Source: an uncultured Chlorobiaceae bacterium
Lineage (GTDB): Bacteria; Bacteroidota; Chlorobiia; Chlorobiales; Chlorobiaceae
Direction of reading: 5' to 3'
Length of the DNA stretch: 64,000 bases
NCBI GenBank assembly: GCA_903843305.1
Contig: CAIMPI010000016.1
Location: 1-64,000 of the forward strand
Part shown: positions 1 to 64,000 of the stretch, piece after piece
How the letters are laid out: every line of letters starts with the position of its first letter
How positions within the stretch are numbered: position 1 is the first letter of the stretch
Made by a program: the position numbers and the translations under genes
The notes under the pieces: model-generated
Told to the model about the DNA's origin: nothing
What the model saw: the letters and a program-made list of their open reading frames with translations, nothing else
Databases searched by the model: none

Positions 1-796
1 ACTTACTGTGATATTGAGCATCCTGATCGCTCTGGAAGAGCTCGTAAGGCTTGTTGCTTCTTGCCTTCACATACTCCTCAGCGATCTTGTCAGCAGCAAT
101 AATACCGTTCATGCCTCCGGCTTCGATAGCCATGTTGGTCAGCGTCATTCTCTCTTCCATGGGAAGGGAAAAAATCGCGTCACCATCAAACTCCATTGCT
201 CGGTAGGTTGCGCCGTCGGTGGTTATATCGCCGAGAATCTGTAGAATCAGATCTTTAGCTGTCAGCCATGGGGGCATCTCACCGTTAAAAGTGAATTTTA
301 TGGACTCAGGTACTTTTTCCCAAAGTTTGCCGGTACCAAGAATGAATGCAGCATCAGTGTTGCCAATCCCTGTACCGAACATGCCAAATGCGCCTGATGT
401 ACAGGTGTGGGAATCGGTACCGAAAAGCACGGTTCCGGGCAGGTTAAAGCCTTCTTCGGCTAGAGCGACATGGCAGACACCTTTGTATCGATCAGTACCA
501 ACATCGTAGTAGTGCGTGAGTCCCTGTTCTTTTGCAAACTGCCTCAGAAGGTCAATATTGCGGTGTGCGTGCTCGTTAGCCGTAAAAATATAGTGGTCCG
601 GCAGGACGACAACTTTTTCTGGATCCCATACTTTAGCATCGGGACCAAACTCCTCCTTGAAAATATCAAAGGTTGGCGGGCCGCAGACATCATGGGTGAG
701 TAGGATATCGACATTCAGCCACACACTTTCGCCAACATCGACTAATTTTTTGTTTGCTGCCTTTGCAAGGATTTTCTGGGTTATGGTTTGTGCCAT
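1..796 (-). CDS. leuC: 3-isopropylmalate dehydratase large subunit LeuC (partial, N-terminal part)
   Basis: Leucine biosynthesis: the aconitase-like subunit that, with LeuD, isomerises 2-isopropylmalate to 3-isopropylmalate in the cytoplasm. The minus-strand reading frame starts at ATG 796 (MAQTITQKILAKAA) and stays open to the left edge, giving about 265 codons of a protein usually near 420-470 residues. Visible family blocks include DILLTHDVCGPPT, FGTDSHTCTSGAFG and GTGIGNTDAA, typical of LeuC/homoaconitase. The C-terminal cysteines that ligate the [4Fe-4S] cluster are probably outside the window. The start lies 24 bases after the leuB stop, so it is the next gene of the ilv-leu operon. The choice between LeuC and a homoaconitase paralogue rests on operon context. 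Confidence 0.93.
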   Translation of the reverse strand, partial: MAQTITQKILAKAANKKLVDVGESVWLNVDILLTHDVCGPPTFDIFKEEFGPDAKVWDPEKVVVLPDHYIFTANEHAHRNIDLLRQFAKEQGLTHYYDVGTDRYKGVCHVALAEEGFNLPGTVLFGTDSHTCTSGAFGMFGTGIGNTDAAFILGTGKLWEKVPESIKFTFNGEMPPWLTAKDLILQILGDITTDGATYRAMEFDGDAIFSLPMEERMTLTNMAIEAGGMNGIIAADKIAEEYVKARSNKPYELFQSDQDAQYHSK

Positions 797-820
797 GGTT
801 TCAGTAATAGTGTTGTTTCA

Positions 821-1879
821 TCATGCACCAAGATGCTTCACAATTGCATCGGTCATCTCTGTGGTTGAAATTACAGGCTCTCCTGGATTGGCGATGTCGG
901 CTGTCCGGAATCCTGATGCCAGTGTTGCCTCAATTGCCTGCTCAATCTCTCTTGCAATTTCCGGCTGGTGAAAACTGTGCTCAAACATCATGGCAACCGA
1001 TGCGATGGTGGCAATCGGGTTTGCTTTGTTCTGGCCAGCAATATCCGGTGCGCTGCCATGGATTGGCTCGTAGAGCGCGTGTTTTGTGCCGATGCTTGCC
1101 GAAGGGAGCATACCGAGACTTCCGGTAATCATACCGGCGATGTCGCTCAGGATATCACCAAAGAGGTTACCCGTGACGATAACATCAAACTGTCTTGGGT
1201 TGCGTACGATCTGCATCGCTGCGTTATCCACATACATGTCACTCAGCTCAACATCCATAAACTCCTTGTGTACTTTATGCACCACATTTCGCCAGAACTG
1301 TGAAACTTCAAGCACATTTGCCTTATCTATGGACATGACTCTGCCCTTACGCTTTCGGGCTGCTTCAAAGGCAAGACGGGCAATGCGTGCAACCTCATAG
1401 CCTTCATAGACCATGGTGTTCCATCCCTTGTTCTCATCAAAACCGCGCGGCTGGCCAAAATAGATGCCGCCGGTAAGCTCCCTGAAAACGAGGAAATCGG
1501 TGCCACGAACGACCTCAGGCTTGAGTGATGAGGCGTCAAGCAGTGCGTCATAAACTTTGGCAGGTCTGAGGTTGGCAAAGAGTTCAAGCTCTTTGCGGAT
1601 TTTGAGCAGCGCTGCCTCCGGCTTGTGTTCGTGTGGCAGCTTTTCCCATTTCGGACCACCAACCGCACCAAGCAGTACAGCGTCGCAGTTCCGGCATGCA
1701 TCCAGCGTTGCCCGGGTAAGCATTTCGCCGTGCAGGTCATAAGATGCGCCACCGAACGGGTGCTCTTCTAGGACTATTTCAAAGCCATGTTTTTTTGAGA
1801 GCTGCTTCAGTACTGAAACAGCTCCTGCAACTACCTCCGGGCCGATACCGTCACCCGGGATTGATACGATCTTGTACAT
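821..1879 (-). CDS. leuB: 3-isopropylmalate dehydrogenase LeuB
   Basis: NAD-dependent oxidative decarboxylation of 3-isopropylmalate, the third committed step to leucine. The 352-residue protein has the normal full length for the family. It opens with YKIVSIPGDGIGPEVV, carries the substrate-binding region FRELTGGIYFGQPRG and the C-terminal nucleotide/Mg block TGNLFGDILSDIAGMITGSLG followed by EPIHGSAPDIAG. These blocks separate it from isocitrate dehydrogenase. It sits between ilvC (18 bases upstream) and leuC (24 bases downstream), all in the same direction, consistent with one branched-chain amino-acid transcript. Confidence 0.97.
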   Translation of the reverse strand: MYKIVSIPGDGIGPEVVAGAVSVLKQLSKKHGFEIVLEEHPFGGASYDLHGEMLTRATLDACRNCDAVLLGAVGGPKWEKLPHEHKPEAALLKIRKELELFANLRPAKVYDALLDASSLKPEVVRGTDFLVFRELTGGIYFGQPRGFDENKGWNTMVYEGYEVARIARLAFEAARKRKGRVMSIDKANVLEVSQFWRNVVHKVHKEFMDVELSDMYVDNAAMQIVRNPRQFDVIVTGNLFGDILSDIAGMITGSLGMLPSASIGTKHALYEPIHGSAPDIAGQNKANPIATIASVAMMFEHSFHQPEIAREIEQAIEATLASGFRTADIANPGEPVISTTEMTDAIVKHLGA

Positions 1880-1897
1880 TCTGTTCTCTTGAATGAA

Positions 1898-2890
1898 TTA
1901 TTTCTTTATCAGCCAGCTCATCATGTTGCGAAGCTTGGCGCCTACCTTTTCAATCGCGTGATTGCTGTTTTCTGTCCTGAGCTTACTCAGGTTCTTGTAC
2001 CCGCCATTGCATTCATCGATAAACTCCTTGGCAAAACGTCCGTCCTGAACCTCTTCGAGTATTTTTTTCATCTCAGCCTTTACCGCAGGAGTTATAAGGC
2101 GAGGTCCACGGGTCATACCACCGTATTCAGCCGTATCGCTCACGGAATAGTTCATTCTGGAGAGACCACCTTCATAATAGAGATCCACAATCAGTTTCAA
2201 CTCGTGCATACACTCGAAGTAGGCAAGCTCTTCAGGGTATCCTGCTTCGACGAGGGTTTCAAATCCAGCCTTGATCAGCTCGGCAGAACCGCCGCAGAGG
2301 ACAGCCTGTTCACCAAAGAGATCGGTTTCAGTTTCATTCTTGATAGTGGTCTCAATGACACCTGCTTTGGTGCCGCCAAGAGCTTTCGCCCATGCGAGTG
2401 CCTGCTGTTTTGCTTCACCGGTGTAGTCCTGGTGGACGGCGATAAGACAGGGGACACCGTTGCCTTGGGTAAAGGTGCGGCGCACAAGGTGGCCTGGGCT
2501 TTTCGGGGCAATCATGATGACGTTGATCGTCTCCGCCGGAATAATCTGTTTGTAATGAATATTGAAGCCATGGCCAAAGGCAAGGGTATTGCCAGCCACG
2601 AGGTTTGGAGCAATTTCCGCGTCGTAGACTGCTTTCTGGTTCTGGTCGGGGAGAAGCACCATCACAATATCAGCCCATTTTGTCGCTTCGGCAACAGTGT
2701 TGACCTCCAGGCCAGCTTCCCGTGCTTTTGCGCACGATGTGCTTTCGGGCCGAAGTCCTACGCAAACGTTCAATCCGCTCTCCTTGAGGTTAAGGGCATG
2801 GGCGTGACCCTGGCTGCCGTAACCGAGAATTGCAATATTTTTATCCTGCAGATAACTGAGATCGGCATCCTTCTCATAATAAACATTCAT
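1898..2890 (-). CDS. ilvC: ketol-acid reductoisomerase (class I) IlvC
   Basis: NADPH-dependent isomerisation and reduction of acetolactate and acetohydroxybutyrate in valine and isoleucine synthesis. At 330 residues it is the short class I form. The Rossmann loop is at about residues 24-37 ([17 protein letters not shown]); [22 protein letters not shown] and the C-terminal knotted region with [23 protein letters not shown] and [12 protein letters not shown] are all present. The ATG start at 2890 gives the usual [12 protein letters not shown]-terminus. It lies 42 bases downstream of ilvN and 18 bases upstream of leuB. Confidence 0.97.
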
Positions 2891-2932
2891 CGCTACAATG
2901 GTTTTGATTAAATAATAAAGTTCAAAATAGAA

Positions 2933-3421
2933 TCATTCTCCCCGGTGTATTGCAACTGCACCCGAACGGGCAAGTTCCTTAATGCCGTAGGGCCTGAAGA
3001 TATCAATGGTTGTGTTGATCTTGTCCGGAGAACCGATGACCTCAATAGTAATGGATTTTTGTTTTATATCCACGACTTTTCCTTTAAAAACAGTGATCAG
3101 CTCAAAAATCTCATGCTGTACTGTTTTACTGAGTTTCAGGGTCATAAGGAGCAGTTCCCTCTCAACATGCGGTTGCCTTGTCAGATCGGTAACTTTGATG
3201 GTATCAACAAGCCGGTTCAGTTGTTTGAGCACCTGATTTATGATCTGGTCTTCACCCCTTGTCACAATGGTCATGCGTGAGATCTCTGTGTCTTCAGTTT
3301 CGCCAATTGAGATACTTTCAAGGTTAAACCCCCGAGCGCTGAACATGGCGGCAACCCGATTAAGGGAGCCAAACTTGTTTTCAACCAGTACTGATATAAT
3401 GTGTTTCATGGATTCGTTCAC
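2933..3421 (-). CDS. ilvN: acetolactate synthase small (regulatory) subunit IlvN/IlvH
   Basis: Regulatory partner of IlvB; its ACT domain normally binds valine for feedback inhibition. The sequence HIISVLVENKFGSLNRVAAMFSARG is the standard N-terminal ACT domain, followed by the second half (KVVDIKQKSITIEVIGSP) and the terminal FRPYGIKELARSGAVAIHRGE. The frame begins with GTG at 3421, whose last two bases are part of the ilvB TGA stop (GTGA overlap), suggesting translational coupling. An ATG four codons inside (3409) gives MKHIISVL and is an equally plausible start, since neither has a strong ribosome-binding site. Confidence 0.95.
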   Translation of the reverse strand: MNESMKHIISVLVENKFGSLNRVAAMFSARGFNLESISIGETEDTEISRMTIVTRGEDQIINQVLKQLNRLVDTIKVTDLTRQPHVERELLLMTLKLSKTVQHEIFELITVFKGKVVDIKQKSITIEVIGSPDKINTTIDIFRPYGIKELARSGAVAIHRGE

Positions 3422-5139
3422 ACCATTGTTTTTGGGTTTAACCTGGCAAGAAGCATATCTGAAATTGAGCCTCCGGCAGGCACCATCGGAAAGACCATAT
3501 CTTTTTTGACGACCCTGAAATCAACCAGGATTGGTCCATCGTTCCAGGCAAGGGCCTCTTCTATTGCCTCTTTTGCGGCATTGGGGCTGTCTGCCATCAG
3601 CGCCTTGCACCCAAAGGCTTCTGCAACCTTGACAAAGTCAGGATTACTGTCGCCAAGATCGGTGAATGAGTACTTTTCCTTGTGAAAGAGCTCCTGCCAC
3701 TGGCGAACCATGCCAAGAAAGCTGTTGTTGATCAGAAATATTTTGACCGGCATTTTATTGTGAACAGCCGTAACAAGCTCCTGCACATTCATCATAAACC
3801 CTCCGTCTCCGCAAAAGAGCACAACCGGACGATCCTTGATACCAAAGGCAGCCCCGATAGCGGCTGGCAGACCGAAGCCCATGGTGCCAAGTCCACCACT
3901 GGTGATGATGGATCGTGGATTGATAAAGGTATAAAACTGTGATGTCCACATCTGGTGCTGTCCGACGTCGGTGACAACAACAGCATTGCCCCTGGTTTGC
4001 CTGGAGACTTCATCGATTACAAATTCAGTTCTCAGTGCGTTGTCTTCGCTGCCGTAGGTCAGCGGGCACTGCTCACGCCATGCGTTGATTTCTGCAAGCC
4101 ATGGTTCACGGTTTTCTTTATTCTCTGGCATCACTTCAAGAAGTGTCGTCAGAAAGTTTTTTGCATCGCCGACAATTGGCAGATCCACCTTGATATTTTT
4201 ATCGACATTTGTGGGATCAATGTCGTTATGGATCTTGTATGCCTGTGGGGCAAAGGTGTCGACTTTTCCGGTGACCCTGTCATCAAAGCGCGCACCGACA
4301 GCAATAAGGAGATCGCATTTATTAACAGCCTGATTGGCCCAGTAGGTGCCGTGCATACCAAGCATGCCCATGCTGAGTGGATGGTTGCCGGGAAAGGCTC
4401 CAAGTCCCTGCAACGTCATGGTGACCGGGATATTTTGCTGAATCGCAAGTGTCCGCAGCTCTTCGGATGCTTCAGCGCTGATGACCCCGCCGCCGATGTA
4501 AAGGAGGGGGCGTTTTGCTCTCACAATTTTCTGCGCGGCCTTTTCAACCTGGTTGATATGACACTTGAAGGTTGGTTTGAAGCCCCTGATGTCAACAGTT
4601 TCCGGAAAGTCAAACACGCATGACGAATTCAGGATATCTTTCGGCATATCGACAAGAACCGGTCCCGGCCTGCCCGTTGTTGCAAGAAAAAAGGCCTTGC
4701 GGATGGTTATAGCAAGCTCTCTGACATCCTTGACAAGAAAATTGTGCTTGGTTATCGGACGAGTGATTCCAACAATATCAGCCTCCTGAAAGGCATCATT
4801 ACCGATCAGTGAGCTTGGAACCTGTCCTGTAAAGACAACTATTGGCGAAGAGTCCATGTAGGCGTTGGCAATGCCGGTGACCGTGTTGGTTGCGCCGGGG
4901 CCGGAAGTGACAAGAACAACACCGGGCTTCCCGGTAGCACGGGCATACCCTTCGGCCATGTGGGTTGCGCCCTGTTCATGACGAACCAGGATATGGTGTA
5001 TATCCTTGACCTCATGAAGTGTCTCGTAAACTTTCAGCAGGGATCCTCCCGGATACCCGAAAATATATTCAACATTTTCACGTCGCAGACATTCGAAAAA
5101 TATCTCTGAGCCATTGAGTGTTTGGCCTGATGAATGCAT
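3418..5139 (-). CDS. ilvB: acetolactate synthase large (catalytic) subunit IlvB
   Basis: Thiamine-diphosphate enzyme condensing pyruvate with pyruvate or 2-oxobutyrate, the first common step of branched-chain amino-acid synthesis. The 573-residue protein is full length. It shows the N-terminal Pyr domain with the catalytic-glutamate region (HILVRHEQGATHMAEGYA), the central FAD/transhydrogenase-like domain (RFDDRVTGKVDTFAP), and the C-terminal ThDP motif GDGGFMMNVQEL followed by NNSFLGMVRQWQELF. It lies 17 bases after ilvD and overlaps ilvN by 4 bases, so the catalytic and regulatory subunits are probably made in balance. Confidence 0.97.
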   Translation of the reverse strand: MHSSGQTLNGSEIFFECLRRENVEYIFGYPGGSLLKVYETLHEVKDIHHILVRHEQGATHMAEGYARATGKPGVVLVTSGPGATNTVTGIANAYMDSSPIVVFTGQVPSSLIGNDAFQEADIVGITRPITKHNFLVKDVRELAITIRKAFFLATTGRPGPVLVDMPKDILNSSCVFDFPETVDIRGFKPTFKCHINQVEKAAQKIVRAKRPLLYIGGGVISAEASEELRTLAIQQNIPVTMTLQGLGAFPGNHPLSMGMLGMHGTYWANQAVNKCDLLIAVGARFDDRVTGKVDTFAPQAYKIHNDIDPTNVDKNIKVDLPIVGDAKNFLTTLLEVMPENKENREPWLAEINAWREQCPLTYGSEDNALRTEFVIDEVSRQTRGNAVVVTDVGQHQMWTSQFYTFINPRSIITSGGLGTMGFGLPAAIGAAFGIKDRPVVLFCGDGGFMMNVQELVTAVHNKMPVKIFLINNSFLGMVRQWQELFHKEKYSFTDLGDSNPDFVKVAEAFGCKALMADSPNAAKEAIEEALAWNDGPILVDFRVVKKDMVFPMVPAGGSISDMLLARLNPKTMV

Positions 5140-5156
5140 AGCTGGCTTATTTTGGC

Positions 5157-6854
5157 TTATTTAGGTTCACAAGAAACAGTGCTTTTAAGGATTGCGCCGG
5201 TATTGGCCGATGTGACCATTTGTGAATACCTGGCCAGATAGCCTTTTTTTATTTTAGGCACAAACGGGCTCAATAATGCAAGCCGTTCACTGATTATCTT
5301 TTCTGAAAGATTAACAGAGATGCTCCTGTCTGGAATATTTATGGTAATCATGTCGCCGTTTTTCAGTGCAGCAATCGGGCCATGCTCGGCGGCTTCGGGG
5401 GAGATATGCCCGATGCAGGCGCCCCGTGAGCCCCCGGAGAAGCGCCCGTCAGTAATGAGTGCAACGGAATCTCCAAGCCCGCGCCCCATAATGGCGCTGG
5501 TGGGAGAGAGCATTTCAGGCATTCCCGGGCCGCCTTTTGGCCCTTCATAACGTATAACCACAACATCGCCACTTTTGACATCATTTTCCATAATACCTTT
5601 GATGGCATCATCCTGAGAGTCATAGATTTTTGCGGGGCCGGTATGGTTCATCATTTCTGGGCTGACCGCTCCGGTTTTGACAACAGCACCCTGCGGAGCA
5701 AGATTACCATACAGAACGGCAAGACCGCCTGTTGCAGAGTAAGGATCTTCAATACTTCTGATAACAGCGCTGTCCATTATCTCTGCGTCAGCAATGTTTT
5801 CTCCAAGAGTTTTTCCGGTGACGGTCATCGCCGAGAGATCAAGAAGGCCATCTATTTTACTCAGCTCATGAAGGATGGCAGAAACGCCGCCAGCACGATC
5901 GACATCCTCGATATGGACTGCCATGGTGGCCGGGCTTACCTTGCAGATATAGGGAGTTTTAGCCGAAAGGGCGTTAAGTTCAGAAAAATCAAAGTCCAGT
6001 TCAGCTTCGTTGGCAATGGCAAGCGTATGCAGAATGGTGTTGGTGCTGCCTCCCATCGCAAAATCAAGAGCAAAGGCGTTGAGCAGTGCGTTTCTTGTCA
6101 GAATATCCCGCGGTCTGATATTCTTGTTGACCAGATCGACAATCCTGCGGGAGGCCTCCCTGACCAGCTCATTGCGACGGGGGTCGATTGCAAGAATGGT
6201 GCCGTTGCCCGGCAGGGCAAAGCCAAGCGCTTCGCTGAGGCAGTTCATGGAGTTGGCCGTGAACATTCCCGAACACGATCCACATCCTGGGCAGGCACTT
6301 TCCTCTATCGATTCCAGTTCGCTTTCGTCAATTTTTCCCGCGCTGTACTGGCCGACAGCTTCAAAGACAGAAATCAGGTCAACGGTTTTACCTGAAGGGG
6401 TATGGCCAGCTTTCATGGGGCCGCCGGAGACAAAGATGACAGGAATATTGATACGCAGTGCGGCCATCATCATGCCAGGGGTGATCTTGTCGCAATTCGG
6501 AATACAAACAAGTCCATCGAGGCGATGTGCTTCGGCAACAGTTTCAACGCTGTCGGCGATAAGCTCACGGCTTGCCAAAGAATAGCGCATACCGATATGG
6601 CCCATCGCAATACCATCGCAAACGCCGATAGTATTAAACTCAAAGGGAACCCCTCCTGCCTTTCGAACCTCCTCTTTTGCGATTTTTCCCAGCTCCTGCA
6701 GGTGGGAGTGGCCGGGAATCAGTTCATTATAGGAGTTGCAGATCCCGATAAAGGGTTTGCGAAAGTCGTTGTTTGAGACAATAGAGCCTGTCGCTTTCAG
6801 AAGGCTGCGGTGCGGTGCTTTTTCAAACCCTGTTTTTATGGTATCAGATCTCAT
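5157..6854 (-). CDS. ilvD: dihydroxy-acid dehydratase IlvD
   Basis: Iron-sulfur enzyme dehydrating dihydroxy acids to the 2-keto acids of valine and isoleucine synthesis. 565 residues from ATG 6854 ([23 protein letters not shown]), which matches the usual N-terminus. The frame extends to a TTG at 6875, but that start adds an atypical hydrophobic heptapeptide. Cluster and active-site motifs include [30 protein letters not shown] and [21 protein letters not shown] (cysteine ligands), and the C-terminal [24 protein letters not shown]. It is the first gene of the ilvD-ilvB-ilvN-ilvC-leuB-leuC run, so the operon promoter should lie in the gap upstream. Confidence 0.96.
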
Positions 6855-7250
6855 TGCAATTAAAAAATTTAGCAATTATAACAAAGAGCCTCGGGGTGGC
6901 CGTTCCCGAAGTTACTGTGAAGATTCGTGTGAAATGAGAAAATTTAACTTGGGAGCGGCTCTCGATTCAGAGCACAAGAATATGTGTCTGCACGATAATA
7001 ACAGGAGTGACGATACGATCCGTTTTCTCCGGACAGTGACAGGTGCTGAAGGTATGTGAATTGAATGCAGACATTGATCCGATATTGAAATATGCGAACA
7101 GGTTTCTTTCGGTTTTAATCAAAAATTTGATATAACTTACGCTTAAACTTTTATTAATACAAACATTAAAAATGTTATAATCTGGAGGATATTTCCAGTT
7201 AATTCTGTAGAGTGCAAATCATATTCCTTTAATAAAAAAATAAGAGAACC
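6855..7250. promoter_or_regulatory. divergent intergenic region between ilvD and the phytol-kinase/tol operon
   Basis: About 400 bases with no convincing gene; it must hold the leftward ilv-leu promoter and the rightward promoter for the gene at 7251. On the minus strand a small hairpin (6889-6911, stem CTTCGGG/CCCGAGG with a 9-base loop) lies about 35 bases before the ilvD ATG, without a strong T-tract. On the plus strand TATAAT at 7176-7181 is a candidate -10 box, with no good -35, followed by AT-rich leader. I found no recognisable T-box or leader peptide rich in branched-chain codons. Confidence 0.4.
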
Positions 7251-8831
7251 ATGCTGAATCTCCAAGCGCCATTGCCCCAGGATGTTCCAGCCTTTTTTTT
7301 GACGCTCTCTCTTGTGTTGCTTTATGTTCTTCTTGCGGAACTACTCACTCAAAAAATGAGTGTCAGCGCTCTTGTTGTCAGAAAAATCGTTCATCTCACC
7401 ATGGGTGTAGTGATTTTTTTTATACCTGACTATTTCCATTCTAACTTTTATCCTGCGCTGGTGGCTCTGCTTTTTCTGCTTTTTAACGCTCTGAATATCT
7501 ATTTCAAGTGGTTTGGTTCTTTGCTTGCACTTCCTGCAGAAAATAGCGCTCATGCTCCTGTTGTAAAGAGTTACGGTTCACTTCTTTTCCCTTTTGTCTT
7601 TCTGCTTCAGCTTCTCTTTCTCTGGGAGTCCCACAAATGGATACTCCAGACCTCCATGCTTGTGATGGGCGTCAGTGACTCCCTGGCAGCTTTGGTTGGT
7701 AGTTCACTTGGTAAAAAACATATTGAGCACCTGACAAAAAATCCTAAAACGGTTGAGGGGTCGCTGGCCATGTTTTTCAGTGGGTTTGTATTGCTTAGTG
7801 CCTCTCTTCTGGTTTTCAGGCCCTTATTCAGCGGTGGTCTGGCTGGCACGCCGGTTTTGATGCTTCTTGCACTGGCCCTCCTTCTTGCCCTTGTAGCCAC
7901 AGCAGTGGAGGCTCTTTTGTCGCATGGTCTCGACAATTTTTTTATTCCGCTCTCAATTGCTTATGTGCTCTATGTGCTCGAAATGAATCACACCATTTTT
8001 CTTGAGCGCTTTCTTCTTGGCGGACTTTGTGCGTTTCTTCTGGCTGTTTTTTCGATCAAAGTCAAGTTTCTTAATAACAGCGGAGCAACAGCGACATTTT
8101 TGCTCGGGACGACGATTTTTGGCATCGGAGGGGTGACTTGGACGGTACCACTCCTTACTTTTTATCTTTTGTCGTCAGTACTGTCGAAACTTGGCAAAAA
8201 GCGTAAGGCGAAATTTGATCTGGTCTTTGAAAAAGGGTCACAGCGTGATGCCGGTCAGGTCTATGCCAACGGGGGGATAGCTTGGATTATGATGATTATT
8301 TTTTCCCTGAACAACGATCCGGCAATCTTTTTTGCCTATCTCGGAACGCTTGCTGCCGTGCAGGCAGATACTTGGGCAACAGAAATAGGCACGTTATGGC
8401 CAAATCCCAAAGCATGGCTGGTTACCACTTTCAAGGAGGTGCCTGTCGGAACCTCTGGAGGTGTTTCTGTACCCGGGACTTCAGGAGCATTTCTTGGATC
8501 CCTCTTGATCTGTGCCAGCGCCATACTGATGAACGTAAAATGGTTGAACGATTTCGGGTTGATCCAATCGTTTCTTCTTATTGGCTTTTCGGGGCTTCTG
8601 GCCAGTCTGGTTGACAGCTTTTTCGGAGCAACTATACAAGCCCAATATTTTGATCCTATCCGTGAAAAGGTAACGGAGAGAACCCACAGTATTGCGCCTG
8701 ATGGTTCCCTGGTTGAAAACAGGTTACTCAAAGGAACTCCTTTGGTAAATAATGATCTGGTGAATACGCTCTGCGCTCTTTCCGGTTCAGCATTGTCCTA
8801 CATAGTGATTCAGAACTTTCATTTGGTTTAA
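7251..8831 (+). CDS. fused phytol kinase-like (VTE5) and DUF92/phytyl-phosphate kinase-like (VTE6) membrane protein
   Basis: 526 residues, highly hydrophobic throughout. The N-terminal half (about 1-265) resembles CTP-dependent polyprenol kinases (phytol/dolichol kinase group): RKIVHLTMGVVIFFIP near residue 45, then LVMGVSDSLAALVGSSLGKK and PKTVEGSLAMFFSG. The C-terminal half (about 275-525) has the DUF92 signature: SGATATFLLGTTIFGIGG, QRDAGQVYANGGIAW, ADTWATEIGTLW and PVGTSGGVSVPGTSGAFLGS. In plants and cyanobacteria the two activities are separate proteins (VTE5, VTE6) that convert free phytol to phytyl diphosphate. Inference: this is an inner-membrane salvage enzyme for isoprenoid alcohols released from chlorophylls. 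It ends 24 bases before tolQ, so the two may share a transcript without sharing function. Confidence 0.8.
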   Translation: MLNLQAPLPQDVPAFFLTLSLVLLYVLLAELLTQKMSVSALVVRKIVHLTMGVVIFFIPDYFHSNFYPALVALLFLLFNALNIYFKWFGSLLALPAENSAHAPVVKSYGSLLFPFVFLLQLLFLWESHKWILQTSMLVMGVSDSLAALVGSSLGKKHIEHLTKNPKTVEGSLAMFFSGFVLLSASLLVFRPLFSGGLAGTPVLMLLALALLLALVATAVEALLSHGLDNFFIPLSIAYVLYVLEMNHTIFLERFLLGGLCAFLLAVFSIKVKFLNNSGATATFLLGTTIFGIGGVTWTVPLLTFYLLSSVLSKLGKKRKAKFDLVFEKGSQRDAGQVYANGGIAWIMMIIFSLNNDPAIFFAYLGTLAAVQADTWATEIGTLWPNPKAWLVTTFKEVPVGTSGGVSVPGTSGAFLGSLLICASAILMNVKWLNDFGLIQSFLLIGFSGLLASLVDSFFGATIQAQYFDPIREKVTERTHSIAPDGSLVENRLLKGTPLVNNDLVNTLCALSGSALSYIVIQNFHLV

Positions 8832-8855
8832 TGAACCATAATTCGCTCTAACTGT

Positions 8856-9524
8856 ATGCTTGATTCAAAACTTGGTATTATTGGTCTTATTTCAGATGCT
8901 GGACCTGTCGTACTGTTTGTACTTTCGGTATTGCTCTCGTTTTCAATTGGGTCGTGGGCAATCATGGCATTCAAATTTACCTCTCTCCGGAAATCCCTCA
9001 AAGAATCGAGGATGTTCCTTGATTTTTTTTTCGATGTCTCCGGTGTCGAAAAGCTCTTTACTGAAAGCGAAAAGTACAGATATGGCTCTCTTCCAAAGGT
9101 ATTTCGTTCAGGTTATATTGAATATCGCGCACTTGAAGAGAGTAGCGAAACAAGGCAGGCCAAAGCACGAATTGCTCGTGCCGTCAAACGAGAGGCCAAT
9201 GCAGAAAACAAAAATCTGATAGGGCTTGTGCCGTTTCTTGCGACGGTAGGCAATACCGCGCCATTCATTGGCCTTTTCGGGACGGTATGGGGTATCATGA
9301 CGTCGTTCCATAACATAGGAGTGACTCAATCGGCTTCACTTGCGGCGGTTGCTCCCGGTATTTCCGAAGCGCTGATTGCTACCGCTGCTGGTCTTGCTGC
9401 TGCCATTCCTGCGGTTATAGGCTATAACTATTTTACCCAGCAGATCAGTATAATCGAGCGCGATATTGAGGAATTTTCACCTGAATTTGTTGCCGTACTT
9501 ATTAACGAACTATATAGGCCATAA
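8856..9524 (+). CDS. tolQ: TolQ (MotA/TolQ/ExbB proton channel)
   Basis: Inner-membrane proton channel subunit of the Tol-Pal system, which uses proton motive force to constrict and stabilise the outer membrane. 222 residues with three membrane segments: about 14-36, then GLVPFLATVGNTAPFIGLFGTVWGIMTSF near 125-153, then the AAVAPGISEALIATAAGLAAAIPAVIGYNYF segment. The TVGNTAPFIGLFGTVWG and EALIATAAGLAAAIPA blocks are the family signature. The ATG at 8856 begins MLDSKLGII. First of six consecutive tol-pal genes, which favours TolQ over ExbB. Confidence 0.93.
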   Translation: MLDSKLGIIGLISDAGPVVLFVLSVLLSFSIGSWAIMAFKFTSLRKSLKESRMFLDFFFDVSGVEKLFTESEKYRYGSLPKVFRSGYIEYRALEESSETRQAKARIARAVKREANAENKNLIGLVPFLATVGNTAPFIGLFGTVWGIMTSFHNIGVTQSASLAAVAPGISEALIATAAGLAAAIPAVIGYNYFTQQISIIERDIEEFSPEFVAVLINELYRP

Positions 9525-9533
9525 GTCCCGGAT

Positions 9534-9956
9534 ATGATGACTCAAGGAAGATCCAGGTTGATGGGCGACATTAATGTTACCCCCTTGGTTGATGTTATGC
9601 TTGTGCTGTTGATTATTTTCATGGTAACAGCTCCAATGATGACCCATGGCGTGAAGGTCGATACGCCACGAACGACCCACGGTCAGATGGATGTAGATCC
9701 GAAAAGTCTGATGATCAGTATAGACGGTTCAGGGCATGTGTTTATTCAGAATGCCCAGTTGAATGCTTCGGAAGTGCGTGAAAAGCTTCCAGTTATTCTT
9801 GATGTCAAGCAGGTCAATGAGGTTTATATCAAAGCTGACAAATCCTTACCCTACGGTGTAGTGATGAATGTCATGGCCCAAATCAGGGATGCAGGCATTG
9901 AAAAGATTGGTATGGTGACTGAACCTGCTTCAGCCGGACAGGAAGGTGGACGATAA
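9534..9956 (+). CDS. tolR: TolR (ExbD/TolR family)
   Basis: Partner of TolQ: a 140-residue protein with a short cytoplasmic N-terminus, one membrane helix and a periplasmic domain. The block DINVTPLVDVMLVLLIIFMVTAPMM (residues about 12-36) contains the conserved proton-pathway aspartate in VTPLVDV. The periplasmic part VYIKADKSLPYGVVMNVMAQIRDAGIEKIGMVTEP is the standard ExbD/TolR fold. It starts 9 bases after tolQ and ends 8 bases before tolA. A second methionine at codon 2 is an alternative start. Confidence 0.93.
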   Translation: MMTQGRSRLMGDINVTPLVDVMLVLLIIFMVTAPMMTHGVKVDTPRTTHGQMDVDPKSLMISIDGSGHVFIQNAQLNASEVREKLPVILDVKQVNEVYIKADKSLPYGVVMNVMAQIRDAGIEKIGMVTEPASAGQEGGR

Positions 9957-9964
9957 GTGGGCGT

Positions 9965-10840
9965 ATGAAAAAAGGTAAGCAGGTATATATCCAACATAAT
10001 TTTTATCTCTGGCTTGCAGCCGCAGCAGTAATACATGCGGTTGTACTTTTTGCTGCTGCGTATTTTCAGATATGGAATGCTGGTAATCATGTAACGCCGA
10101 AAATCGTGACGGTAACTCTTGTTTCATTGCCGGGTTCCACCGGAGGTGCCCAAGAGTTTTCTGGAAGGAACGATGGTACGGAAGCTACTCCTGTCCAGCC
10201 ATCAGTGAGGGAAGTCTCTTTTCCTGAGGTAAAACAAGCAATCAAGTTACCTGCTGCCAAAGAGCTGCCTTTGCCACCAAAGGTCATTGCCGAAAAATCT
10301 CCCTTATCAAAGTCCGCCGACAGGCAGCTTCATATTAACAAAGCTCTTGACAGCATAAAACAGCTTGTCGACAAGAAAACGACTTTGTTATCCCAGTCCT
10401 CTTCAGCCAGTACACTGCAAAGTGCTCTTGCCAAACTTAAGCAGAAAGTCAAGTTGGCAGGAGAGCCCGCCGGTGAGGGTAACGGCAGCGTTGCTGGTAG
10501 TAGAGGGGGGCGCAGCTCTGCAGGTAAAGTGTCTGGGCGTGGAGGAACATCAGAGGGATACAAGGCGGAAGTTGCCTCAATTATTCAGAAAAACTGGGTA
10601 TTTTCTAAGGCTTTGCTCAAAAAAAGTGAGGGTATGGTGGTCTATGTTCGCATTAATATTTTTCCTGACGGGACGATAAACCAGATTATTTTTGACAGGA
10701 GAGCTGTGAGCGAGTACCTGAACAATTCTGTAACAAAAGCAATTGAAAGATCTTCTCCTTTGCCCGTTTTGCCAAAAGAGGATGCTTTCCGTGACGTATG
10801 GATTGGCTTTGTTTTCAGCCCTGAAGGTATTGAGCAGTAA
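9965..10840 (+). CDS. tolA: TolA/TonB-like energy transducer
   Basis: Connects the TolQR motor to TolB and Pal across the periplasm. 291 residues: a cytoplasmic MKKGKQVYIQHN tail, one membrane anchor (about 14-37, LWLAAAAVIHAVVLFAAAYF), a variable Pro/Lys/Ser-rich linker with a Gly/Ser/Arg-rich patch (about 168-195), and a C-terminal TonB/TolA-type domain (YKAEVASIIQKNWVF through PLPVLPKEDAFRD). The C-terminal domain is recognisable, but the linker is short compared with enterobacterial TolA. Operon position between tolR and tolB supports TolA rather than TonB. Confidence 0.88.
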   Translation: MKKGKQVYIQHNFYLWLAAAAVIHAVVLFAAAYFQIWNAGNHVTPKIVTVTLVSLPGSTGGAQEFSGRNDGTEATPVQPSVREVSFPEVKQAIKLPAAKELPLPPKVIAEKSPLSKSADRQLHINKALDSIKQLVDKKTTLLSQSSSASTLQSALAKLKQKVKLAGEPAGEGNGSVAGSRGGRSSAGKVSGRGGTSEGYKAEVASIIQKNWVFSKALLKKSEGMVVYVRINIFPDGTINQIIFDRRAVSEYLNNSVTKAIERSSPLPVLPKEDAFRDVWIGFVFSPEGIEQ

Positions 10841-10913
10841 ACAGCGTTCAATTTTTGGTAATTTTCAACCATATTCTCGCTACTGATAATCTCAAATATT
10901 TATTGTTGTTTTT

Positions 10914-12230
10914 ATGCAATTTTTTAAACATGTCGTTGCCGTTGTCATCATTTTTCTCTGTTGTCGGATCTGTTTTCCGTTGAACCTTCTGGCTGTGGAG
11001 GGGGGAGAGTACATAGCAATCCGTAAGGAAGGGATAGGTAAAATCGCGCTGGTGTTAAACAAACTTGCTACACCAGCGAAAGAAGAGCCGAATATTTCAA
11101 AGCGTCTTGATGTCATTATTCATGATGGCCTTGATTTTACCGGGTTGTTTACCTTGATTTCTCCTCCGCTCAATGTTAAAGATAGCAGCAACAGTGAAAA
11201 TGTTGCCATTAACTTCAGTGCACTTGATTCTGTAGGGGCAGCAGTGTATGCAGGTGGTACAGTTACCAACACAGCAGGCAATATTACTCTTGATGTGGAA
11301 GTTTTCGATATTTCCGGGGCTAAATTACTTCTCAGAAAAACCTATAAAGGTAAGTCACAACAGCTCCGTACGATTGGCTATGCGTTCTGTGAAGATCTTG
11401 TTGAGCTTTTTACCGGAAAAAAGTCAGTTTTTGGCAGTAAAATTGTTTTCGTGTCGAACAAAACCGGTTTCAAAGAGATCTATCAGTGTGATTTTGATGG
11501 ACATGGCGTTGAGCAGTTGACTAACTTGCACTCTATTGCTCTGACGCCAGCACTCTCTCCTGATGGTAAGTTTCTTGCCTATACCGATTTCAGTTCCGGC
11601 CAGCCAGCTCTTTCTATCAGGGATCTTTCAACAGGGAAAACCTTGGCCGTAGATAAGCGCGGTGTCAGCATTGATCCGGCATGGAGAGACAACAAAGAGG
11701 TGGCGACAACATTTTCCTTTGAAGGTGACCAAGAGATCTATCTGGTAAAAACAAATGGAGCGATATCTCGAAGACTTACTTACAGCAAGGGCATTGATCT
11801 TTCGCCATCCTTTTCTCCTGATGGCAACAAGATGGCTTATGTGTCGTCGAGAAACGGTCAACCCCAGATATTTATCCAGGATCTCCAGTCTGGCCAGACA
11901 AGCCGCCTTACCTTCAGTGGGCGTTATAATACTCAGCCATCCTGGTCTCCGGCAGGGGATAAAATTGCCTATACGACATGGGAAAGTGGCGATGAAATCA
12001 ATATATTTGTTATAGGATCAGATGGTTCAGGATTGATGCAGTTGACACAAAAATCAGGCGAGAATGAGTCTCCCGCATGGTCTCCTGACGGACGTATGCT
12101 TGTTTTTGCTTCCAACCGTCATGGTATGAAAAAATTGTATATTATGGAGTCAACAGGGCAAAATCAGAGGCCTTTGTTGCAGCTTGAGGGAGAACAGTAC
12201 CAACCATGCTGGTCGTTGTTTCGAGAGTAG
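10914..12230 (+). CDS. tolB: TolB, periplasmic beta-propeller
   Basis: Soluble periplasmic protein of the Tol-Pal system that shuttles between Pal and TolA. 438 residues with an N-terminal hydrophobic signal (about 6-27). After an N-terminal alpha/beta domain come WD40-like PD40 repeats visible as PALSPDGKFLAYTD, PSFSPDGNKMAYVSSRNG, PSWSPAGDKIAYTT and PAWSPDGRMLVFASNRHG, each about 43-45 residues apart. Full length for the family. It starts 73 bases after tolA. Confidence 0.95.
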   Translation: MQFFKHVVAVVIIFLCCRICFPLNLLAVEGGEYIAIRKEGIGKIALVLNKLATPAKEEPNISKRLDVIIHDGLDFTGLFTLISPPLNVKDSSNSENVAINFSALDSVGAAVYAGGTVTNTAGNITLDVEVFDISGAKLLLRKTYKGKSQQLRTIGYAFCEDLVELFTGKKSVFGSKIVFVSNKTGFKEIYQCDFDGHGVEQLTNLHSIALTPALSPDGKFLAYTDFSSGQPALSIRDLSTGKTLAVDKRGVSIDPAWRDNKEVATTFSFEGDQEIYLVKTNGAISRRLTYSKGIDLSPSFSPDGNKMAYVSSRNGQPQIFIQDLQSGQTSRLTFSGRYNTQPSWSPAGDKIAYTTWESGDEINIFVIGSDGSGLMQLTQKSGENESPAWSPDGRMLVFASNRHGMKKLYIMESTGQNQRPLLQLEGEQYQPCWSLFRE

Positions 12231-12350
12231 TATCTTTTTGAATGAAGGTTGTAGTGGCTGATTGAACAAGTTGCTTGACTGAAAAACAGAAGGGGCAGGC
12301 ATTTGTAACGTCCTTCCCTCTCTTTTATTAAATGCTAAATGGAGCATGTT

Positions 12351-12893
12351 ATGAAAAAAATAAATGCTATTGTTGTTCTCGCCTTGATGGTGACTGCTGG
12401 GTGTTCATCCCAACGTGCTGTGACCTCTCCTGAAGTGCGCCAAAGTCAGGTCACTCCACCACCACCACCTCCATCTCCGGTTACTAAGGTACCATCAGGG
12501 CCAGTTACCCCAATGGTGCCAGCAGCACCATCAGGCTATGGGTTTGACCAGTGGCAGACGGGGCCACTTGGTGATGTGTTTTTTGATTTTGACAGTACTG
12601 TACTTGGTTCTGCAGCTCAGGAGCAGTTGAACCAAAATGCAGCATGGCTGGAAAAAAATGCTCTCAGTAAGGCGCGTATTGAAGGGCATTGCGATAGTCG
12701 CGGAACCTCTGAATACAATCTTGCTCTTGGTGAGCGCAGAGCGTCAACAGCAAAGGAATATCTGGTCAGGCTTGGTGTGGCATCATCGCGTCTTGAGACA
12801 ATCAGTTTCGGAGAAGAACGTCCCTTTGATTCCGGTCAGGGAGAAAATGCCTGGGCAAAAAATCGCCGCGCGCACTTTGTCATGCAAAAATAA
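12351..12893 (+). CDS. pal: Pal, peptidoglycan-associated OmpA-type lipoprotein
   Basis: Outer-membrane lipoprotein that binds peptidoglycan and TolB. 180 residues from ATG 12351, chosen because GGAG sits six bases upstream; an in-frame ATG at 12339 would add MEHV. The signal peptide ends in a lipobox with Cys at about residue 18 (MVTAGCSS). A Pro-rich linker with a run of six prolines follows, then the OmpA C-terminal domain with [11 protein letters not shown] and the peptidoglycan-binding block [21 protein letters not shown]. Fifth gene of the tol operon. Confidence 0.95.
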
Positions 12894-12966
12894 AAGACGT
12901 TCATTACCGGTAAAGAAAGAAATGGTGAACGAGGAATCAGTGTAAAGATTTAACCCATTATTATCT

Positions 12967-13755
12967 ATGAATAAAAAGATTAAACCGTTTTTTTATTTAC
13001 CGGTTTTCGTTCTGGGGGCCTGCGCGTCAAAGCAGGATCTTAACGTGGTTGAATATGATGTCCGAAAGCTGAAAACGGAATCGGAAACAATTAAATCACA
13101 AACGGCGGTATCCTATGCAGACGTTCAGCAAGTTCGAGAAGACGTTTTGCGGTTGCAGGGTACTATTGAGGAGGTTTCGCACAAGGCAAGCGAGGTTGCC
13201 CGAAATAACGATAAATCGTTCAGCCGTCTTGGTACGGAAGACTCTCTGCTCGTACATCAGATTGGAGACTTGGACGCGAGGTTACTGAAAATTGAGCAAT
13301 ATCTTGGGATTGGAAAAGAGATGGCTCCATCTTCGGACGTATTACCGGGCACGAAAGATTCTGTTAAGGTGAATACTCCGCCTGTTTCAGTGACAGACAC
13401 AGCGCTGCTGGATGTTGGTAAGGAAAAGCTTGCTCAAAAGCAGTATGCCGTTGCGAGGGAGAGTTTCAGCAAACTAATGCTGACTTTTCCAAAATCCAGC
13501 CTTGTAGCTGATGCACAGTTTTTTATTGCGGAAAGCTATTTCAGTGAGAAATGGTATGACAAAGCCATACTTGAATATCAGGTAGTCATTTCCCGATTCA
13601 CCAAAAGCAACAAGCGCCCTGCAGCACTTTACAAGCAGGCGCGCTGTTTCGATATAACAGGAGATACTGCCAATGCAAAAGCCAGATATAAAGATGTGGT
13701 CAATATTTATCCAACTTCTCCTGAAGCACGGTTAGCAAAGAAAAAATTACAATAG
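12967..13755 (+). CDS. cpoB: CpoB/YbgF, Tol-Pal-associated TPR protein
   Basis: Periplasmic protein that links Tol-Pal constriction to peptidoglycan synthesis in other bacteria. 262 residues: a hydrophobic signal ending in LGACAS (a possible lipobox with Cys near residue 19), a coiled-coil region (about 30-110, rich in E/K/Q heptads), and a C-terminal domain of three TPR-like units (YAVARESFSKLMLTFPKSSLVADAQFFIAESYF, then WYDKAILEYQVVISRF, then GDTANAKARYKDVVNIYPTSPEARLAKKKL). Last gene of the tol run; no clear terminator follows before the convergent gene. Confidence 0.88.
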   Translation: MNKKIKPFFYLPVFVLGACASKQDLNVVEYDVRKLKTESETIKSQTAVSYADVQQVREDVLRLQGTIEEVSHKASEVARNNDKSFSRLGTEDSLLVHQIGDLDARLLKIEQYLGIGKEMAPSSDVLPGTKDSVKVNTPPVSVTDTALLDVGKEKLAQKQYAVARESFSKLMLTFPKSSLVADAQFFIAESYFSEKWYDKAILEYQVVISRFTKSNKRPAALYKQARCFDITGDTANAKARYKDVVNIYPTSPEARLAKKKLQ

Positions 13756-13798
13756 CTTACAATAGCGTTTAGCGTTGCCTTCCGATTCGACCAGCTTG

Positions 13799-14242
13799 TT
13801 ACTTGAAAAATTCATCAAGCGTATAGGTGCGTCGGTCAATCTCAACGCAAAGTTTTTGTTCCAGTGAATTATAAAAAACAGGGATATCTCTCATTGTCCA
13901 CTTAATTCCCCGTTTGTCAAAGTCAATGACATAGCGATTCTCGTTGTCAATTACTTTCTTTTTGAGGTCAATACCGATATCTGGTTGCGTTGTCAGAACA
14001 AAAAGTTCAATTTCGCCAGAAATAATCTTGTTGATCATTTCTTTGGTTGGGGACAACTTTCTGCGGCCGGAGGATGGGCTTATCTGTACTTGAAGCTTGC
14101 CGTAGGTATCCCTTTTCGCAGAAGTGATATAATATTTTTCGGCTTTGTGAGCTGCATTGCCTGACCATGGTCCTGCAGTACTGACTCTAACCTGATTTGT
14201 GCCGGTGTACTGACGGCTGAGCTGAGGTTGCATTGTTTGCAT
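13799..14242 (-). CDS. conserved-looking hypothetical protein, about 147 residues
   Basis: I do not recognise a family. From ATG 14242 the protein is [22 protein letters not shown]..., without signal peptide or membrane helix, with a basic central part ([16 protein letters not shown]) and a mixed beta-looking C-terminal half ending [10 protein letters not shown]. Alternative starts are TTG 14257 (four codons upstream) and ATG 14233. It lies downstream of dnaK in the same direction but behind the dnaK terminator, so it is probably transcribed separately. Convergent with cpoB. Confidence 0.6.
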
Positions 14243-14322
14243 GGTTAAAATTTGCAAATAGAAACATACTCCGGTTTCCTGCCTTCAACAGGGTTTAAAT
14301 TAGCAAAAGCCGATTAAATAAC

Positions 14323-14347
14323 AAAGGGATTCGTTATGAATCCCTTT
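14323..14347 (-). terminator. hairpin terminator after dnaK
   Basis: Perfect 10-bp inverted repeat AAAGGGATTC / GAATCCCTTT with a 5-base loop, about 30 bases beyond the dnaK stop on the minus strand. The T-tract after the stem is moderate (TTTGTTATTT), so it probably acts as a factor-independent terminator of ordinary strength. Confidence 0.75.
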
Positions 14348-14377
14348 GCATGAAATAAGATCTTCTGATCATTCAAA

Positions 14378-16381
<2,004 letters not shown>

Positions 16382-16780
16382 TTAATTGATTGAAATTTCC
16401 TTTTTCTTCCTTACCGGCAAAGCCTTCGGAAGGGTTACGCGAAGTATTCCGTTATTGAAATCAGCGTTAATGTTCTCCTGATCAATCACCTCACCAAGAT
16501 TAAAACTTCTTGAAAAGTTGCCTGATGATCTTTCTACACGATGGTAATTTTTCCTTGTCTCTTCCGTTTCCTGCTTTCTTTCTGCACTGATGGTCAGTAC
16601 GTCATCCTCAATATTGAGCGTAATATTTTCCTTTGTGATGCCTGCAAGTTCAGAATCAATATAAAACGCAACCTCATCTTCAGAAATATCGACCTTGAAA
16701 GCCGGAGCTGAAGGCATTTGTGCGCCTGACCAGATATCGTCAAAAAGTTTGAGTGGATCTTTTGATAATTTTAACAACAT
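16382..16780 (-). CDS. small heat-shock protein (Hsp20/alpha-crystallin family)
   Basis: ATP-independent holdase that keeps unfolding proteins soluble for DnaK. 132 residues from ATG 16780, preceded by a strong GGAGG; an upstream in-frame ATG at 16792 overlaps that ribosome site and is less likely. The alpha-crystallin domain runs from about residue 35, with [27 protein letters not shown] and the late motif [18 protein letters not shown]. The C-terminal KEISIN tail holds an I-x-I anchoring motif. It lies directly upstream of dnaK. Confidence 0.95.
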
Positions 16781-16863
16781 ATTTACCTCCATTTAAGCTT
16801 ACAACAGGTTATGATTAGAATAATCTTCCGCTAATAATAATTAGTCTGTTATTAAACATCAAA

Positions 16864-16879
16864 AAGCGTGCCAACGCTT
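16864..16879 (-). terminator. small palindromic hairpin upstream of hsp20
   Basis: Perfect inverted repeat AAGCGT-TGGC-ACGCTT; on the minus strand its stem runs into a five-T tract, so it may terminate transcription of the ArsR-type gene that ends about 110 bases earlier. It could instead be an operator for hsp20. The pattern is clear but its role is inferred. Confidence 0.4.
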
Positions 16880-16987
16880 CTTTATAGTGTTTTGCGGGGT
16901 AAGAAATGTCAGGAATGACGGAATTATGATAATAACGTCACACTATTATAAGGGGGATGACAAAATGTCAGACTGCGTGGTCGTAAT

Positions 16988-17377
16988 TTAGCTGAGGAAA
17001 TTTGAATTGACTTTCTGTAGCCAGTTGAGACGATCCTGAAGATTTTCAACGACACTTTTCGATGTAAGATAACATGCATAGATAATACTTTCGTCGGCTA
17101 TGCGGTAATAGCATTTCAGTCCCTCTTTTCTGCGTGTTACCACACCATTGTCATGCATCAATGTTAAATGTTTTGAGATATTAGCCTGGCTTGCATTGAC
17201 TTTTTTGACGATTTCCTGAACCGTGTGTTCACGGTCACAAAGAATACGCAATATTTTAAGTCTCATTGGTTCAGCAAGCAACTTGAAACGGTTGGAAACG
17301 GCTTCAAGCATCTCATCCGGCATATTGAGATTCCACTTTTTTACCTCATCTTCTTCTATAGAAACGGTCTTGCTCAT
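16988..17377 (-). CDS. ArsR-family winged-helix repressor
   Basis: 129 residues from ATG 17377, with AGGAA about six bases upstream; an upstream TTG at 17398 is possible but has no ribosome site. The HTH core is [47 protein letters not shown], followed by YYRIAD, the usual wing of ArsR proteins. There is no ELCVCDL metal site. Three cysteines (47, 89, 102) could form a thiol-based sensor, but this is inference. The regulated gene is unknown; the neighbours are a heat-shock pair and a sigma/anti-sigma pair. Confidence 0.88.
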
Positions 17378-17522
17378 GATATTCCTGTTACTGCCCAAAC
17401 AGAGTCCCCCTGCCTTGCAGCGATAATGATTATTTGAAACTTTAGCGTTATATAGCTATTAATTTCATACAATTCAAGCCAGTTGCAGATTTCATTCTGT
17501 CGTTACGATGAATAGCAAAGGT

Positions 17523-17780
17523 TTAATCGTAAAGACGGGTCTCTTCGGTCTCTCTGGTATCGAAATTAGTGAGTTGCATAATCGAATCAATCAATGCCTG
17601 AGGTGCTTTAAACCGGATAATTTTCTCCTTGATGATCATTTTAGTTTTTTTTGCATCATCAAACTCGCCGCTGCACTCTTTGCATTCCGAGAGGTGCGAG
17701 AGAAAATGCTCTTCCTCACTAAAAGAAAGCTCGCCGTCTACAGCGGCGCTCATCAGTACACTGGCTTTAGTGCAGTCCAT
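17523..17780 (-). CDS. zinc-binding anti-sigma factor (ZAS/RsrA-like)
   Basis: 85 residues, no membrane helix, so a soluble cytoplasmic anti-sigma factor. The H-x3-C-x2-C zinc motif is H29-L-S-E-C33-K-E-C36, with an additional Cys3 and His25, as in redox-responsive ZAS proteins of the RsrA type. It follows the ECF sigma gene by 26 bases in the same direction, the usual arrangement for a cognate pair. Inference: thiol oxidation or zinc loss would release the sigma factor. Confidence 0.82.
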   Translation of the reverse strand: MDCTKASVLMSAAVDGELSFSEEEHFLSHLSECKECSGEFDDAKKTKMIIKEKIIRFKAPQALIDSIMQLTNFDTRETEETRLYD

Positions 17781-17806
17781 AGTATAAAATGTTGTGCGTA
17801 TTGATT

Positions 17807-18436
17807 TTATTGATTGTCATCAGTATTAAATCCATGTTTTTGGGCATATCCTTCAAGCTGAACGCGAAGCAACTTTCTTCCTCTATATAGCCTTGATCGT
17901 ACCGTACCGATAGGGCTGTCAACCATATTCGCAATTTCTTCATAAGTAAAACCCTCAATATCACATAACTGGATTACCTCACGGAACTCTTCCGGTAACG
18001 AGTGAAGCGCCTGATAGACCTCTTCATGAAGCAACGAGTGAAAATAGTCACTATCCGCTTCTGTAGTGTCATTGCGGGTATCCTTAATAGAATGATAAAA
18101 ATCCTTTATCAGATCATAATCAACCTTGCCCGGCTCTTTTGAGTCTTTGCGAAAACGATTGATATAATTATTCTTCAAAATTTTAAACAGCCATGCCTTG
18201 CAGTTTGTTCCCCGCTCAAAAGAATTAAAAAATCGATAGGCCTTGAGATAAGTCTCCTGTACCAGATCTTCCGCATCATCCGGATTCATGGTTATATGAA
18301 GCGCATAGTTATAGAGCGAATGGAGGTGAACCACAGCTTCATTCTGAAACTCAAGCTGTTTTTTGCGTTCCTCGCGGGAGAGGGTTGCGTTTTTCTCCAA
18401 AGTTTTTTTCTGCTGAGTTGGAGCGGGTTTGTTCAT
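17807..18436 (-). CDS. ECF-type RNA polymerase sigma factor (SigR-like)
   Basis: 209 residues. Region 2 is seen in [55 protein letters not shown] and region 4 in [46 protein letters not shown] basic N-terminal extension of about 35 residues precedes region 2. The paired zinc anti-sigma gene downstream suggests an oxidative or thiol-stress regulon. Divergent from crtH, with 129 bases between them. Confidence 0.92.
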
Positions 18437-18565
18437 AAGCTGAAATCTTCCGGGTTCAAATATCGCTTTTACTATGCGAATAGTTTATGCTCCAAAATAA
18501 TCAATTTAAAACAATATATTTCAATGCGTTTCTGAACTGAACTTCCTGTAGTAACATCAAAACCT

Positions 18566-20089
18566 ATGGCTTTCACAAGTAATTCAACTGATGTCATTGT
18601 TATAGGCTCCGGCATCGGAGGACTGACTGCAGCGGCACTGCTTCAGGAGCGAGGCTTTGCAACTCTTGTTTTTGAGAAAAACCGTTATTCCGGTGGGAGC
18701 TGTTCCTCTTTTCAGCGGGATGGTTACTGTTTTGATGTCGGGGCCTCGGTTTTTTACGGGTTTGGTAAAAATGGTACCAGCGGCACCCTGAATCTGCATA
18801 CGAGAATATTCAGAAAGCTGGGAGTTGAAGTTCGCACCATTCCTGATCCGGTTCAGATTCATTATCATATGCCCCATGGTTTTTCGGTGCCAGCCTGCTA
18901 TGACCGCCATACATTTCTTGCGGCTCTTGCTGCCCGTTTTCCGCATGAAGCTGAAGGGATTAAGAAGTTTTATCGTGAACTCGATGAGGTTTATGACATT
19001 CTCAGCTCCATGCCTGCCGGTTCGCTTGAAGATGTGTCGCATCTGCTCTCGGTCGGAGGCGCAAATCCGCTCAAGGCTCTCGCACTTGCCATGAAAAGTT
19101 TCCGCTCGATGGGTAAAACGGCAAGAAAGTACATCAGCGATGAGGAACTCCTTCACTTTATTGATATTGAAGCCTACTCGTGGGCTGTGCAGGATGCTGT
19201 TGCAACACCGCTGGTCAATGCAGGTATCTGTCTTGCCGATCGACATTTCGGCGGTATCAACTATCCGGTTGGCGGTTCAGGCACCATTCCTGCGGCGTTA
19301 TGCAGGGGGATAGAGAAATTTGGTGGTTCTATTCGCTATCAATCTGAAGTGACCGGGATTCTGGTCGATAATGGAGTGGCGCGTGGGGTCAGGCTGGCTG
19401 ACGGCACGGAGCATTATGCCAAGGTGGTTATTAGCAATGCCACTGTTTGGGATACCTTCAACCGTCTTGTCGCCGATTCACGCTACCGGGTGGATGCAGA
19501 CAGATTTCTGCAAGCGCCGAGCTGGTTTCAGCTTTTTCTTGGTGTTGATGCTGCGGTTATTCCCCCAGGATTTGATGTGCACCATGTTCTTGTTGATGAC
19601 TGGAAGAGCTATAACCAGCTTGGTGGAACCATCTATTTTTCTGCTCCAACGATTCTGGACCCATCACTGGCGCCGCCAGGCAAACATATTGTTCATGTGT
19701 TTGTGACCGATGAGGTTGAGCAGTGGGCTCAGTATGAGCGAGGGAGCAGCGCCTACCGAAACGCCAAAGAGGCAACAGCCGCTGGGATCATTTCCCGTAC
19801 GGAAAGAATTCTTCCGGGATTGTCAACGGCTGTCGAACTGAAAATCATTGCTACACCGCTGACCCATGAGCGCTATCTCAACCGCTTTCAAGGTTCTTAC
19901 GGCCCTTTGCTTAAACCGGGACAGAATATCTTGCAGAAACCCCAGAACACTACACTGATAAAAAATCTTTTTGCCGCAGGTGACAGTACTTTTCCAGGGC
20001 AGGGAGTCATAGCAGTTACCTATTCCGGAGTCTCATGCGCTTCATACATTGCCAGAAAATTAGGCAAACCGCTTGAGGAGTTGCTTTAG
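18566..20089 (+). CDS. crtH: carotenoid cis-trans isomerase CrtH (CrtISO family)
   Basis: FAD-dependent enzyme that converts poly-cis lycopene precursors to the all-trans form; green sulfur bacteria use the CrtP/CrtQ/CrtH route. 507 residues. The N-terminal FAD motif DVIVIGSGIGGLTAAALLQERG is followed by EKNRYSGGSCSSF, RDGYCFDVGASVFYGFG and IPDPVQIHYHMPHG, which match CrtISO better than CrtI desaturases. The C-terminal FAD block is LFAAGDSTFPGQGVIAVTYSG. Divergent from the ECF sigma gene and convergent with alanine dehydrogenase. Confidence 0.87.
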   Translation: MAFTSNSTDVIVIGSGIGGLTAAALLQERGFATLVFEKNRYSGGSCSSFQRDGYCFDVGASVFYGFGKNGTSGTLNLHTRIFRKLGVEVRTIPDPVQIHYHMPHGFSVPACYDRHTFLAALAARFPHEAEGIKKFYRELDEVYDILSSMPAGSLEDVSHLLSVGGANPLKALALAMKSFRSMGKTARKYISDEELLHFIDIEAYSWAVQDAVATPLVNAGICLADRHFGGINYPVGGSGTIPAALCRGIEKFGGSIRYQSEVTGILVDNGVARGVRLADGTEHYAKVVISNATVWDTFNRLVADSRYRVDADRFLQAPSWFQLFLGVDAAVIPPGFDVHHVLVDDWKSYNQLGGTIYFSAPTILDPSLAPPGKHIVHVFVTDEVEQWAQYERGSSAYRNAKEATAAGIISRTERILPGLSTAVELKIIATPLTHERYLNRFQGSYGPLLKPGQNILQKPQNTTLIKNLFAAGDSTFPGQGVIAVTYSGVSCASYIARKLGKPLEELL

Positions 20090-20098
20090 GTTTGCCGC

Positions 20099-21319
20099 TC
20101 AACCCGCCGCAAGCAGCATATCAATTTCTCTAAAAGGGAAATCGGTAAGTTCAGCAAGAATTTTTTTGGTGACATAGCCCTTGAACAGGTAGGTTCCTCT
20201 TCTCAGGCTGTGGCTTTTCCAGAGAATATCTGAAATAGTTTCATGTCCTGTCAGTTTCAGCAGAAAAGGGAGGAGTGTATTGGTCAGCGCAAAAGAGGCT
20301 GTTTTTGCAACGGCGGAAGGAATATTCGGGACGCAGTAATGGGTCACGCCATACTTGACATAGATAGGATTGGTGTGTGATGTGTGTCGGCTTGTGGCAA
20401 AGCATGCACCCTGGTCAATCGAGACATCAATAATCACCGAACCGGGTTTCATCGATTTTACTACCTGCTCGCTCACCAAAGGTTTGATTATTTTCTGTTT
20501 CGGGCTTAACGCACCGATCAGCACATCCGACATCTTGGCAAGTTCCGCAATGTAATGATCATTGGCGATGGCCGTCACCAGATGGCGATTGAAAAAAGCC
20601 TCAAACCTCCTTAGTCGGTTGATCTCCTTGTCGATAACGGTAACTTGCGCACCCAGTCCCAGCGCGTCCTGTGCCGCAAACAGCCCCACTGTTCCTGCTC
20701 CTATAATGGTGACATAAGCCGGAGGAACCCCGGCAATGCCACCGAGGAGAATGCCGCTCCCCCCATAACCGGTTTCCAGATATTTGGCCGCTGTCTGGAT
20801 TGCCAGCGAGCCAGCAATTTCGCTAAGTGTTCTGACGATTGGCAGTTCACCATCCCTTGTTTCAATAAACTCAAAGCCGATGGCGGTAATGTTTTTTTCG
20901 AGCAGCGATTTCAGTAAACTGGGAGTGACTGTTCCGAGATGCAGCGCTGAAATGAGCATCTGACCAGGCATGAAGAGCGAGAGTTCTTCTGGCTGAGGGG
21001 GCGAAACTTTTACAATTACATTGCATTGCTGGTAAAGTTCTTCCGGTGACTCAGCAATAAGCGCACCTGCTTCGGCATAAGCAAGATCGGAAAAGTTGCA
21101 AAAATGTCCGGCAGATTTCTCAACTACTACCCTTATTCCCTGCTCAACAAGTATCTGAATACCGGGTGGAGAAATTGCCACCCGGCGTTCATCCTGAGCA
21201 CGTTCTTTGGGGATACCCAGAACAATATCCATAGCCCGTTCAGGCCTTATAATCCAACGCTCAAGGGTCTTTGCGCCAAGCTCAAACTCGACACTTTCCA
21301 AGTTAGAAGAATACACCAT
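20099..21319 (-). CDS. ald: alanine dehydrogenase
   Basis: NAD-dependent interconversion of alanine and pyruvate plus ammonium. About 406 residues from ATG 21319; a TTG at 21325 would add two codons. The catalytic domain begins at MDIVLGIPKERAQDERRVAISPPG (residue about 30), so there is a roughly 30-residue N-terminal extension of the kind I recall in Chlorobi/Bacteroidetes members. The NAD-binding region has VTIIGAGTVGLFAAQDALGLGAQVTVIDK, and VIIDVSIDQGACFATSR is the conserved late block. The family also includes PntA, but the length and the DQG motif favour Ald. Confidence 0.93.
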   Translation of the reverse strand: MVYSSNLESVEFELGAKTLERWIIRPERAMDIVLGIPKERAQDERRVAISPPGIQILVEQGIRVVVEKSAGHFCNFSDLAYAEAGALIAESPEELYQQCNVIVKVSPPQPEELSLFMPGQMLISALHLGTVTPSLLKSLLEKNITAIGFEFIETRDGELPIVRTLSEIAGSLAIQTAAKYLETGYGGSGILLGGIAGVPPAYVTIIGAGTVGLFAAQDALGLGAQVTVIDKEINRLRRFEAFFNRHLVTAIANDHYIAELAKMSDVLIGALSPKQKIIKPLVSEQVVKSMKPGSVIIDVSIDQGACFATSRHTSHTNPIYVKYGVTHYCVPNIPSAVAKTASFALTNTLLPFLLKLTGHETISDILWKSHSLRRGTYLFKGYVTKKILAELTDFPFREIDMLLAAG

Positions 21320-21380
21320 CGGCAATTCAATGGTTGAGAGACAAAAAAAGAAAATATAATCATTTTGTTATCCGTCTCAA

Positions 21381-21911
21381 TCAACCCTTTTTGGTGTTGC
21401 ACTCGCAGTCTGCTGACTTGCAACAACACGAAGACTGAAAAGCTCGGCAAATCATTTGCAATGCATCTCCTATGCCGTTGACCACATCCGAAAGCAACAG
21501 CCAGAGATCCCACTCTCTTTTTGCCTGCAATTGCATGGTGTCTGGAAACTTGACCAGGGCCTCAAATCCCATTTTGGCGGCATATCCACCCAATGCAACC
21601 GGATTGGTCTTGAACATCTCCTTAATTTCTTCGACGGCCGAAACAAATCGTATCGTTCCCTCCTTTTCAACCGTTGCCAGACATGCCATTCTTGTTCCCT
21701 CATTGATAAGGTTGACCGAAAGAATTGATTTTTCCTCTTCAGTAAGGGAAGAGAGCACTTCACTGCCTTCAAGCACCTTGACATAACAGGTCTGGCATAT
21801 ACCATTACCTCCACAGAAGTACCCTATATGTTCGTGGTTACTACGGGCTATATCAAGCAGCCTGTCACCAACATTCGCCTCATACTTGTTATTATTGATC
21901 GTGATTTGCAT
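21381..21911 (-). CDS. [2Fe-2S] ferredoxin-domain protein of chlorosome-envelope type (CsmI/CsmJ/CsmX-like)
   Basis: 176 residues from ATG 21911 (MQITINNNKYEANVGDRLLDIARSN). The N-terminal 95 residues form a plant-type ferredoxin with the cluster motif C-GGNGI-C-QT-C and the fourth cysteine in MACLATV. The C-terminal half (from about residue 95) is a separate mixed hydrophobic segment ending in a Cys-rich tail (SSCCCKSADCEC). This layout, ferredoxin plus a second domain, is that of the chlorosome envelope ferredoxins of green sulfur bacteria, which relay electrons controlling energy transfer to the reaction centre. Which paralogue it is cannot be settled here. Confidence 0.8.
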   Translation of the reverse strand: MQITINNNKYEANVGDRLLDIARSNHEHIGYFCGGNGICQTCYVKVLEGSEVLSSLTEEEKSILSVNLINEGTRMACLATVEKEGTIRFVSAVEEIKEMFKTNPVALGGYAAKMGFEALVKFPDTMQLQAKREWDLWLLLSDVVNGIGDALQMICRAFQSSCCCKSADCECNTKKG

Positions 21912-22040
21912 AATCAAATTTTGTTATGTTGCTAAATAAAGGACTATTTTTGTCCTATTAAAGGTCAACCACAAAACTGTTGGAAAAGTTTCTCAGTTTT
22001 CGAAAATAGTTAACAATTATTAAAAAGCACGAATGAATCC

Positions 22041-25000
22041 TTACGCCAGCTGTGTTTGAGATTCTCGCTCAATTTTTTTCAGCAGTGCAGTGTACCGTTC
22101 GATCAGCATGGCCGGAGTCGTGTCAGCGTCTGAAGGGTGATGAAGTGCAAGTTTCATCTTCTTTTCGATCTTGAATCCTGGTTTGTATTTCTCCATCCAT
22201 GGCTCCTGGACTGCTACAAAAAGGTACTGCAGAAATTCGCGCCTGGCAAGATGTTCATTGTCCTGATCTGGAAGAAAGATAATTGTGCCTTGAAGCTGGA
22301 TGTCGATCTTTTCGAGACCGAGAGCGGTACCGGTAAGCTTGAGCTTGGTCAGGAGCAGCAGGTTTGAAACCTCCTCGGGAAGTGCGCCGAAGCGGTCTCT
22401 GAGTTCAGTGGCAAGAGCATCGACGTGCTGTTCCGATGGGGCTTTCGAGATTTTATCGTAAAAGGCAAAGCGCTCATGGATTGCCGTGAGATAGTAGTCA
22501 GGGATAAGAGCGTCAAAAAAGAAGACAAGGTCGCAGGGCTTTTGTTGCCGGGCAACTTTGGAGCCCTCATCTGAAAACATGTGGCTGAACTCGGTGGATT
22601 TCAGTTCGGCCACTGTCTCTTCAAGCATTTTCTGGTAAAGGTCAAAACCGAGTTCATGGATATATCCTGACTGTTCCGCTCCAAGCAGATTACCCGCACC
22701 ACGGATATCGAGGTCACGCAGGGCTATGTTGAAGCCTGAGCCGAGTTCAGTAAAGCTTTCAATAACCGCAAGTCGCTGCATCGCATCCTTTTTCAGAGTT
22801 TTCAGCGGAGGTGTGACCAGATAACAGTAAGCCTTTCGTTCACTGCGTCCCACCCTGCCGCGCAACTGGTAGAGGTCGGAGAGCCCGAACATGTCGGCCC
22901 GGTTGATAATGATGGTATTGGCGTTGGAGATGTCGAGGCCTGAACCGATTATGGTGGTGGAGATGAGCACGTCAACTTCCTTCTGCATGAAATCCATCAT
23001 GATTTTTTCAAGCTCTTTGGCTGGAAGCTGCCCATGAGCGAAGACAATCCGTGAAGAGGGAACAAGCTCCCGGAGTGTTTTCAGGACATCATCAAGCGCA
23101 GAAATACGATTGTGCAGGAAGAAGACCTGACCCTCCCGCTTGATCTCCCTCAGGATTGCTGATTGAATCAGCGCAGGATCGTAATCGGTAATGACCGTTT
23201 CCACCGGCTGGCGGTTTTTCGGCGGTGTCGAGACAATGGAGAGATCCCTGGCGCCAAGCATAGAAAATTGCAGCGTTCTCGGGATGGGGGTGGCCGACAT
23301 GGTCAGAGTATCAACGCCAGGGAATTGTTCCCGCAGCTTTTCTTTTACCTCAACGCCGAAATGCTGCTCCTCATCAATCACAAGCAGGCCAAGCCCCTTG
23401 AAAAGGACGTCCTTCGAAACCAGCCGATGGGTGCCGATAACAATATCAATCTGTCCCCGCTCTATTTTTTTCAGAATCTCCTGCTGCTCCTTGCGGGTCA
23501 CAAAACGGCTGAGCACCGCTATAGAAATCGGGAAATTCTCAAATCTTCTGGTAAACGATTCAGCATGCTGGTGGGCAAGAATGGTAGTCGGGGTCAGGAC
23601 GGCGACCTGTTTTTGAGATTCGACCGCCTTAAAAGCCGCTCTCATGGCAATTTCGGTCTTTCCGAAACCGGCATCCCCGCAGATCAGACGATCCATGGGA
23701 TGAGGCTCCACCATATCTTTTTTTACCTCATTGATAGCCCTGAGCTGATCGGGCGTTTCATCGAAAATAAACGAGGCCTCAAATTCACGCATGAAGATGG
23801 AATCATGGGCAAAAGCAAAGCCGGGCTGCATTTTCCTCTGAGCATAGACCTTGATCAGATTTATGGCAATATCGCGGATTTTCTTGCGGACTTTGTCTTT
23901 TTTCGCCGCCCACTTCGAACTGCCAAGTTTTGAGAGTGAGGGGAGAGAGCTTTCAGATGCGGTATATTTCGAGAGCAGGTTGATATTCTGCACATTGACA
24001 AAAAGCTGATCTCCACCTGCATATTCAACCAGTACCGACTCTTGCTCGGAATGCCCTACGGTAATGGTTTCAAGCGACTTGAAGATGCCGACGCCGTAGT
24101 CCTCATGAACAACGTAGTCGCCAATTTTCAGTTTCTGGAGATCCTTGAGCGAAATGCCCCGTATCTTCCTTTTCCGATGAGTTTTATGAGTGTGGAGTTT
24201 GCCGAAGATATCGGATTCAGTATAGAGATCAAGAGCGCCGAAGATAAAGCCTGTATGCAGATTGACCGGAATCCAGCTTGCCTCAAGCAGAGCCGCGTTA
24301 TTCGAGCTTGCCATCTCCTCCGCAAGAAAATCGGTCAATTCCGCGATTTCACGGCGTGAACTGGTGGTAAAGAGCGGTTTTCGGTGTTGTGCACTCTCCT
24401 GTTGCAGCAGGGTGGCAAGAATGCGAAAATTGGCGTTCAGCTTTTTCTGAGCAATGGCGCCAAAGTCAATGGAGGAAGTGGAGAACGGCATGATGCTGAT
24501 ACAGCGGAACCGTGAAAGGGCAGCCAACAGTTCATCATGGTCTTCGCGCGATGCAAACTCGGCCGTATCATCAATAATGATAAGCGTCGATGGGTCGAGA
24601 TAGTCAAGAATGGTCGTTTCTGTACCGGCAGCATTCAGTATTTCGTCCGCAAAGCTGGCGGTAAGATCAGCAGTTTGCAAGGTTTTTCCCGACAACTGGC
24701 TGTTGATATCAAAAACGCGCAGCGACGTGACCGTATCACCAAAAAATTCAACACGTACCGGCTCGCGTGCACCACAAGAGAAAACATCGATGATAGAGCC
24801 ACGAACAGAGAACTCACCCTCATCCTCAACAAACTCCCGCTGCTCAAAGCTGTTTGCTACAAGAAACTGTTTCAGCTTTTCATATCCGGCATCCTGCTCG
24901 GTTTTCAGCCGAAAAATCCGGCATTCTGCTTCAGCAGGGTTACAGAGGGTGACATCAAGATCATCAAAAAAAGATAGGATAATCGATTTTTTCCCGGTTG

Positions 25001-25349
25001 AGATTGCTCCGATGGAGAGTGACAGTTCATCCGAGGTATTGCAGATGGTCTCTCTGGTCAAAAGAGCCTCAACATCATTGGCGTAAAGCTCAAAGTTGTT
25101 CTGGCCGCACAACACCATGAGTGAAGAGTGCAGGTCGGTAAAAAGCCCTGCAGCAAGGAGTGAAGAGAGCGACCCCTGCAGGCCTGAAAGAGTAACTGGA
25201 GTAAAACATCCCCGTTCGGGCACGCTTGCCTCTACCGCTTTTTTCAGCAGGGAATAAGAAGCCGATTGTCTGAGCGAATCAAAGAGAAAGGCGGGGTTTC
25301 TTTTGGTGACAGCAGCGCTCTGCGGTTCAGTATCTGATAACGTTTTCAT
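22041..25349 (-). CDS. mfd: transcription-repair coupling factor Mfd
   Basis: SF2 translocase that removes RNA polymerase stalled at DNA damage and recruits UvrA. 1102 residues. A UvrB-homology module fills the N-terminus, the RNA-polymerase interaction domain follows ([23 protein letters not shown]), then the translocase motor with Walker [15 protein letters not shown], box [26 protein letters not shown] and the final [17 protein letters not shown], and the C-terminal TRCF domain. Complete and of normal length. ATG 25349 gives [10 protein letters not shown]. Confidence 0.97.
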
Positions 25350-25390
25350 TTGAAGCGTACAAACTATATTTTCATGCGTAATCCCGGCAG

Positions 25391-25410
25391 AACGTAACCT
25401 AACGTAACCT
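25391..25410. repeat. tandem 10-base duplication
   Basis: AACGTAACCT occurs twice in direct succession in the short gap between the divergent mfd and ABC-transporter genes. It is too small for a mobile element; most likely replication slippage, or possibly a paired regulator site. Confidence 0.5.
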
Positions 25411-25444
25411 TAAAAGCCATCGCTTGCAGGGCAGACTGTTATAT

Positions 25445-26410
25445 ATGGAAAAAATTCTTGAACTGAAAAATCTCAAGACTTACTACTCGACTGACAATGG
25501 CATTGCCAAAGCTGTCGATGGTGTCAGTTTTTCGCTCGGGCGAAACCGTACGCTGGGGATTGTCGGGGAGTCGGGGTGCGGAAAATCGGTGACAGCGCTC
25601 TCAATCATGCGCCTTGTCCCCATGCCTCCCGGCTACTTTGCTGGGGGAGAGATTTTGTGGAAGGGGGGCGACCTTCTGAAGCTTTCTGAAGAAAAAATGC
25701 GGCGGCTGCGCGGCAACGACATTGCCATGATTTTTCAGGAACCGATGAGCTCGCTCAACCCGGTGTTTACCTGCGGCAACCAGATTATGGAACAGATTCT
25801 CATTCATCGCTATAGCAACCATGCAGAAGCGAAAGCTCGCTCAGTCGAGCTGCTCCACCTGGTCGGCATTCCCAACCCTGCCGAACGATTCTCTTCCTAT
25901 CCTCACGAACTTTCAGGAGGCATGCGCCAGCGGGTGATGATTGCCATGGCGCTCTCCTGCAATCCGGAGCTGCTCATTGCCGACGAACCAACCACCGCGC
26001 TTGACGTCACCGTTCAGGCGCAGATTCTTGATCTTATCGGCAAACTTAAAGCGGATACCGGAATGAGTGTGATGCTCATTACCCACGACTTCGGCGTTGT
26101 GGCCGAGCTCTGCGAAGAGGTGCTGGTGATGTACGCGTCAAGAGTTGTCGAAAAAGGCTCCGTTCAGCAGCTTTTCAGCAATCCGCTCCATCCCTACACC
26201 AGAGGTTTGCTCAAATCCATTCCCCGTCTCGGCGCACCAAAAGAGCGCCTCCACGTTATCGAAGGCAACGTGCCAAGCGCCGTCAACCTGCCCGAAGGGT
26301 GCCGTTTTGCAGGGCGATGCTCCCTTGCCGATGTCCACTGCCGTCAGGAACAGCCATTGCTTGTTGCCTATGAGGCTGGCCATGAGGCGGCTTGCTGGAA
26401 GGTGGGATAG
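25445..26410 (+). CDS. ABC transporter ATP-binding protein, OppD/DppD type
   Basis: ATPase of oligopeptide/dipeptide-type importers. 321 residues from ATG 25445 ([15 protein letters not shown]); the open frame extends to a TTG at 25424. Walker A is [11 protein letters not shown]-loop [13 protein letters not shown], signature LSGGMRQRV, Walker [15 protein letters not shown] and H-loop ITHDFG. The C-terminal cysteine-rich oligopeptide domain ([14 protein letters not shown]) is the OppD/DppD hallmark. No permease, OppF or binding-protein gene is nearby, so its partners must be elsewhere. Confidence 0.92.
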
Positions 26411-26441
26411 TAACTTCCCGATGAATTCAGACACGAAAAAC

Positions 26442-26461
26442 ATCTGCTTCGCAGATTTTTT
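26442..26461. terminator. bidirectional hairpin terminator between the convergent ABC and hipT genes
   Basis: Stem ATCTGC-TTC-GCAGAT followed on the plus strand by a T-tract (26456-26461) and preceded by AAAAAC, so it also has a T-tract when read on the minus strand. It can serve both the OppD-like gene (stop at 26410) and hipT (stop at 26527). Confidence 0.75.
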
Positions 26462-26526
26462 ATCACTATCGATCAATAAAGAAAAAACGATTACTGCGGT
26501 TCTGAGAAGAACAAGCAAAACGGCTC

Positions 26527-27483
26527 TCAGTCCATCAGATTGATTTGACGAAATTTCTCCAAAATGAGTTGTTTGTATGCTGATTGCATCTTGTTATCAA
26601 GAAAGCTGTTTTCGATCAAACTGTTCCAAACAGGAATCGCTTTTTTGAATTTCATAAATATGCTGGTTTGCACCTTTTCATCTACTGACAACGTGTCAAA
26701 AGCTTTTTTAAAATCATTTGGCGTGATCCTTTTTTTCTTCCCATTGAGCGTCAAGGCAAGCTCTTCTTTATCTTCAGGAGTGACAAGCGCAGTCGCAACC
26801 ATATCATAAGCTGGCACAAGGCTGATACCACCTTTTTCGGGAATATCGATCAGCGAAAAGTTCTTCAGGTGCATATCCGCATTACCGGTCAGGAAGCAGA
26901 ACAGCACCATCTCAAAAAAATTGATGACATCCAGACCGGGATTTATCGAATGACGACGTATCGCTTTTGCAATCTGCTCGTAAGATCCGTTATATTTTTC
27001 TTCGGTGAGCCTTTCAGTTATCTGGCACATGTCCTCCATGTGCACTTTTCCGTTTTTTGACCGGTCGATGCGACGAGTCAAGTATGCAAGGTTTCGTGAC
27101 TGCATGCGGATCAGGCAATGGGGAACGGTATCGATCCTGACCGCTTCCGCCAGGTGCATAGTCAGATCCTCTATCTCGGGCAGTTGAGGGTAGATCTCTG
27201 AAGGAGGCTTGAGTATATATCCCCCCCAAAGGCCAACAATGGTGAAGCGTTGCGGATTGCGAAGGTGTCCGTCCTGCGCCAAATGGAGAGATAATTTTGG
27301 CTGTACCCCTGGGATGGTGATCTGGCTGCGAATTACCTCGAGCGCAAGCTTGTCGAGCTCGCTTTCGTTATACGGCAAGAGAGGTGGTGTCACCGTTCCG
27401 AACATTTTTTTACTGCATCGAGGATGATAGTCCCCTTCGATGTGCTCCAATGGCTTATAACAGAATAGACAATGTTGTTCCAT
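26527..27483 (-). CDS. hipT: HipT-like serine/threonine kinase toxin (core HipA kinase without N-subdomain 1)
   Basis: 318 residues. HipA-family kinases phosphorylate an aminoacyl-tRNA synthetase and arrest growth; in the three-gene HipBST system the kinase is HipT (TrpS is the known E. coli target). Visible here: a possible zinc knuckle C5-x2-C8 ... H20-x2-C23, the Gly-rich loop TIPGVQPKLSLHL, the catalytic-loop block GNADMHLKNFSLI and the metal-binding AYDMVAT. The HipA N-terminal subdomain is missing and is encoded instead by the preceding gene (27487-27810), only 3 bases away. The usual HipT S-x-S phosphosites before GVQPK read T-I-P here. Confidence 0.85.
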   Translation of the reverse strand: MEQHCLFCYKPLEHIEGDYHPRCSKKMFGTVTPPLLPYNESELDKLALEVIRSQITIPGVQPKLSLHLAQDGHLRNPQRFTIVGLWGGYILKPPSEIYPQLPEIEDLTMHLAEAVRIDTVPHCLIRMQSRNLAYLTRRIDRSKNGKVHMEDMCQITERLTEEKYNGSYEQIAKAIRRHSINPGLDVINFFEMVLFCFLTGNADMHLKNFSLIDIPEKGGISLVPAYDMVATALVTPEDKEELALTLNGKKKRITPNDFKKAFDTLSVDEKVQTSIFMKFKKAIPVWNSLIENSFLDNKMQSAYKQLILEKFRQINLMD

Positions 27484-27486
27484 CGG

Positions 27487-27810
27487 TCACTCCGTGATGA
27501 CGGGATGCACGCTCACCGCCCCGATGCAATCCTTACAGCAACTCATCAAAAGTCCCATGCGATCTCGCGAGTCAAGCTTCCAATTCCTTTCCGCAACATC
27601 AAGAAGCCATCCTTCAGGGATTAGTCCATCAAAAAAAGGAATCATTGTCTTGCTGGTATATGCTGTTGCCCGCAACGGCAAAGTGAGGCTTATCGCCTTG
27701 GGAGCCCCCGATTCCAGATATGCCTCATCATAAATAAAGTGATAGCCCTCTTCATCTTGTACAAGCCAACCAGCGGTACGACCCTGATACAGTATTTCAG
27801 CTTTTTTCAT
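27487..27810 (-). CDS. hipS: HipS-like protein (HipA N-terminal subdomain 1 as a separate gene)
   Basis: 107 residues. The sequence EILYQGRTAGWLVQDEEGYHFIYDEAYLESG ... AISLTLPLR ... MIPFFDGLIPEGWLLDVAERNWKL matches the N-terminal subdomain of full HipA proteins, including the F-FDGLIPEGW block, but the frame stops before the kinase. It begins 3 bases after hipB and ends 3 bases before hipT. In the known HipBST system HipS neutralises the HipT kinase. Because the start and stop are clean and the spacing tight, this is a genuine split gene and not a frameshift. Confidence 0.85.
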   Translation of the reverse strand: MKKAEILYQGRTAGWLVQDEEGYHFIYDEAYLESGAPKAISLTLPLRATAYTSKTMIPFFDGLIPEGWLLDVAERNWKLDSRDRMGLLMSCCKDCIGAVSVHPVITE

Positions 27811-27813
27811 GAA

Positions 27814-28026
27814 CTATTCCCTCCTTTCCTGCTTGACAGGAGCAAGTTCATAACCGAACAACCCAAGGAGCTGGTTCACCTTGTCCATACGCAACGTTTT
27901 CTTCCCCTGTTCGAGATCCCGGATGAAACGCAACCCCGTACCGGCTTTTTCTGCCAGTTCTGGTTGTGTCATGCCCAAGGACTTTCGTCTTTCACGGACA
28001 AATTCAGAGAGATCATTCATGGCCAT
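27814..28026 (-). CDS. hipB: HipB-like XRE-family repressor/antitoxin
   Basis: 70 residues from ATG 28026 (MAMNDLSEFVRERRKSLGM), preceded by AGGT; ATG 28020 is an alternative. The helix-turn-helix is TQPELAEKAGTGLRFIRDLEQGKKTLRMDKVNQLLGLFGYEL, typical of HipB. The frame continues upstream, but that part translates operator DNA and has no start with a ribosome site. First gene of the hipB-hipS-hipT operon; it is expected to repress its own promoter through the palindromes just upstream. Confidence 0.88.
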   Translation of the reverse strand: MAMNDLSEFVRERRKSLGMTQPELAEKAGTGLRFIRDLEQGKKTLRMDKVNQLLGLFGYELAPVKQERRE

Positions 28027-28029
28027 AAA

Positions 28030-28128
28030 TGTACCTGATCGGGTATAATAAATATCACTTATGACTAATCTATACCATTTCGGGTATAAAATCAAAAAAA
28101 TAGTTATAGTTATACCCGATCGGGCGCA
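28030..28128 (-). promoter_or_regulatory. hipBST promoter with three palindromic operators
   Basis: Three copies of TATACC-N6-GGTATA: 28030-28047 (one left-arm mismatch, TGTACC), 28071-28088 (perfect) and 28111-28128 (right arm decayed to GGCGCA). Their centres are 41 and 40 bases apart, close to four DNA turns, so bound dimers would lie on one face. A TATTAT candidate -10 at 28045-28050 (minus strand) overlaps the first site and its -35 zone overlaps the second. This is what an autorepressed hip promoter should look like. Confidence 0.78.
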
Positions 28129-28433
28129 ACCAGCTCCGGATGGCAACTTCGCAAAAATTCTAACGATTTTTACCTTATAAGCCCCCGTTCTAACTGTTGT
28201 AACAGAGAGTTAGGCATTTTGAATAAATAGTCGCAGTTTTATAACTTATCTGCAACGAGTGCAGGCCTTTTTGCCATAATAGACGGGATTCCAGGTTTTT
28301 CAAAGCATCATGGCACAGACAAAATGTGCAGGTTACCGGTACCTGACCGACAAATACAAGATGAGGCACATACCTCACTGGCGATCCTCTTTTGTTTCTG
28401 ATGCAAAGAGGGGGCGCCACTCTGTCACTGAAG

Positions 28434-29438
28434 ATGATTGAATGGTTGTCACATATCCCTCGCCTTGAGCTGGCGGAACCCTGGTGGCTGTTGTTTTTGC
28501 TAGTGCTGGCTTTGGCTGCATGGTTGAGGGAGAGGCTTCAGGATAAAAGTCCCGCGATACTTTTTCCGGGTCTTGAGCGGCTCAAGGCATCGGGATTTGA
28601 AGCGCGCAGGCTGCTGCGTGTTTTGCCTTACTGGCTTCGGTGGAGTGCATTGGTGCTTTGTGTTCTCGCACTTACGGGGCCTCGCCTTCTTTTTCGCCAG
28701 AGTGAAGCTGAAGCGCGAGGTATTGATGTCATGCTGGCACTTGATATTTCGGAATCCATGCTGCAGAAGGATTTTGCCGGAAAAAGCCGTCTTGATGCTG
28801 CACGGGAGGTTGCACGCAATTTTGTGCTGCGTCGATCGAATGACCGGATGGGTCTGGTGGTTTTTCGGGGCAAGGGGTACACGCAATGTCCGCTGACGCT
28901 TGATCATGAGGTGCTTGCTATGTTGCTTGACCATCTTTCCCCAAAGGTGATACAGGATGATGGCACGGCTATCGGCACGGCGATTCTTATTGCGGTTAAC
29001 CGGCTCAAGGCATCGGAGTCGTCGCACAAGGTTATTATTTTGGTGACAGATGGTGAAAATAATGCCGGAGATGTTAGTCCGGCAAATGCTGCCGGGCTTG
29101 CTGCACGGAACGGAATAAGGATTTATGCAATAAACGCCGGTGTTATAACTACTGAAGATCGAATGGATCTTTCGGGAGAGAGTGGCAGCCATACCCTGCG
29201 GGATGAGGAGTCGCTTCAGGGTATGGCCCGGACAACTGGCGGCGGGTATTTCAGGGTGGATGATCAGGCAGGGTTTGATAAAACCATCAGTGCTATTGAC
29301 CGACAGGAAAAGAGCCGTTATGCAGGGGCTGTTATAGAGCATCGTGCCGGGTTGTTTTTCTTTTTGTTGCTGGTGGCGGTTGTACTGCTCTTGCTTGAAG
29401 TTATGTTGTCAAATACTCGATTGTTGAGGATACCGTAG
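28434..29438 (+). CDS. batA: BatA-like von Willebrand factor A membrane protein
   Basis: 334 residues from ATG 28434 (MIEWLSHIPRLELAEPWWLLF); earlier in-frame starts at 28401 (ATG) and 28392 (TTG) would add up to 14 residues. Two N-terminal membrane helices (about 15-35 and 58-78), a VWA domain with the MIDAS motif LDISESM (D-x-S-x-S) and VTDGENNAG, and a C-terminal membrane helix (about 305-327). This is the BatA layout of the aerotolerance operon of Bacteroidetes/Chlorobi. Only batA and batB are present; no MoxR ATPase or batC-E lies next to them. Confidence 0.85.
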   Translation: MIEWLSHIPRLELAEPWWLLFLLVLALAAWLRERLQDKSPAILFPGLERLKASGFEARRLLRVLPYWLRWSALVLCVLALTGPRLLFRQSEAEARGIDVMLALDISESMLQKDFAGKSRLDAAREVARNFVLRRSNDRMGLVVFRGKGYTQCPLTLDHEVLAMLLDHLSPKVIQDDGTAIGTAILIAVNRLKASESSHKVIILVTDGENNAGDVSPANAAGLAARNGIRIYAINAGVITTEDRMDLSGESGSHTLRDEESLQGMARTTGGGYFRVDDQAGFDKTISAIDRQEKSRYAGAVIEHRAGLFFFLLLVAVVLLLLEVMLSNTRLLRIP

Positions 29439-29478
29439 CATGGAAATATCGGGATGTTGAGCGGACGGGAGTGAGCCT

Positions 29479-30495
29479 ATGTGTTTTACCTGGCCTGAAA
29501 ATACTGTTTATCTGCTTTTGCTGATACCTCTTGCCGTGTTTCTTGGCTATGGGGTCATGAGAGCATTTCAGGTTCGTGAAACCCTTGTGGGGCCAGTTAT
29601 GGCTGATGCGATGATGCCCCGCCTGCGATTGGGCATGGTGTTGCTGCAAAAAGGGTTACTTTTTTCAGGTATTGCCTTGTTGCTTGTTGCTTTGACCGGA
29701 CCCCGATTTTGCAGTGGGGGCAGACCGGTTCCCCGGAAAGGGGCCGATCTGGTTTTTATGCTTGATATTTCCCGCAGTATGAGGGCAAGGGATGTGCTTC
29801 CTGACCGTCTTGGGCAGGCGAAACAGGAGATAAGCAGCATCAGTCATGCCGTGCATGGTGGTCGGCGGGCTATTCTTCTTTTTGCTGGAGCTCCGCTTGT
29901 GCAGTGTCCTCTTACTACTGATCAGGAAGCGTTTGACGCATTGCTTGGCATGGCTTCACCTGATCTTATTGAGGAACAGGGCACCTCTTTTCGTACAGCC
30001 CTTCAGCTTGCAGGGACTCTTCTTGAGCCTTTATCGGAAAATCGACTGGCGCCGGGACTCAAAGGAGAGAAGATTTTGGTGCTGTTGAGTGACGGGGAAG
30101 ATCATGCTGGTGATCTCCCTGCCGCAGCTAAGCAATTGAAAAAGGCGGGCATTCATCTTTTCGTGATAGGAGTTGGCATGCGTCAGCCGGTCGTGATTCC
30201 GCTTGTAGGGGGCGCACTCAAACGGGATGAACGTGGTCGGGTGGTGATGAGCAGTTTCAACCCTGAAACGTTGCAGGCGCTGGCTCGTGATGCGGGTGGT
30301 TTCTACTATCGGAGCAAGGCGGAGCATACTGTTTTTAAGGAGGTGTCCGAAAGGATTAACCGCATGGAGGCCGCATCGCGCTGGATGATGGAGCCTGCTG
30401 AGTATGACGAATCGCTCTCCCGCTATGTTCTTGCGGCGGCACTTTTGCTCCTGCTTGCTGAAACCATGCTCGGAAAAGGAGGAAGACGGTGGTAG
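29479..30495 (+). CDS. batB: BatB-like von Willebrand factor A membrane protein
   Basis: 338 residues with the same plan as the gene before it: two N-terminal helices (about 8-28 and 58-78), a VWA domain with MIDAS LDISRSM and LLSDGEDHAGD, and a C-terminal helix (about 313-331). It starts 40 bases after batA. The paralogous pair presumably forms a membrane complex, with metal-dependent ligand binding on the domain between the helices. The C-terminal TPR of BatC is absent. Confidence 0.85.
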   Translation: MCFTWPENTVYLLLLIPLAVFLGYGVMRAFQVRETLVGPVMADAMMPRLRLGMVLLQKGLLFSGIALLLVALTGPRFCSGGRPVPRKGADLVFMLDISRSMRARDVLPDRLGQAKQEISSISHAVHGGRRAILLFAGAPLVQCPLTTDQEAFDALLGMASPDLIEEQGTSFRTALQLAGTLLEPLSENRLAPGLKGEKILVLLSDGEDHAGDLPAAAKQLKKAGIHLFVIGVGMRQPVVIPLVGGALKRDERGRVVMSSFNPETLQALARDAGGFYYRSKAEHTVFKEVSERINRMEAASRWMMEPAEYDESLSRYVLAAALLLLLAETMLGKGGRRW

Positions 30496-30615
30496 AGGAG
30501 CGAGTTGCCGTAGGGTATCAAGAGTGCATGGCCCCTTTCTTGTTGCAAAAAATTGTTACATTACTTATTAAATAAAGTAACAGCATTCTATTTTCAGACG
30601 AAACACAAAACCGTT

Positions 30616-30912
30616 ATGGAGCAGCAGAACACAGGTCAAAGAGCTCTTGACTCTATCGAAAGGGCGAAGCTGGGAATCAAGGTTTTTAACATGCCTTTCG
30701 ATCAAGCTGAAGAGGTGATTGATGACTATGTCAGTCAAGGAAATTATGATCCGGCGTCCGTGGAGCTTTTCAAAGATCAGCTTGATACGCAGCGTCATAT
30801 TCAGGAGAAAAGCGTTGAACTGCTTTCTACCGGAGCCCAGATTCTTCGGCTTGTGATCAATGCCGTTGTAAAAAACATGCCATCGGCTACGGGAGATACC
30901 TCAAATTCCTGA
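30616..30912 (+). CDS. small helical hypothetical protein
   Basis: 98 residues from ATG 30616 (MEQQNTGQRALDSIERAKLG); the longer open frame from 30553 lacks a plausible start. It is mostly alpha-helical by composition, without signal peptide, helix-turn-helix or membrane segment. I do not recognise the family. It is 24 bases before the short clpB gene in the same direction and may be co-transcribed with it. Confidence 0.6.
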   Translation: MEQQNTGQRALDSIERAKLGIKVFNMPFDQAEEVIDDYVSQGNYDPASVELFKDQLDTQRHIQEKSVELLSTGAQILRLVINAVVKNMPSATGDTSNS

Positions 30913-30936
30913 ACGTTGTTATAAACACACAACATT

Positions 30937-32259
30937 ATGCAATTTGATCCGAACAGATTTACCCTGAAAGCCCAGGAGGCACTACAGGCGGCGGCGACGA
31001 TTGCCAGCAGTCGCCAGCATCAGCAGGTAGAACCTGAACATCTGTTGTTTGCTATGCTTGATGATAAAAGCAGTATTGCCGTGCAGATAGCGCAGAAGCT
31101 CGAGGCTCCAGTAGAAACCCTGCAAGCGGCGCTTGATCGTGAAATTGACAGGATTCCGAGAGTAACCGGTGCTTCTGCTACAGGCCAGTATCTGTCGCAG
31201 AATCTTGGCAAAGTGTTTGATGTTGCACTGAAAGAGGCCGAAAATCTCAAGGATGATTATATCAGCTCTGAGCACCTCCTGATTGCGCTGAGCGAAGCAG
31301 GGGTACCGGTTTCCCGGATGTTGCGTGATGCAGGCTTTAACCGCAATGCCATTCTTAAGGTTCTCGCTACTATCAGGGGAACGCAGCGTGTCACCAGTCA
31401 GAGTGCTGAGGAGACCTATAATTCACTGAAAAAATATTCGCGCAACCTGAATGATCAGGCCCGCAAAGGTAAACTGGATCCGGTGATCGGGCGTGACGAG
31501 GAGATCCGCAGGGTGCTGCAGATTCTCAGTCGTCGCACCAAGAACAATCCCGTGCTTATCGGTGAGCCTGGAGTCGGCAAGACAGCACTGGTGGAAGGTA
31601 TTGCACAACGCATTGTGGCTGGTGATGTACCTGAAAACCTTAAAAGCAAACAGATTGCGGCGCTTGATATAGCCCAGCTTGTTGCTGGTGCGAAGTTTCG
31701 AGGCGAGTTTGAGGAGCGTCTCAAAGCGGTTGTGCGAGAGGTTCAGTCGTCCGATGGCGAGATTATTCTTTTTATTGATGAACTTCATCTGCTTGTTGGT
31801 GCTGGTGCGGCTGAGGGTTCTATGGATGCAGCCAATATTCTCAAGCCTGCGCTTGCCCGAGGCGAACTGCGCTGTATCGGTGCTACGACACTTGACGAGT
31901 ATCGCAAGCATATCGAAAAGGATGCGGCACTTGAGCGTCGCTTCCAGACGGTAGTGGTTGATCAGCCGAGTGTGGAGGATACTGTTTCCATTTTGCGCGG
32001 CCTCAAGGAAAAATATGAGATCCATCATGGCGTGCGTATCAAGGATGCGGCCATCGTTGCTGCAGCCGAGCTTTCCAACCGCTATATTGCAGATCGTTTT
32101 TTGCCTGACAAGGCCATCGACCTGATTGACGAAGCTTCTTCTCGCCTCAGGCTGGAAATAGACAGCAGTCCCGAAGAGCTTGACCGGATAAACCGCGAAA
32201 TCCGCCGTCTTGAAATCGAACGTGAGGCACTGAAGCGCGAAATTGAAATCGGAGGGTAG
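30937..32259 (+). CDS. clpB: short ClpB: N domain plus first AAA+ module only
   Basis: 440 residues against about 860 in ordinary ClpB disaggregase. It holds the Clp N domain (1-150), the first ATPase module with Walker A GEPGVGKT (209-216), Walker B ILFIDE (277-282) and sensor [23 protein letters not shown], and the first turns of the coiled-coil middle domain ([22 protein letters not shown]), then a TAG stop. No second AAA+ module occurs downstream in any frame. I recall short ClpB forms annotated in other green sulfur bacteria, so it may be a real single-ring protein. The second half could be an independent protein elsewhere. Confidence 0.87.
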
Positions 32260-32423
32260 CGGATTGCGACTGAGCAATAATTGGTTTCTTGCCCCGCATC
32301 AATTATCTTTCCGGCAGAATTGTTGCTAACGGCCTTATTTTTATAAGTTATATCGTGGGGTATTATGCCGAAAAAGCTAAAGCATTGCTCTTGTTATGTC
32401 CAGTCAAGGGAGTGTAGTAACGC

Positions 32424-35003
32424 ATGACCATAAGGTTTGTTAAACATAATCCCGCTTTTCTTGATTCGGAGCAGCTCATTAAGAATTTTGTGGCAAGGCA
32501 GGTCGATCTTGAGTTGCTTACAAGATTGATCAGCGACAATGCAACGGAATCAAACCAGCACCTGCTCATTAACGGGTCGCGAGGCAGCGGGAAGACAATC
32601 CTTGTGCGTCGCATTGCAGCAGAGATTGAACAGCATGAAGCATTGTCCAATCGTTTCTACCCACTTATTTTTTCAGAAGAAAGTTATCTGGTCAGTTCAG
32701 CCGCAGAATTCTGGCTTGAGGCGCTCTTTCATCTCGGCAGACAAACCGGGGATGAACAATGGAAACAAGTATATCTGGAACTCCGCACCGAAACCAACGA
32801 TCAAAAGCTTTGTGAGCAGGCATTGCAGCAGCTTCTTCATTTTGCCGATAGCACGGGTAAAAAGATTCTTTTAATCGTCGAAAATCTCAATATGCTTTTT
32901 GGCGATATGGCAAATGAAGAGGAGGGTTTAGCTATTTGCCATACCTTGATGAATCAGCCTCGCTTGCAGCTTCTTGCCACCGCAACAAACCTGTTTGCAG
33001 GTGTTGATCATCCATCACCTGCGATGTTTGAAATATTCAGAATTCATGAGCTCCAGCCTCTTGAGGATGATGAGTGTAATGCGATCTGGGAATTGATTGC
33101 AGGGGAAAAACTTGCTGGAGAGCAGATCAGGCCTGCACGAATACTGGCTGGTGGTAATCCTCGTATGTTAGCTATTCTTGCCAGATGTGGAGCAAAGCGG
33201 CCATTCCGGCAGCTTCTTGAGAGCCTTGTTGATGCCATAGATGAACATACCGATTATTTTAAAAGTCATCTTGATGACATGGCGCCGATTGAGAGGAAGG
33301 TCTATCTCGCGCTGGCTGAATTATGGAATATTTCATCGGTCAGGGAAATTGCGTTTGAAGCAAGGCTTGATGTCAACAAGACCAGCGCCTATCTGAACAG
33401 ACTGATAAGCCGGGGGGTTATTGTTATTGAAAAACAGGCCAAAAGGAATAAGTTATACGGAGTTACTGAAGGGATTTATAACATCTATTATCTTATGAGA
33501 AGGCATGGCTGCCAGGCGGAACGGGTCATGGCCATGGTGAAATTTATGATCAGTTTTTATGATCCACTTTCCGCAATACCTTTGTCTTTCGGGCAGTTTC
33601 GCGATTTTATTACAGCTTTTGAGTCAGCCGTGGTGAGTGTTTCCAACCGTAAACTTTTTCAGCAATGCCATGATCATTTTATTGTTGCCGAAGAGTTGCC
33701 GAAGAGTGTGCCAAGTCTCACTGATACTATGAAGCATTTTCGGGTTGACGGGAGACTGCTTGTTGTTGATGATAATCCGGAAAATAGTGTACTGCAGGAA
33801 AGCTTTAATCATGCCTATGAGCTTCTTGAAGCGGGAAATTATGTTGAAGCATTTCACGTGTTTGACGCTATAATAATGGTCTACAAAAGCCGTACTGAAG
33901 TGCAGGTTGCCCTCAAGGTGGCTGGTGCCATGTTTGGCAAAGGAGTTGCTCTTGGTAACATGGAACGTTCGGAAGAGGCAATAAAAATATTCGAAGACTT
34001 GATTGCAACATATAACGGCCGTTTTGAAGCGATTTTCGATCAGCCGATTGTCATGGCAATGTTCAGTAAAGGATATATTCTGGCTGGCATGAACCGCCCG
34101 GGAGAGGCAATAACGGCATACGAAGAGGTAATAGCTCTCTATAAAAACCGTTCTGAGGAGCGGATTGTCAAATGGATAGGGATGTCCATGTTACATAAAG
34201 CGGTTATGCTTGCAGAGCTTAATCGCAGGGATGATGCTGTCCTGATTTATGAAAAGCTCATTGCGATGAACAAAGAGCGTACTGAAGTGTCTGTTGCAGA
34301 GCAGGTTATAAAAGGTATGATCTACAAAGGTGTTACACTTGGCGAGCTTGACCGCCGGGAAGAAGAGATACAAACCTACGAAGAACTTATTGCTGTCTAC
34401 AAAGAGAGAACTGAAGTCGAAATCTCTGAACATGTTGTCAGTGCAATGTTCAACAAGGGGATTGTACTTGGCAGTTTGCATCGTGAAGAGGAAGCGATTC
34501 AGACCTTTGAAAAGATTATTGCGACCTATAACGCGAGGACTGAAGGGCAGATTGTGGTAAAAGTGTCGAACGCACTGCTCAACAAAGGAATTATCTATGG
34601 CAAACTGGAACGGTACCATGAGGCGGAAAGCGCTTTTATGGAGGCAATAGCATTGAACCCGCAACGGTCGAGAGCGCAATTTGTTTTGCTTAAATTGCTT
34701 ATAAAAATGCAGGAGAGGCAGAAAGATGCTCTTGAGCTTGCAAAACAGTATGTCGGCAATTCTGTGCTTGTTGAGAACACTGTTGAAGGAGCGATAGTAC
34801 AATTTGTGGAACTTGCTGCATTGGGGTATGCAGAGGAATCGCTTCGCATTCTTGTTGGCTCACCGGCCGAACGATATCTTGAGCCTCTTGTTGCAGCATT
34901 GCGGTTGTACACTGGTGAGGAGGTAAAGAGCGCCATGAATATACTTGAAGTGGCAAGAGATGTGGTGAAAAGGATTGAAGAGCGGCAACACCTTATGAAT
35001 TGA
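32424..35003 (+). CDS. STAND-like NTPase with winged helix and C-terminal TPR array
   Basis: 859 residues, no signal or membrane helix. An N-terminal P-loop ATPase (Walker A GSRGSGKT at 51-58; probable Walker B in KKILLIVENLN near 150) is followed by a winged-helix-like segment (SSVREIAFEARLDVNKTSAYLNRLISRGVIVIE, about 303-335). From about residue 470 there are TPR-like units of about 46-48 residues with the recurring pattern FNKGIVLGSLHREEEAIQTFEKIIATYNARTE. Such ATPase-TPR proteins are signal-transducing or defence-type switches, but the specific role here is unknown. It stands alone between clpB and the SYLF gene. Confidence 0.72.
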   Translation: MTIRFVKHNPAFLDSEQLIKNFVARQVDLELLTRLISDNATESNQHLLINGSRGSGKTILVRRIAAEIEQHEALSNRFYPLIFSEESYLVSSAAEFWLEALFHLGRQTGDEQWKQVYLELRTETNDQKLCEQALQQLLHFADSTGKKILLIVENLNMLFGDMANEEEGLAICHTLMNQPRLQLLATATNLFAGVDHPSPAMFEIFRIHELQPLEDDECNAIWELIAGEKLAGEQIRPARILAGGNPRMLAILARCGAKRPFRQLLESLVDAIDEHTDYFKSHLDDMAPIERKVYLALAELWNISSVREIAFEARLDVNKTSAYLNRLISRGVIVIEKQAKRNKLYGVTEGIYNIYYLMRRHGCQAERVMAMVKFMISFYDPLSAIPLSFGQFRDFITAFESAVVSVSNRKLFQQCHDHFIVAEELPKSVPSLTDTMKHFRVDGRLLVVDDNPENSVLQESFNHAYELLEAGNYVEAFHVFDAIIMVYKSRTEVQVALKVAGAMFGKGVALGNMERSEEAIKIFEDLIATYNGRFEAIFDQPIVMAMFSKGYILAGMNRPGEAITAYEEVIALYKNRSEERIVKWIGMSMLHKAVMLAELNRRDDAVLIYEKLIAMNKERTEVSVAEQVIKGMIYKGVTLGELDRREEEIQTYEELIAVYKERTEVEISEHVVSAMFNKGIVLGSLHREEEAIQTFEKIIATYNARTEGQIVVKVSNALLNKGIIYGKLERYHEAESAFMEAIALNPQRSRAQFVLLKLLIKMQERQKDALELAKQYVGNSVLVENTVEGAIVQFVELAALGYAEESLRILVGSPAERYLEPLVAALRLYTGEEVKSAMNILEVARDVVKRIEERQHLMN

Positions 35004-35036
35004 TAGGTAATCAAATAACCAAAACAGCTATCGGTG

Positions 35037-35570
35037 ATGAAGATTATGAAAATGTTGGCTCTTGCGTTTATGCTTGCAGGAGTTTTTTCCGTTACGGCAA
35101 ATGCCGGATGGGATCCGGCACAGGAGGATCGCGCACGGGCATCGGTCGACTATTTCAAAAACCATGGTCCGGCGCTGGACCGTTTTTTTGAACATGCCTA
35201 TGGCTATGCTGTTTTTCCTGATGTTTATAAAGGGGGGTTCATGCTGCTTGGCGGAGGGCATGGAAATGGATATGTCTATGAACAGGGAAGCCTTGTTGGG
35301 CGTTCATCGATTACCCAGCTCAATGTTGGTCCTCAGCTTGGTGCTCAGTCGTTCTCGGAAATTATTTTCTTTAAAAATCGGGGAACCCTTGAGAATTTCA
35401 AAAAAGGCAACTATGAGCTGAATGCCCAGGTGGCCGCAATTATCGTTACCAGCGGGATGGCAACTAATACTGATTATTCTAACGGTGTTGCTGTTTTTGT
35501 TCTCCCTAAGGCTGGAGTTATGGCTGAAGCGACGGTTGGCGGTCAGAAGTTTTCTTATAATCCTTACTGA
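35037..35570 (+). CDS. secreted SYLF-domain (Ysc84-like) protein
   Basis: 177 residues from ATG 35037; an in-frame GTG precedes it at 35034. A signal peptide ([20 protein letters not shown]) is followed by a domain of the SYLF/DUF500 type: [35 protein letters not shown], then [21 protein letters not shown] and the terminal [18 protein letters not shown]. Members bind lipids or are periplasmic proteins of uncertain function. Its stop is 40 bases before gatB. Confidence 0.82.
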
Positions 35571-35610
35571 CAAGAGGGTTCAGTGTTTTTCAATAACGTC
35601 AATTTTTGCA

Positions 35611-37038
35611 ATGAAGTATGAATTAGTGGTTGGCCTTGAGGTTCATTGTCAGCTCAATACCGTGAGTAAGGCGTTCTGTGGTTGCTCGGCACAGTTTGGT
35701 AAACATGCCAATACGAATGTCTGTCCGGTCTGTCTGGCTCTTCCAGGAGCTTTGCCGGTACTCAATCGCCAGGTGGTTGAGGATGCAGTAAAGATCGGGC
35801 TTGCAATGGATTGCAAAATAGCCTCTCATTCGGTGCTTGCCCGCAAAAACTATTTTTATCCGGATTTGCCTAAAGGGTACCAGATTTCACAGTTTGAGGA
35901 GCCGATATGCAGTGAGGGAACTCTCCAGATTGATGCTGGAGAGGGGCGCAAAGAAATTCGTCTTGTCAGGATCCATATTGAGGAGGATGCTGGCAAGTCT
36001 ATTCATGATATCGGAGAGGAGACCTATATTGATCTTAACCGTAGCGGTGTTCCGTTGCTTGAAATTGTGAGCTATCCCGATTTGCGTACATCGAAAGAGG
36101 CCTCCGCATATCTGCAGAAAGTACGCCAGATTGTTAAATATCTTGGTATTTCGGATGGCAACATGGAGGAGGGAAGTCTTCGTTGCGATGCTAACGTCTC
36201 CCTGCGACTCGCAGGAGCGACCGAGTATGGTACCCGTACCGAAATCAAGAATATGAACTCTTTCAAAAATGTTGAAAAGGCTATCGAATTCGAGGCTGAG
36301 CGTCATAAAGAGATTCTGGATAATGGAGGGGTTATCATTCAGGAGACCCGGCTTTGGGATGCCGACAAGGGAGAGACCCGCTCTATGCGGGGCAAGGAGT
36401 TTGCCCATGACTATCGTTATTTTCCCGATCCCGATCTGGTGCCGGTGCTTGTTGACCAGGAGATGATCGATCGTATTCGGCTTGAACTGCCGGAGTTTCC
36501 GGAAGTGCGTGCGCTTCGTTTTGCTGAAGAGTATGGTATTCCCGTCTACGATGCGGGAGTGTTAACGGTTGAGAGGGAGGTTGCCGACTATTTTGAGGAG
36601 ACCGTCAGGATTTCGGGCGATGCCAAGGCTTCATCGAACTGGGTGATGGGTGAGGTGATGCGCATCCTGAAAGAGAAGTATCTTGATATTACGGAGTTTT
36701 CCATTATTCCCGAAAAGCTTGGAGGACTGATCCGTCTTATTGGGGATGGGCTGATCAGCAATACCATTGCCAAGCAGGTGTTTGAAATCATGTTGTTGGA
36801 TCAAGCCACTGCGGCGGAGATTGTTGAGCGGGATGGGCTTGCACAGGTGTCAGATACAGGTGCTATTGAAACCGTGGTTCAGGAAATTCTTGATGCCAAC
36901 CCTGGCCAACTTGCTGCCTATCGCGGCGGAAAAACCAAGCTGCTGGGCTTTTTTGTTGGTCAGTGCATGAGCCGGATGAAGGGCAAGGCCAACCCCCAGA
37001 TGGTTAATGACGTGTTGCTGGAGAGACTCGATGGGTGA
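35611..37038 (+). CDS. gatB: Asp-tRNA(Asn)/Glu-tRNA(Gln) amidotransferase subunit B
   Basis: Transamidates misacylated Glu-tRNA(Gln) or Asp-tRNA(Asn) with GatA and GatC, replacing a missing glutaminyl- or asparaginyl-tRNA synthetase. 475 residues from ATG 35611 ([17 protein letters not shown]), the normal N-terminus; the longer open frame upstream merely overlaps the SYLF gene. Motifs: [65 protein letters not shown], and a C-terminal YqeY-like domain. gatA and gatC are not in the window. Confidence 0.96.
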
Positions 37039-37044
37039 ACTCAT

Positions 37045-37314
37045 TCAGGGCTCACTGTCGAAAAGATCCTTGGTGCGTGGTGTGTCAGTCAACGTTTTTG
37101 CAAGTTCAGGATTGATGACCTCGATTTTTTTTCGGGCATCCTGAAGTCGTTTTTTACAGGTGCCTGCAATCGTCAGACCCTCCTCATAGAGGCCGATAGA
37201 ACTTTCAAGTCCTGTTTCGGGGTTTTCGATTTTGCGGGTTATCTCCTCAAGCCGCAAAATCAGCTCTTCAATTGATGGCGTGCCAGAGGGTTTTGCAGAG
37301 TGTGATGGAGTCAT
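37045..37314 (-). CDS. xseB: exodeoxyribonuclease VII small subunit
   Basis: 89 residues, of the size expected for XseB (70-100). The core SIEELILRLEEITRKIENPETGLESSIGLYEEGLTIAGTCKKRLQDARKKIEVI has the conserved family spacing (LE-I...LE....G...LEESL..YEEG..L...C...L). XseB caps XseA to form the single-strand nuclease. Convergent with gatB, the two stop codons being only 6 bases apart, so no terminator separates them. xseA is not adjacent. Confidence 0.88.
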   Translation of the reverse strand: MTPSHSAKPSGTPSIEELILRLEEITRKIENPETGLESSIGLYEEGLTIAGTCKKRLQDARKKIEVINPELAKTLTDTPRTKDLFDSEP

Positions 37315-37387
37315 AGGTTGTCATAAGTTTAGATGTTGTTTTTTAAGGTAGGTAAAGAGATAGATTATTCAAAAGGCAGGTGTGTGA

Positions 37388-38401
37388 GTGAAGTTTGTTG
37401 ATAGTGCGTCCATATTTGTCCAGGCCGGAGACGGAGGCAACGGATGCGTAAGTTTTCGGAGGGAGAAGTTTGTGCCCAAGGGTGGGCCAGATGGAGGTGA
37501 TGGAGGTTCTGGCGGCCATGTATGGCTTCGAACCAACCGGCAGTTGACTACTCTTCTTGATTTCAAATACAAAAATAAGTATATCGCGGTTCGTGGTGTT
37601 CACGGGCAGGGAGCAAGGAAAACTGGCAGGGACGGTGCAGATATTGTGATTGATGTGCCATGCGGTACCATCGTCAGAAATGCTGAAACCCATGAGATTA
37701 TTGCGGACATGACGGGAGAGGAACTGGAGCTGTTGATTGCCAGAGGCGGCAAGGGTGGTCGCGGGAACCAGCATTTTGCTACTCCAACTCGTCAGGCTCC
37801 TCGTTATGCCGAACCTGGCCAGAAGGGTGAAGGGCTGACGCTCGACATGGAGCTCAAGCTTATGGCCGATGTGGGGCTGGTTGGTTTTCCCAATGCAGGA
37901 AAGTCAACCCTGATCTCGGTCATCAGCGCGGCAAAACCAAAAATTGCTGATTATCCTTTTACGACACTGATTCCAAATCTTGGTATTGTGCGTTATGAGG
38001 AGTATAAATCGTTTGTGATGGCTGATATCCCTGGAATTATTGAGGGGGCGGCTGAAGGGAAAGGACTTGGCTTGCAGTTTCTTCGTCATATTGAGCGTAC
38101 GAAAATACTGGCGATACTCATTTCTGCAGATTCGCCCGATATTGTCGAAGAATACCGGACACTTCTTGGGGAGCTTGAGAAATTTGACAAGGGGCTGCTC
38201 GGCAAGCCCCGTTTGGTGGTTGTTACTAAAATGGATATTGCAGCCGAGGATCTTGAAATTCCTGCCCTTGAAGAGGGAATGAAAGTACTTCAGATTTCAT
38301 CCGTTTCCGGACAGGGTCTGAAGGAACTTAAGGATGAACTCTGGAGAGAGGTATCAGGGCATACCAGGGCGGCTGAACTATTGGATGAGGGGCTCGGGTA
38401 A
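37388..38401 (+). CDS. obgE: Obg-family GTPase ObgE/CgtA
   Basis: Essential ribosome-associated GTPase for 50S maturation and stress control. 337 residues from GTG 37388 ([23 protein letters not shown]). The N-terminal Gly-rich Obg fold ([35 protein letters not shown]) precedes the G domain: G1 [12 protein letters not shown]3 [17 protein letters not shown]4 TKMD. No C-terminal OCT extension. It lies upstream of the GNAT gene with a 3-base gap. Confidence 0.95.
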
Positions 38402-38404
38402 CCC

Positions 38405-38872
38405 ATGCAGCAGGCTGAACTTTTTGTCAGGTATGCGCGTCTTGCTGATTCTGGGGCAATATCTGCCATTACGGCAGAGTATGCCCGTCAGGGAATCATG
38501 CTGGAGCGCTCTAATGATAATATTGTTGAGAATATTCGTAATTTTTTTGTTGCAGAATATAACGGCGAGGTGATTGGGTGCTGTGCTATTGCATTTTATA
38601 CTCTAAAGCTTGCCGAAATTCGTTCACTGGCCGTTTTTACCCGCTATAAAATGAAGGGAATAGGGCGGTTACTGGTTGAAAAAGCCGAGTCGGTTTTACG
38701 GGAAGAAGGGGTCAGGGAGGTTTTTGTTCTGACGCTCAGCCGTGAGTTTTTCAGCCGGATTGGGTACAGTGAAATCAGGAAAGAGTATTTTCCTCAGAAG
38801 ATATGGAAAGATTGCACTCATTGTCCAAAACTGATGGCATGCGATGAGATTGCAATGGTGAAAACATTGTAA
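38405..38872 (+). CDS. GNAT N-acetyltransferase, probably short N-acetylglutamate synthase (ArgA-like)
   Basis: 155 residues. Acetyl-CoA binding region: LAEIRSLAVFTRYKMKGIGRLLVEKAESVLREEGV. The C-terminus ends in KIWKDCTHCPKLMACDEIAMVKTL with three conserved cysteines; I recall this tail in stand-alone ArgA-type acetyltransferases that make N-acetylglutamate for arginine synthesis. If so, it acts at the first step of arginine synthesis, but the neighbours (obgE, HPr) give no pathway support, so it may be another GNAT. Confidence 0.72.
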   Translation: MQQAELFVRYARLADSGAISAITAEYARQGIMLERSNDNIVENIRNFFVAEYNGEVIGCCAIAFYTLKLAEIRSLAVFTRYKMKGIGRLLVEKAESVLREEGVREVFVLTLSREFFSRIGYSEIRKEYFPQKIWKDCTHCPKLMACDEIAMVKTL

Positions 38873-38898
38873 ATTAGACAAAAAGGGATAGCTAAGCC

Positions 38899-39165
38899 GT
38901 GATTGTTCAGGAAGTTGTTGTAAAAAACAAGGCAGGGCTGCATACCCGCCCTGCGGCTGCGGTTGTCAAACTCGCATCGCGTTTCAAATCTGATTTTTTT
39001 ATCGAAATGCAGGGTCTCGAAGTTAACGCAAAGTCAATTATTGGCGTCATGAGTCTTGCTGCTCCGAAAGGAACCAGGTTGATGCTCAAGCTTGATGGTG
39101 AGGATGCCGTTGAGGCAGCCCGCCAGTTGGTAGAGTTTTTTGAGCAGGGTTTTGGAGAAGTATAG
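38899..39165 (+). CDS. HPr-family phosphocarrier protein
   Basis: 88 residues from GTG 38899. The active-site block KAGLHTRPAAAVVKLA carries the phospho-accepting histidine (GLHTRPA), and NAKSIIGVMSLAAPKGT carries the serine-46-type site recognised by HPr kinase. No enzyme I, EII or HPr kinase is nearby. In bacteria without sugar PTS uptake such proteins usually belong to regulatory phosphorelays. It ends 2 bases before the first glycosyltransferase, whose ribosome site lies within it. Confidence 0.9.
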   Translation: MIVQEVVVKNKAGLHTRPAAAVVKLASRFKSDFFIEMQGLEVNAKSIIGVMSLAAPKGTRLMLKLDGEDAVEAARQLVEFFEQGFGEV

Positions 39166-39167
39166 TC

Positions 39168-40280
39168 TTGCGTATAGCGTTTATATCTCCTTTTTCCCCG
39201 CTAAAGGGAGGTATAGCCCGCTTCAGCGGACTTCTGGAGGAGGCACTTCGCAAGCAGGGTAATGATGTGTTCTCTGTTCCCTTCAGAGCGCTCTATCCCA
39301 ATTTCACAGCAAAAAGTGTTGAGGTACCTGTACCTGATAATGTGCGACTGGTGCTCTACAACCCATTATCATGGTTAGGAACAATCCGGCATATCAAGTC
39401 ACTGAAACCAGATATTCTGCTTGTAGCTTATTGGACAGGTTTTCTTGCTCCGCTCTTTTTTGTGTTGCATCGCATGATCGGTGTCAGAATGGTGGTGCTG
39501 CTTCACAACTTTTCTTCCCACGAATCCTTTATTTGGGAACCCTTAATGCAGAAGTTGCTTGTTGCTTCTGCGGATGGCTTTCTGACCCTTTCAGACGCTG
39601 TTTCCCGGGAGGTGAGAGCTGCAATATCGAACATTCCTCTGCTTACGCTTTTTCATTCGGTGTATGAACCAGAAGGTGAATTGCCTTCGGCGGTAGATGC
39701 CCGCAGGGAACTCAATATTGATGTTCACTCACCGGTGCTGCTCTTTTATGGCTATGTCCGTCACTATAAAGGTCTTGATACCATGCTTTGTGCCATGCCG
39801 GCGATTTTGGAGAGGGAACCTGCTTTACGCCTTGTTGTTGCCGGCCAATTTTATGAGGATTTGTTGGGCTTCCGAACCCTTATTGATCAGCTCGGTATTG
39901 GCGAAAATGTTGATCTTTATCCGGGCTATGTTTCTGCAGAACGAAGTGCTCTCTTTTTTGCAGCGGCTGATGCTGTTGTGCTTCCCTACCGAAACGCAAC
40001 GCAGTCGGGGGTAGTACAGCTTGCCTATGGTTACGGTTTGCCAGTTATAGTCACTCCTGTGGGTGCTCTTCCTGAGATGGTGCGTCCCGGCCAGACCGGC
40101 TGGATCGCCCGTGACACGTCGTCTGATGGATTTGCTGAAGCCGTTGGGGAGTTTCTCGATAATCGGAAGGGGCTCAGTTCAATGCGCTCTTCAATCGAAG
40201 CGTATAGACGCGATTTTTCCTGGGAGGCATTTGCCGCATCGGCAAGCAGTTTTCTTGAAACCATAGTGGCAAGAAGGTGA
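39168..40280 (+). CDS. glycosyltransferase (GT4-type)
   Basis: 370 residues. It starts at TTG 39168 (MRIAFISPFSPLKGGIARFSG), with GGAGAAG at a good distance inside the HPr gene. Two Rossmann-like domains; the N-terminal KGGIARFSGLLEEAL and C-terminal AADAVVLPYRNATQSGVVQLAYGYGLPVIVTPVGALPEMVRPGQTGW are GT4 hallmarks. It transfers a sugar from a nucleotide donor during surface polysaccharide or lipid glycan assembly. It overlaps the next gene by 4 bases (GTGA). Substrate unknown. Confidence 0.87.
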   Translation: MRIAFISPFSPLKGGIARFSGLLEEALRKQGNDVFSVPFRALYPNFTAKSVEVPVPDNVRLVLYNPLSWLGTIRHIKSLKPDILLVAYWTGFLAPLFFVLHRMIGVRMVVLLHNFSSHESFIWEPLMQKLLVASADGFLTLSDAVSREVRAAISNIPLLTLFHSVYEPEGELPSAVDARRELNIDVHSPVLLFYGYVRHYKGLDTMLCAMPAILEREPALRLVVAGQFYEDLLGFRTLIDQLGIGENVDLYPGYVSAERSALFFAAADAVVLPYRNATQSGVVQLAYGYGLPVIVTPVGALPEMVRPGQTGWIARDTSSDGFAEAVGEFLDNRKGLSSMRSSIEAYRRDFSWEAFAASASSFLETIVARR

Positions 40281-41122
40281 TGATGCTGTCATTGACTTGC
40301 ATAGTTGTTCTGAACTGGAATGGTGCTCAGGAGACGATTGCTTGTCTGGAATCGCTTGCGGGGCTTATTTCATCCTCATGCAGGGTACTTGTTGTCGATA
40401 ACGGATCAACCGATGGCTCTCCTGAAAAGATCCATAATGTATTTCCGGATATCGAGCAACTTCGCTTGTCTGCCAACCTCGGCTATGCCGGGGGGAACAA
40501 TGCCGGGTTCAGGAGGGTTCAGGAGATGCAGGCCGAATTCGTGATTTTTCTGAACAATGATACTATTGTGGCTGCCGATTTTTATGCTCCGCTTGTCGAA
40601 ACCCTGCGGCAAATGCTGTCGTCAGGCATAGCTGTGCCAAAAATTTTTTACTGGTATCGACCCGATACGATCTGGTATGCCGGAGGAGTTGTCAGGTTGT
40701 CAACCGGTTTGATGTATCATGTTGGTCTCAGGCAAAAGGATGCTCCGGAATTCAGTCATCATGGCTCTACGGGGTATGCAACGGGTTGTTGTCTTGCCAT
40801 GCGGTGTCGCGATTTTGAGGCTGTCGGAGGTTTTGATGAGCAGTTTTCGATGTATGCGGAGGATGTCGATCTCTCCCTGCGGATTCGCGCTCTGGGCAAG
40901 AGTATCGAGTATGTGCCCTCATCAAGGGTATGGCATAAGGTGTCATCCTCGCTTGCAGGGCACCCTTTCCGGAAACTGGTAAAGAAGAGCTTAAGTGCGC
41001 TTTGTCTTTTTCGCAAGCACAGGGCGTGGACTGGGATGGCGCTTTATCTGCTATTGCTTCCCCTTCGTCTTGCCGGAAGTATCTTGACGCAACAGTTTGG
41101 AAGGAGGAGCCGTGCAGAATAA
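40277..41122 (+). CDS. glycosyltransferase family 2 (rhamnosyltransferase-like)
   Basis: 281 residues; starts at GTG 40277 or ATG 40280. GT-A fold: CIVVLNWNGAQETIACLESL, VVDNGSTDGSPEKI, LGYAGGNNAGF and the metal-binding NNDT. STGYATGCCLAMRCRDFEAVGGFDEQFSMYAEDVDLSLRIRALG matches the dTDP-rhamnosyl-type GT2 group. A hydrophobic stretch near the C-terminus may attach it to the membrane. Part of the overlapping polysaccharide run; its specificity cannot be read from sequence. Confidence 0.88.
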   Translation: MMMLSLTCIVVLNWNGAQETIACLESLAGLISSSCRVLVVDNGSTDGSPEKIHNVFPDIEQLRLSANLGYAGGNNAGFRRVQEMQAEFVIFLNNDTIVAADFYAPLVETLRQMLSSGIAVPKIFYWYRPDTIWYAGGVVRLSTGLMYHVGLRQKDAPEFSHHGSTGYATGCCLAMRCRDFEAVGGFDEQFSMYAEDVDLSLRIRALGKSIEYVPSSRVWHKVSSSLAGHPFRKLVKKSLSALCLFRKHRAWTGMALYLLLLPLRLAGSILTQQFGRRSRAE

Positions 41123-41675
41123 CTGTAGAACTGTTATTAACGGAGATTATCTCAACGATCATGCCCACCAGATTCGGTGGAAGAGAACCCTCGACTTTCT
41201 TCGGGGTTCATCACTTGCCGATGCCTCTTTTTCAAGAGGCCTTGACCTGGGAGAGCGAACTCCATTTACGGCATTGCTTGAGGAGCATTTCGGCTGCCCC
41301 TTTGAGAACACCTCAGTCGATCTTGATAGTGAAACACTTTCGGGCTCATTCGGGGTCGCGACCGCATTTGAAGTGCTGGAGCATCTCTTTAATCCTCTTC
41401 ATGCTCTGCTTGAGTTGAAGCGGCTCCTTGCCGATGAGGATGCACGCCTCTTTGTCTCCATGCCCCTCTGGAAACCGTCATACCTTGCAAGTCCCGACCA
41501 TTTTCATGAGATGACGCGCCGTGAAGCTCTTTTACTTTTCAGGCGTGCCGGGTTTGCAGTTCTCCGAAGCGCGGAGTTTCGTATCCGCCAGCCGTTGTTT
41601 TATCTTACGGGAGTGAAGCCGCTGTTGCGGGCATGGTATGAAAAAGTAAAGATCTATGAACTTGCCGTCCGATAG
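41112..41675 (+). CDS. SAM-dependent methyltransferase-like protein
   Basis: 187 residues from GTG 41112, preceded by AAGGAGGAG; it overlaps the previous gene by 11 bases. The Rossmann core is reduced: RGLDLGERTPFTALLEEHFG in place of the usual glycine-rich motif I, then SVDLDSETL and FEVLEHLFNPLHALLELKRLLADEDARLFVSMPL, which is the class I methyltransferase (UbiE/Methyltransf_11) pattern. The altered motif I (D-L-G-E-R) makes catalysis uncertain. It probably modifies a glycan or its carrier. Confidence 0.75.
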   Translation: MQNNCRTVINGDYLNDHAHQIRWKRTLDFLRGSSLADASFSRGLDLGERTPFTALLEEHFGCPFENTSVDLDSETLSGSFGVATAFEVLEHLFNPLHALLELKRLLADEDARLFVSMPLWKPSYLASPDHFHEMTRREALLLFRRAGFAVLRSAEFRIRQPLFYLTGVKPLLRAWYEKVKIYELAVR

Positions 41676-42831
41676 GGGAGCTTCCCGCAGCCTGCTTAGC
41701 CCGCTCAGGCTGGTCTGGTTTTCTGAGATACAGTGGGATTTTCTTTCTACCCGAAAGCAGCGCCTTTTGTGCCGTTTTCCAGAGAACTGGTGCATTCTTT
41801 TTATCGAGCCTTTTGCTCTTGGTCGCTGCCATCACTGGATTCCTGTCAAGAGGGGGCGGGTCTGGGTGGTCAGCGTTCCCTTTCTGAAGAGTGTCCCTTT
41901 CAGGATTGGGCGCCTGCTCGATATTCCGTTGCTTCGTGCTTTGCTCTCTGTTCCTGGTATTGTGCTGATGCTTTTCTGGGTAACAGTGCTCGGATTCGGC
42001 TATTCCGACAGGATTATCGGTCTGAGCAATATCTACTGGGGCAGAGTTGCCGCCCTTCTTCCTTGTCGTCTCCGTTTTTATGATGCCAATGATGACCATC
42101 TTGCTTTTCCGGGGTGCCCACCATGGCTGAAAAGCTCTCTGGATCGCTATCTCGCAAAAGTGCATCTGCTGTTCAGTGTGAGCCGTGAGTTGACAGGTCG
42201 TCTCAAAATTTCGTCAGATGTTCGCATTGTTGAACTTGGCAACGGTGTTGAATTCAGCCACTTCGCCACTCCTCGTTCTGACAAGCCAGTTGAACTTTCC
42301 GGCCTTAAGGTGCCGATTCTTGGATACGCCGGGGCGATGGACTGGATTGATACCTCACTGATTGCAGCGACTGCCCGAGCCTGGCCGGATTGTTCGATTG
42401 TTCTTCTTGGCCCGGCTTACGAACGGGAGTGGTGGAAAAAACAGGAATCGATCAACACGCTTCAAAATGTTCACTATTTTGGTAAAATTGACTACGAGGC
42501 GCTTCCAGCGTGGGTGCAGCGGTTTGACCTGGCGCTGATGCCGCTGCTTTCCAACAAGCTGAAAAGAGCCTCTCATCCCAACAAGCTCTATGAATATACG
42601 GCAACTGGTGTGCCAGTGCTCACGATGAACTATTGCAGCGCAGTGGAGAGGGCGCGGGATGTGGTGCACATTGCCATGTCCCAGGAGGATTTTGTCCGTC
42701 TGGTGCCTCAAGCTCTTGCTGACAAGCGGCGAGAGGCGCGGCAAGCCTTCGCCCGGCAGCACAGTTGGGATTCACTTGCTGCCGCTATGGAACAGGAGTT
42801 GAGGAACGCTTGTCTGGAGAGGCGACCGTGA
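41656..42831 (+). CDS. glycosyltransferase (GT1/GT4-like)
   Basis: 391 residues; starts inside the end of the methyltransferase gene (20-base overlap). The central DANDDHLAFPG and LFSVSRELTGRL, ELGNGVEFSHFATP, and the C-terminal VQRFDLALMPLLSNKLKRASHPNKLYEYTATGVPVLTMNY block are typical of GT-B glycosyltransferases of the WcaK/TuaH-like group. Its stop overlaps the flippase start (GTGA). Sugar and acceptor unknown. Confidence 0.83.
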   Translation: MNLPSDRGASRSLLSPLRLVWFSEIQWDFLSTRKQRLLCRFPENWCILFIEPFALGRCHHWIPVKRGRVWVVSVPFLKSVPFRIGRLLDIPLLRALLSVPGIVLMLFWVTVLGFGYSDRIIGLSNIYWGRVAALLPCRLRFYDANDDHLAFPGCPPWLKSSLDRYLAKVHLLFSVSRELTGRLKISSDVRIVELGNGVEFSHFATPRSDKPVELSGLKVPILGYAGAMDWIDTSLIAATARAWPDCSIVLLGPAYEREWWKKQESINTLQNVHYFGKIDYEALPAWVQRFDLALMPLLSNKLKRASHPNKLYEYTATGVPVLTMNYCSAVERARDVVHIAMSQEDFVRLVPQALADKRREARQAFARQHSWDSLAAAMEQELRNACLERRP

Positions 42832-44324
42832 ACCGCAACGCCGTCATAGCCGGTCAGGCGGGCTTCTCCTTTGCCGGATTTCTCTTCGGGCAGGTGGCGC
42901 GGTTTGGCTATAACCTTGTTGTTGCAAGGCTGCTCGGTGTTGATGCTCTCGGTGTCTATGCTCTTGCCATTGCTGTTATCCAGATTTCAGAGGTGCTGGC
43001 CATTGCCGGGCTTGATTCCGGTCTTCTGCGTTTTGTCAATGTGCACAGTCAAGATCCTCTTCGCCAGAGGGGCGCGATTGGTTCCGCCCTTAAAACAGCA
43101 CTTGCTCTCTCACTCTTTGTGGCGCTCCTGCTGTTGTCTTTTTCAGGCCACATCGCTTCGCTGCTCAACGGCAGTCGCCTTTTGCAGCTTACGCTCTGCT
43201 GTTATGCTGCTGCGATTCCCTTTAACGTGGCAACAGTCTTGTTTGGCCATGCGATGCAGGGTTTTCAGCAGCTCAAGCCTAAAATTATTGCCACGCAGAT
43301 ACTCAGTCCGCTGCTCCTGCTCTTGCTGACGCTGCTTTTTCGCTACTGTGCAGGTCAAGATGCCGCTCTCTTTTTCCCGTTTGTGCTGGCGGGCAGCGGG
43401 GCATTTTTCTGGATTCGCCCTCGCCTCGCAGCCATCACCGGCACTCTCCCGTCGGATATCCTGAACGCCCGCACGGACAAGGCGATGATGGCCTACGCCC
43501 TTCCTTTTATGGCGGTCTCGCTCTTGAGCATGATGAGCCACTGGCTTGATGTGATGATGCTCGGGATGCTCACCGATACCGCAACGGTTGGCCTCTACCA
43601 TCCTGCTGCACGAACGGCGGGGCTTATCCGCTCGGTGCTTCTTGCTTTTACCGGTATTGCTGCCCCGATGATTGCTGATTTGCATGCCAAAAGCCAGAAT
43701 GCGGAGATAGGTCGCATCTACAAGATGGTGACACGCTGGATTGTCATGGTTGTTATTCCGCCAGCTATTCTTTTTATGGTGCTTCCCGAACAGGTGCTCT
43801 CGGTCTTCGGCGCCCGGTTTGCGACAGGAGGAGCTACTGCACTGCTTCTGTTGACCGCAGCGTCGTTTCTGCAAGCCACTTTTGGACTCTCCGCGACGGT
43901 GCTTGCCATGACCGGCTATGCTCGACTCAGCCTCTTCAACGCTCTTGGTGCTCTCGGTTTACAGGTAGCGTTGAACCTTTTCCTGATTCCACGCATGGGG
44001 CTGAACGGCGCCGCTCTTGCTACACTGCTGCTTTTTCTGATGCTTTTTGTTCTCCGGCTTGGCGAAATACAAGGCCTCCTGAAGATTCATCCGTTTGGCA
44101 AAGCGCTCTGGAAACCTCTTGCTGCAGGGTTATCTGCCGCATTGCTTCTTCTGGTTTTGCGGCCTTGGCTCCTCACTCTTTCTCCCTTTGCAGGGCTTGG
44201 GGCGGGGGCAGTTCTCACTCTCTGCAGTTATACAGCCTTGATACTGCTTCTGCAGTTGGAAGCGGAGGAGCGGGAGATTATTTTAAAATATATTCCCTTT
44301 TTCGATAAGGAACTTAAGCGATAA
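42828..44324 (+). CDS. oligosaccharide flippase (Wzx/MATE-like)
   Basis: 498 residues from GTG 42828, with GGAGAGG just upstream; the frame extends upstream over the previous gene, which is not meaningful. Around 12-14 membrane helices, including FAGFLFGQVARFGYNLVVARLLGVDALGVYALA at the start and LPFMAVSLLSMMSHWLDVMMLGML in the middle, typical of polysaccharide_synt/Wzx flippases that move lipid-linked glycans across the inner membrane. It follows the glycosyltransferase genes, as in many O-antigen or exopolysaccharide clusters. Confidence 0.9.
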   Translation: MNRNAVIAGQAGFSFAGFLFGQVARFGYNLVVARLLGVDALGVYALAIAVIQISEVLAIAGLDSGLLRFVNVHSQDPLRQRGAIGSALKTALALSLFVALLLLSFSGHIASLLNGSRLLQLTLCCYAAAIPFNVATVLFGHAMQGFQQLKPKIIATQILSPLLLLLLTLLFRYCAGQDAALFFPFVLAGSGAFFWIRPRLAAITGTLPSDILNARTDKAMMAYALPFMAVSLLSMMSHWLDVMMLGMLTDTATVGLYHPAARTAGLIRSVLLAFTGIAAPMIADLHAKSQNAEIGRIYKMVTRWIVMVVIPPAILFMVLPEQVLSVFGARFATGGATALLLLTAASFLQATFGLSATVLAMTGYARLSLFNALGALGLQVALNLFLIPRMGLNGAALATLLLFLMLFVLRLGEIQGLLKIHPFGKALWKPLAAGLSAALLLLVLRPWLLTLSPFAGLGAGAVLTLCSYTALILLLQLEAEEREIILKYIPFFDKELKR

Positions 44325-44328
44325 GGCT

Positions 44329-46686
44329 GTGAAGAAAAAGATTCTCTCGTTGCTCACTGTTTATGGTGTCTATACTTTTCTGGCACTGTTGCTTTTCTGG
44401 CCGCTTGTTTTTCAGTCGAATATCCTTGTTGCCCCAGACTCTCTTATTCCTCACGCATCGACCATTGCGCTTGACAAGCTTCAGGCTGAGACGGGTGTCT
44501 ATCCGCTCTGGCAGCCCTGGCTCTTTTCGGGTATGCCGACGATGGAGGCGTTCAGCTATCTCAGCGGTCTTTATTACCCTAACGTTGTTTTTAACCTTTT
44601 TCATACCGACGGTATAGTTCTGCAGCTACTCCACCTCGCCTTTGCCGGTTTGGGAGTTTTCCTTTTTCTTCGCCAGTATGGCCTGACAACCCTTGCGGCT
44701 CCATTTGGTGGCGCGATCTTTATGCTTAATCCCTATATGACCGCCATGCTGGTGCATGGTCATGGCAGCCAGCTCATGACAGCGGCATACATGCCCTGGA
44801 TGCTCTGGGCCACCATGAGGCTTATTAATCGAGGAGGGCTTGCCGATGCGGGGATTCTGGCGCTTGTTGCCGGTTTTCAGTTACAGCGCTCACATGTCCA
44901 GATCGCCTACTACTCATGGATGCTTACGTTGCTGCTTGCTCTGTTTCTTTTCCTCTCTCGTCGTGATTCGCCAAAAACAACCTTTCGTCTCTCCTCGCTT
45001 CTTCTGCTTGCGCTTGGTTGCGGTGTCGCCATGTCGGCCTCAATTTACTTGCCCGCCTCTCAGTATGCTGCATATTCAGTAAGAGGGGTGGTAGAACAGG
45101 GTGTAGGTTCAGCGTGGGAATATGCCACACTCTGGTCGATGCACCCTCTGGAGCTGCTCACTTTTCTTGTGCCGGGAGTTTTCGGGTTCGGCGGTGTAAC
45201 CTACTGGGGCTTTATGCCTTTTACCGACTTCCCGAATTATGCGGGCATTGTGGTACTGCTCCTCGCCGTTGCGGGCGCTGTTACGCGGAGAAAAGAGCCA
45301 ATGACCTGGTTTTTTGTTGCCGCCGTACTGTTGGCGCTGCTGCTCTCCTTCGGCAGGTTTTTCAGCCCAATCTTCGATCTCTTCTACCATTTTGCCCCTC
45401 TTTTCAGCCGATTCAGGGTGCCGTCGATGGCGCTCATCATGCTCTACCTGATCATCTCCTTTCTTGCTGCAATTGGAGTGAACGACCTGCTTCAGCGCCA
45501 GCCCAAACGATTGCTGAAACCAATCCGGCTTGGAGCGCTTCTTCTTGCGGCAATTCTGCTGCTCTTTCTTGCCTTTGAACAACCTGTCGAGAACTTTTTC
45601 CGCACACTTTATCCAGAGCCACAGGTTGGCAGTTTTGATCTTGCCTTTATGGTCAACAAAGTGCGCTGGGAGAATCTGACCGGAAGCCTCTGGATTGTCC
45701 TGATGCTTGCATCTCTGTTTGCAGGAGTGCTCTGGCTCAGCATCAAGGGGAAGCTCTCCCACAAACTGACCGGTTTGCTGCTCTTTCTCCTTGCACTTGG
45801 CGATCTTCTATGGATGGACATACAGATTATCTACCCGTCTGCGAACTCTCTGCGCTCACCTCTCTATGCCGACAGCCATCTTGTAGGGCCAGCATTCAAG
45901 CCCGACGATATTACCCGCTACCTTGCCACACAGAAAGGGCCCTTCAGAATCTACCCCGCCGGGCCGCTCTTTGCAGAGAACAAGTTTGCGCTGTTTGGTA
46001 TCGAATCTGTTGGCGGTTATCATCCCGCCAAGCTCAAGATTTATGAGGAGTTTCTCGCGAAAACGGAGAATCTCTCCAGCATTAACGTGCTCCGAATGCT
46101 CAACGTGGGCTACATTGTAAGCCCTGCGCCACTTGGTCATCCAGCTCTCGAACTTGTTAAAACCGGCACGCTCCAACTCGCTGGCGGCCCTGTTACGGCA
46201 TACGTGTACCGCCTTCAGCAGACCGCTCCAAGAGCATGGTTTGCCATTCGGGTCATCGCTGTGAATAACAACGAAGAGCTGTTCGCCCGTATTCTTGATG
46301 ATGCGACACCTGCCGGTCTGGCATACATTGACGCTTCTTTCTGGAGAGGATCCAGAAGTTTTGCTGATGCAACCGTTACATCACTTGATGCAAAAGCCGA
46401 ATCAATGGTTGTGAAGGTTGCAACACCGGGCGAGGCATTTCTTGTGGTGAGCGAGCTTTATTATCCACTGCGGTGGAAGGTGAAGATTGATGGACGGGAT
46501 GCTTCGATGGTGAAGGTGAACGGGCTGTTGCGTGGCGTTGTGGTGCCGAGTGGCAGCCAGGAGGTGAGGTTTTACTATGATCGAAGCAGGTTTGAAACCG
46601 GGCGATGGATATCCTTTGGTGCTTTTGTTGTGGCGTTGTTGATGGTGGTGGGGGGAGTGATTGGCAGGCGGGTTCAGCGGGAATAA
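44329..46686 (+). CDS. YfhO-family membrane protein (GT-C-like)
   Basis: 785 residues with more than ten membrane helices and a large C-terminal extramembrane domain. The N-terminus (GTG 44329, MKKKILSLLTVYGVYTFLALLLFWP) and the block WQPWLFSGMPTMEAFSYLSGLYYP are typical of YfhO proteins, thought to glycosylate cell-surface polymers. The C-terminal part (VVSELYYPLRWKVKIDGRDASMVKVNGLLRGVVVPSG) is a beta-sandwich found in the same family. It starts 4 bases after the flippase and ends the glycan cluster. Confidence 0.85.
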   Translation: MKKKILSLLTVYGVYTFLALLLFWPLVFQSNILVAPDSLIPHASTIALDKLQAETGVYPLWQPWLFSGMPTMEAFSYLSGLYYPNVVFNLFHTDGIVLQLLHLAFAGLGVFLFLRQYGLTTLAAPFGGAIFMLNPYMTAMLVHGHGSQLMTAAYMPWMLWATMRLINRGGLADAGILALVAGFQLQRSHVQIAYYSWMLTLLLALFLFLSRRDSPKTTFRLSSLLLLALGCGVAMSASIYLPASQYAAYSVRGVVEQGVGSAWEYATLWSMHPLELLTFLVPGVFGFGGVTYWGFMPFTDFPNYAGIVVLLLAVAGAVTRRKEPMTWFFVAAVLLALLLSFGRFFSPIFDLFYHFAPLFSRFRVPSMALIMLYLIISFLAAIGVNDLLQRQPKRLLKPIRLGALLLAAILLLFLAFEQPVENFFRTLYPEPQVGSFDLAFMVNKVRWENLTGSLWIVLMLASLFAGVLWLSIKGKLSHKLTGLLLFLLALGDLLWMDIQIIYPSANSLRSPLYADSHLVGPAFKPDDITRYLATQKGPFRIYPAGPLFAENKFALFGIESVGGYHPAKLKIYEEFLAKTENLSSINVLRMLNVGYIVSPAPLGHPALELVKTGTLQLAGGPVTAYVYRLQQTAPRAWFAIRVIAVNNNEELFARILDDATPAGLAYIDASFWRGSRSFADATVTSLDAKAESMVVKVATPGEAFLVVSELYYPLRWKVKIDGRDASMVKVNGLLRGVVVPSGSQEVRFYYDRSRFETGRWISFGAFVVALLMVVGGVIGRRVQRE

Positions 46687-46733
46687 TTGAGTTCAGAATA
46701 TCGGTTTTGCCAATCAGGTCGTTTGTGGTGTCA

Positions 46734-47978
46734 TCAGTTCCCGCAACAAAACAAATGCTCAACCTCCGAACATTCTTGCTCGCTTAATCCAATTCGTCTG
46801 GCACGAACTTTCCACTCTTTCACCACCTTACAGACATCATTGACAATTCGTCCAGCACGCGCACTATCCATCCGGTAATATCCAGCAGTCGCCATTGCCA
46901 CATGAAAATCCGGCTGGCGATTATAGAGATCAAGTGACAATACATGCTCGGCTTTCCTGAAAGAGGGGTTCATGTCGAAAGCAGGTGCAAGTCGCCAGCC
47001 TGCAGGATTGCGGATGAAGCCGTGATTGCGCAGATGGTCATCGCGGTTGGCTGTGGCAATGTTGAACACCACTCTGGTGAACAGCTCTTCGAGGTCACGG
47101 GTGATGTGGTCAGCTTCGCCGTAGGTTGAAAGAAATTCTGCCAGCTCCAGATAACTGGCATCGTCGCTGTCAGTATGGTGAAGCATGGTCATAGCTGAGG
47201 CAAAAAAACGGCGTTGATTTCTGGTTCGGTCAAATCGCTTTACCAGAAAGGTGTGGTAGCCTTTACCAATCTGCATGAGGCGAGCTTCGGGAACGGTAAT
47301 ATGGCATTGCTGTGCCAGTTCATGCAGCAGTTTTTCCCAGAGGGCAACATCGTAGTCATCATCGGCTGAGGGGAATTTGGCAATCCAGAGAGCGCCATCT
47401 TCATCAACCAGATTTGCCTTGGGGCGAGCGCCGCCAAGTGACGATCCGGGGGCGACAAGAACTTTCAGCCACTCTTTGATTTTACCGAGGTCATTCTGCT
47501 TTTTTCTGGTCAACTCAAAAGCCACCTCCTGTAATTCAGCAATTCTTGCCACCGGTGGAGCGGATAACGCCTCGTTGGCCAGATAGAGCGATTTGCCGGG
47601 GCGGCTGAAGCGAAGTGCGCCCATCCGCGTGCAGTCCTGAACTCCCAACAGAAAATCCCAGGGGCCAAGAGCTCTTGGTGTACGTTCCTCCTCTTTTGCC
47701 TCAATCGCCTCCCTCCGTTTCATCAGGAGTTGGCCCCAACGATCGGGACATGAATCCATGAAGACTCCAAAGTTGGAGCCTCCCGGAAAGAAATCGCCTG
47801 CGGAAAGATCAAGCTCTGGATCAAGTGGAAATGCGTTGACCTGCTTGAGCCAAGCTGGTTCATAAACAAAACGGACTGTACCCCGAGTCCCACGGGAGAG
47901 TGTGCCTATCTGTTGAAGAGGCCCGAATGCCGGGTCGTCAATCCACACCCAGAGCTGCTCCTCTTCACGCTTCGCCAT
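46734..47978 (-). CDS. hipA: HipA-family kinase (complete, two-gene system)
   Basis: 414 residues from ATG 47978, preceded by AGGAG; the 28 upstream codons lie inside hipB. The N-terminal domain is WVWIDDPAFGPLQQIGTL ... FGVFMDSCPDRWG, the Gly-rich loop SSLGGARPKANLVDEDGALWIAKFPS, the catalytic block TANRDDHLRNHGFI and the metal block LAPAFDMNPS. These are the HipA (COG3550-type) motifs. It follows hipB with a 14-base overlap, so the pair is translationally coupled. A decayed copy of the same pair lies at 55998-56221. Confidence 0.88.
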   Translation of the reverse strand: MAKREEEQLWVWIDDPAFGPLQQIGTLSRGTRGTVRFVYEPAWLKQVNAFPLDPELDLSAGDFFPGGSNFGVFMDSCPDRWGQLLMKRREAIEAKEEERTPRALGPWDFLLGVQDCTRMGALRFSRPGKSLYLANEALSAPPVARIAELQEVAFELTRKKQNDLGKIKEWLKVLVAPGSSLGGARPKANLVDEDGALWIAKFPSADDDYDVALWEKLLHELAQQCHITVPEARLMQIGKGYHTFLVKRFDRTRNQRRFFASAMTMLHHTDSDDASYLELAEFLSTYGEADHITRDLEELFTRVVFNIATANRDDHLRNHGFIRNPAGWRLAPAFDMNPSFRKAEHVLSLDLYNRQPDFHVAMATAGYYRMDSARAGRIVNDVCKVVKEWKVRARRIGLSEQECSEVEHLFCCGN

Positions 47979-48309
47979 CACTCGCTCCTGCTGGTGCTTT
48001 TTTGCGCGGTGCTCTTCTCCGCTGGGGAAGTGATTCATCCTGCAGGCGACGGCCCAGAGCATCCTCTTTGGCGATCAACGACAACTCTCCAAGCAACCCA
48101 AGAACGCGAAGCACCTGAACGTAGAAGCCGATAGCAACCGACGGGTCACCGGTCTCAATTTTATAGAGCGTAGGACGTGAAAGATTTGCCCTGGCACAGA
48201 CTGTCTCCATGGAAAAACGGCGACGAAGCCTCGCATCTCGGAGACGTTGCCCCAGAGCCTCCATCTCTTTTGCCGAAGCGGGGTATAGTGGTGTGGCTCT
48301 GCTTGTCAT
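47965..48309 (-). CDS. hipB: HipB-type XRE regulator
   Basis: 114 residues from ATG 48309, with AAAGG upstream; an earlier in-frame ATG at 48330 lies in the TATAAT box and is unlikely to be used. The HTH is LGQRLRDARLRRRFSMETVCARANLSRPTLYKIETGDPSVAIGFYVQVLRVLGLL. A basic tail (RRLQDESLPQRRRAPRKKAPAGA) follows. It overlaps hipA by 14 bases. The function, repression of the operon and neutralising HipA, is inferred from gene order. Confidence 0.85.
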   Translation of the reverse strand: MTSRATPLYPASAKEMEALGQRLRDARLRRRFSMETVCARANLSRPTLYKIETGDPSVAIGFYVQVLRVLGLLGELSLIAKEDALGRRLQDESLPQRRRAPRKKAPAGASDGEA

Positions 48310-48339
48310 AACGATAACCTTTGTTTGCATTATAACAAG
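48302..48339 (-). promoter_or_regulatory. hipBA promoter with inverted-repeat operator
   Basis: TATAAT on the minus strand at 48329-48334 is a good -10 box about 20 bases before the hipB ATG. It lies within a 10-bp inverted repeat with one mismatch: plus-strand CTTGTCATAA at 48302-48311 and TTATAACAAG at 48330-48339, 18 bases apart. The repeat thus spans the start codon and the -10 box and is the natural HipB operator candidate. Further GTTATA half-sites occur just upstream. Confidence 0.55.
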
Positions 48340-48458
48340 AATTTGTGAATTATCATTGCGGTTATAGCTTGTGAAAATGAGCTGGGGTTGTTAATGTTCA
48401 ACAGGCAACTCTTTGCTGAATCCCGGGCTCTCTACGCCACCGTTTTATTATTATCCTG

Positions 48459-49052
48459 ATGCTGACCCGTGTTGACAAGCCAGCCCTGATGAAGCGGCTC
48501 TTTGAACTTGGCTGCGGTTATTCTGGCCAGATTCTCTCCTATACAAAAATTCTTGGCCAATTGCAGGACGCAGGTAACACAACAACACTTGCCCACTATC
48601 TGCGTCTGCTCGATACCGCCGGGTTACTCTACGGTCTGGAAAAGTACAGCCCTGAAATGGTGCGGTGTAGAGCGTCCATCCCGAAATTTCAGGTGCATAA
48701 AACCGCTCTCATCAGTGCACAGCAGCAACACTCTTCTCAGGAGATTGCTGCTAATCCTTCCAAGTGGGGACGATGGGTTGAGTCGGCAATTGGTGCCTGT
48801 CTCCTCAATCATACCCGCACCGATGCCATGAACCTGTTTTACTGGCGAGAGGGAAACCATGAGGTGGATTTTGTTCTGGAGCACAAGGGAAAGGTGATCG
48901 GCCTTGAAATCAAAAGTGGCCACACCGGGCACGCTTCCGGCATGGCTGCATTTGAGCAACAGTGCAAGCCGTACAAGGTTCTACTGATCGGAAATTCGGG
49001 GATTCCATGGCAGGAGTTTCTTGAACTGGAACCTTTGGAGCTGTTTGCGTGA
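48459..49052 (+). pseudogene. C-terminal fragment of a DUF4143 AAA+ ATPase
   Basis: 197 codons that match the second half of DUF4143 proteins: LTRVDKPALMKRLFELGCGYSGQILSYTKILGQLQDAGNTTTLAHYLRLLDTAGLLYGLEKYS, then GRWVESAIGACLLNH and FYWREGNHEVDFVLEHKGKVIGLEIKSG, which is the PD-(D/E)xK-like end. The AAA+ ATPase half with Walker A and B is missing; the family is normally about 380-450 residues. The break lies at about 48458. Probably a dead remnant, though the fragment still has an ATG and a clean stop. Confidence 0.75.
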
Positions 49053-49217
49053 AGGGAGGCAACTCGCTCAGGGCATACTCCCGTTATATTATTTTATAAA
49101 AAGGAAATATGCAGGAGATGTGATTGATGCCGTCATTCACTTTGTATCAAGATGCCAAGGCGGTTGGTCATGCTCATTTGGCTATACGATTCCCTTTACC
49201 TGTCATCAACAGTCGTT

Positions 49218-49523
49218 ATGAACAAGGAAAAACATAGGGAACTTGAGGCTTCCGGGTGGAAGATCGGAAGCGTTGATGAATTCCTGGAACTCAGTCAGGA
49301 AGAGACAGAATTCATAGAATTAAAACTCTCTTTGAGCCAGAACCTTAAAGAGCGCCGTCAGTCGCTCCGGTTGACTCAGAAAGATTTTGCAAGAATGATC
49401 CATTCAAGCCAGTCCCGCGTTGCAAAAATGGAAGCTGGCGATCCTGCCGTATCGATTGATCTGCTTGTAAAATGCCCGTTCGTACCTGATGCACGTGGGG
49501 AACCTCGACTGGAAAAAGATTAA
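49218..49523 (+). pseudogene. HigA-like XRE regulator with scrambled C-terminus
   Basis: From ATG 49218: MNKEKHRELEASGWKIGSVDEFL ... LKERRQSLRLTQKDFARMIHSSQSRVAKMEAGDPAVSIDLLVK, the standard N-terminal and HTH part of HigA-type antitoxins. After residue about 80 the frame runs into sequence that belongs, in another frame, to the downstream methyltransferase fragment (CPFVPDARGEPRLEKD), so the last helix is lost. No toxin gene is recognisable next to it. The junction is near 49470-49488. Confidence 0.7.
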
Positions 49524-49860
49524 CCCCGACATTTTCGGCTCAATGATTCAGGCTGTAGCCGATGATGAGGAGCGTGGTGCCCTGGGGATGCACTACACCA
49601 GCGTACCAAACATTTTGAAAGTGTTAAACCCGCTTTTTCTTGATGATGTACGGGGACAACTGAAAGAAGCAGGCGACAACGCAAGAATGTTGCTCAACCT
49701 GCGCAAGCGCCTATCGAAAATCAGGGTTTTTGACCCTGCCTGCGGTTCAGGTAATTTTCTTGTTATTGCCTACAAGGAGTTGCGGGCTATTGAAGCTGAA
49801 ATCAATCGGCTGCGAGGTGAGGCAGCAGAACAGTCTGTAATCGTAGGAGGCAATGTATAG
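49489..49860 (+). pseudogene. fragment of an N6-adenine DNA methyltransferase
   Basis: About 123 codons: HVGNLDWKKINPDIFGSMIQAVADDEERGALGMHYTSVPNILKVLNPLFLDDVRGQL, then the SAM-binding motif I VFDPACGSGNFLVIAYKELRAIEAEINRLRGEA. This is the middle of the large class I DNA methyltransferases (usually 900 or more residues) of type IIL/MmeI-like or three-gene restriction systems. Both ends are missing: the 5' part is replaced by the HigA-like remnant, and the catalytic NPPY half is lost at about 49840, beside the Nmad block. It cannot methylate on its own. Confidence 0.78.
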
Positions 49861-49878
49861 GTTTCATATTCTTGGATA

Positions 49879-50739
49879 TCATGCTTGAGAGTGATTCGTA
49901 ATCAGATCACAAGCCCAAGAAATAGCTTCCGGGTATTCTTGGCTATCAATTATAAATTCCTGTCCTCTTGAGGCTGCCTTTAATTTTGTTCGATTACCAT
50001 GCAAGTTCCAACTTCGCTGTAAATTTGGGTGGAATGTGAGGGGCTTACGAGATTCGCCAGGATAGAACCAACCAGGGAGTTCCCAATCTGTTACTTTATC
50101 TGCATCCTGTGCAGTCAATTGCAGTTCTGATGAGTACCGGGGTAGAACACCGGCTCCTGGAACGTCTTTCAATATTATGCCATTTATTTCCAATTGTGGT
50201 TTTGCAATGTAAACCACATTATTCGGCTCATCACTACGGAAGTGGGGATGATATTCTGCCCATTTATAGCCATCAGGTTTATTGATTCCCAAATGCAAGA
50301 CTTTATCGACCTGCATCCATCCCCATATAACATGGCGTGGCTTGGATTTGGGAACTCTTGTATAGACACCTTCCCGCTCTTCGATATTCTGGAACAGGCC
50401 AAAAAATAGAAAGAGATCACCCGTTGAAATATCATTGTTATGGAGATGCCCTTGAGCAGCCCCTGACTGACCGAAAATAGGACGCCATCCATCCTCACGT
50501 GATTGAAGGCTCTCCTTTACAAGATCAGGGTCAAGATGGGCATGGGATTTAATTTTGGACGCGAGCTGCTCAATAAGAGGCCCGAGTGATTTGCCATTAT
50601 AGAAAATGTCCACATACTTTGTTCCAGACTTTATGTTATCAGGAATAGGCAGTGACAACATACGACCATCAGGAAAGATTGGGCTTGGTACACCTCCAGC
50701 AGCGGAGTCAAATCCTTTTCTACTCAGAATCAATTTCAT
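49879..50739 (-). CDS. Nmad3-like protein (nucleotide modification-associated domain 3)
   Basis: 286 residues from ATG 50739, which has GGAGG five bases upstream; ATG 50757 would add six codons. The opening MKLILSRKGFDSAAGGVPSPIFPDGRMLSLPIPD is what I recall for the Nmad3 family, predicted by comparative genomics to act with DNA base-modification or restriction systems. No catalytic residues are established for the family. Other features are the HLHNNDISTGDLFLFFGLFQ and YPGESRKPLTFHPN blocks. It lies 32 bases downstream of the Nmad2 gene in the same direction. Biochemical role unknown. Confidence 0.72.
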   Translation of the reverse strand: MKLILSRKGFDSAAGGVPSPIFPDGRMLSLPIPDNIKSGTKYVDIFYNGKSLGPLIEQLASKIKSHAHLDPDLVKESLQSREDGWRPIFGQSGAAQGHLHNNDISTGDLFLFFGLFQNIEEREGVYTRVPKSKPRHVIWGWMQVDKVLHLGINKPDGYKWAEYHPHFRSDEPNNVVYIAKPQLEINGIILKDVPGAGVLPRYSSELQLTAQDADKVTDWELPGWFYPGESRKPLTFHPNLQRSWNLHGNRTKLKAASRGQEFIIDSQEYPEAISWACDLITNHSQA

Positions 50740-50771
50740 TCTTCCTCCTGTTTCCATGAATTATCAGTTAC

Positions 50772-51344
50772 TTACCATTTTGTTGGATGGCAATTGACTC
50801 CCTGTGGTTTTGCGGCTATGAATTCCAGAAAGCAATTGATGGTTTCTGGTGAGAAGGCGTTTCTGTGTCCACGACCAACCTTTAAGCCACTCAAACTTTC
50901 CGGTAACTCCGGGCCGGATGCTCCGAAGTAGTGAAAGGTTTTTCCGACAAGAACACGAACTCCATTCAAGTCCCACTTTTTGACTCCCAAGTTCTCTTGT
51001 TTTCCATCAGAATGCTGCGACAGCAATTGCTCGTAAGTTCCATCAGGCAATGGCTTGTAAATATTATCTCCACGTTTGTAGACTTTACCCGTCGTGTAAT
51101 CTGGTCTCTTGTTAACGAACCGCTCATCATTGTAGTATTCTGAGTAGCTCTTCAGAATCTCATCAACCTGCATCGCGTAAATGACCTTATTCCCTTTGGC
51201 TTTGGGACTCAACCCAACAATCCAGTCACCTTCATCTATTGTTCGTCGAATCGCTGGCTTGCAGCAAGCCAGTGTACAATATCCAAAAAATGGATTTGGC
51301 GAGAAGCCGGAATCAATGGCGACAATGTATGAATACAGCTTCAT
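50772..51344 (-). CDS. Nmad2-like protein (nucleotide modification-associated domain 2)
   Basis: 190 residues, beginning MKLYSYIVAIDSGFSPNPFFGYCTLACCKPAIRRTIDEGDWIVGLS, the N-terminal signature I recall for Nmad2, which is often found paired with Nmad3. Further features: VIYAMQVDEILKSYSEYYNDERF and GKTFHYFGASGPELPE. No membrane or signal segment. The pair is apparently co-transcribed leftward, and divergent from a lipoprotein gene. The family is linked to DNA base modification only by gene neighbourhood, so the function is a prediction. Confidence 0.72.
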   Translation of the reverse strand: MKLYSYIVAIDSGFSPNPFFGYCTLACCKPAIRRTIDEGDWIVGLSPKAKGNKVIYAMQVDEILKSYSEYYNDERFVNKRPDYTTGKVYKRGDNIYKPLPDGTYEQLLSQHSDGKQENLGVKKWDLNGVRVLVGKTFHYFGASGPELPESLSGLKVGRGHRNAFSPETINCFLEFIAAKPQGVNCHPTKW

Positions 51345-51610
51345 CTGCTATCCGTGAATAGACTTTTTGGGAACGGGGGTGTACATTGTCAATGTACGAT
51401 GATAATTGTGATTCTTAATTGCTAAAAGGCTTGTCAGAGAAAAAACAGAAATGACTTCTTTGAGCTCATAGTGAACAGTATATGGTGATAACCTATTTTT
51501 AAAAAATGTCTTAGTGGTAACGCCATTCCTTTGCAAAACATGGGAAAAAGACCTTTTATTCGTGAAATGAATTATGTTTGCAGTAAGCCAAAATTAAAAA
51601 ATTTCTGGAA
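51345..51610. promoter_or_regulatory. AT-rich divergent promoter region, Nmad2 and lipoprotein
   Basis: 266 bases without a convincing gene, markedly AT-rich compared with its flanks. It must contain the leftward promoter of the Nmad2-Nmad3 pair and the rightward promoter of the lipoprotein gene. I see no clear palindromic operator. Confidence 0.4.
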
Positions 51611-52333
51611 ATGAAAAAGACAATCATTACAATTTCCTTGTTTTCTTTATTCGGCTGCAATCCCCAATCGACTTCTGCCTTGGCAACAGTCAAAGAGAAA
51701 ATCATCGCGTTAGTAAAGAAACCTACACACTCAACCTCAGGGATGTCTCAAGAGGAGTACAGAGAAAATGCAAGATTATGGGCGATCAAAGATGATAACG
51801 TGGTGGCTGCTCGGAAGCACATTGAAGAAGCCGTAAAACTACGTTTAAAATCGCCTAAGCATGCAATTTTTGAGCCAGGAGCTAAAGCAATTAGGGTAGA
51901 TAAAGGAGAAATCGAAACAGGGCAGTGGTGTTTTGAGACTGGAAGTAAGTCACTGAATTGGTACTTGCTCAATATGTTGAGCCGCTACGTAGAAGAGGTT
52001 AACCGATTGAATGCACCTCCTCCCCCACCTCCGACCCCAAAGCAACACCCATCTGGTGATGTAGTTCCATCAGAAGAGGAACCACCGTGGGCCGCAGAGG
52101 ATCGTGAAACAGAATATCGCCAACTGATAGATCGAAACTCATGGCTTGAGCCATTGTTAGGTTTGCTGGAAGGGGTCGAGGGTGGTAAGGTAGAACTACA
52201 CTATTATGCGATTGAGTCTTACGTTGACACGGTAAATCAGTATGCAACAGATATTCGTATGAAATACACTGGGTACTATATCTTTAACCCATACTCAGGG
52301 GGATCAGACGTAGGCATTGCAGAGATAAATTAA
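51611..52333 (+). CDS. hypothetical lipoprotein with a proline run
   Basis: 240 residues. The signal peptide MKKTIITISLFSLFGCNPQ has a lipobox with Cys16. After it come a helical, charged region (ENARLWAIKDDNVVAARKHIEEAVKLRLKSPKHAIF), a proline-rich linker (about residues 135-145, seven or more prolines) and a C-terminal region ending YNPYSGGSDV-like (FNPYSGGSDVGIAEIN). I do not recognise the family. It sits between the Nmad2 gene and the truncated helicase in the accessory region and may be cargo of the same insertion. Confidence 0.6.
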   Translation: MKKTIITISLFSLFGCNPQSTSALATVKEKIIALVKKPTHSTSGMSQEEYRENARLWAIKDDNVVAARKHIEEAVKLRLKSPKHAIFEPGAKAIRVDKGEIETGQWCFETGSKSLNWYLLNMLSRYVEEVNRLNAPPPPPPTPKQHPSGDVVPSEEEPPWAAEDRETEYRQLIDRNSWLEPLLGLLEGVEGGKVELHYYAIESYVDTVNQYATDIRMKYTGYYIFNPYSGGSDVGIAEIN

Positions 52334-52394
52334 CAGAAGATTGCTCACAATCTGTGGTTCTGAAATACAGAAGACTTCACATTTCTCATGAAGG

Positions 52395-54287
52395 ATGTGG
52401 AAGTCGTTTATCGCCCTGGACAAGCTGCACAATCAACATATTAAAAAAGCTGTTATTGTTGTGCAAGAACGGTCGATTGGCGCAAGCTTCATTGATGAGC
52501 CTTTAAACAAGTTTGGTTTCTGGGCAGATTGGATAGTTGCTCCGCAATGGAATCTCTGTAATGCGCCGGGGGATGATAACGGTGGCAAGGTTAACGCCGT
52601 CAAAAGTTTTCTGGAGAGTCAGGATCGCATTCTGGTTTGCACCCATGCCACGTTCCGGTTTGCTGTTGATCGTTTTGGCGTGGAGGCTTTTGATGACTGC
52701 CTGATTGCTGTAGATGAATTTCATCACGTCAGCGCCAATCCCGATAACAGACTTGGTGCGCATCTTGGCACGTTTATAGCCCGGAACAAGGTTCACATTG
52801 TCGCCATGACCGGCTCCTATTTCCGTGGCGATGCCGAAGCTGTTCTGGCACCACAGGATGAATCGAAGTTTGAGACGGTAACTTACACCTACTACGAGCA
52901 ACTGAACGGCTATCAGTATCTGAAACAACTCGATATTGGTTACTATTTTTACTCCGGCTCTTATCTGGACGAAATAATGGATGTCCTCGATACCGACCAA
53001 AAAACCATTATTCATATCCCGAATGTCAATTCAAGGGAAAGCACACAACGCGGAAAGATCACTGAGGTGAGTGAGATAATGGGTGCTGTTGGAACTTGGA
53101 AAGGGAAAGACCCGGTCACCGGTTTCGACTGTGTTCAGAGAGCCGATGGCCATATCCTGAAAATTGCTGATTTGGTGGATGATGGCCCGGAGCGGCACTC
53201 GAAAGTGCTCAACGCTTTGAAAGACCCCTCTCAAAAGAATAACCGCGACCATGTGGACATCATCATCGCGCTTGGGATGGCTAAAGAGGGGTTTGATTGG
53301 ATTTGGTGTGAACATGCTCTCACGGTTGGTTATCGTTCAAGCCTGACGGAGATCATCCAGATTATTGGCCGAGCTACACGTGATGCCATAGGGAAAACCC
53401 GCACCCGCTTTACCAACCTGATTGCTGAACCTGACGCATCAGCGGAGTCGGTGACTGATGCCGTGAATGATACTTTGAAGGCAATAGCGGCAAGCCTGCT
53501 GATGGAACAGGTGCTTGCTCCCAAGTTTAACTTCACTCCCAAGAACAGCAATAACGGGCCGGTGGAAGGATTTGATTACGGTGAAAGTGGTTATGATCCG
53601 GCTAAAGAAAATGTTGGTTTTAATGCGCAAACCGGACAGCTCCAGATAGAGATAAAGGGCTTGGTTGAGCCAAAAAGCAAAGAGGCGGTTCGCATTTGCC
53701 TGGAAGATTTAAATGAGGTGATTACCTCTTTTGTGCAGGATAAAACAGCACTTGAGCGAGGGCTTTTTGATTCGGAAGTAGTGGCCGAAGAGTTGACCCA
53801 ATTGCGCATGGGTAAAATCGTGAAAGATAAATACCCTGAACTGGATGCGGAAGATCAGGAAGCTGTAAGGCAACACGCCATCACCGCGCTGAACCTCACC
53901 CAGCAGGCGAAGAAGATTATCAATGCAAGCGATAACCTGCAGCCAGGTGGTAACACTGCCCTGATTGACGGGGTTCGCAAATTTGCGATGGATGTTCGTG
54001 ATCTTGATATTGACCTGATTGACCGCATCAATCCATTTGGAGAGGCATACGCAATTCTTGCCAAAGCGATGAATGAGGAGAGTCTTAAACAGGTGGCTTC
54101 GGTGATTGCCGGTAAGAAAGTAAATCTATCACTGGATGAAGCACGTGAACTGGTTATGCGGGCTCTGAAATTCAAACAGGAACGCGGAAGATTGCCCTCT
54201 TTAACTGCTCAAGACCCTTGGGAAAAGAGAATGGCTGAAGGTGTCGCTTTCCTGCAAAAAAAGACAGCGGAGGCCAAGAATGGCTGA
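52395..54287 (+). pseudogene. DEAD-like helicase lacking its Walker A segment
   Basis: 630 codons open from ATG 52395 (MWKSFIALDKL), matching a helicase of GIY-YIG-linked restriction-like systems from just after motif I. Present: motif Ia region AVIVVQERSIGASF, motif II AVDEFHHVS, motif III AMTGSYF, motif VI IIQIIGRATRDA, and a long C-terminal helical region. Missing: the N-terminal P-loop, without which such a helicase cannot hydrolyse ATP. The rest is intact over 1.8 kb, which suggests a recent or still-selected truncation. It overlaps the GIY-YIG gene by 8 bases. Confidence 0.7.
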
Positions 54288-55473
54288 AATGAGTGATAAA
54301 GAGCTTCTCAAAGCTCTTGGGGTTGAAGCAAAGGTAGAAGCCAAATCAGCCAGAACAGCTCGTGAAGAGAGGATTATTGCTGGCTTTGAGGATATCGAGC
54401 GTTTTTTTGAGCAACAGGGTCGCCTCCCTGCTCATGGTGAGGATAAAGAGATATTTGAACGGCTCTATTCCGTCCGGCTTGATAAAATCCGTGCATCTGA
54501 GGAGTGCAGGAACGCTCTGACCGGTCTTGATAAACATGGTTTGCTGCAAGGTCAACCCGTCAAAAACGACACCTCTTCTGAAGCATTGGATGATGAGGCA
54601 TTGCTTGCTCAACTTGGCGTTCTGAATGCATCCGAAAATGATATCACCAATCTGACACATGTCAGAACACGCACTGAAATCAGAGCGGCAGAGGAGATAG
54701 CAAAGCGCACTCAATGTCTGGATTTCGATACGTTCAAACCGCTGTTTACCCAGGTGCAAGATGAGTTGAAATCGGGTGTCCGCAAGTCACGCGAGTTCAA
54801 GGATTATGCTCAAATCCGGCAAGGTGAGTTTTTCATCCTCGGTGGGCAGAAGGTTTATGTCGCTGAAATGGGGGATGAGTTCATCAATGTTTATGAGAGA
54901 ACGGATCGAAGACTTCGGGTTATTTATGACAATGGAACCGAAAGCGATATTCTGCTGCGCTCTTTGCAAAGGGCTCTGCAAAAAGACTTAGCTGGTCGGC
55001 GAATTAGTGAGCCTTCAGAAGGGCCGCTTTTCTCTGGTGTAGTTGAAGATGGTGATTGCGCAAGCGGTACCATCTATGTTCTCCGCAGTAAATCAGATCA
55101 TCCCTTGATTCAGGAGCACAGGGATGTTATTCACAAGATTGGCGTGACGGGTGGCGATATTGAAAAACGTATTGCCAACGCAAAACTTGACCCTACGTTT
55201 CTCATGGCGGATGTGGAAGTTGTTGCGACTTACGAGCTTTCAAACATCAACCGTACAAAACTGGAAAATTTGATTCACCGATTTTTTGAGCCAGCAAAAC
55301 TCGATATGCAGCTCAAAGATCGTTTCGGCAACCCGGTTGTGCCACGCGAGTGGTTCCTGGTGCCGCTCTTTATCATCGATGAAGTTGTTGAAAAGATCAG
55401 AGATGGTTCAATTGTAAACTTCTGTTATGATCCGGGTTCAGGGCGATTGGTGGAATGCCATTCGGGGGATTGA
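54280..55473 (+). CDS. GIY-YIG nuclease (T5orf172/MUG113-like) protein
   Basis: 397 residues from ATG 54280, with GGAGG seven bases upstream, overlapping the helicase stop. The C-terminal domain is a GIY-YIG nuclease: GTIYVLRSKSDHP (GIY part), IHKIGVTGGDIEKRIANAK (YIG part with the conserved Arg) and KLENLIHRFFEPAKLD (metal-binding Glu). The N-terminal 220 residues are helical with repeated LLxxLGV motifs and are not recognised. It appears complete and is the only intact member of the presumed methyltransferase-helicase-nuclease set. Confidence 0.82.
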   Translation: MAEMSDKELLKALGVEAKVEAKSARTAREERIIAGFEDIERFFEQQGRLPAHGEDKEIFERLYSVRLDKIRASEECRNALTGLDKHGLLQGQPVKNDTSSEALDDEALLAQLGVLNASENDITNLTHVRTRTEIRAAEEIAKRTQCLDFDTFKPLFTQVQDELKSGVRKSREFKDYAQIRQGEFFILGGQKVYVAEMGDEFINVYERTDRRLRVIYDNGTESDILLRSLQRALQKDLAGRRISEPSEGPLFSGVVEDGDCASGTIYVLRSKSDHPLIQEHRDVIHKIGVTGGDIEKRIANAKLDPTFLMADVEVVATYELSNINRTKLENLIHRFFEPAKLDMQLKDRFGNPVVPREWFLVPLFIIDEVVEKIRDGSIVNFCYDPGSGRLVECHSGD

Positions 55474-55537
55474 TTTAAACCCAAGTTCGCCGTTATCGTA
55501 AAGAGCATGCCGCCCGGTATGGTAACGATCCCAATCG

Positions 55538-55693
55538 AATTGTAGAGGCTTCGAGAAAATAGAGATTTCCCTGAACTCCACTTTTACTGTTGCTATTGGT
55601 GATAATGGAATTGGCAAGACACAGGAAAAGACAGGCAGGATTTTCTTTTCTGCTTTTTCAGCAGTAAGTGTATTTTACAACTATTTTCTATAA
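55538..55693 (+). pseudogene. N-terminal stub of a RecF/SMC-like AAA ATPase
   Basis: The frame from 55538 reads NCRGFEKIEISLNSTFTVAIGDNGIGKT, a typical start of RecF/OLD-like ATPases, with Walker A GDNGIGKT. It then diverges and stops at TAA 55691-55693. Nothing of Walker B or the rest of the protein follows. A remnant of a further defence-type ATPase, cut right after its P-loop. Confidence 0.65.
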
Positions 55694-55717
55694 CACAAAG
55701 GTGACGTATTATCAGCC

Positions 55718-55972
55718 ATGGCAAAATTAGGTACAGAAAAAAATCCGGCAATAGTACATGTTCAGGATTTAGATCGGGCGAATGAAGTTGCTGAAATATT
55801 TGAACAATATGACTGGAAGTATATCATTGGATTGGAACCGGAAAAACCGGAGAATGTATCAGACCTCGTAGCACTGCTTAACCCGCCACTGCCCGTCAGT
55901 TCACCCAAAACAGGTCGCAACGAGTCCTGCCCTTGCGGAAGCGGTATTAAATTTAAAAACTGCTGTGGATGA
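55718..55972 (+). CDS. small SEC-C zinc-motif protein (PBPRA1643-like)
   Basis: 84 residues. The N-terminal part GTEKNPAIVHVQDLDRANEVAEIFEQYDWKYIIGLEPEKPENVSDLVALLNPP is the family-specific domain, and the C-terminus GRNESCPCGSGIKFKNCCG is the SEC-C zinc-binding tail (C-x-C-x8-CC). I recall this as a stand-alone SWIM/SEC-C protein family. The function is unknown, and it seems intact although it lies between two remnants. Confidence 0.75.
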   Translation: MAKLGTEKNPAIVHVQDLDRANEVAEIFEQYDWKYIIGLEPEKPENVSDLVALLNPPLPVSSPKTGRNESCPCGSGIKFKNCCG

Positions 55973-55997
55973 TTCATCCCGTGGCTGCGGATAACGA

Positions 55998-56221
55998 ATG
56001 TTGCAATCGCTACCTGAAAATCAGGTTGACGGTTATAGAGATAAAGTGACAATACGTGCCCCAAATGCCGGGTCGTCAACCAATACCCAGAGCTGTTCCG
56101 CTTCACGCTTCGCCATCACTCGCTCCTGCTGGCGCTTTTCCGCTGGGGAAGCGATTCGACCTGCAGGCGGCGGCCCAGAGGATGCTCTTTGCCGATCAAC
56201 GACAAATCTCCCAAGAGCCCA
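55998..56221 (-). pseudogene. scar of a second hipB-hipA pair with a 1-kb internal deletion
   Basis: Two blocks match the intact pair. Block B (about 56063-56221) corresponds to about 47925-48100: the end of hipB (KEDALGRRLQ) and the first residues of hipA (AKREAEQLWV-VDDPAFG). Block A (about 56001-56060) corresponds to about 46902-46957: hipA C-terminal residues HVLSLYLYNRQPDFQVAIAT. They are joined at about 56060, so about 980 bases of hipA are missing, and block B also lacks about 15 bases. Divergence between the copies is visible, so this is an old paralogous or related insertion. Confidence 0.82.
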
Positions 56222-56226
56222 ATTAT

Positions 56227-56572
56227 TTTATAAGAGTAATTACCGTTTATAAAGCGCTAACCAATGTCTTGGAGTTCTCTGGAACCAACATTGATATGAT
56301 GGTTGGGGTTCGAGTCTCATCCCAATATACGTGAATTGTTTAGCGGGAATAAAAGAGAGGTATGGAGTCCGGAAGCCAATGTTTTCGGGCGTTTTGCTGG
56401 TTAGGGAGAGGGTAAGGAATGGCATGAATTATTTTCTTTGACGAAAAGAAATATATTAATTCAAGTTTTGTTTTTTATCATAATTCGCTTACATTGTCTG
56501 TCCTTATGGATTTTTAAGGATTCGCGTTTTTTGTAATCAGAGGTTTTTTTAAAAAGAAAGAGAGTTTACAGT
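56227..56572 (+). promoter_or_regulatory. region upstream of rpsL (str operon promoter zone)
   Basis: About 346 bases without a gene. It includes a weak stem TTGGG/CCCAA around 56304-56326 and long AT-rich tracts between 56430 and 56560 that probably hold the promoter of the ribosomal operon. TTGACG near 56437 and TATCAT/CATAAT near 56476-56482 are promoter-like but not well spaced, so no single promoter is called. The left part is next to the hip scar. Confidence 0.35.
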
Positions 56573-56983
56573 ATGCCGACGATTCAGCAGCTCATCAGGC
56601 TCGGAAGAAGTGTAAAAGTATCAAAAACGGCGTCGCCAGCGCTTGAGAAATGCCCCCAGAAGCGTGGGGTTTGTACGCGTGTTTATACGACCACACCAAA
56701 AAAGCCTAACTCTGCGTTGCGGAAGGTTGCGCGTGTCAGGTTGTCAAATAAGATTGAGGTTACGGCATATATTCCTGGAGAAGGTCATAATCTGCAGGAG
56801 CATTCAATTGTTTTGATTCGTGGCGGCAGGGTAAAGGATCTTCCTGGTGTGCGGTATCATATTGTGCGCGGTTCACTGGATACTTCCGGTGTTGCTGATC
56901 GCAAGCAGAGTCGGTCGAAGTATGGGGCCAAGCAGCCTAAGGCTGGTGTTCCAGCTCCTGTTAAGGGTAAGGGTAAAAGGTAG
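56573..56983 (+). CDS. rpsL: 30S ribosomal protein S12
   Basis: Decoding-centre protein. 136 residues: [63 protein letters not shown], containing the streptomycin-region [10 protein letters not shown] (wild-type Lys) and the second loop [14 protein letters not shown]. The C-terminal basic tail [16 protein letters not shown] is somewhat extended. First gene of the str operon; rpsG follows 30 bases later. Confidence 0.98.
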
Positions 56984-57013
56984 ATAAGTCGAATCATAAA
57001 TTCAGGGAAGAAC

Positions 57014-57481
57014 ATGCCCAAAAAAGTTGGCTATAAAAGAATTGGTGTTGATTTCCGTTACGGGGATGAAAGTGTGGCCCGTTTTATCAATGCGGTGATG
57101 CTCGATGGTAAGAAGGCTGTTGCTACAAAGATAGTCTATGACGCCTTTGCTATCATTGCTGAAAAATTGAGTGGCGAGGATCCGTTGGAGGTGTATCGCA
57201 AGGCTATGTCGCATATTGCCCCGGTCGTTGAGGTTCGCAGCAAGAGGGTTGGCGGGGCTACCTATCAGATTCCTATGGAGGTCAAGGCTTCACGTCGCGG
57301 TGCTCTTGCATTTCGTTGGCTCAAGATGTATGCGGGAAGACGCGGTGGTAAATCCATGGCTGAAAAGCTTGCTGCCGAGTTGATGGATGCTGCTAATGAG
57401 CAGGGAGCTTCGGTTAAAAAGCGCGATGAAGTACATAGAATGGCTGATGCGAACAAGGCGTTTGCTCATTTCAGGTTCTGA
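57014..57481 (+). CDS. rpsG: 30S ribosomal protein S7
   Basis: Primary 16S rRNA-binding protein of the small-subunit head. 155 residues with MPKKVGYKRIGVDFRYGDESVARFINAVMLDGKKAVATKIVYDAF and VGGATYQIPMEVKASRRGALAFRWL, the conserved blocks. Full length. Placed between rpsL and fusA as in most bacteria. Confidence 0.98.
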   Translation: MPKKVGYKRIGVDFRYGDESVARFINAVMLDGKKAVATKIVYDAFAIIAEKLSGEDPLEVYRKAMSHIAPVVEVRSKRVGGATYQIPMEVKASRRGALAFRWLKMYAGRRGGKSMAEKLAAELMDAANEQGASVKKRDEVHRMADANKAFAHFRF

Positions 57482-57521
57482 TGGTTTGTAAAGTGTGAAA
57501 TAAAAGGTCTAAAAATTTGTT

Positions 57522-59636
57522 ATGGCAAGGCTGGTTGATTTAGATAAAGTACGCAACATCGGTATCATGGCTCATATTGATGCCGGAAAAACGACGACGA
57601 CTGAGAGAATTCTGTATTACACTGGTCGTTTGCATCGGATGGGTGAGGTTCATGATGGCGGAGCTACTATGGACTGGATGGATCAGGAGAAAGAGCGGGG
57701 TATTACCATTACCTCAGCGGCGACAACCTGTTTCTGGGTTCCGAAGTTTGGTAATTATGTTGGTGTTAACCACAGAATCAATATTATTGATACGCCAGGG
57801 CATGTTGATTTTACTGTTGAGGTTGAGCGTTCTTTGCGTGTGCTTGATGGTGCTGTGGCGTTGTTTTGTGCTGTTGGAGGAGTCGAGCCTCAGTCTGAGA
57901 CGGTATGGCGTCAGGCGAATAAATATGGTGTACCGAGGATTGCCTATATCAACAAGATGGACAGGACCGGCGCAAATTTCTTTGAGACCGTAAAGGCTAT
58001 AAGGGAGAGGCTTGGTGCAAATCCGGTACCTCTTCAGATACCGATTGGCGAAGGTGAGATTTTTGCGGGTTTTGTTGATCTTATCAGGATGAAGGGTATT
58101 ATCTATAATAAAGAGGATGGTAGCACCTATGATGAAGTTGAGATTCCGCATGACCTTCAGAATGAGGCAAGGACATGGCGGATCAATATGCTCGAAGCTG
58201 TTTCTGAACATGATGATACGCTCCTCGAAAAATATCTGAACGGTGAGGATATTACCGAGAAAGAAGTTCGGGATGTGTTGCGCCAGGCTACCCTTAAGGT
58301 CACTATTATCCCTGTGCTTTGTGGCTCATCCTTTAAGAACAAGGGTGTTCAGTTTATGCTTGATGCTGTAGTCGAATATCTTGCGTCACCTGTTGATGTT
58401 GGTGCGGTCGAAGGTCATCACCCGCGTACCGAGGAGCCAGTAAGTCGTGAGCCGAAGGATGAGGAGCCATTTGCGGCGCTTGCTTTCAAGATTGCGACAG
58501 ACCCGTTTGTTGGAAAGTTGACGTTTTTCAGGGTTTATTCTGGCGTGCTCAAGGCTGGCAGTTATGTGCTGAATACGATGACTGGTAAAAAAGAGCGCAT
58601 CGGTCGTGTGCTTCAGATGCACTCCAACAAGAGAGAAGATATAGATTGTGTTTATTGCGGTGATATCGCGGCGGCTGTCGGTTTGAAGGATGTCAGAACC
58701 GGAGACACGCTCTGTGATGAAAATAGTCCGGTGGTGCTGGAGAAAATGGTTTTTCCTGAACCGGTTATAGAAATAGCTATTGAGCCGAAAACAAAGAGTG
58801 ACTCTGACAGGCTGGGTATGTCGCTGGCAAAGCTAGCCGAAGAGGATCCAACGTTCAAGGTGAAGACTGATGATGAAACAGGTCAGACGCTGATTGCCGG
58901 TATGGGTGAGCTGCATCTTGAGATTCTGGTTGATCGTCTCAAGCGTGAGTTCAAGGTGGAGGCCAATGTGGGCAAGCCGCAGGTTGCTTACCGTGAAACG
59001 ATCAGGGAGTCTGTGGAGTTTGAAGGCAAATTTGTTCGTCAGTCCGGCGGTAAAGGTCAGTTCGGTCTGGTCGTTCTCCGCGTTGAGCCGCTTGAAGAAG
59101 GAAAAGGATATGAGTTTGTCGATGCCGTCAAGGGTGGAGTTATTCCGAGAGAGTATATTCCTGCGGTTAATGTTGGTGTGCAGCAGGCGATGAAAGGTGG
59201 TGTTGTTGCAGGGTATCCGATGCAGGATATAAAAGTTACCCTTTTGGATGGCAAGTATCATGAGGTTGACTCTTCGGAAATGGCCTTTAAGATTGCCGGT
59301 TCAATCGGTTTTAAAGGTGCAGCTAAAAAGGCTAATCCAGTTTTGCTTGAGCCGATCATGAAAGTTGAGGTTGTTACTCCCGAAGAGTATCTCGGAGATG
59401 TTATGGGTGATCTGTCAAGTCGTCGCGGCCATATCGAGGGTATGGGGCAGAGGGCGGGAGCTCAGTTTGTTAACGCCAAAGTTCCTCTTTCTGCAATGTT
59501 CGGTTACTCGACTGATCTTCGCTCGATGAGTCAGGGACGGGCTAATTATTCGATGGAGTTTGACTGTTATCGCGAAGTTCCTCGCAATATTGCGGAAGCT
59601 TTGCAGGAAAAAAGAGTGAGCAAGGATTCGGACTAA
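57522..59636 (+). CDS. fusA: elongation factor G
   Basis: GTPase driving ribosomal translocation. 704 residues. G domain: [14 protein letters not shown] (G1), DTPGHVDFT (G3), NKMDRTGA (G4). The later domains show [18 protein letters not shown] and [21 protein letters not shown], the normal EF-G end. Complete. It starts 40 bases after rpsG and is followed by tuf. Confidence 0.98.
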
Positions 59637-59705
59637 GCGTGTAAAAAGGCTGTATCAGATTTAATTATTACAAACAATAACAGATAACCGACACGGAGAC
59701 AAGTT

Positions 59706-60887
59706 ATGGCAAAAGAGTCCTACAAGAGGGATAAACCCCATGTCAATATAGGAACCATTGGTCATGTTGATCATGGTAAAACAACTTTGACTGCAGCAAT
59801 TACCTCGGTTCTTGCAAAGCAGGGTCTTGCGCAGCAGCGCGATTTTGGCAGTATCGATAAGGCTCCTGAAGAGAGAGAGCGCGGTATTACCATTTCGACA
59901 GCGCACGTAGAATATCAGACGAAAAAGCGTCACTATGCACACATTGACTGTCCAGGTCATGCTGATTACATTAAAAACATGATTACTGGTGCTGCCCAGA
60001 TGGACGGCGCTATTCTTGTTGTAGCAGGTACCGATGGACCTATGCCTCAAACCCGTGAGCACATTCTGCTTGCCCGTCAGGTAAACGTTCCTTCACTGGT
60101 TGTTTTCCTGAATAAGGTTGATATTGCGGATCCGGAACTTATTGAGCTTGTGGAGCTTGAGCTGAGAGAGTTATTGACTCAATACAATTTTCCTGGTGAT
60201 GACATCCCGATTATCAAGGGTTCTGCGCTGAAAGCTCTTGAGGGTGATCCTGAAGGCGAAAAAGCAATTATGGAGCTTATGGATGCTGTTGACTCATTCA
60301 TTCCTGATCCAGTTCGTGATATTGACAAGCCTTTTCTGATGCCCGTTGAAGATGTATTCTCCATTTCTGGTCGTGGTACTGTCGGTACAGGAAGGATTGA
60401 GAGAGGTCGTATCAAGATCAATGAAGAGGTCGAAATTGTTGGTTTGAAGCCAACCCGTAAATCCGTTGTTACCGGTATTGAAATGTTCCAGAAACTCCTT
60501 GAAGAGGGGCAGGCTGGTGATAATGCGGGTCTTCTTCTCAGAGGCGTTGACAAAACAGAGCTTGAGCGCGGTATGGTTATCGCAAAACCAGGCACGATCA
60601 AGCCGCATACAAAGTTCAAGGCGGAGGTCTATATTCTGAAGAAAGAAGAGGGTGGTCGTCATACTCCGTTCTTTAACGGTTACCGTCCTCAGTTTTATTT
60701 CCGTACCACCGATGTTACTGGTTCTGTGACGCTGCCTGAAGGTGTCGAAATGGTTATGCCTGGAGATAATCTTGGTGTTGAAGTTGAGCTGCTTGCTCCT
60801 ATCGCTATGGATGAAGGCCTCCGTTTCGCTATCCGTGAGGGTGGTCGTACCGTTGGTGCAGGTTCAGTTACCACGATTATTGAATAA
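59706..60887 (+). CDS. tuf: elongation factor Tu
   Basis: GTPase delivering aminoacyl-tRNA to the ribosome. 393 residues; [43 protein letters not shown] and the C-terminal [24 protein letters not shown] blocks are standard. It begins [20 protein letters not shown] terminator-like hairpin follows, so tuf may end one transcript while rpsJ starts the next, partly by read-through. Confidence 0.98.
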
Positions 60888-60910
60888 GAGTTTGTATAGC
60901 GTCCCGGGGC

Positions 60911-60936
60911 GGGGCCGAAAATCCTGCCCCTTTTTT
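60911..60936 (+). terminator. hairpin terminator after tuf
   Basis: GGGGC paired with GCCCC over a loop of about ten bases, followed directly by six Ts (60931-60936), 24 bases after the tuf stop and 27 bases before rpsJ. It may separate or attenuate the str and S10 parts of the cluster. Confidence 0.7.
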
Positions 60937-60963
60937 ATTGATAACACGAAAATGGGTTGACAA

Positions 60964-61275
60964 GTGGCTGTACAGCAAAAGATAAGAATCAAGCTCAAGT
61001 CTTACGACCATAGCCTGGTTGATAAGTGGGCTCTAAGGATTATTGATGTGGTCAAGCAGACGGATGCAATTATCTTTGGTCCAATACCCCTGCCCACAAA
61101 ATCGCATGTTTATACTGTAAACCGGTCTCCACATGTCGATAAGAAGTCCCGTGAGCAGTTTTCTTTCTCCTCCCATAAGAGGTTGATCGAAATTATAAAC
61201 CCGACATCCAGAACCATTGATATGCTTATGAAGCTTGAGCTTCCAAGCGGTGTTGATGTTGAAATCAAGTCTTAA
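60964..61275 (+). CDS. rpsJ: 30S ribosomal protein S10
   Basis: 103 residues from GTG 60964 ([31 protein letters not shown]). [27 protein letters not shown] is the conserved S10 core. First gene of the S10 part of the cluster; rplC follows after 23 bases. In other bacteria S10 also serves as NusE in antitermination. Confidence 0.98.
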
Positions 61276-61298
61276 AGAATTAGAAAAGATAATTTTAT

Positions 61299-61928
61299 AT
61301 GGGTGCGATTCTTGGAAAAAAAATCGGCATGACCCGTTTATTCAATGAGAAACGCGAGGCGGTATCCTGCACAATTATTGAGGCAGGACCATGCTTTGTA
61401 ACACAGGTTAAACGTGTAGATACAGATGGTTACGATGCTTATCAGGTTGGTATTGGCGTAAGAAAGGAAAAGAATGTCAGCAAGCCGCTGCAGGGTCATT
61501 ACAAGAAGGCTGGAGTAACCCCGGGTTTTAAGCTGGCTGAGTTTGATTTTACAGAGCTTGATCAGGAACTGGAACTTGGCAGTGCCGTAAGTGTTGAATC
61601 GTTCAAAGAGGGTGAGAAGATTAATGTTCTCGGTGTTTCGAAAGGAAAAGGCTTTGCCGGTGTCATGAAACGACATAATTTCAGTGGCAGTCAGAGAACA
61701 CATGGTCAGTCGGACAGGCAGAGAGCACCAGGTTCTATCGGGGCCTCATCTGATCCGTCAAGGGTTTTCAAAGGTACCAGAATGGCTGGACGTATGGGAT
61801 CAGATAATATTACCGTCAGAAACCTTGAAATTTTCAAGATCATGCCGGAGTCTAATCTTATTGTGATAAAGGGATCGGTGCCAGGGCCAAGAAATTGCTA
61901 TGTCAAGATTGTTTCTACAAAAAAGTAA
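61299..61928 (+). CDS. rplC: 50S ribosomal protein L3
   Basis: 209 residues: [17 protein letters not shown] at the start, and [58 protein letters not shown], the conserved L3 loop that reaches the peptidyl-transferase centre. Complete; follows rpsJ by 23 bases. Confidence 0.98.
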
Positions 61929-61947
61929 ATGCTGAATGCACGAAGCT

Positions 61948-62574
61948 ATGGAACTTAAAGTCTTAAATACTGCCGGTACTGAAACCGGGGAAGTGGTAAC
62001 GCTCCGTGATGATATATTCGGCGTTGAAATATCTGAACATGCGATGTATCTGGATGTCAAGTCTATCCTTGCCAATAGAAGACAGGGTACTCACAAGTCA
62101 AAAACGCGCGGGGAAGTAAGAGGTGGTGGCAGGAAACCATTACGTCAGAAAGGTACAGGCAATGCCCGTCAGGGTTCAAGCCGTTCTCCGCTTGCCAGTG
62201 GAGGTGGAACCATATTTGGGCCCGTGCCGCATTCCTATGATCAGAAAGTGAATAAGAAGGTAAAGCTTCTTGCCCGACGCTCTGCTCTGAGTTCCAAGGC
62301 ACAAGCTGGTCAAATCCTTGTGGTTGAGGACTTCAGACTTGAACAGATAAAGACCAAACCATTTGCCGATATTTTGAAAAACCTTGGCCTTTTGCAGAAG
62401 AAAACCCTGATGCTGACGCCTGAGTATGATATGATTATTTCAAGGTCGGGAAGAAATATTGAGGTGCTTGACATCATGACTGCCGATAAGGCTTCAACGT
62501 ATGATATTCTGCATAGTCATACAGTACTTGTTCAGAAGACTGCGCTGAAAAAAATAGAAGATACATTAGGGTAA
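61948..62574 (+). CDS. rplD: 50S ribosomal protein L4
   Basis: 208 residues from ATG 61948 ([17 protein letters not shown]), the family-typical start; an in-frame ATG at 61936 would add MHEA. The extended loop [34 protein letters not shown] is the conserved L4 loop in the exit tunnel. In many bacteria L4 represses its own operon. rplW follows after 32 bases. Confidence 0.97.
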
Positions 62575-62606
62575 CCTGGAGTTTTCAAGAAAAAGGAGTT
62601 AAAGAG

Positions 62607-62918
62607 ATGATAAACCCGTTGTTGCGCCCCTTGTTGACAGAAAAAAGTACCGGGCTCACAGAGAAAAAAGGACAGTATGTCTTGATTGTTAAACCGGAAG
62701 CTGACAAGAATGATATCAGGAAAGCGGTTGAGAAGAAATTCGGAGTAGAAGTAAAATCGGTACGTACGATAAACTGTCTTGGAAAATCTCGTGCTCAGAA
62801 TACGAAGAGAGGCAGGATTACTGGAAAAAAGAGTGATTGGAAAAAGGCGATTATCACGCTTGCAAAGGGTCAGTCGATAGACTATTACTCAGGCACAGCC
62901 CAGAAGAGCGAAGGATAG
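62607..62918 (+). CDS. rplW: 50S ribosomal protein L23
   Basis: 103 residues: [56 protein letters not shown], the standard L23 fold that lies at the tunnel exit and docks trigger factor and SRP. Preceded by AAGGAG. rplB starts 31 bases later. Confidence 0.97.
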
Positions 62919-62949
62919 AAATTATAAAAAGGATAGATCATACATTCAA

Positions 62950-63789
62950 ATGGCTATAAGGAAATTAGCGCCGGTTACGCCAGGGTCAAGATTCATGTCA
63001 TACCCTGCATTCGATGAAATCACAAAAAGTAAGCCTGAAAAAAGCTTGCTTGTGCCACTCAGTAAATCAGGTGGACGAAACAGTGCAGGCAGAAAGACCT
63101 CCAGGCATAGAGGTGGTGGGCATAAAAGACATTACAGGATTATTGATTTCAAACGCAATAAGGATGGCGTTCTTGGAACTGTTGCCGCTATAGAGTATGA
63201 TCCGAATCGTTCATCAAGAATTGCATTATTGCATTACAATGATGGAGAAAAACGTTATATTCTCGCCCCGAAAGGTTTAAATGTTGGGGACAAGGTGGAA
63301 AGTGGTGAAAAGGTCGAAATTAAGACCGGTAATACCATGCCACTAAAAAATATTCCGCTCGGTACTAATATTCATAATATCGAGATGAAAGCTGGAAAGG
63401 GTGGCCAGATTGTAAGGTCAGCCGGAGGGTTTGCAGTACTTGCTGCACGTGAAGGTGATTATGTTACTTTGAAGCTTCCTTCGGGTGAGATTCGCAAGCT
63501 CAGGGTAGAATGTCGTGCAACAATAGGTGTCGTTGGTAATACTGATCATGAAAATGTTGTTTTGGGTAAAGCTGGCAGGAGTCGCTGGCTTGGTATCCGT
63601 CCGCAAACGAGAGGTATGGCGATGAACCCTGTCGATCACCCGATGGGTGGTGGTGAAGGTAAGTCGAAATCAGGCGGCGGAAGAAAGCATCCTATGTCTC
63701 CATGGGGGCAGCTTGCAAAGGGTCAGAAGACTAGAAATAAGAAAAAGGCTTCACAGAAATTGATTGTACGGGGCAGAAACGCCAAATAA
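62950..63789 (+). CDS. rplB: 50S ribosomal protein L2
   Basis: 279 residues. [44 protein letters not shown] and the C-terminal [32 protein letters not shown] (containing the functionally important His of L2) are conserved. Complete and intact. Confidence 0.98.
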
Positions 63790-63822
63790 CTATAGCGGTT
63801 AACAACAACAAGCAGAGAAATT

Positions 63823-64000
63823 ATGCCAAGATCACTTAAAAAGGGACCGTTCATTGATATAAAACTGGAAAAGCGGATCCTTGATATGAATAGCAAGGGT
63901 GAAAAGAAGGTTATAAAGACTTGGTCCAGAAGTTCAATGATTTCACCTGATTTTGTCGGTCACACCGTAGCAGTACACAATGGTAAGAACCATGTGCCTG
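63823..64000 (+). CDS. rpsS: 30S ribosomal protein S19 (partial, N-terminal part)
   Basis: The frame from ATG 63823 reads [22 protein letters not shown] ... [31 protein letters not shown] and runs off the right edge after about 59 codons of the usual 90. S19 lies at the top of the 30S head. Next gene of the S10 operon after rplB, as usual. Confidence 0.97.

Follow-up and report, generated by a model that had tools for sequence, protein, structure and literature searches.

The DnmA(YeeA)-YeeB-YeeC system has been described in Bacillus subtilis and Vibrio crassostreae (PMC9973331; for DnmA, PMC7261158), and its B. subtilis version was taken for a restriction relic that no longer functions. The predicted defence system COG1743-DUF499-SWI2/SNF2-PLDc-EVE includes a stand-alone EVE protein among these neighbours (PMC7641849). 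Nmad2, MazG, UDG and TIR domains were named among predicted defence systems (PMC13092281), and CMoRE (PD-T4-3) is a single-protein GIY-YIG modification-dependent endonuclease (PMC12923530).

In the window, a stretch of 64,000 nucleotides from an uncultured Chlorobiaceae bacterium, a broken operon was identified through its relatives as belonging to the restriction-like DnmA-YeeB-YeeC family, and the whole locus is held by a variable site of the Chlorobium chromosome flanked by yfhO and rpsL. We consider it very probable that the locus is a decaying defence island at this site, composed of an operon remnant that should be dead and of an Nmad pair that is probably an orphan sensor.

As in the known DnmA-YeeB-YeeC systems, an MmeI-type methyltransferase, a superfamily II helicase and a T5orf172/GIY-YIG protein follow one conserved gene order; unlike in them, only an internal piece of the methyltransferase is left, the helicase has no Walker A and foreign genes lie in the gap. 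The earlier note had proposed a search for an intact version in relatives, and it was found in a Chlorobiaceae metagenome-assembled genome (L018) with 91-97% protein identity to the window; compared with the known systems, this operon carries one additional gene, of 282 aa, that separates dnmA from yeeB. Positions 49826-52405 of the window stand where the intact operon has about 2.64 kb of its own sequence. Because the relative has an intact collinear stretch of 3 kb with 92.4% DNA identity, gapless on the helicase/GIY-YIG side, the breaks in the window are far beyond chance. The GIY-YIG gene follows the helicase in all 80 helicase relatives, and the methyltransferase precedes the helicase in most.

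Of the 968 residues of the methyltransferase, the window keeps only 312-435; the remnant homologous to the intact gene (49467-49825, plus strand) covers about 312-430, motif I included. Its reading frame (49489-49860) contains motif I as FDPACGSGNF and matched positions 1-58 of the 259 in the MmeI_Mtase profile (E=1e-22). Homology to the intact gene ends at 49825, which bears out the claim that the gene was cut after motif I; it starts at 49467, so that the gene was cut at its 5′ end too, which had been overlooked. The 5′ junction at about 49467 showed the microhomology GTAAAAT, and here an HTH antitoxin-like gene (49152-49490, plus strand, HTH_3) with its 3′ end cut is fused out of frame to the remnant. 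The L018 DnmA contains all five domains (N, spacer, MTase, TRD and C), whereas the N-terminal domain, catalytic motif IV and target-recognition domain are missing from the window.

The YeeB-type helicase (52395-54287, plus strand) matches its relatives from residue 5 on, with 97% identity to that of L018 and homology from 52406. The L018 protein begins with 59 residues, Walker A among them, that are missing here. Upstream sequence could be read in 79 relatives; in every one of them the stretch lost here finishes with Walker A, SPPASGKSRALM, and the residues right before the helicase match read ...LLIKSPPASGKSRALM or nearly so, again in 79 of 79. The helicase indeed resumes just past a missing Walker A, as had been proposed. 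A short patch at this junction (52370-52408, plus strand) reads EDFTFLMKDVEVV, resembling TFLMADVEVV of YeeC, and includes a 30-nt direct repeat (87%) with 55195-55224. Directly downstream of yeeB, the YeeC-type protein (54241-55473, plus strand; T5orf172 and MUG113) is nearly complete, with 94% identity to L018; the junction at 55459 has changed no more than the last few residues.

The operon breakpoints were mapped to within a few bases. The operon would have lost the beginning of dnmA as well as the whole part between a point just past dnmA motif I and one just past yeeB Walker A, and two unrelated pieces, the Nmad2-Nmad3 pair and a lipoprotein-like ORFan, would have arrived in or beside the gap. 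The proposal that the middle of a three-gene restriction-like system had been replaced stands as to the lost middle and the other DNA in its place, but the insert is not one module. The junctions are abrupt, and similar abrupt joins were seen in metagenome-derived relatives such as L013, which might suggest an assembly chimera of unrelated pieces. We regard this as very unlikely, considering that the contig is 216 kb long, that its genome is 99.9% complete with 0.16% contamination, that both flanks are collinear with another genome (G081), and that the junction microhomology and short patch repeat fit illegitimate recombination.

The operon remnant should be dead, since the methyltransferase has neither catalytic motif IV nor target domain and the helicase cannot bind ATP normally. 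Compared with L018, dN/dS was 0.035 for the methyltransferase fragment, 0.043 for the helicase and 0.10 for the GIY-YIG gene, and branch counts were similar on the window and L018 sides. We considered the conservation of the shortened helicase as a sign of function and rejected it, since the methyltransferase fragment, certainly dead, is conserved to the same degree and the branch counts are alike; an open frame here shows recent breakage, not use.

A new hybrid defence was also considered, with the Nmad pair as a sensor of modified phage DNA that steers the YeeC GIY-YIG nuclease, and with the shortened, ATPase-dead YeeB as an ATP-independent scaffold. In its favour, Nmad2, Nmad3 and YeeC are whole or almost whole, and GIY-YIG nucleases coupled to modification sensors do exist, in CMoRE/PD-T4-3 (PMC12923530) and in EVE-GIY-YIG fusions (PMC7641849). 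PD-T4-3 was the second, though weak, Foldseek match for Nmad2. Beyond this weak fold match, the locus shares with CMoRE the concept of joining modification sensing to a GIY-YIG nuclease. However, CMoRE is one protein, whereas in the window the sensor-like genes and the nuclease gene lie apart, on opposite strands, with no operon in common. YeeC is normally accompanied by a full YeeB, the one here has no Walker A, and the equal dN/dS of the dead fragment makes the conservation of YeeB and YeeC uninformative. No intact DnmA or YeeB was found elsewhere in the genome, which makes a working hybrid unlikely, and the surrounding genes are mostly fragments. Among the relatives searched, no second genome had this arrangement. 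We therefore hold such a hybrid to be extremely improbable, and the working undescribed combination suggested in the earlier note unlikely; most likely the locus is debris of a defence island.

Two genes in the gap are intact and on the minus strand, in agreement with what had been described before: Nmad3 (49879-50757; PF18754, E=2.5e-73, profile positions 1-247 of 247) and Nmad2 (50772-51344; PF18753, E=5.4e-55, 186.5 bits, positions 3-196 of 200), both over the curated cut-offs. The cassette (49867-51474, minus strand) showed 93% DNA identity to two other Chlorobium genomes (L011 and L012), and the 5′ region of the pair is conserved up to 51474. Neighbouring Nmad2 and Nmad3 genes, in either order, recur at three more loci (L113, L115 and L125), and Nmad2 was also found on plasmids in TIR-Nmad2-MazG-UDG cassettes. 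The window shares the Nmad2 family with these cassettes and differs from them in pairing it with Nmad3, with no MazG, UDG or TIR neighbour. Neither Nmad2 nor Nmad3 was found in phage records.

The ORFan (51611-52333, plus strand) has a lipobox-like N-terminus with a plausible lipobox LFGC and matched no family. A search of 394 genomes of the phylum, of plasmids and of phages, and a pattern-based viral-contig scan gave no relatives of it; in a genome draw of the same size, six other Chlorobium genomes had an Nmad3 match. A promoter and terminator scan around it gave no more than in shuffled sequences. The Nmad cassettes of L011 and L012 have no such gene beside them, so the lipoprotein was rejected as part of an Nmad module, and the view of the three genes as one block did not survive. 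As to what was to speak against the earlier reading, full-length partner genes were found in a relative and no co-occurrence of lipoprotein and Nmad was found; a relative with the identical arrangement was not seen.

To our knowledge, the Nmad2 and Nmad3 families are described so far only as nucleotide modification associated. In AlphaFold models, the best matches of Nmad3 were EVE/DUF55 structures and the McrB N-terminal domain (Z 5.3-9.0), and the top 50 matches of Nmad2 were all YTH or ASCH domains (Z 7.2-8.0). The top structural matches of both thus belong to the PUA superfamily, with Z of 5-9 being middling by the tool's own scale. Foldseek on the same models gave no significant match. 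Profile-profile comparison by hhalign, of Nmad3 or Nmad2 with EVE (a set including two wrongly framed sequences, a minor flaw) and of Nmad2 with Nmad3, scored within or barely above shuffled controls, and a PDB sequence search with both profiles gave nothing credible. From the predicted folds we infer that Nmad2 and Nmad3, as two proteins of the PUA superfamily, may together read foreign DNA by binding its modified bases. In the window they would then be a displaced modified-DNA sensor, as their predicted folds and gene context suggest, unconfirmed by sequence profiles.

The family name, and the company of nucleotide-processing genes like MazG and UDG, would also agree with base-modifying enzymes that self-mark DNA for a restriction activity. 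But the predicted folds match binding domains (EVE, YTH, ASCH) and not transferases, and at other loci the genes nearby encode effectors, among them PLD-SNF2, type I restriction and TIR proteins. We think this role unlikely; recognising modified bases fits the PUA/EVE/YTH-like folds better than making them, contrary to the link with nucleotide modification proposed earlier.

A PLD-SNF2 helicase stands beside the Nmad pair in L011, L012 and L109, and a DUF499 gene near it in L011 and L109, as in the COG1743-DUF499-SWI2/SNF2-PLDc-EVE system. These stretches differ from that system in that Nmad2-Nmad3 replaces EVE and a PIN gene is added; no COG1743 methyltransferase was seen in the three. Elsewhere in Chlorobium, the PLD-SNF2 helicase-nuclease and DUF499 would be the effector. 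The window pair adjoins none of the effectors of that system: PLD-SNF2 and DUF499 are absent beside it, with only weak SNF2-level matches. It would have lost this effector, and probably it is now an orphan sensor in the course of disappearing.

The broken operon might instead be merely the landing place of an Nmad pair that is by itself a functional selected unit, either an orphan sensor or a toxin-like pair. The intact genes and conserved upstream DNA, by their sequence, suggest that Nmad2 and Nmad3 may be expressed and useful; the Nmad3 dN/dS compared with L011 was 0.27. The recurrence of adjacent pairs and of Nmad2 in plasmid cassettes also agrees with a functional unit. Against it, three of the five close Chlorobium copies are broken (wrecked in G018, G026 and G088), the PLD-SNF2 partner is absent, and the Nmad2 dN/dS of 0.60 suggests weak constraint. 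We consider a selected pair possible but doubtful, and prefer the reading of a decaying island.

The surroundings are those of such an island, as the majority of the neighbours around the block are truncated genes. Between yfhO and rpsL, 24 genomes have less than 2 kb, and eight, the window's genome among them, have a gap of 3-16 kb. In G081 (L135) the same site holds hipAB and a SEC-C gene, the block is absent, and the window flanks are collinear on both sides. The HipA-family kinase gene that adjoins yfhO there is present in the window (46734-48062, minus strand; 92% protein identity to L018 hipA), with a start possibly near 48038 by comparison with L018, together with a HipB-like antitoxin (47965-48330, minus strand; couple_hipB match, 93% to L018). 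An AAA+/DUF4143 gene is represented by its 3′ half (48459-49052, plus strand; residues 199-393 of 395 in the PDC-S01 model matched). The SEC-C motif protein (55718-55972, plus strand; TIGR04102) also occurs at the island-free site of G081. At the far island end, a remnant derived from hipA and hipB (56000-56222, plus strand) is a direct repeat of 46888-46947 and 47922-48101.

The locus illustrates how a defence island decays through capture and deletion at one fixed chromosomal site, and it points to a testable function for the Nmad2 and Nmad3 families. If they are PUA-fold readers, they would be possible modified-base sensors of several predicted restriction systems, of the DUF499-SNF2/PLD, type I and TIR-MazG-UDG kinds, a role that would parallel that of EVE domains in other systems.

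The window genome is of Chlorobium type, 2.59 Mb in size and 99.94% complete. Between yfhO (end at 46686, the left border of a variable stretch) and rpsL (start at 56573, the right border) it contains HipA/HipB, half of a DUF4143 ATPase, an HTH gene and a piece of an MmeI-type methyltransferase, followed by Nmad3 and Nmad2 on the minus strand, a lipoprotein-like frame (51611-52333), a shortened helicase, a GIY-YIG protein and a SEC-C protein. The features described in the earlier note are real and lie where it placed them, and its observation of a broken system with Nmad genes in the gap was sound. From gene positions, the yfhO-rpsL distance is below 2 kb in 24 Chlorobium genomes and 3-16 kb in 8, the window's among them. 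Throughout Chlorobium the interval (46686-56573) is a site of variable insertions, with defence-type or other genes that differ from genome to genome (G080, G003, G030, G027, G085, G081 and G076); its fillings, judged from the sequences alone, include TIR proteins, AAA proteins and a biosynthetic cluster. In G081, HipA/HipB and SEC-C are present and 0.93 kb takes the place of window 48366-55620. The HipA/HipB region is partly repeated, in direct orientation, in a remnant derived from it at the opposite end (56000-56222), and such repeats could have mediated recombination.

With the window helicase as query, one search across bacterial and archaeal genomes found at least 575 relatives. The nearest among the matches listed (97% at protein level), locus L018 of a Chlorobiaceae MAG, carries the whole operon, an intact version of the broken system: a 968-aa methyltransferase with all MmeI domains, a 282-aa protein, a 685-aa helicase and the GIY-YIG protein, with HipA/HipB upstream. 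Judged by gene order and domains, with no B. subtilis sequence aligned, the order methyltransferase, helicase and T5orf172/GIY-YIG is that of DnmA(YeeA), YeeB and YeeC. Window stretches 46734-48364 (91%), 49467-49825 (93%) and 52406-55459 (92.4%, gap-free) are collinear with L018, and the 1.59 kb and 2.64 kb of L018 DNA between them are absent from the window. Among 80 helicase relatives compared, out of the at least 575, the GIY-YIG gene lies downstream in every one and the methyltransferase upstream in most; in the 79 whose upstream sequence could be read, the stretch missing from the window helicase closes with the Walker A motif, SPPASGKSRALM. Because of the L018 alignment and this stretch, the two cut points that the earlier note placed in the methyltransferase and helicase are right; a third, at the methyltransferase 5′ end, had been overlooked.

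The 282-aa protein of L018 (6979-7827, between dnmA and yeeB) belongs to no Pfam family, and the spacing in many other relatives leaves no room for it. Behind the operon, L018 (11226-14423) and locus L013 (3342-6539) both carry a candidate additional defence unit made up of a GmrSD_N-domain gene, an AAA ATPase and a 288-aa protein.

The Nmad2-Nmad3 stretch (49867-51474) has a 93% match in two other Chlorobium genomes (loci L011 and L012), which stops at the same bases on either side. The lipoprotein is missing from both, and no relatives of it were found in 394 genomes of the phylum, plasmids or phages, nor in viral contigs by a pattern-based scan. Therefore, the insert is composed of at least two pieces, not the single block previously proposed, and the proposed replacement of the operon's middle is half right: the loss of the middle is borne out by the cut points and the intact L018 operon, the single inserted module is not. 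A 30-nt yeeC-like patch (window 52370-52408, peptide EDFTFLMKDVEVV; counterpart 55195-55224) coincides exactly with the helicase junction, which suggests that a divergent yeeC was involved in recombination there. The methyltransferase 5′ junction falls within a shared GTAAAAT; patch and junction fit illegitimate recombination. A second wrecked copy of the operon was found in L013 (G026:C112, 1610-8056), where dnmA is interrupted about 17-20 bases farther on than in the window and runs straight into the 3′ end of the GIY-YIG gene, and an Nmad3 fragment is fused to a yfhO fragment on the same contig; this copy could be genuine or a product of misassembly in the MAG. Nmad genes are broken in G018, G026 and G088.

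The DnmA-YeeB-YeeC set of B. subtilis has been judged a nonfunctional restriction relic with a surviving methyltransferase, and Vibrio crassostreae homologues influence phage sensitivity (PMC9973331). Unlike in B. subtilis, the window methyltransferase too is to all appearances dead, because only residues 312-435 are kept, with motif I present but motif IV and the target-recognition domain both gone. The search of the window's genome turned up no other DnmA or YeeB, and the working combination suggested earlier is unlikely. Against L018, dN/dS is 0.043 for the helicase, 0.10 for the GIY-YIG gene and 0.035 for the methyltransferase piece. This piece, unable to function, appears as constrained as the others, and substitutions split similarly between the window and L018 branches; recent breakage explains this most simply. 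Open reading frames in the remnant are uninformative about use.

A PUA/EVE relationship had been set as a test before the results of AlphaFold modelling of the window proteins with relatives from viral contigs (pLDDT 75 and 78) were known. In VIA-align, the top nine matches of the Nmad3 model were all EVE/DUF55-type or EVE-like McrB N-terminal domains (Z 5.3 to 9.0), an ASC1 domain coming next; all 50 listed matches of Nmad2 were YTH or ASCH domains (Z 7.2 to 8.0), many repeating one protein. Foldseek alone gave no significant match for either model, its best rows for Nmad2 being mostly of the same superfamily, and profile-profile comparison with EVE did not reach significance. The models make a PUA-like fold for both proteins fairly probable, and we lean, somewhat less firmly, towards a role in reading modified bases.

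Nmad neighbours in other genomes are consistent with a sensor role. In L011 and L109 the pair and a PIN gene stand between DUF499 and a PLD-SNF2 helicase, which adjoins the pair in L012. Bell and colleagues described stand-alone EVE proteins as partners of the COG1743-DUF499-SNF2/PLDc operon, and Nmad goes unmentioned in their paper (PMC7641849); that system has a stand-alone EVE, whereas L011 and L109 have the Nmad pair near DUF499/PLD-SNF2. Type I restriction genes lie near Nmad genes in L014 and L115, and a DEAD/MZB helicase in L015. TIR-Nmad2-MazG-UDG cassettes occur on plasmids (L169-L177), where the TIR-domain gene stands upstream and the other members are a MazG-family pyrophosphohydrolase and a uracil-DNA glycosylase; the hosts are Alphaproteobacteria and Betaproteobacteria, with a variant form in Cyanobacteria and Bacteroidota. 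The accessible part of a 2026 paper places NMAD domains, family unspecified, among tested and predicted defence systems (PMC13092281). The locus is a graveyard with one intact, transplanted Nmad pair; what deserves testing is its probable role in reading modified DNA.
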